Positions 1-64,000 of a DNA stretch of 64,000 bases are shown here, one piece after another. The translations under genes were made by a program, and so were the position numbers. This DNA is from Brachyspira hampsonii. Lineage in GTDB: Bacteria > Spirochaetota > Brachyspiria > Brachyspirales > Brachyspiraceae. The stretch is taken from NCBI RefSeq assembly GCF_002214805.1, contig NZ_CP019914.1, positions 2,170,001 to 2,234,000 on the forward strand, in the 5' to 3' direction. The first letter of the stretch is position 1. Each line of letters begins with the position of its first letter. The notes below the pieces were generated by a model. That model had not been told where the DNA came from and searched no databases. It was given only the letters and a program-made list of their open reading frames with translations.

Positions 1-285
1 AGTTATAATGTTATTAACTTCTTCAAGCAAATCTTCATCTTCAAGCAAAGTAATATGAGCATCAAATATTGCAGCTTTTTCTTCTGAAACTTTTTTAGCT
101 GTAGTTTCTCTTATTTTTATAAGCTGTTCTTTGGTTTTATTCCTAGCTTCTAATAATTTAGCCTTTTCAGCATCTACATCTTTACATGGGCATTTAGAAA
201 TTACTATATCTTTTTTAAAAAAGAGATAAACTTTACCTATAGCTATACCAGGGGAAACCCCTATTCCAGTAATTCTTTTTTCCAT
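1..285 (-). CDS. ptsI: PTS enzyme I (phosphoenolpyruvate-protein phosphotransferase), N-terminal part
   Basis: Enzyme I takes phosphate from phosphoenolpyruvate and passes it to HPr in the cytoplasm. The first 95 codons are present; the rest lies beyond the left edge. The reverse-strand translation begins MEKRITGIGVSPGIAIGKV, the usual Enzyme I opening, and continues with the helical HPr-binding region containing IFDAHITLLEDEDL. The active-site His is outside the window. The ATG at 285 follows ptsH by 27 bp on the same strand, so ptsH-ptsI is probably one transcript. The identification rests on these motifs and on the neighbour. Confidence 0.93.
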   Translation of the reverse strand, partial: MEKRITGIGVSPGIAIGKVYLFFKKDIVISKCPCKDVDAEKAKLLEARNKTKEQLIKIRETTAKKVSEEKAAIFDAHITLLEDEDLLEEVNNIIT

Positions 286-312
286 ATTATAATTCCATAA
301 ATAAAAAATTAA

Positions 313-579
313 TTAGTCTTTTAAATTAGCTATAAATTCTTCTATTTTTTTAAGATTTTCTGCTTCATTTTCGCCATCACAATAAACTGTGAGTACAGAG
401 CCTTTTTTTACACCTAAGGACAAAACTTTTAAAAGAGATGAGGCATTAACTCTTTTACCAGCTTCATTTTCTACTTCTATTTTACATCCTGCTAATGATT
501 TTATAAATGTTACGAACTCATTACCAGGTCTAGCATGAAGTCCTGTATCGTTTTGTATAGTTACTTTACCTGTAGTCAT
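313..579 (-). CDS. ptsH: Phosphocarrier protein HPr
   Basis: HPr relays phosphate from Enzyme I to the sugar-specific EIIA proteins. The 88-residue length is normal. The phosphorylated His15 sits in GLHARPG, and Ser48 in the NASSLLKVLSLG stretch matches the regulatory serine (Ser46 in Bacillus). That serine is the target of HPr kinase in organisms that have one; no kinase gene is visible here. The ATG is preceded by GGAGGAA and a good promoter. It lies directly upstream of ptsI. Two EIIA-like genes at 57466 and 58053 are possible partners. Confidence 0.97.
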   Translation of the reverse strand: MTTGKVTIQNDTGLHARPGNEFVTFIKSLAGCKIEVENEAGKRVNASSLLKVLSLGVKKGSVLTVYCDGENEAENLKKIEEFIANLKD

Positions 580-615
580 TGAAATTCCTCCATTCTTTTC
601 TTATATATAATTTTA

Positions 616-643
616 AGTATATCAGTTTTTTTTCATTTGTCAA
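616..643 (-). promoter_or_regulatory. Sigma-70-type promoter for ptsH-ptsI
   Basis: On the minus strand TTGACA (643-638), a 16-nt spacer and TATACT (621-616) lie about 37 bp upstream of the ptsH start codon. Both hexamers are close to consensus. Confidence 0.7.
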
Positions 644-784
644 ATTATACCAGTATTAAAAGTATATTTTTAGTACAATAAATAAAGAATTCTTATCATA
701 ATAAATAAAATACTGTACAATTATTATAATTGTTTCATAATTAACTTTTTTGTTTTAATATTGTGATTTGATTATATATAATTA

Positions 785-995
785 TTCATTATAATATTAT
801 TGGAATTGTCTCAAAACTAATTTTATTTATGATTATGTGTACTAGCCTTTCAAAGCATATAGTCATGCTGTACTATATTTCTATTAAGCAGATCGGCTGC
901 AAAGGACTTAATATATGAAAAATAATCAATTATATAACATTATTTTTATAATTTTTATAATTAATATTTTCAATTATTTTTGAAATAAGTATAAT
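785..995. repeat. Possible degenerate MITE-like element in the 580-1023 gap
   Basis: The gap of about 440 bp between ptsH and coaX contains no convincing gene. Its middle starts with TTGTCTCAAAACTAA and ends with TTTTGAAATAAGTATAAT, which resemble the two ends of the element at 4838-5091 (TTGTTTCAAAACTAA and AAATAAGTCTATT). The ends are imperfect inverted repeats of each other, matching 10 of 13 positions. The interior is only weakly similar, so this may be an old relative or chance in AT-rich DNA. Confidence 0.25.
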
Positions 996-1023
996 ATATT
1001 TTTGTAATTTTATGATGCTAAAA

Positions 1024-1794
1024 TTATTTTTTATATATCATATTAAAATAAATACCCTGTAAAACTAAAAATGGATAAACTTTGCATTTCAATAATTTTA
1101 AATTTGATATTCCGCCTGTCAAAAATATTTTGCATTTAATATTATATTTGGATTTTATATATTTTTTAGTTTCTGATACAGCATAATTGACAGTACCTAT
1201 TGTATTGTATATAGCACCTGACATAATAGCATCTTTTACATTATTGTTTATAGGATTAGGAATTGATTCTATAGGTCCTATTTCATAATAGGGTAAAGAA
1301 GTAACATTTGATAATGCCTGATAACTTGTTTTTGTACCTGATATTATCATACCGCCCAAAAATGTAAAATCTGAAATCATAATGCTGATTGTAGTAGCTG
1401 TACCCATATCTATAACTATTGAAGCGAATCTTTCTTCATTATTGTTTTCAAGACATATAGATGCGTAAGTAGATAATATTCTATCTATACCAACAGAATC
1501 TCTAGGTTCATAATAATTATCTTTTAATACAATATCATTATGAGTAACTCTATAAGGTTTCATATTAAAACAATCTTCTATGCTGCCTTCAAATAAATCA
1601 TTTACTTTTAGCGAAACACTGCTGTAAAATACTTTCTTTATATCTGTATGATTATTTTTTATTTCATTTAATGCATTTACCAAATCTAAAGCATTGCTAT
1701 GTTCTATTGCTTTATAGTATAAAGGTTTGCAATTTTTTTCTTCAAAAATTCCTAGCTTAACTCTAGTGTTTCCTATATCTGAAAGCAAATACAT
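1024..1794 (-). CDS. coaX: Type III pantothenate kinase
   Basis: This enzyme phosphorylates pantothenate in the first step of coenzyme A synthesis. The 256-residue protein has the family motifs: DIGNTRVKLG near the N terminus for phosphate binding, GIDR near residue 103, IDMGTATTIS near residue 130 and the following GGMIISG. Type III kinases have an ASKHA fold and are not feedback-inhibited by CoA in the families studied. Two bases separate its start from the cca stop, so it is the distal gene of a cca-coaX transcript. Confidence 0.93.
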   Translation of the reverse strand: MYLLSDIGNTRVKLGIFEEKNCKPLYYKAIEHSNALDLVNALNEIKNNHTDIKKVFYSSVSLKVNDLFEGSIEDCFNMKPYRVTHNDIVLKDNYYEPRDSVGIDRILSTYASICLENNNEERFASIVIDMGTATTISIMISDFTFLGGMIISGTKTSYQALSNVTSLPYYEIGPIESIPNPINNNVKDAIMSGAIYNTIGTVNYAVSETKKYIKSKYNIKCKIFLTGGISNLKLLKCKVYPFLVLQGIYFNMIYKK

Positions 1795-1796
1795 TT

Positions 1797-3191
1797 TTAA
1801 ACCTCATCTTTTATATTATTACTCTCTAAAAAGTTTTTTGTTTTTTCCATAAGGAATTCTTTATTATTCAATTCTGGTTCATCTAATATTAAATCCAATA
1901 AATAATTGAGTATTTTTCCTATTAAAGGTCCTGGATTTAAATTAAATTCATTGATTAGATCATTTCCGTCTATTTTTAGATCTTTTACTGTAATAGCATT
2001 TTCTTCTTCAATTATTTTGTCTATTCTAGCCAATAATTTAGGTATAGCTTTGCTTTCTTTGTCTTTTCTGTTTCCGCTTCCTAGTCTGTCAGCTTCTCTT
2101 AATTTTAAAAGAGGTTTTATATTTTCAACGCCAATAGCACGCATAAATCGTCTAACCGCACCGTCAGTCCATTCATCTTGATAATAAAACATATGCTGTC
2201 TTACCAATAATGTAACAAAATCTATTTCCGCATTAGAATATTTTAATCTTTTCATTATTTTTTTGGCAACATTAGCCCCTACAACCTCATGATTATAATA
2301 AACAGGATCATCTTGTTTAGATACTTTTTTCTGAACCATAGGTTTAGCTATATCATGAAATAGTGCTGCAAGCCTTACTAATAATGTTAATTCTTCAGTT
2401 TCTAAAGGTTCTACTGATTGCACTGTATGAAGAATATGATAATAAACATCATATTTATGGAATTTATTCTGATTTACTCCAAACCCCTGCATAAGTTCAG
2501 GCAGTATTAAAGATAATACACCTGTTTTTCTAAGTAATTCTAAACCTCTGAAAGGATTTTTGGATAATAGTATGCCGTTAAATTCTTCTCTTATTCTTTC
2601 TGCAGCAATTGAAGCAAGCATTCCTGTAGAGTGCGTTATAGCATCAAATGTTTCTTTTTCTATATCAAAATCTAATTTTGTAGCAAATCTTATTGCCCGC
2701 ATTATTCTAAGTCCGTCTTCTCTGAATCTTTCATAAGGATTGCCTACAGATTTCACTATTTTTCTCTTTATATCTTTCATGCCGTCAAACATATCTATTA
2801 AACTTCCGTCTAAAATATTGTATGCCATAGCATTTATTGTTAAATCTCTTCTAGGCAAATCTTCTTCTATACTAGAAGCATATACAACATTATCAGGGTG
2901 TCTTCCGTCGCTGTAATTTCCATCACTTCTAAAGGTTGTTATTTCCACATGCATATCTTCTATAATTACTAGTATAGTTCCATGCTTTATGCCTGTTGGA
3001 ATTGTATATTTAAATATTCTTTGCACATCCTCAGGTCTGGCATCTGTGGTGATATCATATTCATGCGGAGTGATGCCCATTATAGAATCTCTAACTGCAC
3101 CGCCTACTAAAAAACATTGAAAGCCTTCAACATATAATATTCTCGCTATTTCTTTTATCGGATGAGGTATATCTGTAAATATTTTTTTCAC
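1797..3191 (-). CDS. cca: CCA tRNA nucleotidyltransferase with HD domain
   Basis: The enzyme adds or repairs the 3' CCA of tRNAs; the tRNA-Leu genes in this window do not encode CCA, so it is needed. The 464 residues begin with a class II nucleotidyltransferase head: VGGAVRDSIMG, then EYDITTDA carrying the catalytic acidic pair, then RRDLTINAMAYN. The tRNA-binding region follows, and an HD domain (LFHDIAKP) lies near residue 280, as in the longer bacterial enzymes. A split into separate CC- and A-adding enzymes cannot be excluded. It is the first gene of a tight pair with coaX. Confidence 0.92.
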   Translation of the reverse strand: MKKIFTDIPHPIKEIARILYVEGFQCFLVGGAVRDSIMGITPHEYDITTDARPEDVQRIFKYTIPTGIKHGTILVIIEDMHVEITTFRSDGNYSDGRHPDNVVYASSIEEDLPRRDLTINAMAYNILDGSLIDMFDGMKDIKRKIVKSVGNPYERFREDGLRIMRAIRFATKLDFDIEKETFDAITHSTGMLASIAAERIREEFNGILLSKNPFRGLELLRKTGVLSLILPELMQGFGVNQNKFHKYDVYYHILHTVQSVEPLETEELTLLVRLAALFHDIAKPMVQKKVSKQDDPVYYNHEVVGANVAKKIMKRLKYSNAEIDFVTLLVRQHMFYYQDEWTDGAVRRFMRAIGVENIKPLLKLREADRLGSGNRKDKESKAIPKLLARIDKIIEEENAITVKDLKIDGNDLINEFNLNPGPLIGKILNYLLDLILDEPELNNKEFLMEKTKNFLESNNIKDEV

Positions 3192-3285
3192 TTAATATCC
3201 TATAATGTTTTATTTTATATAGTATATACAATTTTTAATTAATTACAAATTTTTCATACTGTAAAAAAATGCTATTATTGTAATA

Positions 3286-4395
3286 TTAAAACAATTTTCC
3301 TTTCATATCTAGGCATAAATCAAGTATTGAAACAGCAATAGCAGATTCTATAACAGGTACAGCCCTTACAGCTATGCAAGGATCATGACGCCCCTTAATA
3401 ACAAGAGCTTCTTCCTCTTTGGTTTCTATATTCAAAGTTAATTGTTTTTTGGATATTGAAGGGGTAGGCTTTATTACAGTATTAACTATTATAGGCATTC
3501 CATTAGAAATACCGCCTAATATTCCACCGTTATTATTAGTTTTTGTTTCTATTTTTTTTGTATTATTATCATCTTTTATAGTATAAGTATCATTACATTC
3601 GCTAGCTTTGTAATTTACAAAATCAAATCCAAGTCCGAAATCAATGCCCTTCACAGCAGGTACAGCAAATACAGACTGAGCTATTCTGCTTTCTATAGAT
3701 GAATAAAAAGGATCTCCGAAACCAGCGGGCATATTAAATACAGCAGCAGTTATAATTCCTCCAACCGAATCCATATTCATTTTTGCTTCTTCAATAGTTT
3801 TTATCATTTTATACATAGCTTCATTATCAAATACACTTAATTCTTTATTATAATTATTTACAAACTCTTCATAAGATGGGAATGTATCATTAGGATATTT
3901 ATCTTTTATATTGTATATTTGTTTAATATGGGCCGCTATTTCTATATTAAATTTTTCTTTTAAAGCTAATTTAGCCAAAGCACCTGCAAATACTAAAGGG
4001 GCGGTTAATCTTCCGGAAAAATGTCCTCCTCCTCTTATATCATTAAATCCTTCATATCTAAGCATTGCAGTATAATCGCTATGTGAAGGTCTAGGCAGAG
4101 TTTTTAAATTGGAATAATCACCGCTTCTTTTGTTTTCATTTTTAATTATTGCAGCAATGGGCATACCTGTGCTTTTATTTTCTAAAATGCCTGATAATAT
4201 TTCTGGTTTGTCAGATTCTGTTCTGGCGGTTGTGAGCTTTGCATTTTTTGCTCTTCTTCTATCCATTTCTCTTTCTATAAAATCATTATCTATATTAATA
4301 CCGTAAGGAAAACCGTCTATAACGCAGCCTATAGCTTCACCATGTGATTCTCCAAATAAACTTAATTTAATATTATTTCCGAACACGCTTCCCAT
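3286..4395 (-). CDS. aroC: Chorismate synthase
   Basis: It converts 5-enolpyruvylshikimate-3-phosphate to chorismate with reduced FMN, the last step of the shikimate pathway. The 369-residue length is normal. Signatures include GESHGEAIGCVIDG near the N terminus, RPSHSDY, the RGGGHFSGR flavin-site segment and GRHDPCIAVRAVPVIE near the C terminus. No other aro gene is adjacent. The ATG at 4395 gives the standard N terminus MGSVFGN. Confidence 0.97.
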   Translation of the reverse strand: MGSVFGNNIKLSLFGESHGEAIGCVIDGFPYGINIDNDFIEREMDRRRAKNAKLTTARTESDKPEILSGILENKSTGMPIAAIIKNENKRSGDYSNLKTLPRPSHSDYTAMLRYEGFNDIRGGGHFSGRLTAPLVFAGALAKLALKEKFNIEIAAHIKQIYNIKDKYPNDTFPSYEEFVNNYNKELSVFDNEAMYKMIKTIEEAKMNMDSVGGIITAAVFNMPAGFGDPFYSSIESRIAQSVFAVPAVKGIDFGLGFDFVNYKASECNDTYTIKDDNNTKKIETKTNNNGGILGGISNGMPIIVNTVIKPTPSISKKQLTLNIETKEEEALVIKGRHDPCIAVRAVPVIESAIAVSILDLCLDMKGKLF

Positions 4396-4482
4396 AAATA
4401 TATTCCTGAAATTAATTTTTTTATAATAATTTTATATTAGTATATATTATTTTTTATAAACTTTCTATATTATATTATTAAT

Positions 4483-4840
4483 TTAAAAGTTAGATAATAT
4501 TAGTTTTTAATAAATTTATTTAGTGTTAAATGTATTATAATTAATAACAAATATATGATATTATAAAATTATTTAATCGCAGTGATAAATATATACTATA
4601 TCAATTAAAATAATTTAATATTATTATTATATATTATAAAGAAAATATATTAGGAGATTAAAACTATGGCTAAAGATTTTAATGAAGTTATTACAGCTAT
4701 TGTAAAATCAGTTGCTGAAGTAGAAGCCAAGCTAGAAGAAAAGCAGATAAAATATTCCAAAAAAGATATAATAAAAGATACTAAGAAAAGCAGTTCCAAT
4801 AAAAAAGATGATTGATTTATATCAGATTATTTCCAATAAT
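4483..4840 (+). repeat. Direct repeat, copy A (upstream region and gene start)
   Basis: The segment aligns with 5096-5468 over both the AT-rich leader and the first part of the gene. Shared runs include AGATAATATTAG, AAATGTATTATAATTAATAA, and TAAAGAAAATA with TTAGGAGA before the start codon. It ends within TTCCAATAAT, where the inserted element at 4838 begins. Copy B keeps the complete gene. Confidence 0.75.
4666..4840 (+). pseudogene. Truncated duplicate of the 5290 gene
   Basis: An ATG with a good AGGAG site opens a 49-codon frame that stops at 4815. Its translation (MAKDFNEVITAIVKSVAEVEA, ending SSSNKKDD) closely follows the N terminus of the intact protein at 5290 (MARFKEVVVAIAKSVAEAEA). 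The stop arises where the intact gene has GGA. Recognisable nucleotide homology continues past it, with a 1-base deletion, to about 4840 and is then cut by the MITE-like element. A 49-residue peptide could still be made because promoter and ribosome site are retained, but a decayed copy is more likely. Confidence 0.7.
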
Positions 4841-5091
4841 AGACTTGTTTCAAAACTAAATTAATAAATAATTATACTGTTTTAATTTGTAATTTTTTTA
4901 TTTTATAAGTGTGTATTCATAGTCCTGCTTTCCCAAACTTTTTTGCCTATGCTCTGTATGCAGTTTGAAATACGGCATATCCATATACTAAAATAACAAT
5001 TTGTACTGCATATAAAATATTATCTTATCAATTTTAAAATTAAATAATTTTAATAATCAATCTTGTCAGGTACTTTTTAAATAAGTCTATT
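4838..5091. mobile_element. MITE-like 254-bp non-coding element with terminal inverted repeats
   Basis: The left end AATAGACTTGTTTCAAAA and the right end (reverse complement AATAGACTTATTTAAAAA) match at 16 of 18 positions. There is no ORF of note inside. It sits exactly where homology between the two direct-repeat copies breaks off, and the following bases (from 5096) begin copy B. A small non-autonomous transposon fits; no clear target-site duplication was seen. Confidence 0.5.
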
Positions 5092-5095
5092 AGTA

Positions 5096-5468
5096 ATTAA
5101 AAGTTATAGATAATATTAGTTTTTTATATAATTTATTTAGTACTAAATGTATTATAATTAATAAAAAATATATGATGATTATAAAATTATTTAGTTAAGG
5201 TTACAAAGGTATACTATAATTCCTTTAAATAATTTAATAATAATATTATTATTAATATTGTAAAGAAAATACATTAGGAGAGTAATGTTATGGCCAGATT
5301 TAAGGAAGTAGTTGTTGCTATTGCTAAATCAGTTGCTGAAGCAGAGGCTCAATTAGAAGAAACACAGTTAAGTAATCTATCAAAATATTTTTCAAAAAAG
5401 AAAGATTATAAAAAGTCTAATTCTAATAAAAAAGATGATGGATTGTCATCAGGATTATTTCCAATAAT
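5096..5468 (+). repeat. Direct repeat, copy B (upstream region and gene start)
   Basis: This is the partner of 4483-4840. It comprises the leader and the first 60 codons of the intact gene at 5290. Differences between copies are scattered substitutions and short indels, so the duplication is not recent. Confidence 0.75.
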
Positions 5469-5886
5469 GTTAAAAATAGGTTTTCCTGATGAGAATAATA
5501 AATATGGCAATAAATATTATTGTGTTCCTTATATAAACTTAATTCCAATATCTCAGCTTAATATAGATTTTGTTACTGCTTCTTTTGATATGGGAATTAT
5601 TGAGCTTATAGAACCTAAAAAGACCAATAAGGCTAACCTTAATAATATATCTGAAGATGATGTAATTGATAATCTTCCTAACTTTGAAACTTCTTCAGAT
5701 ATGTATGTTGATGTTACAGGTGCTGGTATAGATAAAGATAAAGGAACAACCATAAATGTTCATATTTCAATTAGAAAAACAGAAATTAGTGAGGGAATGT
5801 CCAAACTTATAAATGAAATGACAAATTTAAATCAGGGATTTATAGAAATAAAATCAAAAGAAAAAGATATTAAAACAAATGAATGA
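5290..5886 (+). CDS. DUF2589-related protein, longer-linker paralogue
   Basis: Function unknown. The 198-residue soluble protein has an N-terminal amphipathic helix (residues 1-25) and a Lys/Ser-rich linker. A beta-rich core follows in which VPYINLIPISQLNIDFVTAS parallels VPFISIVKVPSLFVDSVDIT of the next gene. Its end, NVHISIRKTEISEGMSKLIN, parallels the EVHAVDQGMPEGLARVLD stretch there. The two look like diverged members of one family, DUF2589. AGGAGAG precedes the ATG, and the same leader is duplicated upstream. No signal peptide or membrane segment is present. The family link is my reading from the motif parallels. Confidence 0.65.
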   Translation: MARFKEVVVAIAKSVAEAEAQLEETQLSNLSKYFSKKKDYKKSNSNKKDDGLSSGLFPIMLKIGFPDENNKYGNKYYCVPYINLIPISQLNIDFVTASFDMGIIELIEPKKTNKANLNNISEDDVIDNLPNFETSSDMYVDVTGAGIDKDKGTTINVHISIRKTEISEGMSKLINEMTNLNQGFIEIKSKEKDIKTNE

Positions 5887-5949
5887 TATTATCGCAATAT
5901 AATTAAATATTAGTAATAATAAAAAATTAATTTTTTTAAGGAGGAAATT

Positions 5950-6579
5950 ATGGCTGATAATACAATTGCAAATCAATTTACAGGTCTTCCAATGGCATCT
6001 CTTATAGGAGGACCTTTACAGTCAGTATGTGATGCAGAATTAAGTTTGGCTAATACTACAAAAAACTTTATAGAAACTGTAGCTTTTGAAGAAACTAAAG
6101 ATGGTAATAATGTTAAGAAGACATTAAGAATGGTTGAGTTTGAATACCAAAGGTTAGAAAGGGTGTATGATAATACAGATAAAAAATATAAAGATAAGCC
6201 TATAGATATGAAATTAAAGGTTCCTTTTATTAGTATAGTTAAAGTACCATCTCTATTTGTAGATTCAGTTGATATTACTTTTGATATGGAAGTAAAAAGT
6301 TCTGAAGAAGAAAAAAGTAATGATGATACAAGTGCATCAGGAACAGGTGAAGGAGACTTAAACTTAGGATTATTTTCTATTAAAGCTACAATAACAGGTT
6401 CTGTAAGTTCTCATAAAGAAAATACTAGAAAAACAGATACTTCAGCTAAATACCATGTAGAAGTTCATGCTGTTGATCAAGGTATGCCTGAAGGACTTGC
6501 TAGAGTATTAGATATTATTAATGCTAATATAATGCCTGTAAGCAGCGATGGTGAAGAAGTTAAAATAGAGGGAAAATAA
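5950..6579 (+). CDS. DUF2589 domain-containing protein
   Basis: Function unknown. The 209-residue protein opens with IANQFTGLPMASLIGGPLQSV, a hallmark of DUF2589 proteins, and contains the VDSVDITFDMEVKSS motif near residue 100. An acidic, Gly-rich loop comes next, then SIKATITGSVSSHKE and a C-terminal helix (EGLARVLDIINANI). It is cytoplasmic, with no signal or TM segment. A strong AAGGAGG site precedes the ATG. It lies 63 bp after a probable paralogue and 17 bp before a small gene, so the four genes probably form one transcript. A fragment of another copy survives at 7296. Confidence 0.8.
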   Translation: MADNTIANQFTGLPMASLIGGPLQSVCDAELSLANTTKNFIETVAFEETKDGNNVKKTLRMVEFEYQRLERVYDNTDKKYKDKPIDMKLKVPFISIVKVPSLFVDSVDITFDMEVKSSEEEKSNDDTSASGTGEGDLNLGLFSIKATITGSVSSHKENTRKTDTSAKYHVEVHAVDQGMPEGLARVLDIINANIMPVSSDGEEVKIEGK

Positions 6580-6596
6580 GTTTCTTATAATAAATA

Positions 6597-6941
6597 ATGA
6601 TTGTTAGTTTTAATGATATAAAGAAACTTTTAGATGAAAAATCTATTCTGATGAAAGAGGTTTATGAGGCAGAGCTTTTAAAAGAATATTCTGCTTTGAT
6701 ACCTCTTTTACAGGATAAATTTAATACTAAAGAAGTATATAATTTTCTTTCTTATACAAATTACAATGTTGATATTAGTTTTATTATTACAGCATATAAA
6801 ATATCTGAAAATGTATTTTCTATTAATGATAATGTTTCAAAGGATTCTTATGAACTTTATTTCTCATCTGAAAATGGTATAAAAATTAATAATAAAATTC
6901 TAAATAATTGCGAAAATATGATATTAGTTATAGATAGTTAG
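6597..6941 (+). CDS. Small hypothetical protein of the DUF2589 cluster
   Basis: I do not recognise this 114-residue protein. The first half is helical (FNDIKKLLDEKSILMKEVYE); the second half is strand-rich and ends in NCENMILVIDS. There is no signal peptide, membrane segment or cysteine cluster. The start follows the DUF2589 stop by 17 bp without a strong Shine-Dalgarno sequence, which suggests translational coupling. Codon use matches its neighbours. Confidence 0.6.
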   Translation: MIVSFNDIKKLLDEKSILMKEVYEAELLKEYSALIPLLQDKFNTKEVYNFLSYTNYNVDISFIITAYKISENVFSINDNVSKDSYELYFSSENGIKINNKILNNCENMILVIDS

Positions 6942-6976
6942 TAAAATGCTAATTATTTTTTATTTTGGAGTTTATC

Positions 6977-7249
6977 ATGGCAGAAAATAAAATTTTTGAT
7001 TTAACTAATATAAGATATGTTAAGAGAATAATAGTAGGTCAGAATGATCCAAATATTCCATATAAAGAAGAAAATTATCAAAAAGCAAATGAGCTTTTGA
7101 ATAAATGTTTAAATGAAATACCAAGAGGAAAAATTATAGGTATAGAAAGAAATTTTTATTTATTTAATTTAGGAGAGCATCAAGTGGTTCTTCAATGGCT
7201 GACTTATCATGTGGGATTTGAAAGAAAACCTATGTGGCTTGAAGAATAA
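6977..7249 (+). CDS. Small hypothetical protein, last intact gene of the DUF2589 cluster
   Basis: Unrecognised 90-residue soluble protein (MAENKIFDLTNIRYVKRII, ending ERKPMWLEE). I chose the ATG at 6977 because TTGGAG lies six bases upstream; an in-frame TTG at 6965 would overlap that site. A helical stretch at 35-50 is followed by strand-like segments (KIIGIERNFYLFNLGEHQVV). Its position suggests co-expression with the two DUF2589-type proteins, but nothing in the sequence indicates a function. Confidence 0.6.
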   Translation: MAENKIFDLTNIRYVKRIIVGQNDPNIPYKEENYQKANELLNKCLNEIPRGKIIGIERNFYLFNLGEHQVVLQWLTYHVGFERKPMWLEE

Positions 7250-7295
7250 TTTTATTTATTATTTTTTACTATATACTATATATAGACTATCAGAA

Positions 7296-7390
7296 TAAGA
7301 GCCGCAAGTATTGTTTGATAATAATACAAAAGACTTTATAGAAAGTGCTGCTTGTGAAAAAATAAAAAAATACTATTCAGATGAAAATGA
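7296..7390 (+). pseudogene. Remnant of a second DUF2589 gene
   Basis: The bases around 7320-7375 translate as NNTKDFIESAACEKIKK, which matches ANTTKNFIETVAFEETK of the DUF2589 protein at 5950. Nucleotide similarity starts earlier, near 7296, but is out of frame with stops. There is no start codon or ribosome site, and the segment runs into the 3' end of map. It appears to be a decayed copy and indicates repeated duplication in this island. Confidence 0.6.
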
Positions 7391-7398
7391 TGATTTTA

Positions 7399-8193
7399 TT
7401 AGTATTTTATTCCGAGTATTTCCACGCCTGTTTGAGTGATTAAAACAGTATGCTCAAAATGAACAGCCAAAGAATAATCGGGAGTAGATAAAGTCCAGCC
7501 GTCTTTTTCTTTTTCGTATTTATCAGTACCATTTGTTATCATAAGCTCTAATGCAAGCACCATGTTAGGTTCTAATATTACATCATTATTATGGTGGTAA
7601 AAATTAAATATGTAAGGAGCTTCATGATATTCATATCCTACTCCATGCCCTGTAAGCGATTTTATAACATTAAATCCGTATTCATGAACTTTATTTTCAA
7701 CTGTTTTTCCGTATTCGCTTAAAAGTACATTGGGTTTTAATTTATAAATAGCGTATTCTAAAGATTTTTTGCATGCATCTATAAGTTTATAAGCCCTATG
7801 ATTAACAGAGCCCATACCGCCTTCTATAACTATTGTTCTTGCACAGTCAGCATAATAACCGTTATATTTAACTCCAACATCCACACATACAGGCTCTCCA
7901 TGAACAAGTATTTTATTATTCGTAGGTCTGCCATGTGCTATTTCATTTCCGCTTGATATACTTGTTGCAAATCCGTAATTAGGAACTTCAAGGTTAGCAG
8001 GGTAGGCATTTTTTGACTTTATGTATTTTTCTACTTCTTTGTCTACTTTAGAAGCCCTTACTCCTGACATACAAAGTTTAAATGCTAGGTCAATAGAATT
8101 CTGTGCTATTTCGGCTGCTTTTCTTATATTGATTATTGCTTCTTCATCTTTTATACTTGGTTTTACTATTTCTTTAACTTCTTTTATAAACAT
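7399..8193 (-). CDS. map: Methionine aminopeptidase, type I
   Basis: It removes the initiator methionine from nascent proteins. The five metal ligands are recognisable: the two Asp in VCVDVGVKYNGYYADCAR, His in LTGHGVGYEYHE, Glu in LALELM and Glu in VHFEHTV. The length of 264 is usual, with no SEC-C zinc extension. It is the last gene of a four-gene minus-strand operon, 15 bp after a small membrane protein. Its 3' end abuts the remnant at 7296. Confidence 0.95.
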   Translation of the reverse strand: MFIKEVKEIVKPSIKDEEAIINIRKAAEIAQNSIDLAFKLCMSGVRASKVDKEVEKYIKSKNAYPANLEVPNYGFATSISSGNEIAHGRPTNNKILVHGEPVCVDVGVKYNGYYADCARTIVIEGGMGSVNHRAYKLIDACKKSLEYAIYKLKPNVLLSEYGKTVENKVHEYGFNVIKSLTGHGVGYEYHEAPYIFNFYHHNNDVILEPNMVLALELMITNGTDKYEKEKDGWTLSTPDYSLAVHFEHTVLITQTGVEILGIKY

Positions 8194-8208
8194 TTATTAT
8201 ATTGTCCT

Positions 8209-8472
8209 TTATTTCAAAGATTTAGGAGTAAATATGTATAAAAGAATCACCAATATAAAAGATCCCAATATGGCAGATGATAAATTTATTTTTATATATT
8301 GTATATTACTTATTCTAGGCAGATAGTAAGATCCAAGCAAAGCACCAACGGTTGCTATAAGAAACATCATAGCCCAACCGCCGAATACTTTTATTTTAAG
8401 TATTTTACCGAATACCAAACTGACAATGATTCCTATAACTATAAATGCTGATACTACTATAATATATTCCAT
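8209..8472 (-). CDS. Small three-helix membrane protein
   Basis: This 87-residue protein consists almost entirely of three hydrophobic segments, about residues 3-21, 30-50 and 66-82, with a short basic tail (TPKSLK). The middle segment is Gly-rich (GGWAMMFLIATVGALLGSYY), a pattern seen in GlsB/YeaQ-type small membrane proteins, but I would not assign the family from this alone. It lies 27 bp after the giant acidic protein gene and 15 bp before map, in the same operon. Confidence 0.65.
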   Translation of the reverse strand: MEYIIVVSAFIVIGIIVSLVFGKILKIKVFGGWAMMFLIATVGALLGSYYLPRISNIQYIKINLSSAILGSFILVILLYIFTPKSLK

Positions 8473-8499
8473 CTGTTTTTTATAACCTCTTTTATTTTA

Positions 8500-11400
8500 C
8501 TAATTAGATGAAAGTCCTATAAAAAATGATTTTAATCCTCCTTCATCATTTTCTATCGGTACAAATATCATATGGGAAATATCCTTTCTGTCTTCAGTAT
8601 CAAATTTACTTTTTATAGAGTCTGAAGCAAATGGATCAGATACATATAATGTTTTTTTATGGGATAGAATCTTTTTAAATAAAGGTTCATTCTTACTAAT
8701 ACTTAATTTACTTTTTGTATTATCGGATATATTTTGAGATTCTACTATATCATAATTCCCATTATCTTGTCTGCTAAGCATAGCAGCATGTATGATATCT
8801 AATCCTGACTGCTCTTTTACCCATTCCAACATTTCGCTCATATTTTTATTAATAAATTTTTTACCTCTAAGAGCTTTTAAAACTTTTTTCCAATTAGAAG
8901 TCATGTTTTCTTTTACTTTTTCTTCAGCTTCTCTGTAAAAATCATTTGGAACTTTAGGTACTTCTTCAGGATCATATAAATCTTTATCTATTAAATCTTC
9001 CGTATCAAAAGTATCTTTTTCGCTTGCAGGTTTAATTACTTCTCCGTCATCATATTCTTCGTTAAAATTAGGCGATATATTTGAACTTTCTTCATTGTTA
9101 TAATTATCTTCATCTTCATAATCACCTAATAGAAAATCTCTATTAAGAGAAAAATTAAAAGCATCGCTTGAAGAAAAATATTCTTCTTCTTTTTTAGCTA
9201 TCTCATCTTCTAAAATAGAACCATGACTTATCAAAATATCCCCCTCATTATTATCATCTATAATATCATCAATTCCTTTTATAATATCATTATCTGCATT
9301 ATTATTATCAATAGTTTCTTCCAGTTCTTCTTTATTATCTTCTTCTTCATTATTTTCAATTTCATCATTTAAATCAGGTATATCGTCTAAATCTTCTACA
9401 GTGTCATTTATGTTGCTGTCTTCGTCATCATCTAATATATTGTCAGAATCTAAAAGCTCCTCATCAGAATACTCTTTCATTTCCGGCATATTACTATCTT
9501 TGTTTTCTTCTTCATCTTCTTTATTATCATTGTCTTCATCAAGTACATCGTCTAAATTAGGTATATCATCTAAATCTTCTACAGTGTCATTTATATTGTT
9601 GTCTTCGTCATCATCTAATATATTGTCAGAATCTAAAAGTTCTTCATCAGAATACTCTTTCATTTCCGGCATATTATTATCTTTGCTTTCTTCTTCATCT
9701 TCTTTATTATCATTTTCTTTATTATCATTATCTTCATCGAGTACATCGTCTAAATTAGGTATATCGTCTAAATCTTCTACAGTATCATTTATATTGCTGT
9801 CTTCGTCATCATCTAATATATTGTCAGAATCTAAAAGCTCCTCATCAGAATATTCTTTCATTTCCGGCATATTATTATCTTTATTTTCTTCATCATCTTC
9901 TTTATTATCATTATCTTCATCGAGTACATCGTCTAAATTAGGTATATCGTCTAAATCTTCTACAGTGTCATTTATATTGTTGTCTTCGTCATCATCTAAT
10001 ATATTGTCAGAATCTAAAAGTTCTTCATCAGAATATTCTTTCATTTCCGGCATATTATTATCTTTGATTTCTTCTTCATCTTCTTTATTATCATTTTCTT
10101 TATTATCATTGTCTTCATTGAGTACATCGTCTAAATTAGGTATATCATCTAAATCTTCTACAGTATCATTTATATTGCTGTCTTCGTCATCATCTAATAT
10201 ATTGTCAGAATCTAAAAGTTCTTCATCAGAATATTCTTTCATTTCCGGCATATTATCATCTTTGTTTTCTTCTTCATCTTCTTTATTATCATTGTCTTCA
10301 TCAAGTACATCGTCTAAATTAGGTATATCATCTAAATCTTCTACAGTGTCATTTATATTGTTGTCTTCGTCATCATCTAATATATTGTCAGAATCTAAAA
10401 GTTCTTCATCAGAATACTCTTTCATTTCCGGCATATTACTATCTTTGTTTTCTTCTTCAGTTTCCTTATTATCATTGTCTTCATCAAGTACATCGTCTAA
10501 ATTAGGTATATCATCTAAATCTTCTACAGTGTCATTTATATTGCTATCTTCGTCATCATCTAATATATTGTCAGAATCTAAAAGCTCCTCATCAGAATAT
10601 TCTTTCATTTCCGGCATATTATTATCTTTTTCTTCTTCTTTATTATCATTATCTTCATCGAGCACATCGTCTAAATTAGGTATATCTTCTGAATCATCAT
10701 TGTCTTCATCGAGTACATCGTCTAAATTAGGTACATCTTCTGAATCATCATTGTCTTCATCAAGCACATCGTCTAAATTAGGTATATCGTCTAAATCATC
10801 ATTGTCTTCATTAAGCACATCGTCTAAATTAGGTACATCTTCTAAATCATCATTATCTTCATCAAGTACATCATCTAAATTTTCTAATTTTATACTTTCA
10901 TCATTATCATCATCATTCTCTAATACTTTATCCAAAGATGATAAATCTTCTAATTTTATATTTTCATCTTCCTCATTATTATTTTGAAGAGTTTCTCCTC
11001 CATCTTCTAGTACATCATCTAATTTTATTATATTATCATCATCAGAGTCTTCATCTTCAACCTTTATATCTTCAATGTCATCTATATTCGGTAAATCAAT
11101 TTTGCTGTTTTTTGTGATCCTGTCAGCTTTATTTAAGTACTTTATACTTGCATCATCTAATCCTTCTAAATCATTATTATAATCGTCAATATTGAATTCT
11201 TCATCATTTACAATATTAGAATTATCATAATTGTTTACAGGAGGCTCACTTTCATCATATATATTTTCTTCTAAATCTTCCTCAGGCTCATTCACTATGT
11301 TATTGTTAGCTGGTCTTAATCTTTCTATAAGAGATGTTGTAAGTAAGAAAATAAAAGACAGAGATAAAAGTCCTAATATTATATATTTTAAATATTTTTG

Positions 11401-12165
11401 TACTATAGGCACATTAAGCTCTAATATACCTATACTAAAATTATCTATATCTTTAACTTTACCAGAATAAAAAGCGAATGTATTATTATCAGCTTCAATA
11501 CTTCCAGTGCTTCCTATATCTCTATTCATATACTGAGTTAAACTGTCTATTGATATGCTGTTAATATCTATAGAAGGGTTATAATAAAGAACACCGTTAG
11601 AAAGTACAACAAAGTTTAAATTATATGAAGTATTTTCAAATATTTTTTTAAATACACTTGCTACTATATATCCTACTTCTATTCCTCTGTCATTTTTTAT
11701 AGGTTTAACAAAATATACTCCATCATAATCTTTATCAAAAAAAGCAATAGCTTTGGAGTTTTTATAACTTTCTAAATCTACAGGCTTAGTTTTAACAGGA
11801 GAAGAAAATACCGATTTACCATCCGCCAAATACAGAGCAACAGTATCAAATGGATAATTTCCGCTTCTAAATATTGATATAATTCTATCTCTTTCTGCAG
11901 TATCTATTCCATTTAATATAACCTGCTGTAAAAGATTAATAAAAGGATAGCTATCAACTATTTTATTAAGTCTTTCATCATAATCTTTAACTAGATTTAC
12001 TATACTATTCTGACATATCAAAGCATTTCTATCAAGTTTTTTTGTATCAACATCAAAAGCATCTTTTTTCAAACCAAATACAAATGTAATGAATAAGGCA
12101 AGAACTATTAAATTTATAAGTATAGATACATACACAAAGATAGATATCTTATTTTTGTCAGACAT
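8500..12165 (-). CDS. Membrane-anchored acidic repeat protein with Cache-like sensor and C-terminal GAF-like domain
   Basis: Function unknown. The 1221 residues form an N-terminal TM helix (7-31), an extracytoplasmic region of about 220 residues with Cache-like features, and a second TM helix (261-280). A cytoplasmic part of about 800 very acidic residues follows, then a GAF-like C terminus (HAAMLSRQDNGNYDIVES, later ISHMIFVPIENDEGG). The acidic part holds 17-residue units (NLDDVLDEDNDDLEDVP) and seven copies of a 61-66-residue unit beginning MPEMKEYSDEELLDSDNIL. The ATG at 12165 has AGAGGTG upstream; an in-frame TTG at 12183 would place that site inside the gene. It starts 22 bp after a similar two-TM protein. 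The same repeat core occurs in the gene at 21371. Confidence 0.8.
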   Translation of the reverse strand: MSDKNKISIFVYVSILINLIVLALFITFVFGLKKDAFDVDTKKLDRNALICQNSIVNLVKDYDERLNKIVDSYPFINLLQQVILNGIDTAERDRIISIFRSGNYPFDTVALYLADGKSVFSSPVKTKPVDLESYKNSKAIAFFDKDYDGVYFVKPIKNDRGIEVGYIVASVFKKIFENTSYNLNFVVLSNGVLYYNPSIDINSISIDSLTQYMNRDIGSTGSIEADNNTFAFYSGKVKDIDNFSIGILELNVPIVQKYLKYIILGLLSLSFIFLLTTSLIERLRPANNNIVNEPEEDLEENIYDESEPPVNNYDNSNIVNDEEFNIDDYNNDLEGLDDASIKYLNKADRITKNSKIDLPNIDDIEDIKVEDEDSDDDNIIKLDDVLEDGGETLQNNNEEDENIKLEDLSSLDKVLENDDDNDESIKLENLDDVLDEDNDDLEDVPNLDDVLNEDNDDLDDIPNLDDVLDEDNDDSEDVPNLDDVLDEDNDDSEDIPNLDDVLDEDNDNKEEEKDNNMPEMKEYSDEELLDSDNILDDDEDSNINDTVEDLDDIPNLDDVLDEDNDNKETEEENKDSNMPEMKEYSDEELLDSDNILDDDEDNNINDTVEDLDDIPNLDDVLDEDNDNKEDEEENKDDNMPEMKEYSDEELLDSDNILDDDEDSNINDTVEDLDDIPNLDDVLNEDNDNKENDNKEDEEEIKDNNMPEMKEYSDEELLDSDNILDDDEDNNINDTVEDLDDIPNLDDVLDEDNDNKEDDEENKDNNMPEMKEYSDEELLDSDNILDDDEDSNINDTVEDLDDIPNLDDVLDEDNDNKENDNKEDEEESKDNNMPEMKEYSDEELLDSDNILDDDEDNNINDTVEDLDDIPNLDDVLDEDNDNKEDEEENKDSNMPEMKEYSDEELLDSDNILDDDEDSNINDTVEDLDDIPDLNDEIENNEEEDNKEELEETIDNNNADNDIIKGIDDIIDDNNEGDILISHGSILEDEIAKKEEEYFSSSDAFNFSLNRDFLLGDYEDEDNYNNEESSNISPNFNEEYDDGEVIKPASEKDTFDTEDLIDKDLYDPEEVPKVPNDFYREAEEKVKENMTSNWKKVLKALRGKKFINKNMSEMLEWVKEQSGLDIIHAAMLSRQDNGNYDIVESQNISDNTKSKLSISKNEPLFKKILSHKKTLYVSDPFASDSIKSKFDTEDRKDISHMIFVPIENDEGGLKSFFIGLSSN
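9376..10875 (-). repeat. Tandem repeats encoding acidic 61/66-residue and 17-residue units
   Basis: Seven copies of the ATGCCGGAAATG segment (MPEM) occur at spacings of 183, 198, 183, 198, 183 and 183 bp. The unit alternates between DEDSN and DEDNN versions, so a two-unit segment appears to have been duplicated. Shorter 17-residue units occupy about 10640-10875. Near-identity of the copies points to recent expansion or homogenisation. Confidence 0.9.
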
Positions 12166-12186
12166 ATTAACACCTCTAAACAACTA

Positions 12187-14247
12187 TTATTTTTTTGTTA
12201 TGCTTCTTCTTGCATCTTCCTCTGCTTTGCTTATTATAGAGGATAACATTTTATCGAAAGCAGCAAACACATCATCTGTTCTTGAATTAGAAGAATTATC
12301 TAAATTAGATGATTTTATATCTTCTTTAGAATCTTCGTCTTTTTCATTTTTATTTTTTATATTATCGATAGCTTTATTATATGAATTTAGTATATCCATA
12401 CTAATATCATGAGAATCATTGTTTATATGATTATCAGATTTTTTGCTATTAAATAAATTTCTTACATACTCTTTATTTTTTTCTTCTTCTTTTGCTTTGT
12501 AGCTTGATAACAGCTCATTTTTTATTATTTTTTTATTAAATTCATTGTCAATATTTTCATAGCTGCTTTCTTCTTTTTTATAATTATTTGATATATTATT
12601 TTTCAATATATTTTCATCTAAAGATAAAGTTTCTTTAATAAAGCTGGAAGATGTATTATTCAATTCTTCATTAGCTATTGACATAAACTCTTCTTTATCA
12701 TTATTTTCTTCTTCTTTATAATCATTTATAGAAATATCATAATTTTCTTCATACTGTTCTTCTTTTATTTCATAGTCATTTGCAATATTATCATAATTTT
12801 CTTCATATTGATTTTCTTTTACTTCATAATCATTTATAGATATATTATCATAATATTCATCTTCGTTTTCTCTGCTAATATCATAAAGGCTATCTTCCAA
12901 AAAAGTTTCTTCAATTGCTCTGTTGTATTCTTCCTGCAAATCTTTTTTTATATTAGCAAATGCTGTTTCTATGTCTATTTCAGTTTTTATTTCTTCTGTT
13001 TTATTTTCTAAATTTTCTAATTTTTCTTCTAAATCTTTTTTATCAATAGCAAATTTATTTTTACATGCATTTATTTCTTCTTTTATAGTTGATACTATAT
13101 TTAATATATCTTTTCCTATATTGAATTTGTCATCATTTTTGTGCTCTGTATTATTTTTTATATATTCATCAGGTATTTTGTATTGTACCTTTTGAACTAT
13201 AGGAGGCATTTCTTCTATAGGATTTGATTTAGGTAATTGTGAGTTAACTATATTTTTACTTATAAGCTCATCATTTCCTTTTATGCTTTCCACATAATCT
13301 TTATTGCTTTTTATCTGCATAATATATTTGAAGAAATATACTATAGCTTTTATAAATAATTGACAAACTAGTATTAATAATGCAGTTATAGCAAGTACTA
13401 TAAGTTCAAAGTAGTTAGGATATTCTTTTCCTATCATAGAAACAGAAAGAGAATCATTAACTATAAAGCTAGGCTGTTTTTTATAGTAAGCATATCTGTT
13501 TATAACGCTTGAAACTTTTTCTATGTTATTGTCTCCAACGGCTTCTCTCACATTATAAACTGAGTTTCTAGCATCGCTTACATAAAGTCTTTTATCTGCT
13601 ACTTGATAATACATAGCTATATCGGATACATAAGCATAATCATTTCTAGTAGCAACTATTATTTCTCCATAAGGATTTTTTATATATTCCATTATATAGA
13701 ATGCATTTTCATTTGTAGCATTTAAAACTAATGAACCTTTTGTTTTAATTTCATTTATTAAATTATCCTGAAGCTCTAAAGGCCAAGATTTGTTTCTTGA
13801 TAAATATAAATTAAGAAGCATTTTTCCTTCAATATTAAAAACTGTCATTCCTCTTAGATATGGATTTTCTACAGTCATTTTATAATAATTATTTTTATAT
13901 TTATCTATTTGAGATTTTGAAGGCGTATTATTAGGATTAAAATTTTTCAGTGAATCTGATGTCTGATACATACTATATCCGATATAATCAGATATGGATT
14001 GAGTTATTAAATTAACTTGATATTCAGATATACTGTTTCTTTTTATTTTCATTTTTACAGCTATTTTGTCTATTTTCTGCATCATCATATCTAAATAATC
14101 ATTTATAAACACAGCTATGCCATTATTTTGAGGCAATACAGTATTGCTTGCAGCACGGGCAAACATTGCCGCTATAAAAATGATAAGAAAAGATATCATT
14201 AAACTTAAAATAGTCTTCATTATTTTTTGTTTTTCATTTTCATTCAT
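12187..14247 (-). CDS. Two-TM sensor-like membrane protein with coiled-coil, acidic cytoplasmic part
   Basis: Function unknown. The 686 residues comprise TM1 (12-30), an extracytoplasmic domain of about 250 residues, TM2 (280-305) and a long charged cytoplasmic part. The latter has a coiled coil (near 395-450, KKDLEEKLENLENKTEE) and short imperfect repeats (IANDYEIKEEQYEENYD near 480-520). It has the same architecture as the following gene (8500-12165), without a GAF-like end, so the two may act together. It is the first gene of the operon that ends with map. The AAAGG ribosome site lies next to and partly inside a strong hairpin (14252-14316). No kinase, HAMP or methyl-accepting domain is visible. 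Confidence 0.75.
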   Translation of the reverse strand: MNENEKQKIMKTILSLMISFLIIFIAAMFARAASNTVLPQNNGIAVFINDYLDMMMQKIDKIAVKMKIKRNSISEYQVNLITQSISDYIGYSMYQTSDSLKNFNPNNTPSKSQIDKYKNNYYKMTVENPYLRGMTVFNIEGKMLLNLYLSRNKSWPLELQDNLINEIKTKGSLVLNATNENAFYIMEYIKNPYGEIIVATRNDYAYVSDIAMYYQVADKRLYVSDARNSVYNVREAVGDNNIEKVSSVINRYAYYKKQPSFIVNDSLSVSMIGKEYPNYFELIVLAITALLILVCQLFIKAIVYFFKYIMQIKSNKDYVESIKGNDELISKNIVNSQLPKSNPIEEMPPIVQKVQYKIPDEYIKNNTEHKNDDKFNIGKDILNIVSTIKEEINACKNKFAIDKKDLEEKLENLENKTEEIKTEIDIETAFANIKKDLQEEYNRAIEETFLEDSLYDISRENEDEYYDNISINDYEVKENQYEENYDNIANDYEIKEEQYEENYDISINDYKEEENNDKEEFMSIANEELNNTSSSFIKETLSLDENILKNNISNNYKKEESSYENIDNEFNKKIIKNELLSSYKAKEEEKNKEYVRNLFNSKKSDNHINNDSHDISMDILNSYNKAIDNIKNKNEKDEDSKEDIKSSNLDNSSNSRTDDVFAAFDKMLSSIISKAEEDARRSITKK

Positions 14248-14251
14248 AATA

Positions 14252-14316
14252 TTTAGCCTTTAGATATAGTTATCTTCTAATAAAGATACAAAAAACTATA
14301 TTAGTTATCGGCTAAA
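14252..14316 (-). promoter_or_regulatory. Leader hairpin overlapping the ribosome-binding site of the 12187-14247 gene
   Basis: Nested complementary arms are TTTAGCC/GGCTAAA (14252-14258 with 14310-14316), ATATAGT/ACTATAT (264-270 with 295-301) and TATCTT/AAGATA (271-276 with 283-288). They total 20 pairs around a 6-nt loop. On the minus strand the AAAGG site (14261-14257) lies at the foot of this structure, 9 nt before the ATG. Folding could limit translation initiation. Confidence 0.45.
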
Positions 14317-14347
14317 GCGAATTTTACTTGAAATGTTTTCTTTGCTG

Positions 14348-14376
14348 TTGGAATTAATTTAGGAGTGTATTATATT
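14348..14376 (+). promoter_or_regulatory. Promoter of the structured RNA
   Basis: TTGGAA (14348-14353), a 17-nt spacer and TATATT (14371-14376) put a start site near 14383, at the first strand of the RNA's closing helix. This supports the + strand for the RNA. Confidence 0.55.
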
Positions 14377-14381
14377 AAAGA

Positions 14382-14580
14382 GCTCCGCTGAGCCGTATAC
14401 GACATAAATGCGCCTGACTTTTTTCGTCAGGTGGGTTCCTCAGAAACATGACCTTGATTTCTCAAAACCGTATCGCGATAACGGCGAGCCTATCATTAAT
14501 GCTTCGCTCCAGATCCCTAATGCATTAATTTATACTGGCGCAAGAATGTACTATCGTTCAACGAGAACAGCAGAGTTCTT
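14382..14580 (+). ncRNA. Structured non-coding RNA of about 200 nt, family not assigned (6S-like outline)
   Basis: Positions 14381-14580 are 45% G+C (counted, 90 of 200), far above the surrounding DNA. The ends pair: 14378-14390 with 14568-14580 give a 13-position helix with one mismatch and one G-U. Inside are a CCTGAC/GTCAGG hairpin (14413-14431), a CCGTAT/ATAACGG hairpin (14468-14484), an ATTAATGC/GCATTAAT hairpin (about 14495-14529) and a long-range TGCGCC/GGCGCA pairing. The size, closing stem and dedicated promoter fit 6S RNA. I could not match the conserved cores of tmRNA, RNase P RNA or SRP RNA. An 84-codon ORF from 14408 is probably fortuitous. Confidence 0.6.
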
Positions 14581-14678
14581 ACAATATAAATTCTTTTTAA
14601 TTATTTGTCAAGAGCATAATTATAAAATTAACATAATATTAAAAAATTTATTTGCTTCTTGATTAGTTTTTAATATAC

Positions 14679-14706
14679 TTGACAAACATTTTATAGAAAA
14701 TATAAT
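14679..14706 (+). promoter_or_regulatory. Promoter of the HAD phosphatase and kinase genes
   Basis: TTGACA (14679-14684), a 16-nt spacer and TATAAT (14701-14706) match consensus exactly, 28 bp before the ATG at 14734. Confidence 0.7.
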
Positions 14707-14733
14707 ATATAATAAATTTTTAAAGGTTATTTT

Positions 14734-15336
14734 ATGATTAAAAATATTATTTCAGATATTGGAAATGTATTATATGAATTTAGCGTAAATGAATTTATGA
14801 ATAAATATATAGATTCTGAAGATAGAGAACAATTTTTACAAAGTTCTTTTCTAAATGAAAATTGGAATCTTATGGATAAGGGTGATTTAGCTTTTAATGA
14901 TGCAAGAAAATTATTTATACAAATGAATCCGAAATATAAAAAAATTATTGATGATTTATTTGATAGTGCATTAACATTATGCCTTAATAAAAATCATAAC
15001 AATATATCTTTACTTAAAGAATATAAAAATAAAGGATATGATATATACTATCTTTCCAATATGCCGGCTGAAACATTTGAAGTATTGAGAAAAGAAACAG
15101 ATTTTTTTGATAATACTTGTATAGGCGGAGTAGTTTCAGCACATGTAAAAATGATTAAGCCTAATAAAGATATTTATGAGTATTTTTTAACTAAATTCGC
15201 TCTAAAAGCTGATGAATGTTTATTTATAGATGATAATATAAACAATGTTAATTCTGCTTTAGAGATGGGTATTAATGCTGTGCAATTAAAAAAAATAGAT
15301 GATATGAAAATTATATTAAAAGATATGCTTAAATAA
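14734..15336 (+). CDS. HAD-superfamily hydrolase (YihX-like, subfamily IA)
   Basis: A probable small-molecule phosphatase, substrate unknown. The 200 residues contain HAD motif I as DIGNVLYEF (the DxGN variant used by YihX-type enzymes), motif II in YLSNMP, the motif III Lys in MIKPNKDIYEYF and motif IV as FIDDNINNV. The small helical cap fits subfamily IA. AAAGG lies upstream of the ATG. A histidine kinase gene starts 10 bp downstream and may be cotranscribed. Confidence 0.85.
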   Translation: MIKNIISDIGNVLYEFSVNEFMNKYIDSEDREQFLQSSFLNENWNLMDKGDLAFNDARKLFIQMNPKYKKIIDDLFDSALTLCLNKNHNNISLLKEYKNKGYDIYYLSNMPAETFEVLRKETDFFDNTCIGGVVSAHVKMIKPNKDIYEYFLTKFALKADECLFIDDNINNVNSALEMGINAVQLKKIDDMKIILKDMLK

Positions 15337-15346
15337 TAATTATATT

Positions 15347-17137
15347 ATGAATTTTATAAAAAAAATATTATCAAAAATAAAAATTAGATATGGTGTATTA
15401 TTTCCAAGCCTTATATGTTTATTTACTTTAATAAATTTTATAGCTACTTTATGGGTAAGCAGTTTTATATACGAGCCTAACATTACAAATCAATTTTATA
15501 TGTTCGCTGTAATGTTTTTTCCTCTTACAAGTATTATAATAGGCATTATAGTGATAATTAAATTTGTTGTTGATGCCATAATGAAAAAAGAAGGCTCTCA
15601 TTTAAAATTGGTGATAGTATTGATTATGGGACTTATGACGGTGCTTCCTAGTATTGTTATAAGTAAAATATCAACATTTATAATAAAAAGCAATTTAAAT
15701 TTATTTTTAGATCAAAATATAAACAGTTCTGTAGAATATGTGATGGATATTTCAAATAGAGAAATAACAGAGAAACAGGAATTTATGTATGGAATTATAG
15801 AAAAAGTTGGCATAAATTATTTTAATAATTTGTTTAATGATTTAGGAACAGGCTATTCTAAGTATGAAGATATAAGCGATGAAATAAAATCTTCAAAATA
15901 TTTTGATAATGTAGTATTTTTATCAAATTCTTATAATGTTAATAATATAATTTTTTTTAATTCAGCCAATTATATACCTCTTGATATTAATTATAAATTA
16001 ACTAATACTAATATAATATTTATTAATAGTGAATATAACGGTTCATTTTATGTTAATGCGATTATACCATTATCATATAGCAATAATTATGTAATATGGT
16101 CTGAAATTATGCCTAAAAATTATATAGAAGTAAGAAATAATGCTCTGGAAAGTTTTAGGATATATAACTCTGTTAATATGTTTACTAATGAGTTTTCTAT
16201 GATACTAAGTCTAATGTATCTATTTGTTCTTGGCATATCTACATTTTTTTCCATAATATTCGGAATAGCTTTATCAAGATTAATAACAGGACCTGTAAGC
16301 CTTATACTTAATGCCACAAATTCCATTACAAATGCTGATTTTAATATAGATATGAAGCTGGGCGGAGTGCATGACATGAGAAATTTAATACATAGATTTA
16401 ATGTAATGGCTAGGGCTTTAAAATATCATAGAGATAGAGAAAATACAAGGGCAAGGCTTGAAACTTGGAGGGAGGCTGCTATTAAAGTGGCACATGAGAT
16501 AAAAAATCCGCTTATGCCTATAATAATGAATGCTGAGCTTATAGATAGGAAAATATCTGTAAATATGACCGAAAAAGATGTTGAAAGGATTAAAAATTCT
16601 TCCAATATTATAATAAAAAATGCTAATGTAATTTCTAATTTGGTAAGATCTTTCTCAGAATTTTCATTTGCTATTAAACTTTCAGATGATAAACAGTCTA
16701 TTAATGGTGCTTTAATAGAAGTTTTAGAATCTTTCAAAAATATCAGCTCTGTTAAATTTAATGTAGTATTGAGTAAGCATGATTATTTTATTAATATGGA
16801 TAGAGAAAAATTGATAATGGCTTTTAGAAATTTGATAAAAAATGCTGTAGAAGCTATGGAAAAGTCTTCAAGGTATATGATCTATATATCATCATACCAT
16901 GAAATTATAGATTTGAATGAATTTTTTATTATCAGTATTACAGATACAGGCATTGGAATTGAAAAAAATAATTTACATAAAATATTTGAGCCTTATTTCA
17001 CATCAAAAGAAAAGGGTACAGGCATAGGACTTTCCACTGTTGAAAAGATAATATCTGAACATAACGGAACTATAGATGTAGAATCAATACCAAATGAAGG
17101 AACTACTTTTTTTATAAAATTTATGATTGAATCATAG
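15347..17137 (+). CDS. Membrane sensor histidine kinase, NtrY-like
   Basis: The 596 residues contain TM helices at about 18-40, 51-77 and 87-108, a periplasmic or loop region to about 280, and a fourth TM (283-306). A HAMP-like linker, a HisKA helix with His383 in VAHEIKNPLMPI and an ATPase domain follow, the last with the N box (NLIKNAVEAM), DTGIGI, the EPYFTSKEKGTGIGL G boxes and GTTFFI. This arrangement resembles NtrY. No full response regulator is adjacent; a convergent degenerate receiver at 17132 overlaps the 3' end by 6 bp. The signal is unknown. Confidence 0.9.
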   Translation: MNFIKKILSKIKIRYGVLFPSLICLFTLINFIATLWVSSFIYEPNITNQFYMFAVMFFPLTSIIIGIIVIIKFVVDAIMKKEGSHLKLVIVLIMGLMTVLPSIVISKISTFIIKSNLNLFLDQNINSSVEYVMDISNREITEKQEFMYGIIEKVGINYFNNLFNDLGTGYSKYEDISDEIKSSKYFDNVVFLSNSYNVNNIIFFNSANYIPLDINYKLTNTNIIFINSEYNGSFYVNAIIPLSYSNNYVIWSEIMPKNYIEVRNNALESFRIYNSVNMFTNEFSMILSLMYLFVLGISTFFSIIFGIALSRLITGPVSLILNATNSITNADFNIDMKLGGVHDMRNLIHRFNVMARALKYHRDRENTRARLETWREAAIKVAHEIKNPLMPIIMNAELIDRKISVNMTEKDVERIKNSSNIIIKNANVISNLVRSFSEFSFAIKLSDDKQSINGALIEVLESFKNISSVKFNVVLSKHDYFINMDREKLIMAFRNLIKNAVEAMEKSSRYMIYISSYHEIIDLNEFFIISITDTGIGIEKNNLHKIFEPYFTSKEKGTGIGLSTVEKIISEHNGTIDVESIPNEGTTFFIKFMIES

Positions 17138-17500
17138 AGATTCTATTTTTGTTATTAATTTATTTATATGCATAGGATATTTCATGCATATTATATTATG
17201 TTTTTTTGCTTCTTTTTCTAAGTCTATGTCTATATTTTCATATAAAAAGAATATAGTAAATTCATTAAAATTTGGAAGTTTTTTGAGTTCTGCAATGAAT
17301 TCCATGATATTTATCCATACAAGATTAGGATTAAATACTAAAATTGTTACACTGTATTTATATATTTTACTTATAAGTTCATATAAATTTTCGGCTATGA
17401 ATACTTCTATAGAAGAACTTTCTAAAGCAGCTTTGACTTTATTTAATCTGTTATTATCATCATCTATTATTATAGCTGAGTAATTCATGTGCAAACTCAT
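17132..17500 (-). CDS. Degenerate (pseudo-) receiver domain protein
   Basis: The single-domain protein of up to 122 residues has the receiver pattern: an acidic patch IIDDDNNRLNKV (residues 11-22), a hydrophobic strand VTILVF and a conserved-type Lys in ICMKYP. The phospho-acceptor Asp position is Asn57 (VFNPNL), so ordinary phosphorylation is not expected. It converges on the histidine kinase. The start is uncertain between ATGs at 17500 and 17488, neither with a strong ribosome site. It may be a phosphorylation-independent adaptor. Confidence 0.7.
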   Translation of the reverse strand: MSLHMNYSAIIIDDDNNRLNKVKAALESSSIEVFIAENLYELISKIYKYSVTILVFNPNLVWINIMEFIAELKKLPNFNEFTIFFLYENIDIDLEKEAKKHNIICMKYPMHINKLITKIESL

Positions 17501-17516
17501 TTATAGTAATTTAATG

Positions 17517-17600
17517 TGCCGAGAGAGGGACTCGAACCCTCACTGAGTTGCCTCAGGCAGATTTTGAGTCTGCTGCGTCTACCAATTTCGCCATCTCGGC
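17517..17600 (-). tRNA. tRNA-Leu (anticodon CAA)
   Basis: The minus-strand sequence folds with acceptor stem GCCGAGA/TCTCGGC. The anticodon loop CTCAAAA lies between GCAGA and TCTGC. There is a long class II variable arm, CTGAGGCAACTCAG, and a GGTTCGAGTCC T arm. The 3' CCA is not encoded. Confidence 0.95.
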
Positions 17601-17768
17601 AATATGCCATATAAGGACATATAAATTTAAGTTTTTTAATGCCTAAATTATAAATTATACTGAATAAAAATCAAGTATTAATATGGTATATTTTTTCTTT
17701 TTTTGCGTATATATGTTTTATTTATTGTAAAATATGGTAAAATAACTATATAATGAAGGTTGTTTATT

Positions 17769-18422
17769 ATGAAGATTACATTAGATATGTCAATATCAAA
17801 ACTGCTTGATGCTTTTGACAGAGAGTTTGGAGTATCTTTAGGAATATATAAAGGTGCTCATAAATCTGACAATATTAAATTATTTGAAATATCTGACCCT
17901 AGAAAAAATCAAAAAGCTTTTATAGTTATTAATAAGGATACTAGCGTGGAAAGTGCTGAAGCTATGTTCAGAAATACATTCGGAATCAGAGTTCAGATAA
18001 AGGATAGGAATGGGAATACTGTAAGTCAGGAAAGCACATTAGGAGGAATTAGAAAATTAGATAAAGGATTTAATAATAATGATGAGAATAATATTAATCT
18101 TATAGATAATGAAGAAGAAGAAGAAATAAATGATAACTCAGACGATGAAAATAAAAAAAAGAAGAAAAAAAAATCATATTTTTTAAAGCCTAAAACGGTT
18201 AAACATACTGTAGAAGATAAAATAAAGGAGATAGATAAATATTATTTAGGATTTCAGAGATCTGAGAGATATAAATCTATGCTTAATCTTTTATCATGCA
18301 TGGAAGAGGCTAAATTAACATATCCGGAATCTAAAGAGCTTACAGATCATATTGAGGAGATAAAATCGAAATCTTTAAATATATCGAATTTAAGCATAAA
18401 AAAAGAAGATTTGCTATATTAG
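17769..18422 (+). CDS. N-terminal part of a gene split at an A7 tract (soluble domain and acidic/Lys-rich linker)
   Basis: Unrecognised protein, 217 codons if terminated at 18422. A compact N-terminal domain (about 1-95, starting MKITLDMSISKLLDAFDREF and ending GGIRKLD) is followed by an acidic linker, a Lys run and a helical segment. The ATG at 17769 has GAAGG upstream; an in-frame TTG at 17760 is less likely. Eight codons before the stop the frame crosses A7 (18398-18404). A minus-one shift or one extra A there joins it to the open frame at 18404-18778, which encodes two membrane helices. The full product would have 336 residues. It may be a programmed product, a decayed gene or a sequencing error. 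Confidence 0.6.
   Translation: MKITLDMSISKLLDAFDREFGVSLGIYKGAHKSDNIKLFEISDPRKNQKAFIVINKDTSVESAEAMFRNTFGIRVQIKDRNGNTVSQESTLGGIRKLDKGFNNNDENNINLIDNEEEEEINDNSDDENKKKKKKKSYFLKPKTVKHTVEDKIKEIDKYYLGFQRSERYKSMLNLLSCMEEAKLTYPESKELTDHIEEIKSKSLNISNLSIKKEDLLY
18398..18404 (+). other. A7 tract at the junction of two open frames (candidate slippage site)
   Basis: In the upstream frame the codons are ATA AAA AAA GAA, which gives the A AAA AAA heptamer for minus-one slippage. The new frame reads AGA AGA TTT GCT and stays open for 124 codons. One extra A, by transcription slippage or as a sequencing correction, has the same effect. Confidence 0.5.
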
Positions 18423-18778
18423 TATTAATTATAATAACTTCTATTTTATCCTTAATAGGTGTAGGTACTTGGGGATATAACCTTTATAAGAATATAAAAA
18501 AAGACAGAGAAGCTGACAGTATAATACAGGAAATAGATAATTTGAGGATTAGAAAAGGTTCTCTAATGGAAAGCGGAAACATATCTGAAGCTAATGCTAT
18601 AGATGAGAGTATAAATTCAAAATCAGCAAGGCTTAATAGCATACAAAATGAGAGTGCGGTTTCTATAGCTAATTATTTTATAGTAGCAGCATTATTTTTT
18701 GCTGTAATATTAGCGATGTTTATATTAAGGCTTAACAAATATAATGTAACATCAATAAGATTTGGAAAAAATACATAA
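18404..18778 (+). CDS. C-terminal membrane part of the split gene, no start codon of its own at the 5' end
   Basis: The frame is open from 18356 and carries RRFAILVLIIITSILSLIGV (TM1), a charged helical segment and NYFIVAALFFAVILAMFILR (TM2). No ATG, GTG or TTG precedes TM1 in this frame. The first start-like codon, TTG at 18542, lies after TM1 and lacks a ribosome site. Basic residues directly before TM1 are what one expects of a cytoplasmic domain joined to a membrane anchor. I therefore read it as the continuation of the 17769 gene. Confidence 0.55.
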   Translation, partial: RRFAILVLIIITSILSLIGVGTWGYNLYKNIKKDREADSIIQEIDNLRIRKGSLMESGNISEANAIDESINSKSARLNSIQNESAVSIANYFIVAALFFAVILAMFILRLNKYNVTSIRFGKNT

Positions 18779-18896
18779 ATTTATAATTAGTATAAAATTT
18801 TATATATATAAATTAACATAATTTTACTTGATAATATATAACTATATGATATTATATCTTTAATATGATGATTTATTATTTATAGTGAGGAACTAA

Positions 18897-20036
18897 ATGC
18901 CAAAGATTATTATACCATTAAATGAAGTAAAAGAGGGAATGAAAGTAGCCAGCAATATATATAATAGCGATGAAAAAAGAATTGTAGATATTGGTACTGT
19001 AATTACAAAAGACATTATAGAAACTTTAAAAAGAAATTCTATCACTACAATTAGTGTAATGGAACTATTGGATTTAAAAAAAGAAAATACTGTTAATACT
19101 TCAGGAGACGGAAAAAAAGCTGTATTAAGAGGCGTAATAGAAGAGAATGGAAAAAAAATATTGAAAATAGATAGTCAGGAGGTAGCTAAAAAGCAGGAGG
19201 CTGCTATAGAAAAAACTAAGTCATTGTATGAAACAGCCAAGAACGGAGGCGGAATAGATTTTGATTCTATGAAGAAGGAAGTTAATACTATGCTTTCTTC
19301 TATAGTTGAAAATAAAGATGCTCATTCATATCTTTCTATGTTAAAAAGGAAAGATGAAACTATGTATAAACATGCTGTTGATGTAGCGACATTAGCGGCT
19401 ATTACTGCCGGTGAATTAAATCTTACTAAAGTTGATATGTCTAATATTATGCTTGGAGCTTTAGTGCATGATATAGGAAAAGTTCTTATACAGGAAAGTT
19501 TGCTTTCAAAAGTTAATCTTACTAAAGAAGAAGGGGCTATATTAAAAAAACATCCTACTCAAGGTTATAAATTGGTAAAAAGGGATAATTTAGATGATAA
19601 TATAGCAGATATTGTATTGGAGCATCATGAAAAATATGATGGAACGGGATATCCTTTTCAAAAAGACAATAAAGACATAAGTTTATATAGTAAAATAGTA
19701 TCTATTTGTAATACTTTTAATAATTTGATAACTAAAGGAGAACATGGTGTTCCATGCACTCCGGATAAAGCTGTAAAAATAATTATATCTTTGGCAAAAA
19801 AAGATTTTGACAGCGATGTTGTAAAAGCATTTCAGAAGGCTGTAGGATTTTACCCTAATAACACAAGAGTAAAACTTTCCAATGGAAGTATAGCAAGAGT
19901 TATAGAACAGAACCCTAATTTACCTTTAAGACCTGTACTTTCTATTGTTAAGCATCTTGACGGTACTGTCAGTGATGGTTTAGAGGTTGTTGATTTGTCT
20001 GTATCGAGCGATTTATTTATTAAAGAAATAATGTAA
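18897..20036 (+). CDS. HD-GYP domain protein (c-di-GMP phosphodiesterase-like)
   Basis: HD-GYP proteins hydrolyse cyclic di-GMP. The 379 residues have an N-terminal DUF3391-like region (PLNEVKEGMKVASNIYN), a middle segment and an HD-GYP domain. His159, the HD pair (191-192, LVHDIGK), His219 (KKHP) and HH 243-244 with HEKYDGTGYP are present. The position that is usually the late metal-binding Asp (DVFDAL in typical members) reads CNTFNNL, with Asn at 272 and 275. Activity may therefore be altered. GTGAGGA precedes the ATG. The location beside cheX and motility genes fits a signalling role. Confidence 0.85.
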   Translation: MPKIIIPLNEVKEGMKVASNIYNSDEKRIVDIGTVITKDIIETLKRNSITTISVMELLDLKKENTVNTSGDGKKAVLRGVIEENGKKILKIDSQEVAKKQEAAIEKTKSLYETAKNGGGIDFDSMKKEVNTMLSSIVENKDAHSYLSMLKRKDETMYKHAVDVATLAAITAGELNLTKVDMSNIMLGALVHDIGKVLIQESLLSKVNLTKEEGAILKKHPTQGYKLVKRDNLDDNIADIVLEHHEKYDGTGYPFQKDNKDISLYSKIVSICNTFNNLITKGEHGVPCTPDKAVKIIISLAKKDFDSDVVKAFQKAVGFYPNNTRVKLSNGSIARVIEQNPNLPLRPVLSIVKHLDGTVSDGLEVVDLSVSSDLFIKEIM

Positions 20037-20039
20037 TAA

Positions 20040-20372
20040 TTAATATTTCAGCTTTTGTTTTTTAGATAAAAGGCGGATTAAATATTTTAATTCATATCTT
20101 GAATAGTAATCTTTTACCATTGTAACACCTCTTTTATTAAAGAAGGAAAAATAATGATATTTTTCTAATGTAGATAAAAGCTGTGAAAAATGTTCTTTTT
20201 CTAATCTAAAAGCTGATGAAACTTCTTCTAAAGAATATAATTTATCTTCATCTTTGAAATATTTATCTAAAAATTTATTTGATTTTACTGTTATACAAAT
20301 ATTATCAATAATTATTTTTATAATTAAAGCTATAATAAATAATATTAATGGATATTGTATTATTTTGGGCAT
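20040..20372 (-). CDS. Hypothetical protein with one TM helix and a winged-helix-like region
   Basis: Unrecognised 110-residue protein. One TM helix (about residues 6-25) is followed by a helical, charged region (LYSLEEVSSAFRLEKEHFSQ, then LLSTLEKYHYFSFFNKRGVT). This could be a small winged-helix fold, but that is only an impression. I chose the ATG at 20372, two bases after the cheX stop (TGATAATG), which suggests coupling; a TTG at 20378 is also in frame. It converges with the HD-GYP gene, four bases apart. Confidence 0.6.
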   Translation of the reverse strand: MPKIIQYPLILFIIALIIKIIIDNICITVKSNKFLDKYFKDEDKLYSLEEVSSAFRLEKEHFSQLLSTLEKYHYFSFFNKRGVTMVKDYYSRYELKYLIRLLSKKQKLKY

Positions 20373-20374
20373 TA

Positions 20375-20848
20375 TCAATTAGTTTGATTAAATAAAATTA
20401 AGTTCATAAATATTTCGCCTAATTCTGTTTTATAACTTATAGATAATATTTTATCGTTTTCCTTTTCTAACATGGACATCTGTTCACTCATAAGTATTGC
20501 AGGAGGAGTCATATCCAAATCTATATGTTTTGTTGATAAATCATTAATAGCACTTCCAGCAACCATATTAACAAATTCTTTGATAGTTGCAATAAATATA
20601 TCATCTATTGTAGTTATAGATTCCATATTAAGAGCTGAAGCTAATTTAAAAGCAGTTGCTTTGTTCATATTAAACATAAGTCTTCCGCTTAAATCTCCCG
20701 TAATGCCTACGAATACTATAACGCCTCCGACATGATTTGCGTTTCTGTATATTCTTACATCGCCTTTTCCAACTTTTGAATTGAAATAACTTTTTAATAT
20801 AATTACTGTACCTTTGCTGAAAGCATTTACTACATCTAAATCAAACAT
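20375..20848 (-). CDS. cheX: CheY-P phosphatase CheX
   Basis: CheX dephosphorylates CheY-P in chemotaxis, notably in spirochaetes. The 157 residues show the CheC/CheX/FliY phosphatase pattern, with Glu91 and Asn94 in IKEFVNMVAG and a Pro pair in DMTPPAIL about 20 residues later. The beta-rich N-terminal half (GGVIVFVGITGDLSGRLMFN) also fits. It is followed by a small membrane protein gene with two bases between. FliY in this window lacks the corresponding Asn, so CheX is the better phosphatase candidate. Confidence 0.88.
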   Translation of the reverse strand: MFDLDVVNAFSKGTVIILKSYFNSKVGKGDVRIYRNANHVGGVIVFVGITGDLSGRLMFNMNKATAFKLASALNMESITTIDDIFIATIKEFVNMVAGSAINDLSTKHIDLDMTPPAILMSEQMSMLEKENDKILSISYKTELGEIFMNLILFNQTN

Positions 20849-21018
20849 ATAATAACACCATATAATTTATTTTATTAATAATAATCGGAAATAAATACTA
20901 TATTTTTAATAGTATAATACTATTATACAAATATTCAAGTAAAAAATACAATTATTATATATTAATTAATAGAAATCTTGACTACAAATAAAAAGAATGA
21001 TATCATTAAATAAAATTA

Positions 21019-21046
21019 TATAGTTATATAAAATAGTAACCGATAA
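21019..21046 (+). promoter_or_regulatory. Possible sigma-28-type promoter of the SLBB gene
   Basis: TATAGTTA (21019-21026), a 12-nt spacer and ACCGATAA (21039-21046) resemble the FliA consensus TAAAGTTT-N11-GCCGATAA. The ATG at 21051 follows almost at once, so the mRNA would be nearly leaderless. Confidence 0.35.
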
Positions 21047-21050
21047 TATT

Positions 21051-21368
21051 ATGAGAGATAGAATACTTTGTTTATCTTTTACATTATTGATATTTGTATT
21101 TGGTATATTTATAAATCTTTTTTATAAAACTAATAATACAAATAATGAATTAATTAGTATTACAGTAAAAGGGGCGGTTGTTAATCAGGGAGTATATTTT
21201 TGTAAATATGGCATCTCAGTATCTGAAGTTTTAGAAATTTGCGGAGGAATGACTGAGCTTGGATATTTGCCGGTTGGGTTTGATTATAATACGCCTATAA
21301 CCAATGATACCACGATTAATATACAAAAAAGATATTCAACTATAAGAAAAAATTATGAAGAGAATTGA
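21051..21368 (+). CDS. Membrane-anchored SLBB-domain protein
   Basis: The 105 residues start with one hydrophobic helix (about 5-25). A single SLBB/ComEA-like beta-grasp domain follows: ISITVKGAVVNQGVYFCKYG, then SVSEVLEICGGMTELGY. Such domains bind small ligands or polysaccharide outside the membrane in known proteins. No DNA-binding helix-hairpin-helix follows, so it is not a full ComEA. Its 3' end overlaps the possible TTG start of the giant acidic protein and lies 3 bp before the preferred GTG, so the two are probably cotranslated. Confidence 0.7.
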   Translation: MRDRILCLSFTLLIFVFGIFINLFYKTNNTNNELISITVKGAVVNQGVYFCKYGISVSEVLEICGGMTELGYLPVGFDYNTPITNDTTINIQKRYSTIRKNYEEN

Positions 21369-21370
21369 TA

Positions 21371-24300
21371 GTGGAAAAAGAATTCGCTAGTATTTTTGAA
21401 AGTAATAAAGACATCTCGCTCGATGAGTATGAAATAAATAAACTTCTAGAAAAGACTATAGAAATTAATGAAAATGACTTTCCTGTAATATCTATAGGTA
21501 ATTCTGATAAAGAAAGCCCTAAAATACTAGCTAAAATCACTACTAAAGGATATGAAGAAAAAGATAATTCTGAAAATATCAATTTAGAAGGCAGTGAAGA
21601 AATAACTAATAATGCTTATTCAGATGAAGAAACCAAAAAATATAAAAATCTTCAGGAAGCTTTAAGTTTATCAGAAAACGATATAGAAGGGGCAGGCGAA
21701 ATAGTTGATTCTGAAATAGATATGTCTAAACTATTTCCTAATGCTGATAATACTTTTAAAGAAGAAGCTAAAATTGAAGAAGAATCAGAAAAAACATCGG
21801 AATTAACAGAAGAGCAATCTGAAATAATAAATAATATCTATTCAAAAGAAGAGAATGATATACATAAAGAATCTGAAGATGAATCTTTAGAGGGTTATGA
21901 ATTAAGTAATATTGAAACAGTTGAAGATTTTAGTTTAGATGAAAGCTTCAAAAAAATTGATGTATCAGAATATAGCGATGAAGATTTATTGTATAATCAG
22001 TTAGAAAATGATTCAGAAGATTCGTCCAATGTAGAAAAATCTATTGAAGATGAAAACTTTAATGCAGAAGAGTTAAATAGTTTAGATAATACTTTAAAAG
22101 AATTGAAAATTGATAATGAAAAAGATGTTGATATAGAAGATTTAATCAGCACAGATAATTTTTCAAATTTGGAAGAAGATATTAAAGATGAGAGTATTCG
22201 TTTAGGCGAAACAGATTTAAATAATTTAGAAGATACTTTAAAAGATTCATCAAATAATCAAAATAACACATCTAAAGATCTCAATATAGAAGATTTAATA
22301 TCTTTAGGAAATTTTCACGATATAGAAGAACATTCTGATACTTCAGAAAACAATGAATCTGCATCATCTTTGGAAGAGACAGAAAACATAGAAGAATCTA
22401 TTGATGAAAATACAGAAGAAGAATCCGATTTAGATATGAAAGAGTATACAGATGAAGAGCTTCTTGATATAAATAACATATTGGAAGAAGAAGCATCAGA
22501 TTTAGAAGTAACTGAAGAACCTGTAAAAAATAATGAATCTTTGTCCTCTTCAGGTGAAACAGAAAATACAGAAGAATCTGATTTAGATATGAAAGAGTAT
22601 ACGGATGAAGAGCTTCTTGATTCTGATAATATATTGGAAGAAGAAACATCAGATGTAGAAGTAACTGAAGAACCTGTAAAAGATAATGAATCTTCGTCCT
22701 CTTTAGATGAAACAGAAAATACAGAAGAATCTATCGATGAAGATACAGAAGAAGAATCCGATTTGGAGATGAAAGAGTATACAGATGAAGAGCTTCTAGA
22801 TGCTGATAATATATTGGAAGAAGAAGCATCAGATTTAGAAGTAACTGAAGAACCTGTAAAAGATAATGAATCTGCATCATCTTTGGAAGAGACAGAAAAT
22901 ATAGAAGAATCTATTGATGAAGATACTGAAGAAGAATCCGATTTGGAGATGAAAGAGTATACAGATGAAGAGCTTCTAGATGCTGATAATATATTGGAAG
23001 AAGAAACATCAGATGTAGAAGTAACTGAAGAACCTGTAAAAAATAATGAATCTTTGTCCTCTTCAGATGAAACAGAAAATACAGAAGAATCTGATTTAGA
23101 TATGAAAGAGTATACGGATGAAGAGCTTCTAGATGCTGATAATATATTGGAAGAAGAAACATCAGATGTAGAAGTAACTGAAGAACCTGCGGAAAATAAT
23201 GAATCTTTATCCTCTTCAGAGGAAACAGAAAATATAGAAGAAGAATTAATTGATGAAGGTTTATCTGCTTTAGAAGAATTAGAAAATATAGAAGAATCTA
23301 TTGATGAAGGCACATCCGAAGAAGAATCTGCTCCCCAAAAAGAAGAATCCGATTTGGAGATGAAAGAGTATACAGATGAAGAACTTCTAGATGCTGATAA
23401 TATATTGGAAGAAGAAGCATCAGATGTAGAAGTAACTGAAGAACCTGCGGAAAATAATGAATCTTTATCCTCTTCAGAGGAAACAGAAAATACAGAAGAA
23501 GAATTAATTGATGAAGGTTTATCTGCTTTAGAAGAATTAGAAAATATAGAAGAATCTATTGATGAAGGCACATCCGAAGAAGAATCTGCTCCCCAAAAAG
23601 AAGAATCCGATTTGGAGATGAAAGAGTATACAGATGAAGAGCTTTTAGATGCTGATAATATATTGGAAGAAGAAGCATCAGATGTAGAAGTAACTGAAGA
23701 ACCTGCGGAAAATAATGAATCTTTATCCTCTTCAGAGGAAATAGAAAATACAGAAGAAGAATTAATTGATGAAGGTCTATCTGCTTTAGAAGAATTAGAA
23801 AATATAGAAAAATCTATTGATGAAGGCACATCTGAAGAAGAATCTGCTTCCCCAAAAGAAGAATCAGAAGACATAGAAGAAGAATTAATTGATGAAGGTT
23901 TATCTGCTTTAGAAGAATTAGAAAATATAGAAGAATCTATCGATGAAGGCACATCCGAAGAAGAATCAGAAGACATAGAAGAAGAATTAATTGACGAAGG
24001 TTTATCTGCTTTAGAAGAATTAGAAAATATAGAAAAATCTATTGATGAAGGTACAGCCGAAGAAGAATATGTAAAAGATTCTGATGCTTCAGAAATTAAT
24101 AATGAATTATCATTGGATAAATATACATTAATTGAATTGGAAGACGGAACAAAAATAAAAAGAACTTCTTATGCAAAAGATAATATAGATGTTGATGATT
24201 CTAAATTTTCGGATGAACAAAATTATGTTGTTCAGCATATATATACTGAAGAACAAGATACACTTATGAAAGAAGTATCTGAAAAAGATGCTCTTACAGA

Positions 24301-27300
24301 AGAAGAATTAGAAGACATTGATTGTGTTGAAGAATTTGATTTGAATACATTTTTTAACAATCAGAAAATTAATAGTAATAATAATGACGAAATAGAAGTA
24401 CCTGATTTATATGATGATATTTCTGTAATTATTGATAATGATGATTCATTGTTGATAGATGATGAAATAGAATTACCTGAAATAGATGATGAAGAGCCTA
24501 AAGAAGTAAATTTAATAAAAGAAGATAATTTAAAAGAAGATGAAATAAGTATACAATACAATGATAGAAATGTTGTAGTTCCAGATATAGATAATGTTGA
24601 TTATATAGATGAATCTAATTATATAACAGAAATAGATAATGATGATGATATAATACAATTATCTGGAAATGAACTTGATTTAATAACTAGAGATGTTGCT
24701 ATAGAGTCTTCATCAAATGAAGAAGATATTACCGATGACTACAGAGAAAATAATTATACTATGTCAGAAGTATCTGATAAAGAGTTGGAAGAAATAGATG
24801 ATGGTTATGTGAATGAGAATGAAGAAGATATTACCGATGACTACAGAGAAAATAATTATTCTATGTCAGAAATATCTGATGAAGAGTTAGAAGAAATAAA
24901 AGATGAAGAATTAACTTCTGAATTACAGGCTGAAGAAATAGATGAAATAAAAGAAGAAATAGATGAACCTACAGAAGAATCAAAACCAGAGGAATTAACT
25001 TCACAATCACAGGAAGAAGATATAAAAACAGATGAAATAACTTCAGAAGTTCAGGAAGAAGAAATAAAAGAAGAATTGCCAGAACCTGCAGAAGAATTAG
25101 AAGAAGAATCATCAGAAGAGATAATTAATAACGAAGAAGATCTTACAGAAGAAGATAAATCTATGATAGAAGACTATTTGGATAAAGTAGATAGTTCATC
25201 AGAGGATTTAACGGAAGAAGAAAAAGAATTATATCAAAGCTATTTATCTAATCCTTCAGACTCAGAGATTAATGAAGAATTGAAAGATGAATCAGTTTCT
25301 GAGTCATTAGAAGAATCAAAACCAGAGGAATTAATTTCACAATCGCAGGAAGAAGATACAAAAACAGATGAAATAACTTCAGAAGTTCAGGAAGAAGAAA
25401 TAAAAGAAGAATTGCCAGAACCTGCAGAAGAATTAGAAGAAGAATCATCAGAAGAGATAATTAATAACGAAGAAGATCTTACAGAAGAAGATAAATCTAT
25501 GATAGAAGACTATTTGGATAAAGTAGATAGTTCATCAGAGGATTTAACGGAAGAAGAAAAAGAATTATATCAAAGCTATTTATCTAATCCTTCAGACTCA
25601 GAGATTAATGAAGAATTGAAAGATGAATCAGTTTCTGAGTCATTAGAAGAATCAAAACCAGAGGAATTAATTTCACAATCGCAGGAAGAAGATACAAAAA
25701 CAGATGAAATAACTTCAGAAGTTCAGGAAGAAGAAATAAAAGAAGAATCAGCAACAGAATCCATATCTGTCCCAGAAGAAAAAGAAGATAGTTCAGAATT
25801 AAGTAACGATTATATATCTAAGATGTATAATGATTATTTGCAAAATCAGGAATCTAACAATAAAGATGTTTCAAATGATGATTATATATCTAAGTTCCAA
25901 AAGATGAATGAGGAGTATATAGAAAGCAGTAAAAAAGAAAATGAAATAAAAGAAGAGTTATCAAATCCTGAAGAAGAATTGAAAGAAGAATCATCAGAAT
26001 ATACAATCAATAATGAAGAAGATTTAACAGAAGAAGAAAAAACAGATGAAATAACTTCAGAAGTTCAGGAAGAAGAAATAAAAGAAGAATTACCAGAACC
26101 TGCAGAAGAATTAAAAGAAGAATCAGCAACAGAATCTATATCTGCCCAAGAAGAAAAAGAAGAGAGTTCAGAATTAAGTAATGATTATATATCTAAGATG
26201 TATAATGATTATTTGCAAAATCAGGAATCTAATAATAAAGATGTTTCAAATGATGATTATATATCTAAGTTCCAAAAGATGAATGAGGAATATATAGAAA
26301 GCAGTAAAAAAGAAAGTGAAACAAAAGAAGAAGATTTAACAGAAGAAGAAAAAACAGATGAAATAACTTCAGAGGTTCAGGAAGAAGAAATAAAAGAAGA
26401 ATTGTCAGAACCTGCAGAAGAATTAGAAGAAGAATCAGCAACAGAATCTATATCTTACCCAGAAGAAAAAGAAGAGAGTTCAGAATTAAGTAATGATTAT
26501 ATATCTAAGATGTATAATGATTATTTGCAAAATCAGGAATCTAATAATAATAAAGATGTTTCAAATGATGATTATATATCTAAGTTCCAAAAGATGAATG
26601 AGGAATATATAGAAAGCATTAAAAAAGAAAGTGAAATAAAAGAAGAATCATCAGAAGATACAATCAATAATGAAGAAGATTTAACAGAAGAAGAAAAAGA
26701 ATTATACAAAAGCTATTTATCTAATCTTACAGATTCAGAGATTAAAGAAGAATTGAAAGATGAATCAGTTTTCGAGTCATCAGAAGATATAAAAGAAGAA
26801 TCAAAACCTGATGAAATAACTTCAGAAACTCAGGAAGAAGAAATAAAAGAAGAATTGTCAGAACCTGCAGAAGAATTAGAAGAAGAATCAGCAACAGAAT
26901 CTATATCTGCCCCAGAAGAAAAAGAAGAGAGTTCAGAATTAAGTAACGATTATATATCTAAAATGTATAATGATTATTTACAAAATCAGGAATCTAATAG
27001 TAAAGATGTTTCAAATGATGATTATATATCTAAGTTCCAAAAGATGAACGAGGAATATATAGAAAGCAGTAAAAAAGAAAGTGAAAAAAAAGAAGCATCA
27101 GAACCCGCAGAAGAATTGAAAGAAGAATCATCAAAAGATACAATCAATAATGAAGAAGATTTAACAGAAGAAGAAAAAGAATTATACAAAAGCTATTTAT
27201 CTAATTCTGCAGATTCAGAGATTAAAGAAGAATTGAAAGATGAATCAGTTTCCGAGTCATTAGAAGATATAAAAGAAGAATCAAAACCTGATGAAATAAC

Positions 27301-29488
27301 TTCAGAGCTTCAGGAAGAAGAAATAAAAGAAGAATTACCAGAACCTGCAGAAGAAGTAAAAGAAGAGAGTTCAGAGTTAAGTAATGATTATATATCTAAG
27401 ATGTATAATGATTATTTGCAAAATCAGGAATCTAATAATAATAAAGATGTTTCAAATGATGATTATATATCTAAGTTCCAAAAGATGAATGAGGAGTATA
27501 TAGAAAGCAGTAAAAAAGAAAGTGAAACAAAAGAAGCATCAGAACCTGCAGAAGATACAAAAGAAGAATTAAAATCTGATGAAACAACTTCAGAAATTCA
27601 TGAAGAAGCAAAAGAAGAGGAAGATATTCAAGAAGAAGTATCCGAACCATTAGAAGATATAAAAGAAGAATCAAAACTTGATGAAACAGCTTCAGAAACT
27701 CATGAAGAGGAAACAAAAGAGGAAGATATTCAAGAAGAAATATCAGAACCTGCAGAAGATACAAAAGAAGAAGAATCAAAACCTGATGAAACAAAAGAAG
27801 ATATATCAGAAGAAGAGATAATCAATAACGAAGAAGATCTTACAGAAGAAGATAAATCTATGATAGAAGGATATTTGGATAAAGTAGATAGCTCATCAGA
27901 GGATTTAACAGAAGAAGAAAAAGAATTATATCAAAATTATTTATCTAATTCTAGCGAATCTGATATAAAAGAAGAAGAATTGAAAGAAGAATCCATTTCC
28001 GAATCATCAGAAGATATAAAAGAAGAATCAAAACTTGATGAAACAGCTTCAGAAACTCATGAAGAGGAAATAAAAGAAGAAGATATTCAAGAAGAAATAT
28101 CAGAACCTGCAGAAGATACAAAAGAAGAATTAAAATCTGATGAAACAAAAGAAGATGTATCAGAAGAAGAGATAATCAATAACGAAGAAGATCTTACAGA
28201 AGAAGATAAATCCATGATAGAAGGATATTTGGATAAAGTAGATAGCTCATCAGAGGATTTAACAGAAGAAGAAAAAGAATTATATCAAAATTATTTATCT
28301 AATTCTAGCGAATCTGATATAAAAGAAGAAGAATTGAAAGAAGAATCCATTTCCGAATCATCAGAAGATATAAAAGAAGAATCAAAACTTGATGAAACAG
28401 CTTCAGAAACTCATGAAGAGGAAATAAAAGAAGAAGATATTCAAGAAGAAATATCAGAACCTGCAGAAGATACAAAAGAAGAAGAATTAAAATCTGATGA
28501 AACAAAAGAAGATGTATCAGAAGAAGAGATAATCAATAACGAAGAAGATCTTACAGAAGAAGATAAATCCATGATAGAAGGATATTTGGATAAAGTAGAT
28601 AGCTCATCAGAGGATTTAACAGAAGAAGAAAAAGAATTATATCAAAATTATTTATCTAATTCTAGCGAATCTGATATAAAAGAAGAAGAATTGAAAGAAG
28701 AATCCATTTCCGAATCATCAGAAGATATAAAAGAAGAATCAAAACTTGATGAAACAGCTTCAGAAACTCATGAAGAGGAAACAAAAGAAGAAGATATTCA
28801 AGAAGATGAATTATATGACGAAGATCATAATAATGAATTAAAAGAAGAAGTAAGCGATGAAGAATTAGAAGATCTTGTATATATAAATAATGTTCAAATA
28901 GATGAAATAAAAGATTCTGATTTGAATATGCTTGAAAATATTATTAGAGGTAATGATGAAGACGGCGTAGAGCTTATAAAAATAAATGATAAGATAAATG
29001 AAAATAATACTCAAGAAGATAATACCAAAGTAAAATCCTTAGAAAATTTTGATTCTATGGAAGAGCTTTTAAATAAGGAGACGAATATGTCTGAAGAAAA
29101 AGAATTAGAAACTATTGATAAAGAAAATCTAGATGATAATGTAGCAGTTGAAGAAGAATTTAGTTTGGGCGATGATAATGAACCTATACTAATGGAGGAT
29201 AGAAAACATTCAGAAGATGAAGAAGAAGATTTTGACGGAGAAATTACTCAATCTGATTTAGATTATGCTATTAAGCTATTCGAATCTGAAGAGGCTAGCG
29301 GACAAGTTAATGAGTATAGTTCTAAAGCTGATATACTATTATCAGAAAACGAAATTAATAAATTCAAAAAACTTTTTGGATACTTCAAAAATATTGTAGA
29401 AAAAATGTCTCCTGAAGATTTAAACGACTTTTCAAAAACAGAGTTCTACGATATGTATTCATCTTTATTTAGAAAATTTGGCGATTAA
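21371..29488 (+). CDS. Giant acidic repeat protein (about 2705 residues)
   Basis: Function unknown. There is no signal peptide or TM helix. Almost the whole length is Glu/Asp/Ser-rich and probably disordered. Repeat families in order: seven copies around MKEYTDEELLDADNILEEE (residues about 350-770), five of ELIDEGLSALEELENIE, five of SNDYISKMYNDYLQNQES with YISKFQKMNEEYIES, and five full NEEDLTEEDKSMIE(D/G)YLDKVD units followed by DLTEEEKELYQ. The last 80 residues look like a small helical domain ending YDMYSSLFRKFGD. The MKEY[S/T]DEELL core is shared with the GAF-like protein at 8500. The GTG at 21371 has GAAGAGAA upstream; a TTG at 21365 is the alternative. A cytoplasmic scaffold is possible but unsupported. 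Confidence 0.8.
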   Translation: MEKEFASIFESNKDISLDEYEINKLLEKTIEINENDFPVISIGNSDKESPKILAKITTKGYEEKDNSENINLEGSEEITNNAYSDEETKKYKNLQEALSLSENDIEGAGEIVDSEIDMSKLFPNADNTFKEEAKIEEESEKTSELTEEQSEIINNIYSKEENDIHKESEDESLEGYELSNIETVEDFSLDESFKKIDVSEYSDEDLLYNQLENDSEDSSNVEKSIEDENFNAEELNSLDNTLKELKIDNEKDVDIEDLISTDNFSNLEEDIKDESIRLGETDLNNLEDTLKDSSNNQNNTSKDLNIEDLISLGNFHDIEEHSDTSENNESASSLEETENIEESIDENTEEESDLDMKEYTDEELLDINNILEEEASDLEVTEEPVKNNESLSSSGETENTEESDLDMKEYTDEELLDSDNILEEETSDVEVTEEPVKDNESSSSLDETENTEESIDEDTEEESDLEMKEYTDEELLDADNILEEEASDLEVTEEPVKDNESASSLEETENIEESIDEDTEEESDLEMKEYTDEELLDADNILEEETSDVEVTEEPVKNNESLSSSDETENTEESDLDMKEYTDEELLDADNILEEETSDVEVTEEPAENNESLSSSEETENIEEELIDEGLSALEELENIEESIDEGTSEEESAPQKEESDLEMKEYTDEELLDADNILEEEASDVEVTEEPAENNESLSSSEETENTEEELIDEGLSALEELENIEESIDEGTSEEESAPQKEESDLEMKEYTDEELLDADNILEEEASDVEVTEEPAENNESLSSSEEIENTEEELIDEGLSALEELENIEKSIDEGTSEEESASPKEESEDIEEELIDEGLSALEELENIEESIDEGTSEEESEDIEEELIDEGLSALEELENIEKSIDEGTAEEEYVKDSDASEINNELSLDKYTLIELEDGTKIKRTSYAKDNIDVDDSKFSDEQNYVVQHIYTEEQDTLMKEVSEKDALTEEELEDIDCVEEFDLNTFFNNQKINSNNNDEIEVPDLYDDISVIIDNDDSLLIDDEIELPEIDDEEPKEVNLIKEDNLKEDEISIQYNDRNVVVPDIDNVDYIDESNYITEIDNDDDIIQLSGNELDLITRDVAIESSSNEEDITDDYRENNYTMSEVSDKELEEIDDGYVNENEEDITDDYRENNYSMSEISDEELEEIKDEELTSELQAEEIDEIKEEIDEPTEESKPEELTSQSQEEDIKTDEITSEVQEEEIKEELPEPAEELEEESSEEIINNEEDLTEEDKSMIEDYLDKVDSSSEDLTEEEKELYQSYLSNPSDSEINEELKDESVSESLEESKPEELISQSQEEDTKTDEITSEVQEEEIKEELPEPAEELEEESSEEIINNEEDLTEEDKSMIEDYLDKVDSSSEDLTEEEKELYQSYLSNPSDSEINEELKDESVSESLEESKPEELISQSQEEDTKTDEITSEVQEEEIKEESATESISVPEEKEDSSELSNDYISKMYNDYLQNQESNNKDVSNDDYISKFQKMNEEYIESSKKENEIKEELSNPEEELKEESSEYTINNEEDLTEEEKTDEITSEVQEEEIKEELPEPAEELKEESATESISAQEEKEESSELSNDYISKMYNDYLQNQESNNKDVSNDDYISKFQKMNEEYIESSKKESETKEEDLTEEEKTDEITSEVQEEEIKEELSEPAEELEEESATESISYPEEKEESSELSNDYISKMYNDYLQNQESNNNKDVSNDDYISKFQKMNEEYIESIKKESEIKEESSEDTINNEEDLTEEEKELYKSYLSNLTDSEIKEELKDESVFESSEDIKEESKPDEITSETQEEEIKEELSEPAEELEEESATESISAPEEKEESSELSNDYISKMYNDYLQNQESNSKDVSNDDYISKFQKMNEEYIESSKKESEKKEASEPAEELKEESSKDTINNEEDLTEEEKELYKSYLSNSADSEIKEELKDESVSESLEDIKEESKPDEITSELQEEEIKEELPEPAEEVKEESSELSNDYISKMYNDYLQNQESNNNKDVSNDDYISKFQKMNEEYIESSKKESETKEASEPAEDTKEELKSDETTSEIHEEAKEEEDIQEEVSEPLEDIKEESKLDETASETHEEETKEEDIQEEISEPAEDTKEEESKPDETKEDISEEEIINNEEDLTEEDKSMIEGYLDKVDSSSEDLTEEEKELYQNYLSNSSESDIKEEELKEESISESSEDIKEESKLDETASETHEEEIKEEDIQEEISEPAEDTKEELKSDETKEDVSEEEIINNEEDLTEEDKSMIEGYLDKVDSSSEDLTEEEKELYQNYLSNSSESDIKEEELKEESISESSEDIKEESKLDETASETHEEEIKEEDIQEEISEPAEDTKEEELKSDETKEDVSEEEIINNEEDLTEEDKSMIEGYLDKVDSSSEDLTEEEKELYQNYLSNSSESDIKEEELKEESISESSEDIKEESKLDETASETHEEETKEEDIQEDELYDEDHNNELKEEVSDEELEDLVYINNVQIDEIKDSDLNMLENIIRGNDEDGVELIKINDKINENNTQEDNTKVKSLENFDSMEELLNKETNMSEEKELETIDKENLDDNVAVEEEFSLGDDNEPILMEDRKHSEDEEEDFDGEITQSDLDYAIKLFESEEASGQVNEYSSKADILLSENEINKFKKLFGYFKNIVEKMSPEDLNDFSKTEFYDMYSSLFRKFGD
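22420..24070 (+). repeat. First acidic repeat block of the giant gene
   Basis: Seven MKEYTDEELL units are interleaved with EVTEEP(V/A) and ELIDEGLSALEELENIE units. Unit lengths vary (about 50-86 residues), with the longest, nearly identical ones at 23200-23760. Confidence 0.9.
24990..28820 (+). repeat. Second acidic repeat block of the giant gene
   Basis: A 336-bp unit is repeated essentially without change at about 25075 and 25411. Later, 354-bp and 357-bp units follow one another from about 27871 (repeat marks at 27871, 28225 and 28582). Five SNDYISKMYNDY units lie between. All unit lengths are multiples of three. Confidence 0.9.
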
Positions 29489-29508
29489 AATTAATTTTTT
29501 CTCAAATA

Positions 29509-29542
29509 AAAAAAGGGGCTTATTAAAAAAAGTCCCTTTTTT
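29509..29542. terminator. Bidirectional intrinsic terminator between the giant gene and pyrR
   Basis: AAAAAAGGGGCT and AGTCCCTTTTTT form a 12-pair stem with one G-U and T-runs on both strands, serving two convergent genes. Confidence 0.8.
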
Positions 29543-29561
29543 ATTACTAATAATTATATTT

Positions 29562-30089
29562 TTAATTTCTATCTTTTAGAAGAACTAGATCCTCTCCTTC
29601 CAATTCCTTTACTCTTACAGATACATATTGATCTTGAGGAACATTAAGAGCAAGTCCTACATAATTTGCGGATATAGGAAGTTCTCTTCCAAATCTATCA
29701 ACTAAAACTAGTAAAGATACTTTTTTCGGTCTACCATAATCAAATAGAGCATTCAGAGCCGCTCTGATTGTTCTTCCTGTATAAAGTACATCATCAACAA
29801 GAAGTATAGTTTTTCCTGTAATATCAAAAGGTATATCAGTCTCTTTGATTTCTGGGAATTCAGAGAGAGAAGATAGATCATCTCTGTAAAGATTAATATC
29901 TATTGCTCCAATAGGCAGTTCTTTTTTTATTTTTTCTTCTAGAAGTTTTTTTAATCTTATTCCTAAAAAATCGCCTCTTCTTCTTATACCCACAATAGCG
30001 AGCTTTTCCATATCTTCTTTTTCAATGATTTCCGCAGCAAGTCTAGGGAGAACTTTTTCATATTCTTCAGCTTTTAGTAAAACTCTCAT
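29562..30089 (-). CDS. pyrR: PyrR bifunctional regulator / uracil phosphoribosyltransferase
   Basis: A type I phosphoribosyltransferase-fold protein that, in Bacillus, binds pyr mRNA and makes UMP from uracil and PRPP. The 175 residues have the PRPP motif TILLVDDVLYTGRTIRAAL (about 92-110), the early IVGIRRRGDFLG loop and the RFGRELPI segment typical of PyrR. No pyrimidine biosynthesis gene is adjacent. Whether it regulates RNA or only salvages uracil cannot be told here. Confidence 0.92.
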   Translation of the reverse strand: MRVLLKAEEYEKVLPRLAAEIIEKEDMEKLAIVGIRRRGDFLGIRLKKLLEEKIKKELPIGAIDINLYRDDLSSLSEFPEIKETDIPFDITGKTILLVDDVLYTGRTIRAALNALFDYGRPKKVSLLVLVDRFGRELPISANYVGLALNVPQDQYVSVRVKELEGEDLVLLKDRN

Positions 30090-30211
30090 TTTATACTCCT
30101 TTGATATTTAAGATGATTACCTATGAAATGTTGTATGTAATCTTTAAAATTATAACGATTAAAGCAAAAAAAATCAATATAATATTTTTTTACTTTTGCA
30201 TAAAAAATATG

Positions 30212-30238
30212 TTAAGTGTTTTTTTAGTTTACCGATAT
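30212..30238 (+). promoter_or_regulatory. Sigma-28 (FliA)-type flagellar promoter upstream of fliL
   Basis: TTAAGTGT (30212-30219), exactly 11 nt, then ACCGATAT (30231-30238) match TAAAGTTT-N11-GCCGATAA well. It lies 106 bp before the fliL ATG. A nearby inverted repeat, ACAGTAAAA/TTTTACTGT (about 30250-30300), lies in the resulting leader. Confidence 0.55.
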
Positions 30239-30343
30239 TATATATAAGGACAGTAAAAAGTTAAAGTTAACATAAGAGTTGCTAATTTTATTTTACTGTT
30301 ATATAATTGAAAATAAACATATTAATTTAAGTGAGGAAATTAT

Positions 30344-30892
30344 ATGGCAGACGAAGAAAACTTAGACTTGGAAGAAGGCGAGGAAGAAGGAGAACAAGCC
30401 GAAGCTGCACCAAAGAAGAAATTTGGTTTAAGCCCTATGATTGTTAAAATCCTTATGGGAATTGCTGCCATTTTAGTTGTGGCTTTAATATCCGGGCTTA
30501 TAGCATTTTTTGTATCTAAAAGTGTAGGAAAAGCTGCAGGAGTACAGGGCGGTGTTGTTGATGATATGGTAAAACAGCCACCACCATCAATCTATCGTAT
30601 AGATCCAGAGTTTAATGTAAACACTGCAGATATGGATGTGGCAAGATATGTAAAAGTAAGTATTATATTAACTTATACTACTAATACTAAACAGCTTGCA
30701 GTAGAACTTCCAGAAAGATTCTATATGATAAGAGATAGAATTACAACTATACTTAGTTCTTATACTTATGATCAGTTGAGAACTAATGAGGGCAGAGATC
30801 AGTTAAAAGCTGATATTAAGCGGGAAATTAATAGTATGCTTAGAAATGGTCAAATAGATGGTATATTATTTGATAACTTCTTGTTAAGCTAA
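30344..30892 (+). CDS. fliL: Flagellar basal body-associated protein FliL
   Basis: FliL is an inner-membrane protein around the stator. The 182 residues have an acidic cytoplasmic N terminus (1-26), one TM helix (about 33-57, VKILMGIAAILVVALISGLI) and a periplasmic stomatin-like domain with the usual ending (REINSMLRNGQIDGILFDNF). GTGAGGA precedes the ATG. fliM follows 47 bp later, and the order fliL-fliM-fliY is standard in flagellar operons. A sigma-28-type promoter lies upstream. Confidence 0.93.
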   Translation: MADEENLDLEEGEEEGEQAEAAPKKKFGLSPMIVKILMGIAAILVVALISGLIAFFVSKSVGKAAGVQGGVVDDMVKQPPPSIYRIDPEFNVNTADMDVARYVKVSIILTYTTNTKQLAVELPERFYMIRDRITTILSSYTYDQLRTNEGRDQLKADIKREINSMLRNGQIDGILFDNFLLS

Positions 30893-30939
30893 TGCTAAAT
30901 ACTAACTAATGGAAAAAATTATAAGAGAAGGATATTCGT

Positions 30940-31971
30940 ATGACAGAAGTATTGTCACAAAGCGAAATAGATGCGTTGTTAAGTGCTATATCATCTGGTG
31001 AAAGTTTAGATAATATTGATACTAAACGTGTAGAAGTAGAGCATAGAAAGATAAAGATATACGACTTTAAACGTCCCGATAAGTTTTCAAAAGACCAAAT
31101 CAGAACGCTTCAGATGATGCATGAAAACTTTGCTCGTGTAACTACAACTTCATTATCAGCACAATTGAGAACTTTGGTAGGTATTCACGTAGCAAGTGTA
31201 GATCAGCTTACTTATGAAGAGTTTATAAGAAGTGTTAGTAATCCTTCTACTTTGGCTATTGTAAGTATGGATCCTTTGAAAGGAAGTTCCATATTAGAGA
31301 TTGACCCATCTATTACTTTTACTATTATTGATAGATTATTTGGGGGACCTGGTGAAAGTCCTAAGAATTTAAATAGAGAGCTTACAGATATTGAGTTATC
31401 AGTTATGGAAGGTATTATAGTAAGAATACTAGGTAACTTAAGGGAGGCTTGGTCTCAGGTAATAGATTTAAGACCTCGTTTGGGTTCTATAGAAACTAAC
31501 CCTCAGTTTGCTCAGATGGTTAGCCCTAATGATATGGTTGTACTTATTACTTTGGAAACTAAGGTAGCTGATGTGGAAGGTATGATGAATTTTTGTATAC
31601 CGTATATTACTATTGAGCCTATACTTTCTAAGTTTTCAGCTCAGTATTGGTATGCATCTATTAGAAGAGGAAGCACTAGCGAAAATTTAAAGATAATAAA
31701 AGAAAAATTACAAAATATATTTGTTGAAACTTCGGCGGAACTTGGATCTATGCAATTACCGCTATCAGACATTCTCAATCTTCAGAAAGGCGATGTTGTT
31801 AAATTTACTGATACTAAGATTACAGATCCTGTCATATTCAAGATAGGAAACAGAAAGAAATTCTTATGCCGTCCTGGTATATCAGGAAGCAGAATGGCTG
31901 TACAGCTTACAGGTGTTATGGATGGAGAGGCTGATATAACCGAAGACGATTTATTAAAAGAGGAGGATTAA
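30940..31971 (+). CDS. fliM: Flagellar motor switch protein FliM
   Basis: FliM forms the C-ring with FliG and FliN and binds CheY-P. The 343 residues begin with the CheY-binding peptide LSQSEIDALLSAI. The middle CheC-like domain has the FGGPGE motif (about 130), and a C-terminal SpoA domain (LPLSDILNLQKGDVVKF) completes the family pattern. AGAAGGA precedes the ATG. fliY starts four bases after its stop, with AGGAGG at the end of fliM. Confidence 0.96.
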   Translation: MTEVLSQSEIDALLSAISSGESLDNIDTKRVEVEHRKIKIYDFKRPDKFSKDQIRTLQMMHENFARVTTTSLSAQLRTLVGIHVASVDQLTYEEFIRSVSNPSTLAIVSMDPLKGSSILEIDPSITFTIIDRLFGGPGESPKNLNRELTDIELSVMEGIIVRILGNLREAWSQVIDLRPRLGSIETNPQFAQMVSPNDMVVLITLETKVADVEGMMNFCIPYITIEPILSKFSAQYWYASIRRGSTSENLKIIKEKLQNIFVETSAELGSMQLPLSDILNLQKGDVVKFTDTKITDPVIFKIGNRKKFLCRPGISGSRMAVQLTGVMDGEADITEDDLLKEED

Positions 31972-31975
31972 GGTT

Positions 31976-33052
31976 ATGATGAGTGACGGTGCATTATCTC
32001 AAGACGAAATAGAAGCTTTGCTAAAAGGTGCCGATGATGCTTTTGGAAGCGATGCTTCTAAGGCATCTGGTAATGGCGGCGGTAATGTAGATAAACAACT
32101 TTTTAATGAAGCTGCTAAAATGATAGCTGAAAATCAAGCCTTTTCACTATCATCTATTTCTACTAAGACTGTATCCATTACTAATATTACAACTACAGTT
32201 GGCGATGTTAATAATTTACATCAAATGCTTTCTGGTAAAATGATAGAGGCTAAGGTTGGTTATACAGGTTCTATCACAGGAAATGTTTACTACTTCATGG
32301 GGGAAAATGAGGCTTTAATAGTTGCTTCTCTTATGATGGGACAAAAAGAAGCTGCTTTAAATGATATGGTAGCTCAGGTACTAAAAGAGGCTTTCTCCCA
32401 AATGGTTGGAGTTTCTGACAGTGCTTTATCATCAAGATTTGGAGGAAGTTTTACTAACTCTCCTATAGAAACTTCTATATTAGAAGATGCTTTCAGTATT
32501 AATATACCGGGTCCTTTAGCTATAGTAAGCGGTTCGCTTTCTATTGAAGGAGAAGTGGAAAATGCTCCTTATGTATTTGCTTTAGAACTGCCTTTATTAC
32601 AAAGCCTTTTAGGTTCTGCCTCTAGTAATACTGCTGCTCCTGCTTCCGGAGGAAATACACCAAATGCCGGAGCTGCTAATAATTCTATGTCAGGACTTGT
32701 AGATAATCAAGCATTTGATTCAGGTCCTCAATTAGGTGTGCAGCATGCTGAGTTTAACTCTCTAATGCCTGCTTCTGATGTACAGGGAACAGGAAATATC
32801 GGTCTGCTCATGGATGTAACCATGAATATGACTGTAGAGCTTGGAAGAGCTACTATGACTATTAGAGATATATTGGGACTTGGCGAAGGTTCTATTATAG
32901 AGCTTCAGAAATTAGCTGGTGAGCCTGTAGATTTGCTTGTTAATGGTAAGTTAATAGCAAAAGGTGAGGTTGTAGTTATAGATGAAAACTTCGGTGTTCG
33001 TGTTACTGATATTATTAACCCTATGGACAGACTTACTAATAAACCTAGATAA
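31976..33052 (+). CDS. fliY: Flagellar motor switch protein FliY (FliN with CheC-like domain)
   Basis: The 358 residues start with a CheY-binding-type peptide (LSQDEIEALLKG). A CheC/FliY domain follows (about 40-215), then a Gly/Ala/Asn-rich linker and a C-terminal SpoA domain ([19 protein letters not shown]). In the phosphatase motif ExxN the Glu is E138, but Ser141 replaces Asn (KEAFSQMVG), so catalysis by this site is doubtful. AGGAGG lies 9 bases before the first ATG. A terminator follows the gene. The C-terminal domain is nearly duplicated by fliN at 33190. Confidence 0.92.
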   Translation: MMSDGALSQDEIEALLKGADDAFGSDASKASGNGGGNVDKQLFNEAAKMIAENQAFSLSSISTKTVSITNITTTVGDVNNLHQMLSGKMIEAKVGYTGSITGNVYYFMGENEALIVASLMMGQKEAALNDMVAQVLKEAFSQMVGVSDSALSSRFGGSFTNSPIETSILEDAFSINIPGPLAIVSGSLSIEGEVENAPYVFALELPLLQSLLGSASSNTAAPASGGNTPNAGAANNSMSGLVDNQAFDSGPQLGVQHAEFNSLMPASDVQGTGNIGLLMDVTMNMTVELGRATMTIRDILGLGEGSIIELQKLAGEPVDLLVNGKLIAKGEVVVIDENFGVRVTDIINPMDRLTNKPR

Positions 33053-33080
33053 TATAAGTTAAATAATTACCAATATTAAT

Positions 33081-33110
33081 AAAAGCGGGAAATAATTTCC
33101 CGCTTTTTTA
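33081..33110 (+). terminator. Terminator of fliL-fliM-fliY
   Basis: AAAAGCGGGAAA and TTTCCCGCTTTTTT form a perfect GC-containing stem followed by T6. Confidence 0.9.
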
Positions 33111-33128
33111 TTTTTTATAATAATATAA

Positions 33129-33156
33129 TTGAAATTATTGCATAAAAGTATATAAT
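33129..33156 (+). promoter_or_regulatory. Promoter of the separate fliN gene
   Basis: TTGAAA (33129-33134), a 16-nt spacer and TATAAT (33151-33156) lie 33 bp before the ATG, after the terminator of the preceding operon. Confidence 0.55.
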
Positions 33157-33189
33157 ATAGATATATTAGTATAATATAGAAGTAAAATA

Positions 33190-33489
33190 ATGAGTAATGT
33201 AGACAATAAAAATTCTAATAGTGTTCCTTCTAATAACATCGGTTTATTGATGGATGTTACTATAAATGTAACAGTAGAACTTGGAAGGGCTCGTTTGAGT
33301 ATTAGAGAAATATTAGGACTAGGAGAGGGTTCTATCATAGAACTTCAAAAGCTGGCAGGTGAGCCTGTAGATTTGCTTGTTAATGGTAAATTAATAGCTA
33401 AAGGTGAAGTTGTAGTTATAGATGAATGCTTCGGAGTAAGAGTTACGGATATTGTTGATTCTTTATACAATATTGATAAAAATAAATAA
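33190..33489 (+). CDS. fliN: Second flagellar motor switch protein FliN (SpoA domain only)
   Basis: The 99-residue protein has a short polar N terminus and one SpoA domain. From NIGLLMDVT to VRVTDI it is almost identical to the C-terminal domain of FliY, with a long identical stretch from GEGSIIELQ through KGEVVVIDE. It lacks the CheC-like part and the CheY-binding peptide. It has its own promoter and is separated from fliY by a terminator. The high identity suggests a recent duplication or gene conversion; it could assemble into the C-ring as a short FliN. Confidence 0.88.
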
Positions 33490-33594
33490 TATGTATTTTT
33501 TATTAATTCATTAATTTTTCAGTTCAGTAATAAAATATAATTTTTTATATCTATAATAAAAAATCTTTTTTATTAAAAAATAGTGCGGTTTTTC

Positions 33595-33623
33595 TTGACT
33601 TTTGCTATATTATTACATATAAT
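33595..33623 (+). promoter_or_regulatory. Near-consensus promoter before a 38-codon ORF
   Basis: TTGACT (33595-33600), 17 nt and TATAAT (33618-33623). The transcript would start about 30 nt before the small ORF at 33659 and run toward the dap genes. No clear terminator is seen in 33490-33594 or 33776-33866. Confidence 0.65.
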
Positions 33624-33658
33624 AATATTACTATAAATAAAAATTTAAGGAGTTTAGA

Positions 33659-33775
33659 ATGTACATTTCATTCACCTGTAATACAGGCCGTTCATATAAT
33701 CATTCAAATATATGCTTTCAATTTTCTAAATTCTATAAATCTTCAAAACGCAATCTTTCAAAATCTAAGAAGTAA
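33659..33775 (+). CDS. Possible 38-residue small protein or leader peptide upstream of the dap genes
   Basis: An ATG preceded by AAGGAG and a near-consensus promoter opens a 38-codon frame ending in KSSKRNLSKSKK. Seven of 38 residues are Lys and eight are Ser, with two Lys codons just before the stop. It lies 91 bp upstream of the lysine/diaminopimelate genes, so a lysine-sensing leader is conceivable. However, I find no clear terminator/antiterminator pair after it. The coding evidence is only the promoter and ribosome site. Confidence 0.4.
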   Translation: MYISFTCNTGRSYNHSNICFQFSKFYKSSKRNLSKSKK

Positions 33776-33866
33776 TCTTTTTAATAATTCTAAAATTAAT
33801 AATAATTTATATAATAATATTTTATATCTATATGGTATAATTGTTTTTTACAGAGGTGTTTAAATA

Positions 33867-35048
33867 ATGCAGGACAATATAATATCAGAAAATGTTCTTT
33901 CATCTATGAAGGATTTTTTAATAGATTTAAGAAGGGATTTACATGCTCACCCTGAACTTGGATTTCAGGAGTTTAGGACATCAGAGAAAATTTCTTCTAT
34001 ACTTGATTCATTTAATATAAAGTATAAAAATAAGGTTGCTGAAACAGGTATAGTAGCAGATATAGAAGGCGAGGATAAAAATTTCACTATAGCTTTTAGG
34101 GCTGATATGGATGCTTTGCCTATGGAGGATAAAAAAAATTGTTCTTATTCATCACAGAATAAGGGTAAATGTCATTCCTGCGGACATGATGTTCATACTG
34201 CGGTACTCACAGGTATAGCAAAATATTTTTCTGAGATAAAGCCGCCTTGTAATATTAGGCTTATATATCAGCCGGCAGAAGAGACTACAGGCGGAGCTTT
34301 GCCTATGATAAATGAACATGCTTTAGATAATGTTAATGTTATTTATGGGCTTCATGTTCGTCCTGAAATAAATGTCGGACAGATAAGCATCACTTATGGG
34401 GCTATGTATGCTAGTTCTAATATGTTTGAAGTGCATATACATGGAAAATCAGCACATGGGGCTAAATCATATAATGGCATAGATGCTATAGTAATTGCGG
34501 CACATATTATAACTCAGCTTCATACTTTTACTTCAGTATTTACAGATGGGAGTATGAGGCTTCATATAGGTACTATAAATGGAGGAAGTGCTAATAATGT
34601 AGTAGCTGATAATGTTAAGATGGAAGGTATTATTAGAATGTTATGCGATGATGATACAAGAAATAAAAGGCTAAACATGATAGAAAATATTATAAAAAAT
34701 ACTGCAAAAAGTTTTAATGCTGATGCGGAGTTTGTGAATATTCCTTCTTATCCTGCTTTAATCAATCATGATGATGCTGTTAATATAGTGAAAAATTCTG
34801 CTGAATCTTTTTTAACTAAAGAAAATTGTCTGCTTGAAAAATCTAATATGACAGCTGAAGATTTTAGTTATTATCTTCAAAGGGTAAAAGGAGCTTTTTT
34901 TAGTTTGGGAGTATCAAATGAAAAAATCAATGTTCCTATTCATAATGGTTTGTTTGACATAGATGAAAATGCAATTAATATAGGTGTAAAAATGCAGCTA
35001 TTAAATGTTTATAATACATATAAAAATAAGGATAAGTTTATAAAGTAA
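33867..35048 (+). CDS. M20-family amidohydrolase, probable N-acetyldiaminopimelate deacetylase
   Basis: The 393-residue zinc-type amidohydrolase has the M20D motifs: LRRDLHAHPELGFQEF, RADMDALPMED, HSCGHDVHTA, QPAEETTGGALPMI and a C-terminal PIHNGLFDIDE. Family members cleave N-acyl amino acids. The adjacent dapA, dapB and dapH (acetyltransferase) genes make N-acetyl-LL-diaminopimelate the likely substrate, as for the Bacillus enzyme. Motifs alone do not separate it from hippurate or other acyl-amino-acid hydrolases. AGAGGTG precedes the ATG. Confidence 0.8.
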   Translation: MQDNIISENVLSSMKDFLIDLRRDLHAHPELGFQEFRTSEKISSILDSFNIKYKNKVAETGIVADIEGEDKNFTIAFRADMDALPMEDKKNCSYSSQNKGKCHSCGHDVHTAVLTGIAKYFSEIKPPCNIRLIYQPAEETTGGALPMINEHALDNVNVIYGLHVRPEINVGQISITYGAMYASSNMFEVHIHGKSAHGAKSYNGIDAIVIAAHIITQLHTFTSVFTDGSMRLHIGTINGGSANNVVADNVKMEGIIRMLCDDDTRNKRLNMIENIIKNTAKSFNADAEFVNIPSYPALINHDDAVNIVKNSAESFLTKENCLLEKSNMTAEDFSYYLQRVKGAFFSLGVSNEKINVPIHNGLFDIDENAINIGVKMQLLNVYNTYKNKDKFIK

Positions 35049-35113
35049 CATTATTATTTTATTTTTGCTATAGAAAAAAAAATAAATACAATATATAATT
35101 AAAGGAGATTAAT

Positions 35114-35995
35114 ATGTCATTATTTGAAGGAGCAGGTGTAGCTTTAATAACACCATTTACGGAAGATAATCAAATTAATTATGAGAAATTAGAAGAGTTA
35201 ATTGAGTTTCAAATAGCGAATAAAACAGATGCTATAATTGCCGCAGGTACTACAGCAGAAAGTTCAACTCTTACAGCTGAAGAAAGAATGCAGGTTATTA
35301 AATTTTGTATAGAGCGTACAAAAAAAAGAACTTTAGTAATAGCTGGTACAGGAACTAATAATACAGCATCTGCAGTAGAGTTCAGTAAAAAGTCTTATGA
35401 ATATGGTGCTGATATGGTAATGGCAGTTACTCCGTATTATAATAAGGGTAATGAAAGCGGTATTATTGATTATTATACCAAAATAGCGAATAGTGTTAAA
35501 TGTCCTGTGATTATATATAATGTTCCTTCAAGAACGGGAGTGAAATTATCTCTTAATGTTATAAAAACATTATCTGAGGTTTCCAATATTCAAGGAATTA
35601 AGGAGGCTAGCGGAGATATTAGTTATGTGGCAGATATTGCTAATATTGCTCCAAATTTAGATTTATATTCTGGAAATGATGACATGGTAACTCCTATGAT
35701 GGCTTTAGGTGCTAAGGGAGTTATATCTGTTACAAGTAATATTATTCCTAGAGAAAATCATGATATGGTTATGAATTTTCTTAATGGAAATGTAAATGAA
35801 GCTATTAAGGCTCAGATTAAATATATAGATTTTATAAGGGCTATGTTTATAGAAACCAATCCTGCCCCTATAAAAGAGGCTATGAATATTATGGGTTTTG
35901 GTGTAGGAGAATGCCGTTCTCCATTAGGTCCTTTAAGTGATAAAAATAGAGAGCATATAAAAAATATTATAAATAAATACGGCTTAAAAAAATAA
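35114..35995 (+). CDS. dapA: 4-hydroxy-tetrahydrodipicolinate synthase
   Basis: It condenses pyruvate with aspartate semialdehyde, the first committed step to diaminopimelate and lysine. The 293 residues form the expected aldolase-type barrel. The Schiff-base Lys lies in GIKEASGD, the catalytic Tyr in IIYNVPSRTG, and the substrate loop reads GTTAESSTL, where GTTGE is usual. AAAGGAG precedes the ATG. dapB follows 30 bp later. Confidence 0.95.
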   Translation: MSLFEGAGVALITPFTEDNQINYEKLEELIEFQIANKTDAIIAAGTTAESSTLTAEERMQVIKFCIERTKKRTLVIAGTGTNNTASAVEFSKKSYEYGADMVMAVTPYYNKGNESGIIDYYTKIANSVKCPVIIYNVPSRTGVKLSLNVIKTLSEVSNIQGIKEASGDISYVADIANIAPNLDLYSGNDDMVTPMMALGAKGVISVTSNIIPRENHDMVMNFLNGNVNEAIKAQIKYIDFIRAMFIETNPAPIKEAMNIMGFGVGECRSPLGPLSDKNREHIKNIINKYGLKK

Positions 35996-36025
35996 TTTTT
36001 ATAAAAACTAAAAAAGGAGACAAAT

Positions 36026-36721
36026 ATGAAAGTATTAATACATGGAACAGGAGTTATGAGCTCAATCTTAAAAGAAGTTATAGAAGAAGAGGGCGAATTT
36101 GAAATATCAGGTTTTGTTGATGATTTTACAAATGAAAAAGGAGATATGATTATAGATTTTTCTCATTTTTCAAGACTTCCTGCTATGATAGATTACAGTT
36201 TGGCAAATAATATACCTATGGTTATATGTACTACAGGTTATGATGAGACTATGCTTGCAAAAATTGTAGAAGCTTCTATGCAGGTTCCTATAGTATTGTC
36301 ATCTAATACTTGTATAGGAATAAATCTTATGAATGAAGTTGTTGCAAAAATAGCTCCTCAGCTTAGGAATTTTGACATTGAAATTATTGAAACACATCAT
36401 AATAGGAAAGTTGACTCCCCAAGCGGAACAGCTAAGAGTTTATTCAATATTATTAATGATGCTTTGGATAATGAAATGTTTTTAGTTAGCGGCAGAAATG
36501 GTCTTCATGTAAGAGATAAAAAAGAAATAGGTATGCATTCTGTAAGAGGCGGCTCTGTTGTAGGAGAACATAGTGTTATTTTTTATGGAGATGATGAGAT
36601 TATAGAAATAAAACACTCTTCTACTTCCAGAAGAATTTTTGCTAATGGTGCTATTAAAGCTGCTAAATTCCTTATTGGTAAGAAACCGGGACTTTATAGA
36701 ATGAAAGAGGTTTTATCATAA
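36026..36721 (+). CDS. dapB: 4-hydroxy-tetrahydrodipicolinate reductase
   Basis: It reduces the DapA product with NAD(P)H. The 231 residues are shorter than the E. coli form, as in some other bacteria. The N-terminal dinucleotide-binding segment is VLIHGTGVMSSILKEV; the catalytic part has ETHHNRKVDSPSGTAKSL with the His pair, Lys and SGT. A loop typical of longer enzymes is missing between residues 30 and 45. AAAGGAG lies upstream. It sits between dapA and dapH. Confidence 0.93.
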   Translation: MKVLIHGTGVMSSILKEVIEEEGEFEISGFVDDFTNEKGDMIIDFSHFSRLPAMIDYSLANNIPMVICTTGYDETMLAKIVEASMQVPIVLSSNTCIGINLMNEVVAKIAPQLRNFDIEIIETHHNRKVDSPSGTAKSLFNIINDALDNEMFLVSGRNGLHVRDKKEIGMHSVRGGSVVGEHSVIFYGDDEIIEIKHSSTSRRIFANGAIKAAKFLIGKKPGLYRMKEVLS

Positions 36722-36782
36722 TAAAAATATAAATACTAAGTTGATAATAATGCTTTTAGAAATTATATAGGAGAATATGGAA

Positions 36783-37487
36783 ATGGATATGTTAGAAAAG
36801 TCAGAAGATATTATTGCATATATTAAAAATTCTAAGAAGAAGACACCTGTTAAAATATATATAAAAGGAAATTTAGATAAAATAAAAACTAATGCTAAAG
36901 TATTTTCTTCAGGAGAATTTCATTTTGCAGTAGGAGATTATGAAGATATAAAAGCTATATTAGAAGAATATAAAGACTCAATAAAAGATTACTACTTGGA
37001 AAATGACAGAAGAAACTCAGGCGTACCTACTTTAGATTATTTTAATGTTAACGCTAGAATTGAACCGGGTGCTATAATAAGAGATAAAGTTACAATTGGT
37101 AATAATGCTGTTATTATGATGGGAGCTATTATCAATATTGGTGCTGAAGTAGGCGAGGGTACTATGATAGATATGGGAGCTGTCTTGGGCGGACGAGCTA
37201 TTGTAGGAAAGAATTGCCATGTGGGTGCTGGGGCTGTACTTGCCGGTGTTATTGAGCCTCCTTCTGCTAAACCTGTTATTGTAGAAGACAATGTTGTAAT
37301 AGGGGCTAATGCTGTTATTATTGAGGGAGTTCATATTGGAAAGAATGCTGTTATAGGGGCTGGGGCTGTTGTTATAGAAGATGTTGAAGAAAATCAGGTG
37401 GTTGCTGGTAACCCTGCCAAAGTAGTAAAAACTAAAGATGATAAAACTGCTGATAAAACTAAATTGGTAGATGATTTAAGAAAATAA
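36783..37487 (+). CDS. dapH: Tetrahydrodipicolinate N-acetyltransferase
   Basis: It acetylates tetrahydrodipicolinate with acetyl-CoA, committing the cell to the acetylase variant of the pathway. The protein is about 234 residues, with an N-terminal helical domain and a left-handed hexapeptide-repeat helix. Key strings are [41 protein letters not shown] and [11 protein letters not shown], as in Bacillus DapH; the succinyltransferase DapD differs. AGGAG lies 9 bases before the ATG at 36783; the earlier ATG at 36777 is only three bases from it. Confidence 0.93.
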
Positions 37488-37502
37488 TTTATTATTAATA
37501 TT

Positions 37503-37537
37503 AAAGCCTCTTTATAATTATTGTATGGAGGCTTTTT
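37503..37537 (+). terminator. Terminator of the dap operon
   Basis: AAAGCCTC and GAGGCTTT form an 8-pair stem followed by a T-run. Confidence 0.85.
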
Positions 37538-37565
37538 ATTTTATTGTTAAATTTAGTAACTTCTA

Positions 37566-37778
37566 TTAAAAACTTTGTACTTTATATTGTTCGGCTTTCT
37601 CTAAATTTTCTTTTTGACTCTGATAGCATTTTTGAGAAAGTTTTAAATTTTTTTCAGTCTCTTCTTTGTCTCCTATTTCTTCCGCTTGTTTATATAAAGC
37701 ATAATATCTATCACCTTGTTTTTTAGACTGTTCAGCTCTATGTCTAAACATTTCTTCTTTATCTTTATAAAATCCCAT
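37566..37778 (-). CDS. Small coiled-coil hypothetical protein
   Basis: A 70-residue, highly charged helical protein (MGFYKDKEEMFRHRAEQSKK, then a segment rich in Glu, Lys and Gln). No known family is recognised. The AAAGGAGAG site at a good distance from the ATG supports translation. It stands alone between the dap operon terminator and the aminotransferase, on the opposite strand. The 302-bp stretch 37779-38080 contains only promoter-like AT-rich DNA. Confidence 0.65.
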   Translation of the reverse strand: MGFYKDKEEMFRHRAEQSKKQGDRYYALYKQAEEIGDKEETEKNLKLSQKCYQSQKENLEKAEQYKVQSF

Positions 37779-37969
37779 AATTAAACTCTCCTTTTTTAAT
37801 ATAATTACATTTGATAAATATTATAACAATGATTTTATTTTTAATGAATATAGTTACTGAATTTTTTTTATTTTATATCTAATATTTCTAAATAAAGTAA
37901 GATAATTATAGAAAATAATAAAAATTAATATACTGTAATTACTTATTTTAAATTTTTTTATAATAAAAA

Positions 37970-37997
37970 TTGACAAATTAAATATTTTTGGTAAAAT
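37970..37997 (+). promoter_or_regulatory. Promoter of the aminotransferase gene
   Basis: TTGACA (37970-37975), a 16-nt spacer and TAAAAT (37992-37997). The leader to the ATG at 38081 would be about 75 nt. Confidence 0.55.
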
Positions 37998-38080
37998 ATA
38001 ACATATTATTATATGTAATATTATTGTATATAATATTGTATCTGAATATATTAATTAAAAAACACTTATGGAGAATCATC

Positions 38081-39214
38081 ATGGAACTCAATAAAAATAT
38101 ACTTCAAGTACCATATTCACTTATAAGAGAACTCACAGAAAAAGCACAAAAGAAAGAAAATTCTATAATGCTTACAATAGGGGAGCCTGATTTACAGCCT
38201 CCTAAAGAGTTTATTGATTATGCCTGCGAATTCGCTAAAACTCATAGATTAGGCTATACTCATTCTGGAGGAAGCGAGCATTTAAGGGGATTGGTTGCTA
38301 ATCATTATAATAAATACTATGGCTCAGATATTAAAGCTGATAATGTTACTATGCATATTGGTTCTATGGAAGGTATTTCTTCTATATTTAGAACTATTTT
38401 AAATATAGATGATGAAGTTATAATACCTACTCCTTTTTTCTCTCCTTATGAACAGGCTGTAAAACTTTCTTATGGTAAATGTGTATTTTTAGATACTAGA
38501 GCAGATCATCTTGTAATTAAACCTGAAGCAATAGATAAGGTTATAACAAATAAAACTAAGGCTATACTTTTCAGCAATCCCGGCAATCCTTCCGGATATA
38601 TGCTTAAAAAAGAAGAGATGGATGAGCTTGTTAAATATTTTGAGAAAAAAGATATATTTATAATAGCTGATGAGATATATTCGGCTATATCATTTTATCC
38701 TTTTACTTCATTTGCTTCTTATCCTTCTATAAAGGATAAAGTTATAGTTCTTAATGGTTTTTCAAAATCTCATTCTATGACAGGATGGAGAATAGGGTAT
38801 AGTATTTCTCCTGAATATGTTAGAAAATGTTTAGTTAATGCTAGTTTCAATAATGTTGGAAGTATGGTTACTGTTTCTTGTGCACTTGCTGAGTTTGCTT
38901 TAGAGAAATATCCTGTTATAGAGAGTTTCAGAGATATTTATAAAGAAAGGGCTTTCTTTTTGGCTAAAGAGTTAACTGATATGGGATTTGATGTTATAGA
39001 GCCTAGAGGGGCATTTTATTTATTTGTAGGATATGAGAAATTTTCTAAAGAACCTTCTCTTGATTTTGCTATAAGGTTATTAGATGAGACAGGTGTTGCT
39101 GTAGTGCCAGGAATTGCTTTCGGAAGTGAAAATTACTTTAGAATAGCTTTGACTCAGGATATACCTATATTGAAAGAAGCTGCTAAAAAAATTAGAGAAT
39201 TCGTACATAAATAA
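38081..39214 (+). CDS. Class I/II PLP-dependent aminotransferase, probable N-acetyl-LL-diaminopimelate aminotransferase
   Basis: The 377-residue fold-type I enzyme has TIGEPDLQPP near the N terminus, FSNPGNPSGYM, DEIYSAI and the PLP Lys in LNGFSKSHSMTGWRIGY. Close relatives include aspartate-type and PatA-type aminotransferases. The neighbouring dapH and M20 deacetylase require an aminotransferase acting on N-acetyl-2-amino-6-oxopimelate, so this gene fills the gap. That assignment is from context. The ATG at 38081 has TATGGAG upstream; 31 further in-frame codons (from 37988) look like leader. Confidence 0.8.
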   Translation: MELNKNILQVPYSLIRELTEKAQKKENSIMLTIGEPDLQPPKEFIDYACEFAKTHRLGYTHSGGSEHLRGLVANHYNKYYGSDIKADNVTMHIGSMEGISSIFRTILNIDDEVIIPTPFFSPYEQAVKLSYGKCVFLDTRADHLVIKPEAIDKVITNKTKAILFSNPGNPSGYMLKKEEMDELVKYFEKKDIFIIADEIYSAISFYPFTSFASYPSIKDKVIVLNGFSKSHSMTGWRIGYSISPEYVRKCLVNASFNNVGSMVTVSCALAEFALEKYPVIESFRDIYKERAFFLAKELTDMGFDVIEPRGAFYLFVGYEKFSKEPSLDFAIRLLDETGVAVVPGIAFGSENYFRIALTQDIPILKEAAKKIREFVHK

Positions 39215-39274
39215 ATCATAAATTTATATTTGACGGCAGGAAGAAATTAAAAACTTCTTGCTGTTAATGTGTGA

Positions 39275-41014
39275 TTAATTATCAAAAAATATATTTATAA
39301 CGGCATTAGCATTTATTATACTTATAGGTCTTATATAATATTTAGTTTTTTCTAATACTATGAATCTATTTTTATCTACATTTGAATTTTTATAATTCAT
39401 GATATATTTGATTCCATTTGAATGAATTGATGTGTATTTTATATTTAAAGTTAATCTTTCTTCTTCATCTTCTTTATATTTATTTATGATATCAAAGTAA
39501 AGTATTTGCTTTATTTTATCAAACTCTTGATTTTCTATTATTTGAAATTCTGCTATTATTATTTTTGACATATCATTCTTATTGAAATAATCATATCTAA
39601 AATTTATATTTTTTATATCATTATATGTTTCTGCAAATAGTTCTTCATTATTTTTTGATTCTTTTATATCTTTTAATAATGTATAATTGATTCTATCATT
39701 TAAGATAACTGAGGTAAATTTACTTGATGATATTCTCTCTTCATTGTTAACTTTATAATTTATGAATTTAATTTTATATTTAGAAATTTCTTCTATAGAT
39801 ATATTATTTTCAAAATGAATTTTTTTTCTGTAATTACTTCTTACATCATCATAAGAAATTTTAGCATTATCATAAAATGTAGGTATAACATAAGAAAAGA
39901 GTGATAATTTTTTAGTATTTAAATTATATAAATAAGCACTTGCTCCCAAATATCCTGTAGAAGAAATCCAAGGATAAGCACCTAAGCCCACTAATTCTCC
40001 ACTTTTTCTATTTATATATTTGCTTCTTATTTCTCCTGTAAGCAGTTTTACAGTTTTATTATCATTATTTTGTTTTGCTTTTTCTATATTTTTTATTGTA
40101 TTATAAAGTCTTAAAAGTGTAGCAAAAGAAAATAATTTATTAAATGAAGCATGCTTATTTATCATAGAATCAATACTGTCAGCGATACTTCTAAGCATTT
40201 TTGCTAGTTCAGGCATATTTTTTACTTGAAGTTTTATACTTATTTGTTCTGCAATATCAAAATCTTTTTCACTGCATGAATAAAATCCTTTTTCAAAAAT
40301 ATTTTCTATGAACTCTTTTGAAAATTTTAAAATATTTTCATCTATTTCTTTATTTTCTTCTGTAAGTTCTTCTAATGAATTATACATTTGCTTGTATTTA
40401 AGTATTGCTATTATTTTATGAGAACATAAAGAAGAGTCTTTACAGGAACATACAGACTTTTTAATGCTGTCTTTTTTCGGAAAATAAATAATCACATTTT
40501 CTTCAGGTATATTTATTTCAAGCATTGCTTTTTCTTCTATATACGCTTCAATATCATCATTAAATCTATCTAATGCATATTCAAAATTTCTTTTTGTACT
40601 TGATTTTTTTATTTCATCATAGGTGATATTTTTTACTTCATCAAATATATTATTTTCTTCTTTTATTTCAATTTCTGTATTATTATTATTTTCAATCTTT
40701 TTATCTTCCTCTTTATTTTCAATATTATTTATATAAAGAAGCGACATTATAATATGTTTGCATATATCTTTTGAAGGACAGGAACATTTACTCGATTTGA
40801 TATCTTCATCATTAAGTATTACTTCTATTTTTTCACCCATATCTATCGTAACTTTTATTTTGTCTTCGGCTTCTTCAAACTGTATTTTATCAGGGCTATT
40901 ATTTATAATATTATCAATATCTTTTACCGACCTATTATATATACCTTTATTTGTGAGAGTAAGAAGAAATTTCTCATTGATATACTGTTTTAAGTTTTTA
41001 ATTTTTTCAGTCAT
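39275..41014 (-). CDS. SWIM zinc-finger protein, function unknown
   Basis: The 579 residues contain two SWIM-type Cys/His motifs: CSCPSKDICKHIIMSLLY near residue 78 and CSCKDSSLCSHKIIAILKY near residue 192. Both have the CxC...CxH spacing of SWIM fingers, which bind DNA or proteins in other contexts. The rest is charged, helical in the middle and strand-rich toward the C terminus. No helicase or nuclease motif is visible. It stands alone on the minus strand. SWIM proteins often neighbour SNF2 helicases or MoxR/VWA genes; none is present here. Confidence 0.8.
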   Translation of the reverse strand: MTEKIKNLKQYINEKFLLTLTNKGIYNRSVKDIDNIINNSPDKIQFEEAEDKIKVTIDMGEKIEVILNDEDIKSSKCSCPSKDICKHIIMSLLYINNIENKEEDKKIENNNNTEIEIKEENNIFDEVKNITYDEIKKSSTKRNFEYALDRFNDDIEAYIEEKAMLEINIPEENVIIYFPKKDSIKKSVCSCKDSSLCSHKIIAILKYKQMYNSLEELTEENKEIDENILKFSKEFIENIFEKGFYSCSEKDFDIAEQISIKLQVKNMPELAKMLRSIADSIDSMINKHASFNKLFSFATLLRLYNTIKNIEKAKQNNDNKTVKLLTGEIRSKYINRKSGELVGLGAYPWISSTGYLGASAYLYNLNTKKLSLFSYVIPTFYDNAKISYDDVRSNYRKKIHFENNISIEEISKYKIKFINYKVNNEERISSSKFTSVILNDRINYTLLKDIKESKNNEELFAETYNDIKNINFRYDYFNKNDMSKIIIAEFQIIENQEFDKIKQILYFDIINKYKEDEEERLTLNIKYTSIHSNGIKYIMNYKNSNVDKNRFIVLEKTKYYIRPISIINANAVINIFFDN

Positions 41015-41090
41015 TGTATAAGCCTAAGCAATTTTGAATATAATATATTAAAATAAGTATCTTGTCAAAGATTAAAAAAATAATTCAAAT

Positions 41091-41127
41091 AAAAAAGAGC
41101 ATACATAATAATGCATACTCTTTTTTG
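41091..41127. terminator. Terminator between secF and the SWIM gene
   Basis: AAAAAAGAG and CTCTTTTTT form a 9-pair stem with further weak pairs in the loop, 26 bp after the secF stop on the minus strand. Confidence 0.6.
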
Positions 41128-41152
41128 TATTATTAAAAAGTTAAAAATATTT

Positions 41153-42076
41153 TTATGCTTTTTTAGTTTTCATAAATAATATTAAAAGACCGCTTGCTAT
41201 AAAGTTACTAGCATAAGTACCTATAACAACACCGCAAAAGAATGTGAATGCAAAATCATAAAGTATGAAGCCTCCCCATATCATTATTGCTAATGCAGCA
41301 AGAAGTGTAGAAATACTAGTTATTACTGTTCTTCCCACAACATTGTTCAAACTTATATTAACAATCTCTTTAAATGGTTTTTTAGTGTCGGCATTTTCTC
41401 TTATTCTGTCAAATACTACTATGATGTCGTTAATAGTGTATCCTATTAAAGTGAGCATTGATGAGAGAACTAATACAGAAAACTCTTTATTTAGAAAAAG
41501 AAGTATACCAAATACTATAACAACATTATGTATAAGTGTAATTATAGCAGGGAAAGCATATCTGTAATTGAATCTTATAGTAATGTATATCATTATGATA
41601 ATCCAAGATACAATTATCAAAATAAATGCTAATTTTAAATTATCAGCAGATACTACACCGCTTATGATATTGCTTCCTATAAGCGTAACTTTTTCCTGAG
41701 TGTATTTATCATAAAGTACCTGCATAGCTCTGTCAGATTCTTCATTAGAACCTCTGAATCTTAGAAGGAAAGCGTTTACATTGTCTGCCCCTTCAAGCTC
41801 CTGTATATTAACAGTTTCTGTTCCGAAATTATTATATAAAGCTCTTATTTCAGCGATATTAATTACTTCAGGATTATTTATCTGTACTTTTAATTCAACA
41901 CCGCCGGCAAAATCAATACCCATATTAAAACTATTTGTTGTAAGTTTATTGACAAATAATGCAATAGAAGCTATGAACAATATAGATGATATCACAGCAG
42001 CTATAGGCATAATTTTAACAAACGGTATCTTGTTTTTTGTTAAATCATTATTTTCTTTTTTTATATCTTCGCTCAT
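41153..42076 (-). CDS. secF: Protein translocase subunit SecF
   Basis: SecF works with SecD in proton-driven late steps of Sec export. The 307 residues have a first TM (about 24-44), a periplasmic domain opening with MGIDFAGGVELKV and five further TM helices. Conserved SecF segments include LTLIGYTINDIIVVFDRIREN and RTVITSISTLLAALAIMIWGG. It follows secD by 36 bp. Confidence 0.95.
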   Translation of the reverse strand: MSEDIKKENNDLTKNKIPFVKIMPIAAVISSILFIASIALFVNKLTTNSFNMGIDFAGGVELKVQINNPEVINIAEIRALYNNFGTETVNIQELEGADNVNAFLLRFRGSNEESDRAMQVLYDKYTQEKVTLIGSNIISGVVSADNLKLAFILIIVSWIIIMIYITIRFNYRYAFPAIITLIHNVVIVFGILLFLNKEFSVLVLSSMLTLIGYTINDIIVVFDRIRENADTKKPFKEIVNISLNNVVGRTVITSISTLLAALAIMIWGGFILYDFAFTFFCGVVIGTYASNFIASGLLILFMKTKKA

Positions 42077-42112
42077 TTACAAAATCCTATTTATTTTTAA
42101 GAAGTCATATAA

Positions 42113-43624
42113 TTAAATAAAGAAGAATCCTGCTTTCTTTACTATTTTAGTTCTTATAATCTCTTCATAGATATATCTTGTAATAAATACAGCTGTGAAT
42201 AGGTTTATCAAAATACCGAAGAACAAAGTAATAGCAAAACCTTGTACAGGACCGCTTCCGAATATCCAAAGTATTAAAGCTACAATTATAGTAGTAATGT
42301 TAGAGTCAAATATTGTGGCGAATGCTCTGTCATAACCTGATATAATAGCATCAGCAACACTAGATTTTATTTTTAACTCATCTTTTATACGCTCAAATAT
42401 AATAACATTGGCATCAACTGCCATACCTATAGTAAGAATAAGTCCGGCTATACCAGGCAATGTCAAAGTAAATCTTAGCGGAGATAATACTGCTATAATG
42501 AGTACAACATTCACAATCATTGCAATAGTTGCTAAAATTCCTGATACTCTGTATACAGCTATCATAAATACGGCAACTAAAACAGCAGCCATAAGCAAAG
42601 CAGTAGCTCCGGCTTTAACTGAGTCAGCACCTATGGACTGTCCTACAACCTCTTCTTCTACTATACTTACATTAAGCGGCAAAGCACCTTCTTTTAATAT
42701 TCTAGCTAAGTCCTGAGCTTCTTCCAAAGTAAATCTTCCTGTAATAACTCCTCTTCCGCCTCTTATTTCATCATTAATATTAGGAGCACTTATAACTTTA
42801 TCATCTAATACTATAGCAAGCATTCTGTTTTTATTTTGTGCAGTAACTTCAGCGAATTGAGTTGAGCCTTCTGCATTAAGTTCAAATTCTACAGTAACCT
42901 CTCCAAACTGACCTCCGCCTACTTGAGCATTTATTAAAGCACTTCCTTCTAATGAAGGCTCTTTATTAACAATAACAGGTGCACCTCTGATTCTTCTTCC
43001 GAAATCATCTTTTTCACTGTAGAAATAAAGCTGTTTTCCATATTCTGGAACTTTAGCAGTATTAGTAAATACACCCATAAGCATATCATTAGTAGTTAAA
43101 GCAGCTGTAGCCTGTTCATCAACCAAATTAAAAGTTAAAGCCCCCTGACTTAATACTACGCTTTTTATCCTGTCAGGGTCTCTTGCTCCCGGAAGTTCAA
43201 CAACTACTCTGTCCTCACCCTGTTTTCTTATTCCTACTTCACTTACTCCGAATTGATCTATTCTGCCTCTAAGTCTTGATATAAGTCTTTCCATAGCATC
43301 ATTTTTCTCTTCAGCTGTAAGAGATGATACTGTTCTGTCAAGTCTGTTAGCATACTCTTCAAAATCAGCCTGAAGAACGATTCTTATACCGCCCTGTAAG
43401 TCCAAACCCATATTTACAGATTCGCTTCTTAAACGTTTAAGGGATTGAACATCATCTATCTGTTCTTTAGTGTAGCCTTTAGCTATCATTTCATCTAAAG
43501 ACATATTACTTTCTTCTTTTTTATCTTCAGATGTGAAAAAATACCATCTTACTGTAGGAGTAATAAACCAAGCCATTACACCAAGTCCTATAATGATAAA
43601 TGCTAGTCTTAAATTATGACTCAT
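42113..43624 (-). CDS. secD: Protein translocase subunit SecD
   Basis: The 503 residues have an N-terminal TM (about 7-25), the conserved GLDLQGGIRIVLQ segment, the large periplasmic P1 domain with LRGRIDQFGVSE and VELPGARDPDRI, and five C-terminal TM helices. IGMAVDANVIIFERIKDEL is present, carrying the conserved Asp. It lies between yajC and secF, the usual order. Confidence 0.96.
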   Translation of the reverse strand: MSHNLRLAFIIIGLGVMAWFITPTVRWYFFTSEDKKEESNMSLDEMIAKGYTKEQIDDVQSLKRLRSESVNMGLDLQGGIRIVLQADFEEYANRLDRTVSSLTAEEKNDAMERLISRLRGRIDQFGVSEVGIRKQGEDRVVVELPGARDPDRIKSVVLSQGALTFNLVDEQATAALTTNDMLMGVFTNTAKVPEYGKQLYFYSEKDDFGRRIRGAPVIVNKEPSLEGSALINAQVGGGQFGEVTVEFELNAEGSTQFAEVTAQNKNRMLAIVLDDKVISAPNINDEIRGGRGVITGRFTLEEAQDLARILKEGALPLNVSIVEEEVVGQSIGADSVKAGATALLMAAVLVAVFMIAVYRVSGILATIAMIVNVVLIIAVLSPLRFTLTLPGIAGLILTIGMAVDANVIIFERIKDELKIKSSVADAIISGYDRAFATIFDSNITTIIVALILWIFGSGPVQGFAITLFFGILINLFTAVFITRYIYEEIIRTKIVKKAGFFFI

Positions 43625-43658
43625 ATTATACTATCCTATTATTATATTTTTTATTTTA

Positions 43659-44090
43659 TTATTCTTTTTTATCTTCTGCCTGAGCTTTTTCTAAATCTTC
43701 TTTTATTTGATTTTTATCTTCTATAGCTTTTTTATCCTCTTTTTTCTTTTCTTCTTTTTTAGGAGGGTTTAACATTTCTTCTGTAACCACTGCTGATATA
43801 GAAGATTTAACAATTTCCATTTTAGTGTTTTCACCTACTTTAACTATTGCAACTCTTCCGCCTTCTTTATCAGAAACATATTCAGCGATTATTCCGCCTG
43901 CTATTATTACTTTATCTCCTTTTTTTAATTCAGCTATACTTTGTGCTAATTTTTTCTGCTGCTGTTTTTGCGGTCTTATTAATAAAAAATAAAATATAGC
44001 AAAGATTACAACCATCATACCTATAGATACTAATGGACTTCCTCCTGGCTGACCTTGAGCTCCTTGTGCATATAATGTAGCTGTGAACAT
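43659..44090 (-). CDS. yajC: Sec accessory protein YajC
   Basis: A small inner-membrane partner of SecDF. The 143 residues have one TM helix (about 24-40, VSIGMMVVIFAIFYFLLIRP) followed by PQKQQQKKLAQSIAELKKGD and GGIIAEYVSD, typical of YajC. The extra C-terminal tail (about 105-143) is Lys/Glu-rich and longer than in most homologues. It is the first gene of yajC-secD-secF, with a good promoter upstream. Confidence 0.95.
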   Translation of the reverse strand: MFTATLYAQGAQGQPGGSPLVSIGMMVVIFAIFYFLLIRPQKQQQKKLAQSIAELKKGDKVIIAGGIIAEYVSDKEGGRVAIVKVGENTKMEIVKSSISAVVTEEMLNPPKKEEKKKEDKKAIEDKNQIKEDLEKAQAEDKKE

Positions 44091-44137
44091 TCTTTAATTA
44101 CCTCTTGATTTTTTAAAATTTTTTTTGATATTATATC

Positions 44138-44166
44138 ATATTATCAATAATTTATACTTATGTCAA
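44138..44166 (-). promoter_or_regulatory. Promoter of yajC-secD-secF
   Basis: On the minus strand TTGACA (44166-44161), 17 nt and TAATAT (44143-44138), 47 bp before the yajC start. Confidence 0.6.
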
Positions 44167-44295
44167 TATTTTTTCTCATATAAATAAAATATTAATAAAT
44201 ACTTTGTTCTTTAAGATTTTTTAATAGATTAATATTTTTTTATAATAGAACTTGATTTTTTTTCTCTAATATGTTATTATACTAAGCAACTACCA

Positions 44296-44380
44296 GCTCG
44301 GGTGATGGAATTGGTAGACATAGCAGATTTAAAATCTGCTGGTCCTTGTGACCGTGCCGGTTCGATTCCGGCCCCGAGCA
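44296..44380 (+). tRNA. tRNA-Leu (anticodon UAA)
   Basis: Acceptor stem GCTCGGG/CCCGAGC, anticodon loop TTTAAAA between GCAGA and TCTGC, a long variable arm (TGGTCCTTGTGACC) and the T arm GGTTCGATTCC. CCA is not encoded. Confidence 0.95.
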
Positions 44381-44456
44381 AATAAAACTAAAGAACGGAG
44401 TAAAGAATAAGGTTTATAGCAATATTTAAGCTATGAACTTTTTTTGTATATTAAAT

Positions 44457-44657
44457 ATGGTCAATAATCATGATAAACTTTCTAAACAAAATCTAATTAT
44501 CCTAATAATAGGACTTGTAATATTTGCGGTTAGTTTTTTATTTATAGCAATGGTAGGGCAGCATCCTGAAGGTTTTATGGGTTTTTTGGCTCCTTTTACT
44601 ATGCTTATTGGTATTATAGTTATAGTTACAGGTTTCTTGTATAAATCTAATTCATAA
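44457..44657 (+). CDS. Small two-helix membrane protein
   Basis: The protein is about 66 residues, with two hydrophobic helices (about residues 10-30 and 42-60) joined by GQHPEGFMGFLAP. No family is recognised. Two ATGs are possible, 44433 and 44457; neither has a clear ribosome site. I prefer the second because the first adds eight residues directly after an AT-rich leader. It follows tRNA-Leu(UAA) and converges with the DUF6506 gene, seven bases apart. Confidence 0.5.
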   Translation: MVNNHDKLSKQNLIILIIGLVIFAVSFLFIAMVGQHPEGFMGFLAPFTMLIGIIVIVTGFLYKSNS

Positions 44658-44664
44658 TAATTTT

Positions 44665-44952
44665 TCATTTACCAAAAAGTTTTTTATATATATCATTCTG
44701 CTCTTCTAAATGTATTACAAATCCAACTGCAATTTTATTTTCTGTAGCTTCTATTATTTTTCTAGCTCCTTCTTCTCTAAATCCTCCGCATAGCTCTATA
44801 CAGTCAATACCTTCTGATTGTAATTCTTTGGCTATTTCACAGGCTTCTTCTATATTTGAAACTCCAATAATTTGTGAAACTCCATTATGTATAGATGCTT
44901 TATCTTTTTTGCTGTCAAAAATTTTATCCATTATTAAATAGGCAAATTTCAT
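44665..44952 (-). CDS. DUF6506 family protein
   Basis: The 95-residue soluble protein runs MKFAYLIMDKIFDSKKDKAS, then GVSQIIGVSNIEEACEIAKE and CIELCGGFREEGARKIIE. I recall this pattern as DUF6506; its function is unknown. The Cys-containing IELCGGF loop and a following helix look like an active or ligand site but are unproven. TAGGAG precedes the ATG. The gene is monocistronic, and the G-quadruplex motif lies about 60 bp upstream of its start. Confidence 0.75.
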   Translation of the reverse strand: MKFAYLIMDKIFDSKKDKASIHNGVSQIIGVSNIEEACEIAKELQSEGIDCIELCGGFREEGARKIIEATENKIAVGFVIHLEEQNDIYKKLFGK

Positions 44953-45010
44953 TTTAAACTCCTAAAAAAATATTTGCTTTATTATAATATAATCGCAGAA
45001 AATATAAATA

Positions 45011-45026
45011 GGGGCGGGTGGGCGGG
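45011..45026 (+). other. Canonical G-quadruplex motif
   Basis: GGGGCGGGTGGGCGGG has four runs of three or more G separated by single-base loops, the most stable G4 layout, in an otherwise very AT-rich intergenic region. It lies between the divergent DUF6506 and lipoprotein transcription units. Confidence 0.75.
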
Positions 45027-45181
45027 CAGAATAAATTTACAAAAAATAAGTATGTTTTTATTTATACAGAATAAAATTTTATATTTTATTATAATAGATT
45101 TTAAGCAATTCTAATAAAACTTACTTATATATAATGTGTTTAAATTTAAATAAAAAAAAATAAAAATTATAAACAAAAATA

Positions 45182-45210
45182 TTGACATAAAAGTAAAAAA
45201 AGCATATTAT
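45182..45210 (+). promoter_or_regulatory. Near-consensus promoter of the heptamer-repeat ORF and lipoprotein
   Basis: TTGACA (45182-45187), exactly 17 nt and TATTAT (45205-45210) predict a start at about 45217, the A of the ATG of the small repeat ORF. The transcript could therefore be leaderless. Confidence 0.7.
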
Positions 45211-45216
45211 TTCTGT

Positions 45217-45333
45217 ATGGAAAATACAAAAATAATAGTAAATATACATATATCTGAAACTCAGAACTCAGAACTCAGAACTCAGAACTCAGAACTCAGA
45301 ACTCAGAACTCAGAACTCTTCTTTAATCAATAA
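45217..45333 (+). CDS. Small ORF carrying the heptamer repeats (possible leaderless, phase-variable leader)
   Basis: 38 codons: MENTKIIVNIHISE, then repeating TQNSELR units, ending SELFFNQ. The start codon lies at the predicted transcription start and has no ribosome site. The seven-base repeats produce a seven-residue protein repeat. With the present eight units the frame stops at 45331. Because seven is not a multiple of three, each gain or loss moves the downstream frame. Nothing else supports translation. Confidence 0.35.
   Translation: MENTKIIVNIHISETQNSELRTQNSELRTQNSELFFNQ
45260..45318 (+). repeat. Heptanucleotide tandem repeat (CTCAGAA), eight copies and a partial ninth
   Basis: Eight perfect units occupy 45260-45315, followed by CTC. 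Perfect short tandem repeats are prone to slipped-strand changes in length. The repeat has no stop codon in any frame. Confidence 0.97.
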
Positions 45334-45556
45334 AAAATCTCATAATTATAAAAATACACTTACTATAATAAACCTGCAGTCTCTTTTTGTGTTGCAGAAA
45401 TTAATTAGTAAATCATACAATATACAATTTTATATAAATAATCTTTCAATTAAAATACTTAACATAATAGATAAATATTCACATTTATTTAACTCAGCAG
45501 TAAGCATTAGAAATAATGTTTATAATAAACAAAAATTATTAAAAGGAGTTCAAACT

Positions 45557-46162
45557 ATGAACAAAAAGATTTTTTCTATTTTCATAATGGTAATGGCTTT
45601 ATCATTATTCGGTGTAAGCTGTAACAACAAGACTACATCTCCGAACGATTCAAATTCAGGTTCTGGAAACAACGGCGGCGGTACTACAATAGTTGGTAAT
45701 GATTTGCCTTCAATATCTTCATTATCTCTTAGTGATACAGGTAAAGGATATGAAAATGTTGTAGGTAATGCATTAGTAATTGATATACCTGCTAGTCCTA
45801 GTGGAATTGGAGAAGCAGTTTCTAGCGGTAAAGTAGTAATAGCAAATCTTAATACTGATGTAACAAGTGTAACTTATGAAGTAGCAAAAGTTACTAGACA
45901 TAGTGGTGATAGCTTTGATGCTACTTATTCTACTGGTAGCAAACCTGTAGTAGAAGATTTTAATGCTTTCATTATAAAACCTGAAGTTACTGTAGGTGAA
46001 TTTAAACTTGCTATTTCTGAGCAATCTGCTACAGATTTATCTGCTCAAGATTGTCTAGATACTGCTAATGATGCTGCTGGATATGTAGTTACTGTTGCAG
46101 TATCAGCTAGCGGATATACAACTGAAACTGTTGATGTATATGTACAATTAAAGAAACGATAA
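45557..46162 (+). CDS. Putative lipoprotein
   Basis: The 201 residues start with MNKKIFSIFIMVMALSLFGV directly followed by SC, a signal peptide with lipobox LFGVSC and Cys22 as the likely lipidated residue. A Ser/Gly/Asn linker (about 23-48) leads to a probable beta-rich domain of about 150 residues with no recognised family. AAAGGAG lies 11 bases before the ATG. The same frame is open upstream to 45242, through the heptamer repeat, which is unusual in such AT-rich DNA. A long hairpin and a terminator follow. It may be surface-exposed. Confidence 0.75.
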   Translation: MNKKIFSIFIMVMALSLFGVSCNNKTTSPNDSNSGSGNNGGGTTIVGNDLPSISSLSLSDTGKGYENVVGNALVIDIPASPSGIGEAVSSGKVVIANLNTDVTSVTYEVAKVTRHSGDSFDATYSTGSKPVVEDFNAFIIKPEVTVGEFKLAISEQSATDLSAQDCLDTANDAAGYVVTVAVSASGYTTETVDVYVQLKKR

Positions 46163-46198
46163 TTTGTATTTAAATGGTTTTTTGGGTTTATGTAAAGA

Positions 46199-46229
46199 GT
46201 ATATAGGGGAGGGTTTCTCCTCTATATAC
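46199..46229. other. Strong hairpin after the lipoprotein gene
   Basis: GTATATAGGGGAG pairs with CTCCTCTATATAC over 13 positions (one G-U) with a 5-base loop. No T-run follows, so it may be an mRNA end-stabilising structure rather than a terminator. Confidence 0.55.
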
Positions 46230-46361
46230 CCGCTATCTAAAATATATTATACAATAAAAAACTATTATTTACAACTTAAACTATTATTATTACAAACTCA
46301 AAATATTTATTCAAGCCTTCATAATTATCCTAAAATATGGCTTGTTTAAATAGATAAAATC

Positions 46362-46397
46362 GCCCCTTTGTTTGATACAAGCAGAGGGGTTTTTTTT
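46362..46397 (+). terminator. Intrinsic terminator downstream of the lipoprotein gene
   Basis: GCCCCTTTG and CAGAGGGGT form a GC-rich stem followed by T8. Confidence 0.8.
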
Positions 46398-46453
46398 GAA
46401 TAATATAAATCTAAAAATTTTCAGTTTTATAATTATATAATATTTTTATATTT

Positions 46454-48418
46454 TTATTTTAAGCTGAAAAATTTCATTAAATCAGCAAGTTTTTCAGTTT
46501 CTTTTTCCATATCAATAACTATATCAGCATTTGTTTTTACCAAGTTAGTATTTTGCTCAGCACTAATATCGACACTATTAACAGCACTTTGAACCTCTCT
46601 TGCAGAAGCATCCTGCTGTGTAGAAGATTCAACCATTTGACTTACTATATAGCTGCTTTCTTTTGCTTTATTAGTAATATCTTCTAATGCATCCATAGTT
46701 TCTTTTATTTTTTTATTTCCGTCCTGTATTTTTTCTATACTGTTATTAACTATATTAGTAATATTTTTCACAGATTCTTGAGAAGTTTGTGCCAAATTTC
46801 TTACTTCGGCTGCTACAACAGCAAAACCTTTTCCCTGTTCTCCGGCACGGGCTGCTTCTACTGAGGCATTAAGAGCAAGTATATTAGTCTGCATAGCTAT
46901 GTCATCTATTATTTTTGTTATGTTTGATATTTCAGCAGTTGCTTTTGTAATATCTTCCATAAGAATCATAGATTCTTTTGATAAATTATAGCAATGTTCG
47001 CTTGAATTTGTGAGAACTTGTATCTTATCATTAGTTAATACTATATCATTAGTAGTTTTATCTATAACTTTTAATGTATTAGTCATAGTTTCATTTATGA
47101 GTTTTAAATCATCTCTTTGTTTTTCTGTTCTATTTGATAAATCCATTGTGCCTGCACTTACATTCTTGCTTGCATTTTCCATAGCATTAGTAGTATCTAA
47201 TATTTGTTTTATTATACTTGATAATTTATTTTGAGTATTTTGAATAGAGTTAAATATCATTCCTATTTCATCTTTTCTATTGCTTAAAGATTTATTTTCA
47301 TCAGCAGTTAAATTTCCACTGCTTAATTTTTCAGATATATGCATAACTTTCAATATAGGATCTATTAAACTTTTCTTTATTAGTATATTTATAATGATTA
47401 AAAATACTATAATAATAACTATTGCTAATACAGAGGCTATAACAGCACTTTTTATATTTTCTTTTACTATAACCATTTCAGGAATACTTACAAGCAGTAC
47501 TATTGAATTGTAATTATCTTTTAATGAAGTTAAAGGCACTATAATATTAAACATTTTATGTTTATCTATTTTATTAATAAAAGAATGTCTTATACTATTT
47601 TCTACGGCATTCATTATTTCATCAGCATTATCAGTATATATGCTTGAAATCTCTCTTCCTATATTCATAGTATTTGTAGAGGCAAGAATAACACCGGACT
47701 GATTTATCAAATAACCTTCCATTCCTTCATTGGTAGATATAGCAGAAACTATTTTTACCAAATTTTCAGCAGAAAAATCCACTCCCACCATACCTAAAAA
47801 GTTTCCAGTATTATCTAGTATAGGCTCAACAACACTTACAGTAAGTACAGTATCAGCTCCAACATAAGTATCATCTATTTCTACATCGCTTATATAAAGC
47901 TGTTTAGTATCTTTTGGTATAGTGTAGTAGTCTGGATTTGCATCAAACTCTTCTTGATAAACTTTATCATAAGAAACGGTATTATTATCATAAAAAAATG
48001 CAGGTCCGTATCTTCCGTCATTTTCAGAGCCGTAATCAGTATCTATAAAATCATTATCTCTTCCGTCAAAGGCATTTTTCTCCCACATTTCATATATCGC
48101 AAATAAGTTTTTATTGTTTTTAAGCATTTCTCCCAAAATTTCCGCATGTGATTGTCTTGTAATAGATCTGCTTAAAATATCATTTTTGAGAGAAAGCGAT
48201 ATAGTTTTGAGCATAGATATATATGAACTCATTTCTCTTTCTATATCCTTAGCATAAGTACTAACCATATACTCAGTTGAAGCAAATCCTTTTTCTTTTG
48301 AATTAGATATATTATGCGAAACCATATATGATATTATTATTACAAACATTATTAATATTGATATACTCAATAATACAAATATTTTAAATTGAAGACCTAA
48401 TGATTTTTTATTTTCCAT
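46454..48418 (-). CDS. Methyl-accepting chemotaxis protein
   Basis: The 654-residue chemoreceptor has TM1 (about 11-33), a large periplasmic double-Cache-type ligand domain (for example [20 protein letters not shown], then [15 protein letters not shown]), TM2 (about 326-348), a HAMP-like linker and a signalling domain. The hairpin tip reads [20 protein letters not shown], then [17 protein letters not shown]. It has no C-terminal CheR-binding pentapeptide. The ligand is unknown. It is monocistronic, between the lipoprotein terminator and lpxD. Confidence 0.95.
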
Positions 48419-48555
48419 ATATACCCTAAATAATTTTTATTTTATTAGTATAATAATATACTTAATTAAAAAAAACAACAATAAAATTTTTTAAAAATAT
48501 ATTATTTTTATTATATATTATAGATATATACATATTTTTTATTGTGCTGTAAAAA

Positions 48556-49596
48556 TTATTTAACTCTTTTTATTTTTACTTCAAAACGCTCTTCAACTAA
48601 ATTAATTAATTCAGGTAATTTTTGTTCTGCAATCATTCTTAATTTTTCTCTTTCTATATTTTGTGCAGGAGCTCCAAGCATAATAGAATTAGAAGGAATT
48701 TTAACATTTGACATTACAGCAGTTCTTCCTCCAAATATTACCCTGTCTCCAAGAGTAACATGATCGGCTAAGGCAGCCTGTCCGCCTAATATACAATGAT
48801 TTCCTATTTTAGAACTTCCAGCTATTCCTACTTGAGAAACTATTATAGAATGCTCTCCTATATCGCAGTTATGTGCTATTTGAACTAAATTATCTATTTT
48901 TACTCCTTCCCTTATTATTGTAGAACCTAATGTTGCTCTGTCTATACATACATTTGCCCCAAGCTCAACATCATTTTCTATAACAACATTTCCCCTTTGA
49001 GGTATTTTCATCTGTTTTCCATTAACTTCAAAGAAACCGAATCCGTCATTTCCTATAACAGTAGAAGAACCAATTATAACTCTGTCTTTTACTATACATC
49101 TGTCATGAATAGATACATTTGCATATATAGTGCAGTTTTCTCCTATAACTACATTGTCCCCCAAAAATACATTAGCTTCTATAACAGTTCCTTTTCCGAC
49201 AACTGTGTTTTTTCCTATATGTACATTGTCTCCAATATATGTATTATCTGATATATTAGTATTTTCTTTTATTATAGCAGTAGGTTCTATTGTACCGAGA
49301 GGATATTTTTTATCTTCAAATAAAAAGTAAAGTAATTTAATAAATGCTTCTTTAGGATTATTATGTATTAATGCTGTTTTATTTTTTAAATCTTTTATTT
49401 CATTGGCGGCATCTTCTCTTAATATTAATGCGTTTGCCTTACTGTTTAATGCAGCTTCAAGATATTTATTATTATCTATACATACTATGGAGTTTTCTAT
49501 AATTTCATTAATAGGAGATAGTGTGCTTATTTCTTTATTTTCATCTCCTATTATTTTTTTTGCTTGTATAAAATTATATATATCTTTGATTTTCAT
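48556..49596 (-). CDS. lpxD: UDP-3-O-acylglucosamine N-acyltransferase
   Basis: LpxD adds the second acyl chain in lipid A synthesis, so the organism probably makes a lipid A-like glycolipid. The 346 residues have an N-terminal uridine-binding domain (about 1-100), a hexapeptide-repeat beta-helix with NDGFGF and the catalytic-type His in [16 protein letters not shown], and a C-terminal helix. It follows ompH by 107 bp with an intervening terminator, so it may also have its own promoter. Confidence 0.94.
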
Positions 49597-49635
49597 ATTA
49601 AATTTCCTTTTGCAAATTTAGCCGTTTGTTTATAT

Positions 49636-49679
49636 ATAAAAAACTAAAATGCATTAAAAACTATTAATGCATTTTAGTT
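49636..49679 (-). terminator. AT-rich terminator between ompH and lpxD
   Basis: AACTAAAATGCATTA (49642-49656) and TAATGCATTTTAGTT (49665-49679) are perfect 15-bp inverted arms around an 8-base loop. On the minus strand the stem is followed by T6. Confidence 0.75.
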
Positions 49680-49703
49680 ATTATCAAAATTGTTTTTTAA
49701 TGA

Positions 49704-50129
49704 TTATTTTTGAAGAGAAGCTTTAACATTAGCTATAACTGCTTCTGTTATATCAAAATTTCTATCAGCATAAAGAATAGCATGTTCTGTTCTTTCTAAT
49801 ATTAAAGTATATCCTTCTTTTTTTACTATAGACATAAGAGAGTTAGCAACTTGTCTTTTTACCTCTCCTCTCAAAGAATAATCTCTGTTTTGAGCTATAG
49901 AAGTATCTTCCATGTTTGTCTGCATGGCATCTCTTGTTTTGTATTCTTCTAATTTAGTTTTTAATTTTTCAACAAATTCATCATCGCTAGTGAGTTCTTT
50001 GATTACTCTTTCAAGATCGATATATCCAACCTTTGTGAGTCTGTAGGATTGAGTAAAAACTCTAGGACTAACAATAGATACTGTAAGCACTGCTATAAAT
50101 AATAAACTCATAATATAATACTTTTTCAT
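49704..50129 (-). CDS. OmpH/Skp-family periplasmic chaperone
   Basis: The 141 residues have a signal peptide (about 1-25, MSLLFIAVLTVSIVSPRVFT) and then the Skp pattern: VGYIDLERVIKE, a charged coiled segment (about 50-85) and a C-terminal strand GYTLILERTEHAILYADRNF with ITEAVI. Skp carries unfolded outer-membrane proteins to BamA, which is encoded immediately upstream, 42 bp away. It is slightly shorter than E. coli Skp. Confidence 0.9.
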   Translation of the reverse strand: MKKYYIMSLLFIAVLTVSIVSPRVFTQSYRLTKVGYIDLERVIKELTSDDEFVEKLKTKLEEYKTRDAMQTNMEDTSIAQNRDYSLRGEVKRQVANSLMSIVKKEGYTLILERTEHAILYADRNFDITEAVIANVKASLQK

Positions 50130-50171
50130 TTTTATCTCCTTAGAATTTAATAAAATTATTTTTATATATTT

Positions 50172-52790
50172 TTAATAGAATGGGTGATTCATAGTAAATG
50201 CAATTCCCCATCCTCTTCCAAGCCAAGCACCAAGAGGCGTGAAAGTATCCCCTTCAAAGTCCTGAAGACCCTTACCAAAACCAACATCATTTTTGTTATA
50301 AACGAATCTCTTAGCAACATAGAATCTTATGTTGAATATAGGTATTGTTAGCCTAAATCCGAATCCTACAGAATATATATATTGAGAAGGATCAAATATA
50401 TCTTCAATTTTCATAAATTGGGAAGGATAAGTATGAGCATCTCCGTCCTGATTCCATCCTGTACTGTAAGGCATCCATAATTGTCCTGCATCGAAGAAAG
50501 TAACAAATCCTAAAGTTTTAGGAACAATAGGTATACGAAGTTCCGCAAAGAATCTAACTTTAGCTCTTCCGTAACTCCAAGAATCTGTAGAATTGTTTTC
50601 CCCTTTCATATCATAAGTGGAAAGTCCTCTGTTTTTCTTAAATATAGTGTATTTAGAAGTATCCCAACCGCGTACATCTTCAAATGGGTTAAGATAATAA
50701 AGTACATCGGCATCATTTTTCAAAGAAAGTCCCGGAGTGGCAATTATCTGTCCTAATTCCCCATAGAATGCAAACGACAGCCAATCTGTAGCAGGAACAG
50801 CCAAAAATCCTGTAGCACTTAATCTCATAAGCTGTGTATGCCCAAAATAGAAATCCACCATACCTCTTAAGAAACTTCCTCTAGTAGGGTTCAGATAATC
50901 ATTTCTGCTGTCTCTAATTAAAGAATATGAAACAATAAATGTTGTAAACCAATCACTTTCCCATCTTTCAAATGAACCGTCTTTTTTATTAACTCTGTGG
51001 GTCAAATATTTTTTTACATCGCTAAGAACATAATTAGGTCCTGCATCGCTGGCTCCCTGATCATACCATTGCTGATACTGCTGTACTATAGTATCAAATG
51101 TTATGAATGTAGAATAATAATCAGCAAAATAATAACCAAGTCTTACTATACCTTCAAAACCATGTCTAGTATAGTATGAGTATTTAGGTATTCCGAATTG
51201 ATCTGTACCTATTTCATAGCCTGTATTCACTCCTTCATTAAAGTATGATAAATCAATACCCAAATATATAGGCAGATTAAGTAAATAAGGCTCTGCAAAA
51301 TTAACCGCTATACGCTTTTGCTGCTGTCCTAATTCACCGCTTAATCCTAACTGCAAACCTCTTCCCAAGAAATTGTTCTCTCTAATAGAAGCGAATACTT
51401 TAAATCCTGAACCTGTAGAGAAACCGCCGCCTCCGGATACCATAGCAGTTCTTCCTTCAGTTACATTCAAACTTAATTCCATAAGTCCTTCAGCAGAACC
51501 CGGTTTTACTCCTAAATTAATATTATCAAAGAATTGAGTATTATATAATCTCTCCTGTACTCTTTGTATTTTTGTAGTGTTAAATACTTCTCCCGGTTTT
51601 ATATCTACATATCTTTCTATAACAAAATCTTTAGTCTTTGTATTTCCGGATATAGTAATATTTTCTATATGTACTTTATCATTTTCAACTATGTCATACA
51701 TTATATTTACTATTTTATTTTCTTCATTAACATTAATTACAGGTATAACTTGTCTGAATATATATCCTCTTTCAGAGTATTTATTTTGTATACCCTGATA
51801 ATCTGCCATATGATATGAATAATTGTATAATGCCCCTTTTTTTGATTTTATATCTTTTTGTATATTATCAGAAGATATAATAAAGTTTCCTTTAAATCCT
51901 ATATCTCCAAAATAATATTTATCTCCTTCTGTAAGATATATATCTATTATTAAATCCTGCTCATTTTTTATCTCAGGATTTCTCCATTGATATGTAAACT
52001 TTACATTATCAACTTTAGCTCTGTAATATCCTCTGTCAGCATAATACTTAACAATTTTATCTTTATCTCCATCAAATGTAAACTCATTAAATTTTCCAAG
52101 TGTCATAAACCCATTTTCTTTAGTTGACATTTGTCTTTTTAATTCATTATCTGTAAAGTGAGTATTTCCATGGAATCTTATGTGGGCAACTTTAACTTCA
52201 TTACCTTCTACTATATTCATCTGTATTAAAACATCAGAATTATCTTTGTTCTCTATCACTTTTGGCTCAACATACGCTTTTAAGTATCCTTTATCCTGAT
52301 AATTAGTTATAATAGCATTAACAGCATCATTTAATTTCTGCGGTATATAAGGATCCCCAGCTTTCATTATAGGCTTTACAGCATCATTAAGTGCAGTTCT
52401 GCTTAATCTTTTATTTCCTATATATTCTATGTCTTTTATTATAAACCTTTCTGCTACTATGATATTTAAAACTACTCCGTCCCCTTCTCTGTTAGCATCT
52501 ATTGCTACTCTGTCAAATAACTGACTATCAAATAATTTTTTGATAGCTTCATTTATTTGTGTTCTTTGAAATTTACTTCCGGATTTTATAGGAAAATTAT
52601 TTATTATTTGTTCCTTTGTAATTCTTACTTCACCTGTAACATCTATACGATTTATTGTAAGACCTTCATATACAGCTATATTTCTTGCGGTTTGTAAATT
52701 TTCAAAGTCGCTTTCTGCAGATATCAGCAATGATACCGCAAGTAAAAGAAATGAAAATAGAATAATACAATTTTTCTTAATAAAATTCAC
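50172..52790 (-). CDS. bamA: Outer membrane protein assembly factor BamA
   Basis: BamA inserts beta-barrel proteins into the outer membrane. The 872 residues include a signal peptide (about 1-25), five POTRA domains (first near GLTINRIDVTGEVRITKEQI) and a C-terminal 16-strand barrel with VRGWDTSKY and the closing GWGIAFTMNHPFY (terminal aromatic). I chose the GTG at 52790: it overlaps the tamB stop as TAGTG and has GGTGGAG upstream. A GTG four codons earlier would start before that site. Coupling to tamB is likely. Confidence 0.95.
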   Translation of the reverse strand: MNFIKKNCIILFSFLLLAVSLLISAESDFENLQTARNIAVYEGLTINRIDVTGEVRITKEQIINNFPIKSGSKFQRTQINEAIKKLFDSQLFDRVAIDANREGDGVVLNIIVAERFIIKDIEYIGNKRLSRTALNDAVKPIMKAGDPYIPQKLNDAVNAIITNYQDKGYLKAYVEPKVIENKDNSDVLIQMNIVEGNEVKVAHIRFHGNTHFTDNELKRQMSTKENGFMTLGKFNEFTFDGDKDKIVKYYADRGYYRAKVDNVKFTYQWRNPEIKNEQDLIIDIYLTEGDKYYFGDIGFKGNFIISSDNIQKDIKSKKGALYNYSYHMADYQGIQNKYSERGYIFRQVIPVINVNEENKIVNIMYDIVENDKVHIENITISGNTKTKDFVIERYVDIKPGEVFNTTKIQRVQERLYNTQFFDNINLGVKPGSAEGLMELSLNVTEGRTAMVSGGGGFSTGSGFKVFASIRENNFLGRGLQLGLSGELGQQQKRIAVNFAEPYLLNLPIYLGIDLSYFNEGVNTGYEIGTDQFGIPKYSYYTRHGFEGIVRLGYYFADYYSTFITFDTIVQQYQQWYDQGASDAGPNYVLSDVKKYLTHRVNKKDGSFERWESDWFTTFIVSYSLIRDSRNDYLNPTRGSFLRGMVDFYFGHTQLMRLSATGFLAVPATDWLSFAFYGELGQIIATPGLSLKNDADVLYYLNPFEDVRGWDTSKYTIFKKNRGLSTYDMKGENNSTDSWSYGRAKVRFFAELRIPIVPKTLGFVTFFDAGQLWMPYSTGWNQDGDAHTYPSQFMKIEDIFDPSQYIYSVGFGFRLTIPIFNIRFYVAKRFVYNKNDVGFGKGLQDFEGDTFTPLGAWLGRGWGIAFTMNHPFY

Positions 52791-55700
52791 TAAAATCTCC
52801 ACCGAGTAACAATATTAAAATCTTGTCCTTTTCCTCTTATATCGAAAGGATTTATTTTATACTCAAACACAAAATTTGCAAGTTTATAATTTTTTAATAA
52901 TGATACTTCAAAACCAAATTGATGGTCAAAATAGTAAGGATCTATATTTCTTCCGTTTATACTTGGTCTTGTTGTATCATTAACTCTATATGTAACATCA
53001 TATTTCAAATATAAATATTTAGAAACATATTTACCAATACCAACACTAGTATTATCCCATACAGAAGTAGGATTTATACTGCTGTAGTTTGTAACAAATA
53101 ATAAATTATTTACTACTGTAGGACTTAAGTTTATATAATCAATACCTAAGAACTGTCTGAACCATCTTTCTACGGGTCTTAATACTGTACTTCTTAATAG
53201 TAAGTCGCTGTAATTCATAGTAAGTTGCTGTAATTGATAGTCATTTACACTGCTTCTATTTGCTGTGCTGTCTGCAAACATTTGATCTTCCCGGCTTCCA
53301 AAAGTTCCTTGAGGTATTCCTGCAAGCTGATTAACCTGATATTGCCCTAAAGCTGGTATAGTATAGAATCTTACAGGTCTTAATGCTCCATTTTGAGAGG
53401 ATATTAGCTGCGAGAGTCTTGCGTTCATTTCCATATATAAAGTTACACTTTCACCTGTTAATTCATTTTCAAATGACTGAGAAGATGTACTTACTGTTGA
53501 AGGATAATATTTTTTATATGTATAAGCAGTAGCCTCTATTATAGGATCCAAACTATTAGCACTCGGAAAAGTTACAGAACCTCTTTCCAACTGATATACA
53601 TTCTGTAAATAGTATATGCTTCCCCTTTCTACATTTATAGTTCCTGCTAGTTCTATTCCGTCAAGAAGAGTATTGTACACTCTCATTTTAGAACCTTCTC
53701 CCAAATATACATCTCCTACTAAATTATGAGCTACTCTAACCTGACGCCAAGCCTCTATAGTAAAATCCCAATATATTTTACTTAATATACCATAAACTCT
53801 TTCTCTATATGTACTTCCAGAAGCCAGAGTAGATAACTGAACATCGCTTTTCATAAGTGTAAGTATTCCGCCTATTCTAGGTGCTTCCATATTTCCACCT
53901 ACTGTAATATCAATATGTACCGGACCTTTTATTTTAGTAATGCCTAAATTTAAATTACCGTCTAAAAGTCCAAGCTGCTCATCTGAAGACAGTAAATCAA
54001 ATGCCATATAATTTATATTATTTTTGAAAATTTCTGCCTCGCCTGTTACTGTTAAATTTTTCTTGTTTTTAGAAGTAAATGTTAGATTATTAACATTAAA
54101 CATATTTCCATTAAAACTGAAATCTACTATTGTGTCATCAAATATATCATTGAAATATGATATTTTTACTCTTTTTCCATGTCCTAAAAATCTTCCGTCT
54201 ATTGCTACATTATCAGCATCACCATGTATACGGGCGTACAATGTATAAGGCTTACCGTCTACTGTGAAATTTGTAGGAGATGAAACTATCTCTGTAAATA
54301 AGATATTGAATATTTCAAAAATTTCCACATTTATTATATCGGATGTAACTAATAAGTCTACCTGATCTCTTTTTGTATTTTTTATGACACCGTCTATATT
54401 AAGCATATCATCATTATCGTATATATAAACTAAATCAGTTCTTTTATTTCCATCTTCTGATATTATAGAACCTTTTATACCATGATTTTTAGTATTTGTA
54501 AGTAGTATATCATTTTTATATTTAATAACTGTAGTTCCAAATTCAGGCAGTTTTCTTTTGTTTATAGTAATAGGGCTTGTTTGTAATCTGTATTCCTCTT
54601 TGCCGTCCGGCAGTTTTCTCATATTGTAATTTATAGTTCCGGAGAATGAACTCATAAAATTCATATTATCAACTTCAACTGTCATATTCTGAAGTTCTTT
54701 TGAAAAATAAGCATAAGGAATTTTTATCTGCTGTTTTTTTGCAAAAGGTTTTGCTGTAAGAGTTCCGAAATCTCCTGTTTTAGTTATTAATACATCTTTT
54801 ATCTCAAGTTCATTTGCCCTATAATATCCATTTAAAGAAACATCAAACTGCATTCCGGGTATTTGAAAATCTTTTATATCAAATTTTTCAAGATAAACAA
54901 CAGGATTATTCATTAAACCTATTACAGTAGCATTAGCAGTTAATACTCCGTAAGCCTGACCGCTTATATCAAAAGGCAGATGATTAACAGCTATTGTACC
55001 GTATATATTATTCTTATTTATAGATGTGTCTACGGCAAATATTCCGTTATTTTCTACATCTTTTAATAAAGCAGCAAATTTTGTTATACCGTCTGCAGAA
55101 CTTAATATTCCGTCTCCTGTTATTCTATTTTCTCCATAATTTAAAATAATATTTGTAAACATTATACTTTCATTTGATAATTCAAATTGTGTATTTAAAG
55201 CAAATATCGGAGCAAGATTTTTATTAGCCTTAACATTGCCGTATAAATATAAAGGCTGCTGCATATAATTATTAATATTTACATCCATATTTATATCTAT
55301 ATCTTTTATACTTAATGTTTTAGGAGTTTTTATATTTAAATCTAATATTCCGTTTGTAGCTATTACTCCGTTTGCGATTATTTCTGAATTATCTGTAGAG
55401 GCATATATTATTTTGCTTCCATTTGTAGATGTTGTACTGAAACCATTCAGTCCGTAATTGCCGGCAGGAGTATTAACATTTCCATTTATTTTTACATTAA
55501 AATTTTTATCGTATTCTATTTTGGCATTAGCATTTATTCCGCTGTCTTCAGAAAGTCTGTAATAAATATCATTAATATCTATTGTGTTTTTATAAGCAGA
55601 AGCTCCTATTCTTACTAAATATTCCTCTGTATATATTTTTTTAGATGATGCTTTCAATACATGTACATTGCCTTTGCCGCCTGTATACATTGCATTACTC

Positions 55701-57232
55701 ATGGTATATTCTATATTTAAAGATGATAAATTGTCTATTATATTTTGTCCCAAAAATACAACAAATATATCCTGCGGTATTATACCTTTAGCAGAAGCTA
55801 GTACAGGATTACTATTATCTAATGAATAGCTGGCATAAAAAGGCTGTCCGTATATATTTTCTATTAAATTAAGAGATATTTCTTTCTCAGGTCTTTTATA
55901 TAAAAATTCAAATGTCATAGGATTTTGCATAGTATTGATATAACTAAGAGATGATATTGTAAATCTTGATCTTATTTCATCGTCATTTACATTTACAGGC
56001 TTCAAATGTACTTTTGTTGATAGATAGTTCGCCCCTGCTTTTATATTGTTTATATCTAATGAAACTTTGCTTGATACAGGGTCATTTAAAGGCACTATAC
56101 CGCTTGCTATAATATCACCTTCTAACATATTAATATAAGCATTTGATAGTATTATATTGTTGTTGGTTAACTCAGCATTCACCATTACATTAAATAATTT
56201 ATCTCTGATATTTAAATCAAAATTGATATGAGATTTTTCTTTTTCTTCAATCGAATAGTATCCGTCTGCTTCTATTTCAGCATCTCTAAATGTGTTTATA
56301 GAATTGCTTATAGTGTTTATAGTTTTATTGTCTAATTTTACAAATTTATAAATTATTGGAGTGTCCAAAACTATATTCATAATTTTGTATATTGTATCTT
56401 TTTTTACTTTTACATTTGTAACGGAGAAATCTATATCTTTGTTATCAAAATCATATTTGAAGTTTAAAAAACTATTTTCATTTTGTAAATTTGCCGCTAA
56501 TATATTATATTCATTAGTTAAAAATAATGTATAATCAAATAAATCTCCATGTTCATCTTTCGCGTATATTTTTGAATTAATTTCTGATAAATTAGTTTTG
56601 CTTTCTAATGAAAAATGTACTAATGTAGTGTCAGGTAAATTTATATCATATGAAAGAAAATAACCATAATTTCTAAAATTGCCATTTAAAGAATTAAGCG
56701 ATACTTCTGTAATATTATCATTATCTTCTATTTTAGTTGAAAAGTTATTAATGTTAATATTTTTATCCATAAATATAGGGCTTATACTATCAACTATTTT
56801 CCTTATATCCTCTAAAGATGTTTTATTAGTATTATTATCATTTTGAAATATAGACATGTCCATTAATACAGGATAAAATACAGCATCATTAACATTTATA
56901 TCGCTTAAAATATATAAAGGGTCTCTCTTTATAAATATTCTAAAAATATTGAATCTTAATGAGGCTCTATCCATTTCAAAAAAAGCTTCCTTACTATTTT
57001 TAGAATATAGTTTAACATTATCCAAAACTAATTCTAATTTATAGGATATGCTTATATCTGATATATATATATTTATTGGACTTACTTTATTTATATACTC
57101 TATAACATTATCTAAATATTTTTGTTTATTAGATACTACTATAGATACACTGAATAAAGCCGGTATCATAAAAGCTAACAAGGTTGTAGCCGCATACATT
57201 CTAAATCTGGAATACCTATTATTTTGTCTCAA
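52790..57232 (-). CDS. tamB: TamB-like translocation and assembly module / lipid-transport protein
   Basis: TamB-family proteins bridge the periplasm and support outer-membrane assembly or phospholipid transport. The 1480 residues have an N-terminal signal anchor (about 13-32) and a very long beta-rich repetitive region (AsmA/TamB type). A C-terminal DUF490 segment has LDGIELAGTINVERGSIYYL and the conserved ending that approaches the outer membrane. It is directly upstream of bamA. The start may be the TTG at 57232 or the ATG at 57199; neither has a strong ribosome site. Confidence 0.88.
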   Translation of the reverse strand: MRQNNRYSRFRMYAATTLLAFMIPALFSVSIVVSNKQKYLDNVIEYINKVSPINIYISDISISYKLELVLDNVKLYSKNSKEAFFEMDRASLRFNIFRIFIKRDPLYILSDINVNDAVFYPVLMDMSIFQNDNNTNKTSLEDIRKIVDSISPIFMDKNININNFSTKIEDNDNITEVSLNSLNGNFRNYGYFLSYDINLPDTTLVHFSLESKTNLSEINSKIYAKDEHGDLFDYTLFLTNEYNILAANLQNENSFLNFKYDFDNKDIDFSVTNVKVKKDTIYKIMNIVLDTPIIYKFVKLDNKTINTISNSINTFRDAEIEADGYYSIEEKEKSHINFDLNIRDKLFNVMVNAELTNNNIILSNAYINMLEGDIIASGIVPLNDPVSSKVSLDINNIKAGANYLSTKVHLKPVNVNDDEIRSRFTISSLSYINTMQNPMTFEFLYKRPEKEISLNLIENIYGQPFYASYSLDNSNPVLASAKGIIPQDIFVVFLGQNIIDNLSSLNIEYTMSNAMYTGGKGNVHVLKASSKKIYTEEYLVRIGASAYKNTIDINDIYYRLSEDSGINANAKIEYDKNFNVKINGNVNTPAGNYGLNGFSTTSTNGSKIIYASTDNSEIIANGVIATNGILDLNIKTPKTLSIKDIDINMDVNINNYMQQPLYLYGNVKANKNLAPIFALNTQFELSNESIMFTNIILNYGENRITGDGILSSADGITKFAALLKDVENNGIFAVDTSINKNNIYGTIAVNHLPFDISGQAYGVLTANATVIGLMNNPVVYLEKFDIKDFQIPGMQFDVSLNGYYRANELEIKDVLITKTGDFGTLTAKPFAKKQQIKIPYAYFSKELQNMTVEVDNMNFMSSFSGTINYNMRKLPDGKEEYRLQTSPITINKRKLPEFGTTVIKYKNDILLTNTKNHGIKGSIISEDGNKRTDLVYIYDNDDMLNIDGVIKNTKRDQVDLLVTSDIINVEIFEIFNILFTEIVSSPTNFTVDGKPYTLYARIHGDADNVAIDGRFLGHGKRVKISYFNDIFDDTIVDFSFNGNMFNVNNLTFTSKNKKNLTVTGEAEIFKNNINYMAFDLLSSDEQLGLLDGNLNLGITKIKGPVHIDITVGGNMEAPRIGGILTLMKSDVQLSTLASGSTYRERVYGILSKIYWDFTIEAWRQVRVAHNLVGDVYLGEGSKMRVYNTLLDGIELAGTINVERGSIYYLQNVYQLERGSVTFPSANSLDPIIEATAYTYKKYYPSTVSTSSQSFENELTGESVTLYMEMNARLSQLISSQNGALRPVRFYTIPALGQYQVNQLAGIPQGTFGSREDQMFADSTANRSSVNDYQLQQLTMNYSDLLLRSTVLRPVERWFRQFLGIDYINLSPTVVNNLLFVTNYSSINPTSVWDNTSVGIGKYVSKYLYLKYDVTYRVNDTTRPSINGRNIDPYYFDHQFGFEVSLLKNYKLANFVFEYKINPFDIRGKGQDFNIVTRWRF

Positions 57233-57397
57233 TTAAATTCTGCTTCTTTGTAAATATAATTTTCATTATATAATATAACCTATTTATATAGAAATTGTTA
57301 TATTTTAATAATTTATTATCGTAATTTATATTTTTATATATTAAAATATAGCATAACTTTAGTATTTTGAAACTTTTGTGTACATAAAAAATAATAA

Positions 57398-57426
57398 TTG
57401 ACAAATAATAAAAATAAAAGTATAAT
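57398..57426 (+). promoter_or_regulatory. Consensus promoter of the first EIIA gene
   Basis: TTGACA (57398-57403), exactly 17 nt and TATAAT (57421-57426), 39 bp before the ATG, with TTGGAGAG between. Confidence 0.75.
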
Positions 57427-57465
57427 TTTAAAATATATAAAAGTTTATTATTTGGAGAGTTTTTC

Positions 57466-57900
57466 ATGTTAAAAGAACTTATAAAAAACAAAATAGATAT
57501 AGTTGATAGTATTGATAATTGGGAAGATGCCGTAAAAAAAGGGGCTGAACTTCTTCTTGAAAATAAATGTATAGAACCTAGATATGTTGACTGCATTATA
57601 AATAATATAAAAGAAACAGGACCTTATATTGTTCTTGGAGACGGAATGGCTATGTCGCATGCCAGACCTGAGGACGGAGTTTTAAAAAATGGAATTACTC
57701 TTTTGAAAATTAAAAACGGAGTAGATTTTGATGAAAAGAATAAAGTATTTTTATTGTTTACATTGGCGGCAGAAAATAATGATAATCATCAGGGATTAAT
57801 GGAAGAAATTGCTGATTTATTGAATGAAAGTGAAAAAATTAAAAGAATAATGTATGATGAATTAACTGATTTAGAAATCTATGATATTATTATACAGTGA
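57466..57900 (+). CDS. PTS EIIA component (fructose/ascorbate-type fold), copy 1
   Basis: EIIA receives phosphate from HPr on a His and passes it to an EIIB. The 144 residues fit PTS_EIIA type 2: YIVLGDGMAMSHARPEDGVL contains the phosphorylated His (SHARPE), then FLLFTLAAENNDNHQGLMEE has the second conserved His. No EIIB or EIIC is adjacent, so it may serve a distant permease or regulate something. A paralogue follows at 58053. The ascorbate-type (UlaC) assignment is tentative. Confidence 0.88.
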   Translation: MLKELIKNKIDIVDSIDNWEDAVKKGAELLLENKCIEPRYVDCIINNIKETGPYIVLGDGMAMSHARPEDGVLKNGITLLKIKNGVDFDEKNKVFLLFTLAAENNDNHQGLMEEIADLLNESEKIKRIMYDELTDLEIYDIIIQ

Positions 57901-58052
57901 TTATTTGTCTTTTCTAATATAATTAAACAATATTAATTTATTTTAAAGAATTTTGTTGTAATCAGAATTTTTATAGATGTAATATTTATTATATTGTAAT
58001 TTATAAATCCAAAAATTATTTTATTATAAAATAAATTAAGTTTGGAGTTTTT

Positions 58053-58484
58053 ATGTTAAAAGAGCTTTTAAAAGGTAATATAAAAATAGTAGAAAATGTT
58101 TCAAATTGGGAAGAAGCTTTAAGAATAGGAGCAAAATCCTTAGTTGATAATAATAGTATAGAAGAAAAATATGTTCAGTCTATAATAGATGATGTATATA
58201 AATACGGACCTTATGTAGTACTTACTGACGGTGCGGCAATGCCTCACTCAAGACCTGAAAATGGCGTATTAAAAATGGGAATGAGTTTTCTAAAAGTGAA
58301 GAATGGAGTTGATTTTTATAAAACTGATAAAAAGGTATATTTATTCTTTATTTTAGCGGCAGAAAATTCTGATAAGCATCAGGAGGCTATATCTGAATTA
58401 GCTGAATTTTTATGTAATGATGAGAAATTGAAAAAAATGATAAAAGAAGACCTTACAGAAGAGGAGATTTTATCCTTTTTATAA
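58053..58484 (+). CDS. PTS EIIA component, copy 2
   Basis: The 143-residue paralogue of the preceding EIIA keeps the same layout: the active His in AMPHSRPENGVL and the second His in FFILAAENSDKHQEAISE. The two differ enough to suggest separate roles. TTGGAG precedes the ATG. The 152 bp between them is AT-rich without a clear terminator, so cotranscription is possible. A Cof-type HAD gene follows 60 bp downstream. Confidence 0.88.
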   Translation: MLKELLKGNIKIVENVSNWEEALRIGAKSLVDNNSIEEKYVQSIIDDVYKYGPYVVLTDGAAMPHSRPENGVLKMGMSFLKVKNGVDFYKTDKKVYLFFILAAENSDKHQEAISELAEFLCNDEKLKKMIKEDLTEEEILSFL

Positions 58485-58544
58485 AATTATTTTTTATTAC
58501 TAAAAAATAAAATTTTCTAAAACACAAAATATTGGAGATAATTT

Positions 58545-59261
58545 TTGAGAAATATTCAGCTTATAGCTTCCGATTTGGACGGTACTTTATTAAATAATAA
58601 TCATCAAATAAGTGAATATAATAAAAATGTTATAAAAGAAGCATCTAAAAAATGGATAAAAACAATATTATCAACCGGAAGACCTACCTCTGCTGCTCAT
58701 AAATTTTTAGCAGAACTTAATATTGACACAGAACTTATATCATTCAATGGTGCTATGATTACTGATAAATATTATAATATTGTATATCAGCAGAACCTTG
58801 ATAGCAATATAGGAAAAGAACTTATCAATATTGACAAAAAATATAATATTTATCATCAAGGTTTTTTAGCTGATAGATGGAATGTAGGATTTTTTGATAA
58901 AAAATGTATAGATTTTTATGTATCAATAGCTAAAATAGATAATTATACTATAGGTTTTGATGATATCACTGATTTTGCTTTCAGTAAATTTATGTTTATA
59001 GGTGAAAACGCTATATTAAAAATAATAGCAGAAGAATTGTATATTATCTTATCTTCTAATAAGTATAATATAAAACCTGATAATGTAATGGCCTTCGGTG
59101 ATAATAATAATGATTTGGAAATGCTTGAATTTGCCGGTATTTCTGTTGCTTTAGAAAATGCTGAAGATACAGTAAAATCAAAGGCTTTATATATCACTAA
59201 AAGCAATGAAGAAGATGGGGTAGGTATATTCATTAATAAAATGCTTAATTTAAATATGTAA
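58545..59261 (+). CDS. Cof-type HAD hydrolase lacking the motif III segment
   Basis: The 238 residues begin with the HAD IIB motif I (IASDLDGTLLNN), then motif II (LSTGRPTSAAH) and the C-terminal motif IV (NVMAFGDNNNDLEML). Typical Cof enzymes have about 265-275 residues and carry a catalytic Lys in a GVSKGxAL segment just before motif IV. Here EELYIILSSNKYNIKPDNVM runs directly into it, so about 30 residues including that Lys appear to be missing. Activity is doubtful. The TTG start is chosen because GGAGATA precedes it and it yields the standard N terminus. Confidence 0.82.
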   Translation: MRNIQLIASDLDGTLLNNNHQISEYNKNVIKEASKKWIKTILSTGRPTSAAHKFLAELNIDTELISFNGAMITDKYYNIVYQQNLDSNIGKELINIDKKYNIYHQGFLADRWNVGFFDKKCIDFYVSIAKIDNYTIGFDDITDFAFSKFMFIGENAILKIIAEELYIILSSNKYNIKPDNVMAFGDNNNDLEMLEFAGISVALENAEDTVKSKALYITKSNEEDGVGIFINKMLNLNM

Positions 59262-59289
59262 TTCTCATTTTTTTATAATAAAAACTTCT

Positions 59290-59318
59290 TTGACAAATTT
59301 GCTTTTTACTGATATAGT
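59290..59318 (+). promoter_or_regulatory. Promoter of the split helical-repeat gene
   Basis: TTGACA (59290-59295), 17 nt and TATAGT (59313-59318), 26 bp before the ATG at 59345. Confidence 0.65.
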
Positions 59319-59344
59319 TTTTTGAGTTAGTTAGGAGTATAATT

Positions 59345-59725
59345 ATGCAGATATTTCAAGAAAAATTATTAAAAGTTTTGGAAATGTATCAAAATGATTT
59401 TGATAATATAGTTGGCAGCTTTTTTGAAGATAAAGAGAAATATATTAATTTAATAAGTAAATATTCATGCGAAATGGAAGATAATGTTGATAAAAATTAT
59501 TTATTAAGGGCAAGACTTTCATTTTCAATTATATATTATAAAAATGTTCAGGCTTTGAATAAGGAAGCTTTGAAAAATATAGTCATTTATTTATTTAATG
59601 AAGAATTAAAAGATAGAGAGACTTCAAAGTATAAAGGTGTTGGAATAGCATTAGAATCTTTAACATTTCTTCTAAGTAAATACAATAGAGATAATAAAGA
59701 TTTATTTGAAAAGGCAAAAAAATAA
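59345..59725 (+). CDS. N-terminal part of a second gene split at an A7 tract
   Basis: Unrecognised, 126 residues if terminated at 59725. It is all-helical and charged (for example EKLLKVLEMYQNDFDNIVGS), like an alpha-solenoid or TPR-type protein. TAGGAG precedes the ATG, and a promoter is present. The end reads GAA AAG GCA AAA AAA TAA across A7 (59716-59722). A minus-one shift or one extra A continues the frame as INNDCAIGYDKEIRFEDDIE into the ORF that follows. The joined protein would have 336 residues. Confidence 0.6.
   Translation: MQIFQEKLLKVLEMYQNDFDNIVGSFFEDKEKYINLISKYSCEMEDNVDKNYLLRARLSFSIIYYKNVQALNKEALKNIVIYLFNEELKDRETSKYKGVGIALESLTFLLSKYNRDNKDLFEKAKK
59716..59722 (+). other. A7 tract at the junction of two open frames (second slippage candidate)
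   Basis: The upstream frame reads GCA AAA AAA TAA. The heptamer A AAA AAA and its position right before the stop are the same as at 18398. One additional A restores a long frame. An A8 run at 62892-62899 inside hsdR is read in frame, so long A runs are not always disrupted in this sequence. Confidence 0.5.
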
Positions 59726-60354
59726 ATAATGATTGTGCTATTGGGTATGATAAAGAGATAAGGTTTGAAGATGATATAGAGAAATTAAATATAGAATACT
59801 GCATACATTATGCTTTAGAATTGGGTTTTAAGGATTTATATTATGAATTAATAGATATGTGGAAAAACAGCATAAAGGTATGGGATAGAATTAACTTAGA
59901 GAAATTAAGAGATTTTGAAATAGAAATAGGAAATAAAGAGGGGGAGCTTGAGGCTAATAAAAAATTATATGATATTAACAAAGATAATTATAATAAAAAT
60001 AAGCAAAATCAAATGCTTGTAAAAAAACATTTATTTTATTTAATATCTTATTTAAGTATTTATTTAGAAAATTTGATAAGGCTTTCAAAATATGAAGAGG
60101 CCTCTAAAGTGATTATTTCTAATATTGATGAGGTAAAGAGTTTTGATTCTAATAGCAATGCTTCTATCGTTATAGCAGACAGCATATTAAAAGTTATTAT
60201 GGCAGGATATGATAAAGAAGTATTATGGGGATTTATAAAAACTTCTTTTAATAATGAATATTATTATAAAACATTACATGATAATTTTATAAAATGTGCT
60301 GAATATATGAATGATTTAGAGATGAAAGAGAAAGTTTTAAAAGAGATTAAATAA
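59722..60354 (+). CDS. C-terminal part of the second split gene
   Basis: Open frame of 210 codons after the A7 tract, helical and charged like the first part (EYCIHYALELGFKDLYYELI, then EKLRDFEIEIGNKEGELEAN). The only start-like codon near its 5' end is a TTG at 59821 without a ribosome site; it would drop 33 residues that fit the helical pattern. It probably belongs to one protein with 59345-59725. It lies 38 bp upstream of hsdR, whose 5' end may share the transcript. Confidence 0.55.
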   Translation: MNNDCAIGYDKEIRFEDDIEKLNIEYCIHYALELGFKDLYYELIDMWKNSIKVWDRINLEKLRDFEIEIGNKEGELEANKKLYDINKDNYNKNKQNQMLVKKHLFYLISYLSIYLENLIRLSKYEEASKVIISNIDEVKSFDSNSNASIVIADSILKVIMAGYDKEVLWGFIKTSFNNEYYYKTLHDNFIKCAEYMNDLEMKEKVLKEIK

Positions 60355-60392
60355 TATTTCTATTATTATTTAAATATTATATAATTAATATT

Positions 60393-63137
60393 ATGAAACC
60401 AGAAGAAAGAGCAAGAGAAGAAATAGATAAACTGCTAATCAATGCAGGTTGGGAAGTTGTTAATAAAGATGAATTTGATATAACATCAGATAAAGGCATT
60501 GCATTAAGAGAGATTGTAATGTCAGATAATGGAAGAGCTGATTATATACTTATATATAGAGGCAAGGCATTGGGTGTTATAGAAGCTAAAAAATACGGAA
60601 CTTCTTTAAGTATTGTAGAAGAGCAGTCTAAAAGATATTCTAATAAATTACCTAGTTATATAAAATCATATTCTGAAGAACTTCATTTTATATATGAAAG
60701 CAATGGCAAAGAAATATATTTTAGAGATACAAGGGATATAGATTATCGTTCAAGAAAAGTATTTGCATTTCATAAAGCAGAAACATTATTAAAATATATA
60801 AAAGACGATTCTACTTTAAGAAACAAATTAAAAAATAATATGCCTATATTAGAGATTGGAGATTTGAGAGAATGCCAATTTAATGCAATAAGCAGTATAG
60901 AAAAGTCATTAAGTGAGAATAATACTAGAACATTAATACAAATGGCAACTGGTGCTGGTAAAACTATAATGGCTATTAATTTATTTTATAGGCTTATTAA
61001 ATATGCTAATGCTAAAAGAATTTTATTTTTGGTAGATAGAAATAATTTAGGCGAACAGACAAAAAAGGAGTTTAATAATTTTTCTATTAACAATAGAAAG
61101 TTTGTAGAAGATTACGGGGTATTACATTTAGATAACAATGTTTTAGATGATAATTCTAGTGCTAAAATAGTAATAACAACAATACAAAGACTTTATTCTA
61201 TTTTAAGAAATGAAGAAGAATATGATATTGCAAATGAAGATAAATCATCTTTTGAAAATGCGGATAATAATAATATAATACATGAAATTACTTATAATCC
61301 TAATTTTCCTATAGAGCTTTTTGATTTTATAGTAGTAGATGAATGTCATAGAAGTATATACGGGGAATGGCAGAGGGTTTTAAATTATTTTGATGCTTTT
61401 GTTATAGGACTTACTGCCACACCTTCAAAAAATACTATAGCCTATTTTAATGGTAATTTAGTTTATGAATATCCGCTTGAACGCTCTATAATTGACGGTA
61501 TAAATGTAGGTGAAAGAGTATTTAGAATAAAAACTCAGATAGGAGAACATGGAGCTTCACTTAAAGAAAAAACTTATGTTCCTATTGTAGAAAAGAAAAC
61601 AAGAAGAGAAATATACGAAACCCTTGAAGAGGATATTATTTATGAGAAAAAAGATTTAGACAGAAAAGTAGTATCAGTTAATCAGATAAGAACAGTACTT
61701 GAAGCCTATAAAAAATCCTTATTTACTCAGCTTTATCCAGACAGAGAAGCAACTTTTGTACCTAAAACTTTAATATTTGCTAAAGATGATAATCATGCAG
61801 AAAATATAGTAAGAATTGCAAGGGAAGTATTTAATAAAGGAAATGAGTTTTGTAAAAAAATAACTTATTCTTCAGATAATCCTCAGGGTTTGATAAAAGA
61901 TTTTAAAAGTGAGCCTAATTTTAGAATAGCAGTAAGTGTAGATATGATAGCTACAGGAACGGATATAAAACCTTTGGAAGTATTGATATTTATGAGAAAT
62001 GTTTCTTCTTCTGTGTATTATGAGCAGATGAAAGGACGCGGAGTAAGAACTATAGATAATGAAACTTTGAAAACAGCTACGCCCAATGCTAAAAGTAAAG
62101 ATTTTTATTATTTAATAGATGCTATAGGAGTAACAGAAACAGAAAAAACACTTTCTCAGCCTTTGGAGAGAAAAAGCAGTTTAAGTACAGAACAAATTAT
62201 AGAAATGGTTAAATACGGCGGTAATGTAGAAGAAGATGTTTTAACTACATTAGTATCAAGAATGACAGTTCTTCAAAATAAAATAAAAGAAAGCGAATAT
62301 AAAACATTAAAAGAACTTGCAGGCGGAAAAACTTTGCATGAAATATGCAGCGATATTTATAATAGCGTTGATGCTGATATTATAAAAGATAAAACAGAAG
62401 AAGAGATTTCTGATATGCGTTATGAGGCATTAAAGCCTTTTTATAAGCCAGATTTTAGAAATGAATTGATAAAAGCATTTAAAAATAGCTATCTTATAAT
62501 TGATAATATAAATTCAGATGAAGTAATCTTTACAGATTTTTCTTTAGAGAATGCCAATAAAATAGTAAAGAGTTTTAAAGATTTTATAGAGAGCAATAAG
62601 GACAGCATAGAAGCATTAAAAATAATATATTCAAGCGATGACAGAGCCTTAACTTATGAAATATTAAAAGATTTGAAAGAAAAACTTATTGATAATATGC
62701 CTCCTTTAAAAACTTCTATGGTATGGGAGTCATATTATATACTTGATAAAAAAAGAGTAAAAATCAAAAAGCCAGAGGATATAATAACGAATTTAATTCA
62801 GTTAGTTCGTTTTGTGATAGGCAAATATGATGAATTAGAAGATTTTAGTATAGCAGCAAATAGAAGATTTGAATTATGGAAAGGCAGACAGAAAAAAAAT
62901 TATAATATAGAGTTCAGCGAAGAAGAGAATATTTTATTAAATATATTAAAAAATTATATTATAAGCAACGGCTATATATCGGATAAAAAAGAGATACATG
63001 AAGCATTGCGAGATGAGAACCATAGCTATAAGGAGGCTAAAGTTTTATTTGAAAAACTTTACTCTTCTAAACGCATAAGTTTGGAAGAAGTAGTATCAGA
63101 TTTATCACTTAATTTGATATCCTCTAAACTATCTTAA
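60393..63137 (+). CDS. hsdR: Type I restriction enzyme R subunit-like protein (EcoEI type)
   Basis: The 914 residues show the HsdR layout. The N-terminal nuclease domain has Asp50 (GRADY) and Glu64-x-Lys66 (VIEAKK). A superfamily 2 helicase/translocase follows, with Walker A MATGAGKT (185-191), FIVVDECHRS, GLTATP and MKGRGVRTID, then an EcoEI-type C-terminal domain (about 600-914). It normally cuts DNA after translocation in complex with HsdM and HsdS. Neither lies upstream in this window; they may lie beyond 64000. The start has a weak ribosome site, so translation may follow the preceding gene. Confidence 0.9.
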   Translation: MKPEERAREEIDKLLINAGWEVVNKDEFDITSDKGIALREIVMSDNGRADYILIYRGKALGVIEAKKYGTSLSIVEEQSKRYSNKLPSYIKSYSEELHFIYESNGKEIYFRDTRDIDYRSRKVFAFHKAETLLKYIKDDSTLRNKLKNNMPILEIGDLRECQFNAISSIEKSLSENNTRTLIQMATGAGKTIMAINLFYRLIKYANAKRILFLVDRNNLGEQTKKEFNNFSINNRKFVEDYGVLHLDNNVLDDNSSAKIVITTIQRLYSILRNEEEYDIANEDKSSFENADNNNIIHEITYNPNFPIELFDFIVVDECHRSIYGEWQRVLNYFDAFVIGLTATPSKNTIAYFNGNLVYEYPLERSIIDGINVGERVFRIKTQIGEHGASLKEKTYVPIVEKKTRREIYETLEEDIIYEKKDLDRKVVSVNQIRTVLEAYKKSLFTQLYPDREATFVPKTLIFAKDDNHAENIVRIAREVFNKGNEFCKKITYSSDNPQGLIKDFKSEPNFRIAVSVDMIATGTDIKPLEVLIFMRNVSSSVYYEQMKGRGVRTIDNETLKTATPNAKSKDFYYLIDAIGVTETEKTLSQPLERKSSLSTEQIIEMVKYGGNVEEDVLTTLVSRMTVLQNKIKESEYKTLKELAGGKTLHEICSDIYNSVDADIIKDKTEEEISDMRYEALKPFYKPDFRNELIKAFKNSYLIIDNINSDEVIFTDFSLENANKIVKSFKDFIESNKDSIEALKIIYSSDDRALTYEILKDLKEKLIDNMPPLKTSMVWESYYILDKKRVKIKKPEDIITNLIQLVRFVIGKYDELEDFSIAANRRFELWKGRQKKNYNIEFSEEENILLNILKNYIISNGYISDKKEIHEALRDENHSYKEAKVLFEKLYSSKRISLEEVVSDLSLNLISSKLS

Positions 63138-63161
63138 ATAATTGGTTATTAAGGGTTAAAA

Positions 63162-64000
63162 ATGTCAAATAAAAATAATAACAATCAAAATAGTTTTTCA
63201 ATAAATACTATAAGTATTATATATATAGCGGTTTGCTTGGTATTTTTGATAGTATTTATATTTTTTTATAAACTTTATGTTGATAAAAATAATATGCTAA
63301 TTGAAAAAAATATTGAGAGTTTTAATCAGTTAAATGAAACGAATTTAAATAATTTTTATAATTCATTAAACAGTATTACCAATATAAACGATGATAGAAT
63401 AGAAGAAATAATATCTAAATCATTAGAAGCAAATACATATTTGTTAAAAGACAGTTTAAAATATAGTTATGATTTTGGCATTAATAGCGTAAGTTTTTGG
63501 CTTGCTTTTTTATCATTTATTATGATAATTTTTACTATATTAGGTATATATGCAAATAATAAAATACTAGAATCAAATCAAAGACAATCAGAAATACATA
63601 TAGAAAAAATAAAGATTAACTCACAAAAAATATTGAATAAAATGAAAAAACAATTATTAGATGAAAATAAAAAGTTTATTAAAGAAGTGCATAAAGATTT
63701 TGAAAATATAAGAGAAGAAACAATTAATGAGGCAAATAATATAAAATTAGAAATAAATACCATTAAAGAAGATACAATAAAAAGTAAAGAAGAAATAGAA
63801 AATATAGAAGTAAAATCTAAAGAAATTCTTTCAAATATAGAAAAAGAGGGAGAAAAAACATTAGAAGATATAAGAAAACAGCAGCAAATATTAATATTAT
63901 TTTACAGGGCATTCAATGAAAAAAACAATAATAATTATTATGAAGCTATTAAACTTTATTCTGAAGTATTAAAAATTGATGATAAACATATTTCATCTTT
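63162..64000 (+). CDS. Membrane coiled-coil protein with TPR start, 3' end beyond the window
   Basis: Partial, 279 codons visible without a stop. A TM helix (about 15-40, IIYIAVCLVFLIVFIFF), a helical extracytoplasmic segment, and a second TM (about 108-130, FWLAFLSFIMIIFTILGIYA) are followed by a long coiled coil (135-245). A TPR-like helix pair (NNYYEAIKLYSEVLKIDDKH) comes at the edge. It begins 24 bp after hsdR, so it may be cotranscribed. Its function is unknown. The pairing with a restriction enzyme is suggestive of a defence locus but not diagnostic. Confidence 0.7.
   Translation, partial: MSNKNNNNQNSFSINTISIIYIAVCLVFLIVFIFFYKLYVDKNNMLIEKNIESFNQLNETNLNNFYNSLNSITNINDDRIEEIISKSLEANTYLLKDSLKYSYDFGINSVSFWLAFLSFIMIIFTILGIYANNKILESNQRQSEIHIEKIKINSQKILNKMKKQLLDENKKFIKEVHKDFENIREETINEANNIKLEINTIKEDTIKSKEEIENIEVKSKEILSNIEKEGEKTLEDIRKQQQILILFYRAFNEKNNNNYYEAIKLYSEVLKIDDKHISS

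Follow-up and report, generated by a model that had tools for sequence, protein, structure and literature searches.

In the opa genes of Neisseria (CTCTT repeats) and the licA gene of Haemophilus (CAAT repeats), the repeats are intragenic and slippage within them switches the reading frame of surface genes. At hmw1A and hmw2A of Haemophilus influenzae, heptamer repeats located in the promoter region tune transcription. Species of Brachyspira are agents of intestinal disease of pigs, birds and people. Searches of open full text, a range that leaves subscription papers outside, found no literature that links Brachyspira to slipped-strand mispairing or to tandem repeats combined with phase variation, although eight papers contain both the name Brachyspira hyodysenteriae and the term phase variation; phase variation is unmentioned in the Brachyspira genome papers searched.

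The nearest known case is the pil1 locus of Streptococcus gallolyticus. GCAGA repeats lie in the leader-peptide gene at pil1 and at pil3, two loci of this kind in one genome; at pil1 the number of units shifts the frame, and when the leader is long it breaks up a terminator stem-loop and leads to high expression of the surface operon (PMC3894217). At the Brachyspira loci described here, the repeats are likewise inside a promoter-proximal leader ORF. Unlike at pil1, no intrinsic terminator was found between array and gene in the two leaders searched for one, and the open phase extends to the next start. Many predicted leaderless starts, several unrelated repeat units and many gene families also set the Brachyspira loci apart. 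Their anatomy is different from that of pil1, and their use is much wider.

Frame switching close to where an ORF begins, which at the Brachyspira loci is presumed, and the association with surface genes are features shared with opa and licA. There the controlled gene carries the repeats within its own coding sequence, whereas the Brachyspira repeats are in a separate leader ORF, which for most families is not the one that specifies the product. The presumed controlled gene has its own Shine-Dalgarno sequence and start codon, and the ORF carrying the array mostly ends before or just inside the gene, although one phase at the locus studied here would be fused to it. A heptanucleotide array 5′ of a surface protein gene is also found at hmw1A and hmw2A; unlike in the promoter-spacing type of control (hmw, nadA), the Brachyspira array is 3′ of both the promoter and the start codon. 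An upstream stop codon close to or over a downstream start is the arrangement of translational coupling in operons, but at the Brachyspira loci the number of repeats would establish or abolish such coupling. These repeat-bearing leaders look like a family of on/off switches, not described so far, before Brachyspira surface genes.

Anatomy of the lipoprotein locus

The window is a stretch of 64,000 nucleotides of the Brachyspira hampsonii genome (contig NZ_CP019914.1, positions 2,170,001 to 2,234,000). The following features of the locus are referred to in the text; assignment of phases as OFF or ON is putative.

45182-45187 and 45205-45210, + strand: promoter, TTGACA / 17 nt spacer / TATTAT, 11 of 12 consensus matches
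45217-45333, + strand: leader ORF as read with eight units, 38 aa, putative OFF phase (ORF list and simulation of unit changes)
45260-45315, + strand: heptamer array (CTCAGAA)x8, all units perfect
45316-45556, + strand: leader 3′ of the array, open in the lipoprotein frame, putative ON phase at 7 or 10 units
45319-45329, + strand: conserved block TTCTTTAATCA directly 3′ of the array, able to pair with the lipoprotein Shine-Dalgarno sequence
45374-45397, + strand: conserved block CTGCAG...GTTGCAG in the leader alignment, holding an RTTGCA motif at 45391-45396
45501-45523, + strand: conserved hairpin 5′ of the Shine-Dalgarno sequence, paired in nine of nine leaders
45541-45548, + strand: Shine-Dalgarno sequence AAAAGGAG of the lipoprotein gene, all but one base invariant in the alignment
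45557-46162, + strand: lipoprotein gene (ORF), 201 aa, lipobox LFGVSC, presumed controlled gene
46362-46390, + strand: intrinsic terminator 3′ of the lipoprotein gene

The promoter is the top-scoring promoter-like site of the surrounding region. The leader ATG at 45217 is 6 nt past the -10 box, at the expected transcription start; the eight copies do lie in a 38-codon ORF beginning at the predicted transcription start, as the earlier note had described. In orthologous loci of the lipoprotein A and GT1 (glycosyltransferase-like) families the promoter is conserved and the distance from the -10 box to the ATG is 6-10 nt. Among the array loci compared, the array starts 14-72 nt 3′ of the predicted -10 box. 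Tandem Repeats Finder called the window array at 45258-45318 with 8.7 copies. At least three consecutive CTCAGAA units are present at only two sites in the 3.19 Mb genome, and the reversed pattern, three units in a row, at none. The array is inside the promoter-proximal leader ORF, and its unit length is not a multiple of three.

Homologues of the lipoprotein are encoded in 20 of 26 Brachyspira genomes, the match often being confined to the signal peptide. Pfam search of the protein returned no family, and an AlphaFold model computed without an alignment (pLDDT 34.6) was set aside.

In the genome of the window (G000), the pattern TTGACA-N-TATAAT followed by ATG within 13 nt occurs at 30 places (L190-L219), as against 2 for the reversed pattern, which suggests that many genes are leaderless. 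About nine of the 30 sites precede long, mutually similar ORFs, by eye of Rpn-type nuclease or transposase-like character.

Frame arithmetic at the window array

Changing the number of units in silico gives two kinds of product. With 7 or 10 units, the ORF encodes 312 or 319 aa and runs through the lipoprotein to 46162; with 5, 6, 8, 9 or 11 units, peptides of 31-45 aa are made and the stop codon is 11-18 nt past the array. Loss of one unit or gain of two brings the ribosome into the lipoprotein frame, and this part of the earlier proposal is borne out by the simulation. The lipoprotein frame, which had been read as open from 45317, in fact opens further upstream; it has no stop codon from 45242 to 46162 and passes through the array too. 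An open frame of this length had been considered improbable by chance, and dinucleotide shuffles of the 242-nt leader agree, any of the three phases being open to the gene in 0.0005-0.0008 of them (at most 0.08%). We infer that the window copy, with eight units, sits in the OFF phase, and that 7 or 10 units would be ON.

Recurrence of repeat-bearing leaders in Brachyspira

Elsewhere in the genome of the window (3,189,639 bp), three or more additional arrays are laid out in this way.

G000:C1:3140411: (CTCAGAA)x13 before the glycosyltransferase-like gene (GT1)
G000:C1:1556388: (AATCAGC)x20 before a second lipoprotein family
G000:C1:832934-832988: (CATCG)x11 before an MBOAT acyltransferase gene (L359)

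Orthologous leaders were collected by DNA searches with two leaders, and relatives were found genus-wide. Most carry heptamer arrays at the equivalent site, shortly past the start codon, and differ in the unit and its number: AATCAGC x5 and x8, ACTCAGC x5, x6 and x8, and ACTCAAA types of up to x18. Six lipoprotein paralogues of one genome (G011) have CTCACAG x4 to x11. A degenerate search for A[AC]TCA[AG][AC] arrays gave about 30 places in 15 of the 26 genomes; apart from cases at contig ends, all those examined are 5′ of a co-oriented gene. An unrelated class of pentamers, (CATCG)n, is present in 17 of the 26 genomes; its arrays reach about 30 units and sit in the same order of promoter, ATG, array, leader and gene.

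Pfam families assigned to the genes behind arrays are GT2 (PF00535), GT8 (PF01501), GT11 (PF01531), GT61 (PF04577), FkbM (PF05050), O-methyltransferases (PF13578), MBOAT (PF03062), YidC-like proteins (PF02096) and DUF1796; a GNT-I-like transferase was matched weakly, with a score under the curated cut-off. Genes for lipoproteins (A, B and further ones) also sit behind arrays. By Pfam, the candidates for array control are of surface or surface-modifying types with one exception, a glycine reductase subunit. In that unexpected case (L356, G015:C8) the gene behind a (CATCG)x24 leader encodes a subunit of glycine/sarcosine/betaine reductase (PF09338) and is metabolic, not a surface type. The GT1 leader of G004 is split over contigs C14 and C10 (L291, L298), the parts overlapping by about 20 bases, probably by an insertion or rearrangement in the leader.

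End points of the open phase

The end of the ORF carrying the array was computed for n, n+1 and n+2 units at each locus. At nearly all loci one phase, at times two, reaches the downstream gene, and the other phases stop soon after the array. Relative to the first base of the gene, the open phase ends at -14 or is fused at lipoprotein A loci, at -93 to -16 at GT1, +4 or -69 at lipoprotein B, +4 or +11 at GT2, +4 or +14 at YidC-like, -1 at methyltransferase and -4 at GT8 loci. In the CATCG class the ends are +19, -12, +4, -76, +4, -29, +17, -16, +14, -15, +7 and others. Two loci, L308 and L367, fit the layout poorly.

For a test over 24 loci, mostly of distinct gene families and including both heptamer and CATCG classes, a phase ending at -30 or later, overlapping the start or reading into the gene was found at 18, where shuffles expect 6.0 (Fisher p 6e-11); short leaders are singly non-significant. 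As a natural control, 5 of 21 other upstream regions of at least 200 nt in the window have an open frame, a crude figure to which some misassigned start codons contribute.

The ON phase might be thought to make an N-terminally extended lipoprotein fusion, functional or differently exported. The open phase does enter the gene with no stop codon at the window locus and at four other lipoprotein A loci that have arrays (L281, L282, L283 and L285), and at L342 of the CATCG class, where a 252-nt leader is fused to a lipoprotein. Nevertheless, at the lipoprotein A loci L280, L284 and L286 it stops at -14, and at GT2, YidC-like, methyltransferase, GT8 and most CATCG loci it stops near or over the start. 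The lipoprotein gene has its own Shine-Dalgarno sequence, and the leader shows no amino-acid selection (see next section). The signal peptide of the fusion would lie about 110 residues inside, a position at which its recognition is hardly expected. A fusion is therefore improbable, and the extended product offered as one option in the earlier note is not favoured.

Conservation of the open frame

Eight lipoprotein A leaders have no stop codon in 586 codons of the open frame, against 71 and 104 in the other two frames. Gaps among them are nearly all multiples of three; single-base gaps are found near the 3′ end only, where they shift the stop to -14. The pN/pS ratio over these eight homologues is 1.02. 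The frame is kept and the peptide varies, which suggests that ribosome passage matters and not the peptide itself. A functional leader peptide in the lipoprotein A family was rejected on the absence of amino-acid selection.

The leader could nonetheless encode a small, phase-variable protein, the downstream gene being merely adjacent. The GT1 leader, which is under mild amino-acid constraint (pN/pS 0.59 vs 0.83-0.88) and in which the stop position is conserved, is in favour of such a protein. However, the ratio in the lipoprotein A leader, the variation of leader sequences from family to family while they end near the gene, and the size of the short leaders, too small for a domain, make it very unlikely.

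Relatives that have no array (L287/L288 and L297) are fixed in the open phase, whereas L282 and L285, in which one or two units are left, are not. This fits a requirement for an unobstructed path of ribosomes.

Conserved RNA elements of the leader

Within the block at 45319-45329, TTCTTTAA is invariant over nine aligned leaders. Changes among the nine leaders in the hairpin at 45501-45523 are compatible G-U/A-U replacements only. A conserved fold spanning the lipoprotein A leader was considered and rejected, since just this local hairpin and weak covariation were found.

Repeat number could also act in a graded manner at the RNA level if the array and the sequence 3′ of it paired with the lipoprotein Shine-Dalgarno sequence, the frame being irrelevant. 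In the window the end of the array does pair with it (-12.7 kcal/mol, z -3.5), and six of these pairs are kept in the consensus fold. In orthologues and other families, however, z is near 0, the stem has no covariation, and such pairing would leave one persistently open frame unexplained; control of this kind is hardly to be expected. Sequestration of the Shine-Dalgarno sequence by the array was set aside as a general mechanism, being significant at the window locus only.

At least six leader families share a motif resembling TTGTCATTGCA, with the core RTTGCA, located 35-95 nt past the array (window 45391-45396, L188, L302, L306, L307, L312, L317 and L327). Among GT2 leaders it falls in different reading frames; either constraint therefore acts on the nucleic acid, or the motif was passed on together with the module.

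Neutral tandem duplication within AT-rich, untranslated DNA could be the origin of the arrays, their open frames being owed to chance or ancestry. This is highly improbable: CTCAGAA arrays do occur in many unrelated bacteria and short leaders are often open by chance, but the combined p over the 24 loci, the array position shared by unrelated units and the survival of the frame through divergence and gaps all speak against it.

Proposed mechanism

Anatomy, frame arithmetic, conservation and recurrence of the leaders were computed. The interpretation placed on them, comprising slippage, the assignment of ON and OFF and the molecular step, is probably correct: repeats slip within a translated leader, and the resulting phase variation governs the next gene via translational coupling and/or relief of Rho-dependent polarity.

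Judging from the promoter spacing, the strong promoter would direct an mRNA that starts at the ATG of the small ORF or 1-3 nt before it. Slipped-strand mispairing would change the array by one unit and shift the frame that follows. In two of the three phases, the ribosome would stop no more than about 20 nt past the array, leaving the following 200 nt or more untranslated and giving the OFF state by Rho-dependent polarity and/or because the ribosome site of the lipoprotein gene is unaided. In the third phase the whole leader would be translated up to the Shine-Dalgarno sequence or start of the lipoprotein gene; expression could then be licensed by coupling or reinitiation, with Rho kept off. 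Ribosome transit would be what counts, the leader peptide being largely dispensable.

No intrinsic terminator was found between array and gene in the window leader or the GT1 leader, and terminator-based attenuation was rejected on this ground. An untranslated leader with C in excess of G suits Rho-dependent polarity. C exceeds G in the leaders and in most arrays (0.11-0.17 C and 0.04-0.07 G in lipoprotein A leaders), the downstream genes mostly have more G than C, and Rho is encoded in the genome; polarity in the untranslated OFF leader would thus suit the composition. Translational coupling, for its part, agrees with a leader stop codon that lies close to the next start or overlaps it; coupling and polarity can act together. 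At GT1, reinitiation would be distant because the open phase ends 16-93 nt short of the gene.

We also lean, with less assurance, towards a wider proposal. Switches of this kind would be genus-wide: unrelated repeats (heptamers, CATCG pentamers) would slip in leader ORFs close to the promoter, of which many are leaderless, and so make or break ribosome transit. Leaders would have repeatedly evolved one open phase, with no need of a terminator hairpin or a functional leader peptide. Such phase-variable coupling or Rho polarity would be previously undescribed.

If this is true, switches set by repeat number and placed ahead of lipoprotein and glycan genes would offer an explanation of surface variability in these spirochaetes, and Brachyspira reference genomes may mostly display OFF states. 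The loci would also provide many natural replicates of how ribosome transit through an arbitrary leader activates the next gene.

Copy number of the arrays

Variation in copy number is seen between species and between paralogues, each species being represented by one genome. After the array, 12 of 1203 nt distinguish the GT1 cassette of G000 from that of G009; the two have 13 and 12 units respectively. The earlier note had further suggested that repeat number gates the translation that reaches the lipoprotein. This one-unit difference between cassettes, the conservation of an open frame whose residues show no selection and the recurrence of the layout with unrelated repeats give that suggestion strong comparative support. 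Of 43 array loci, only 7 show the open phase as assembled, where 14.3 would be expected at random (binomial 0.010), a post hoc hand tally over partly related loci which is to be treated as a lead.

Repeats elsewhere

CTCAGAA arrays of at least four units were found in at least 119 DNA stretches (L009-L127) from many phyla, among them Bacteroidota, Acidobacteria, cyanobacteria and Planctomycetes. A tie of the motif GTCATTGC to the CTCAGAA arrays of other phyla was considered and rejected, the motif accompanying 2 of 133 arrays. In the window itself, long tandem repeats with periods of 51-453 nt are located at 9356-10881 and 22417-28806, on opposite strands, and encode acidic repeat proteins.
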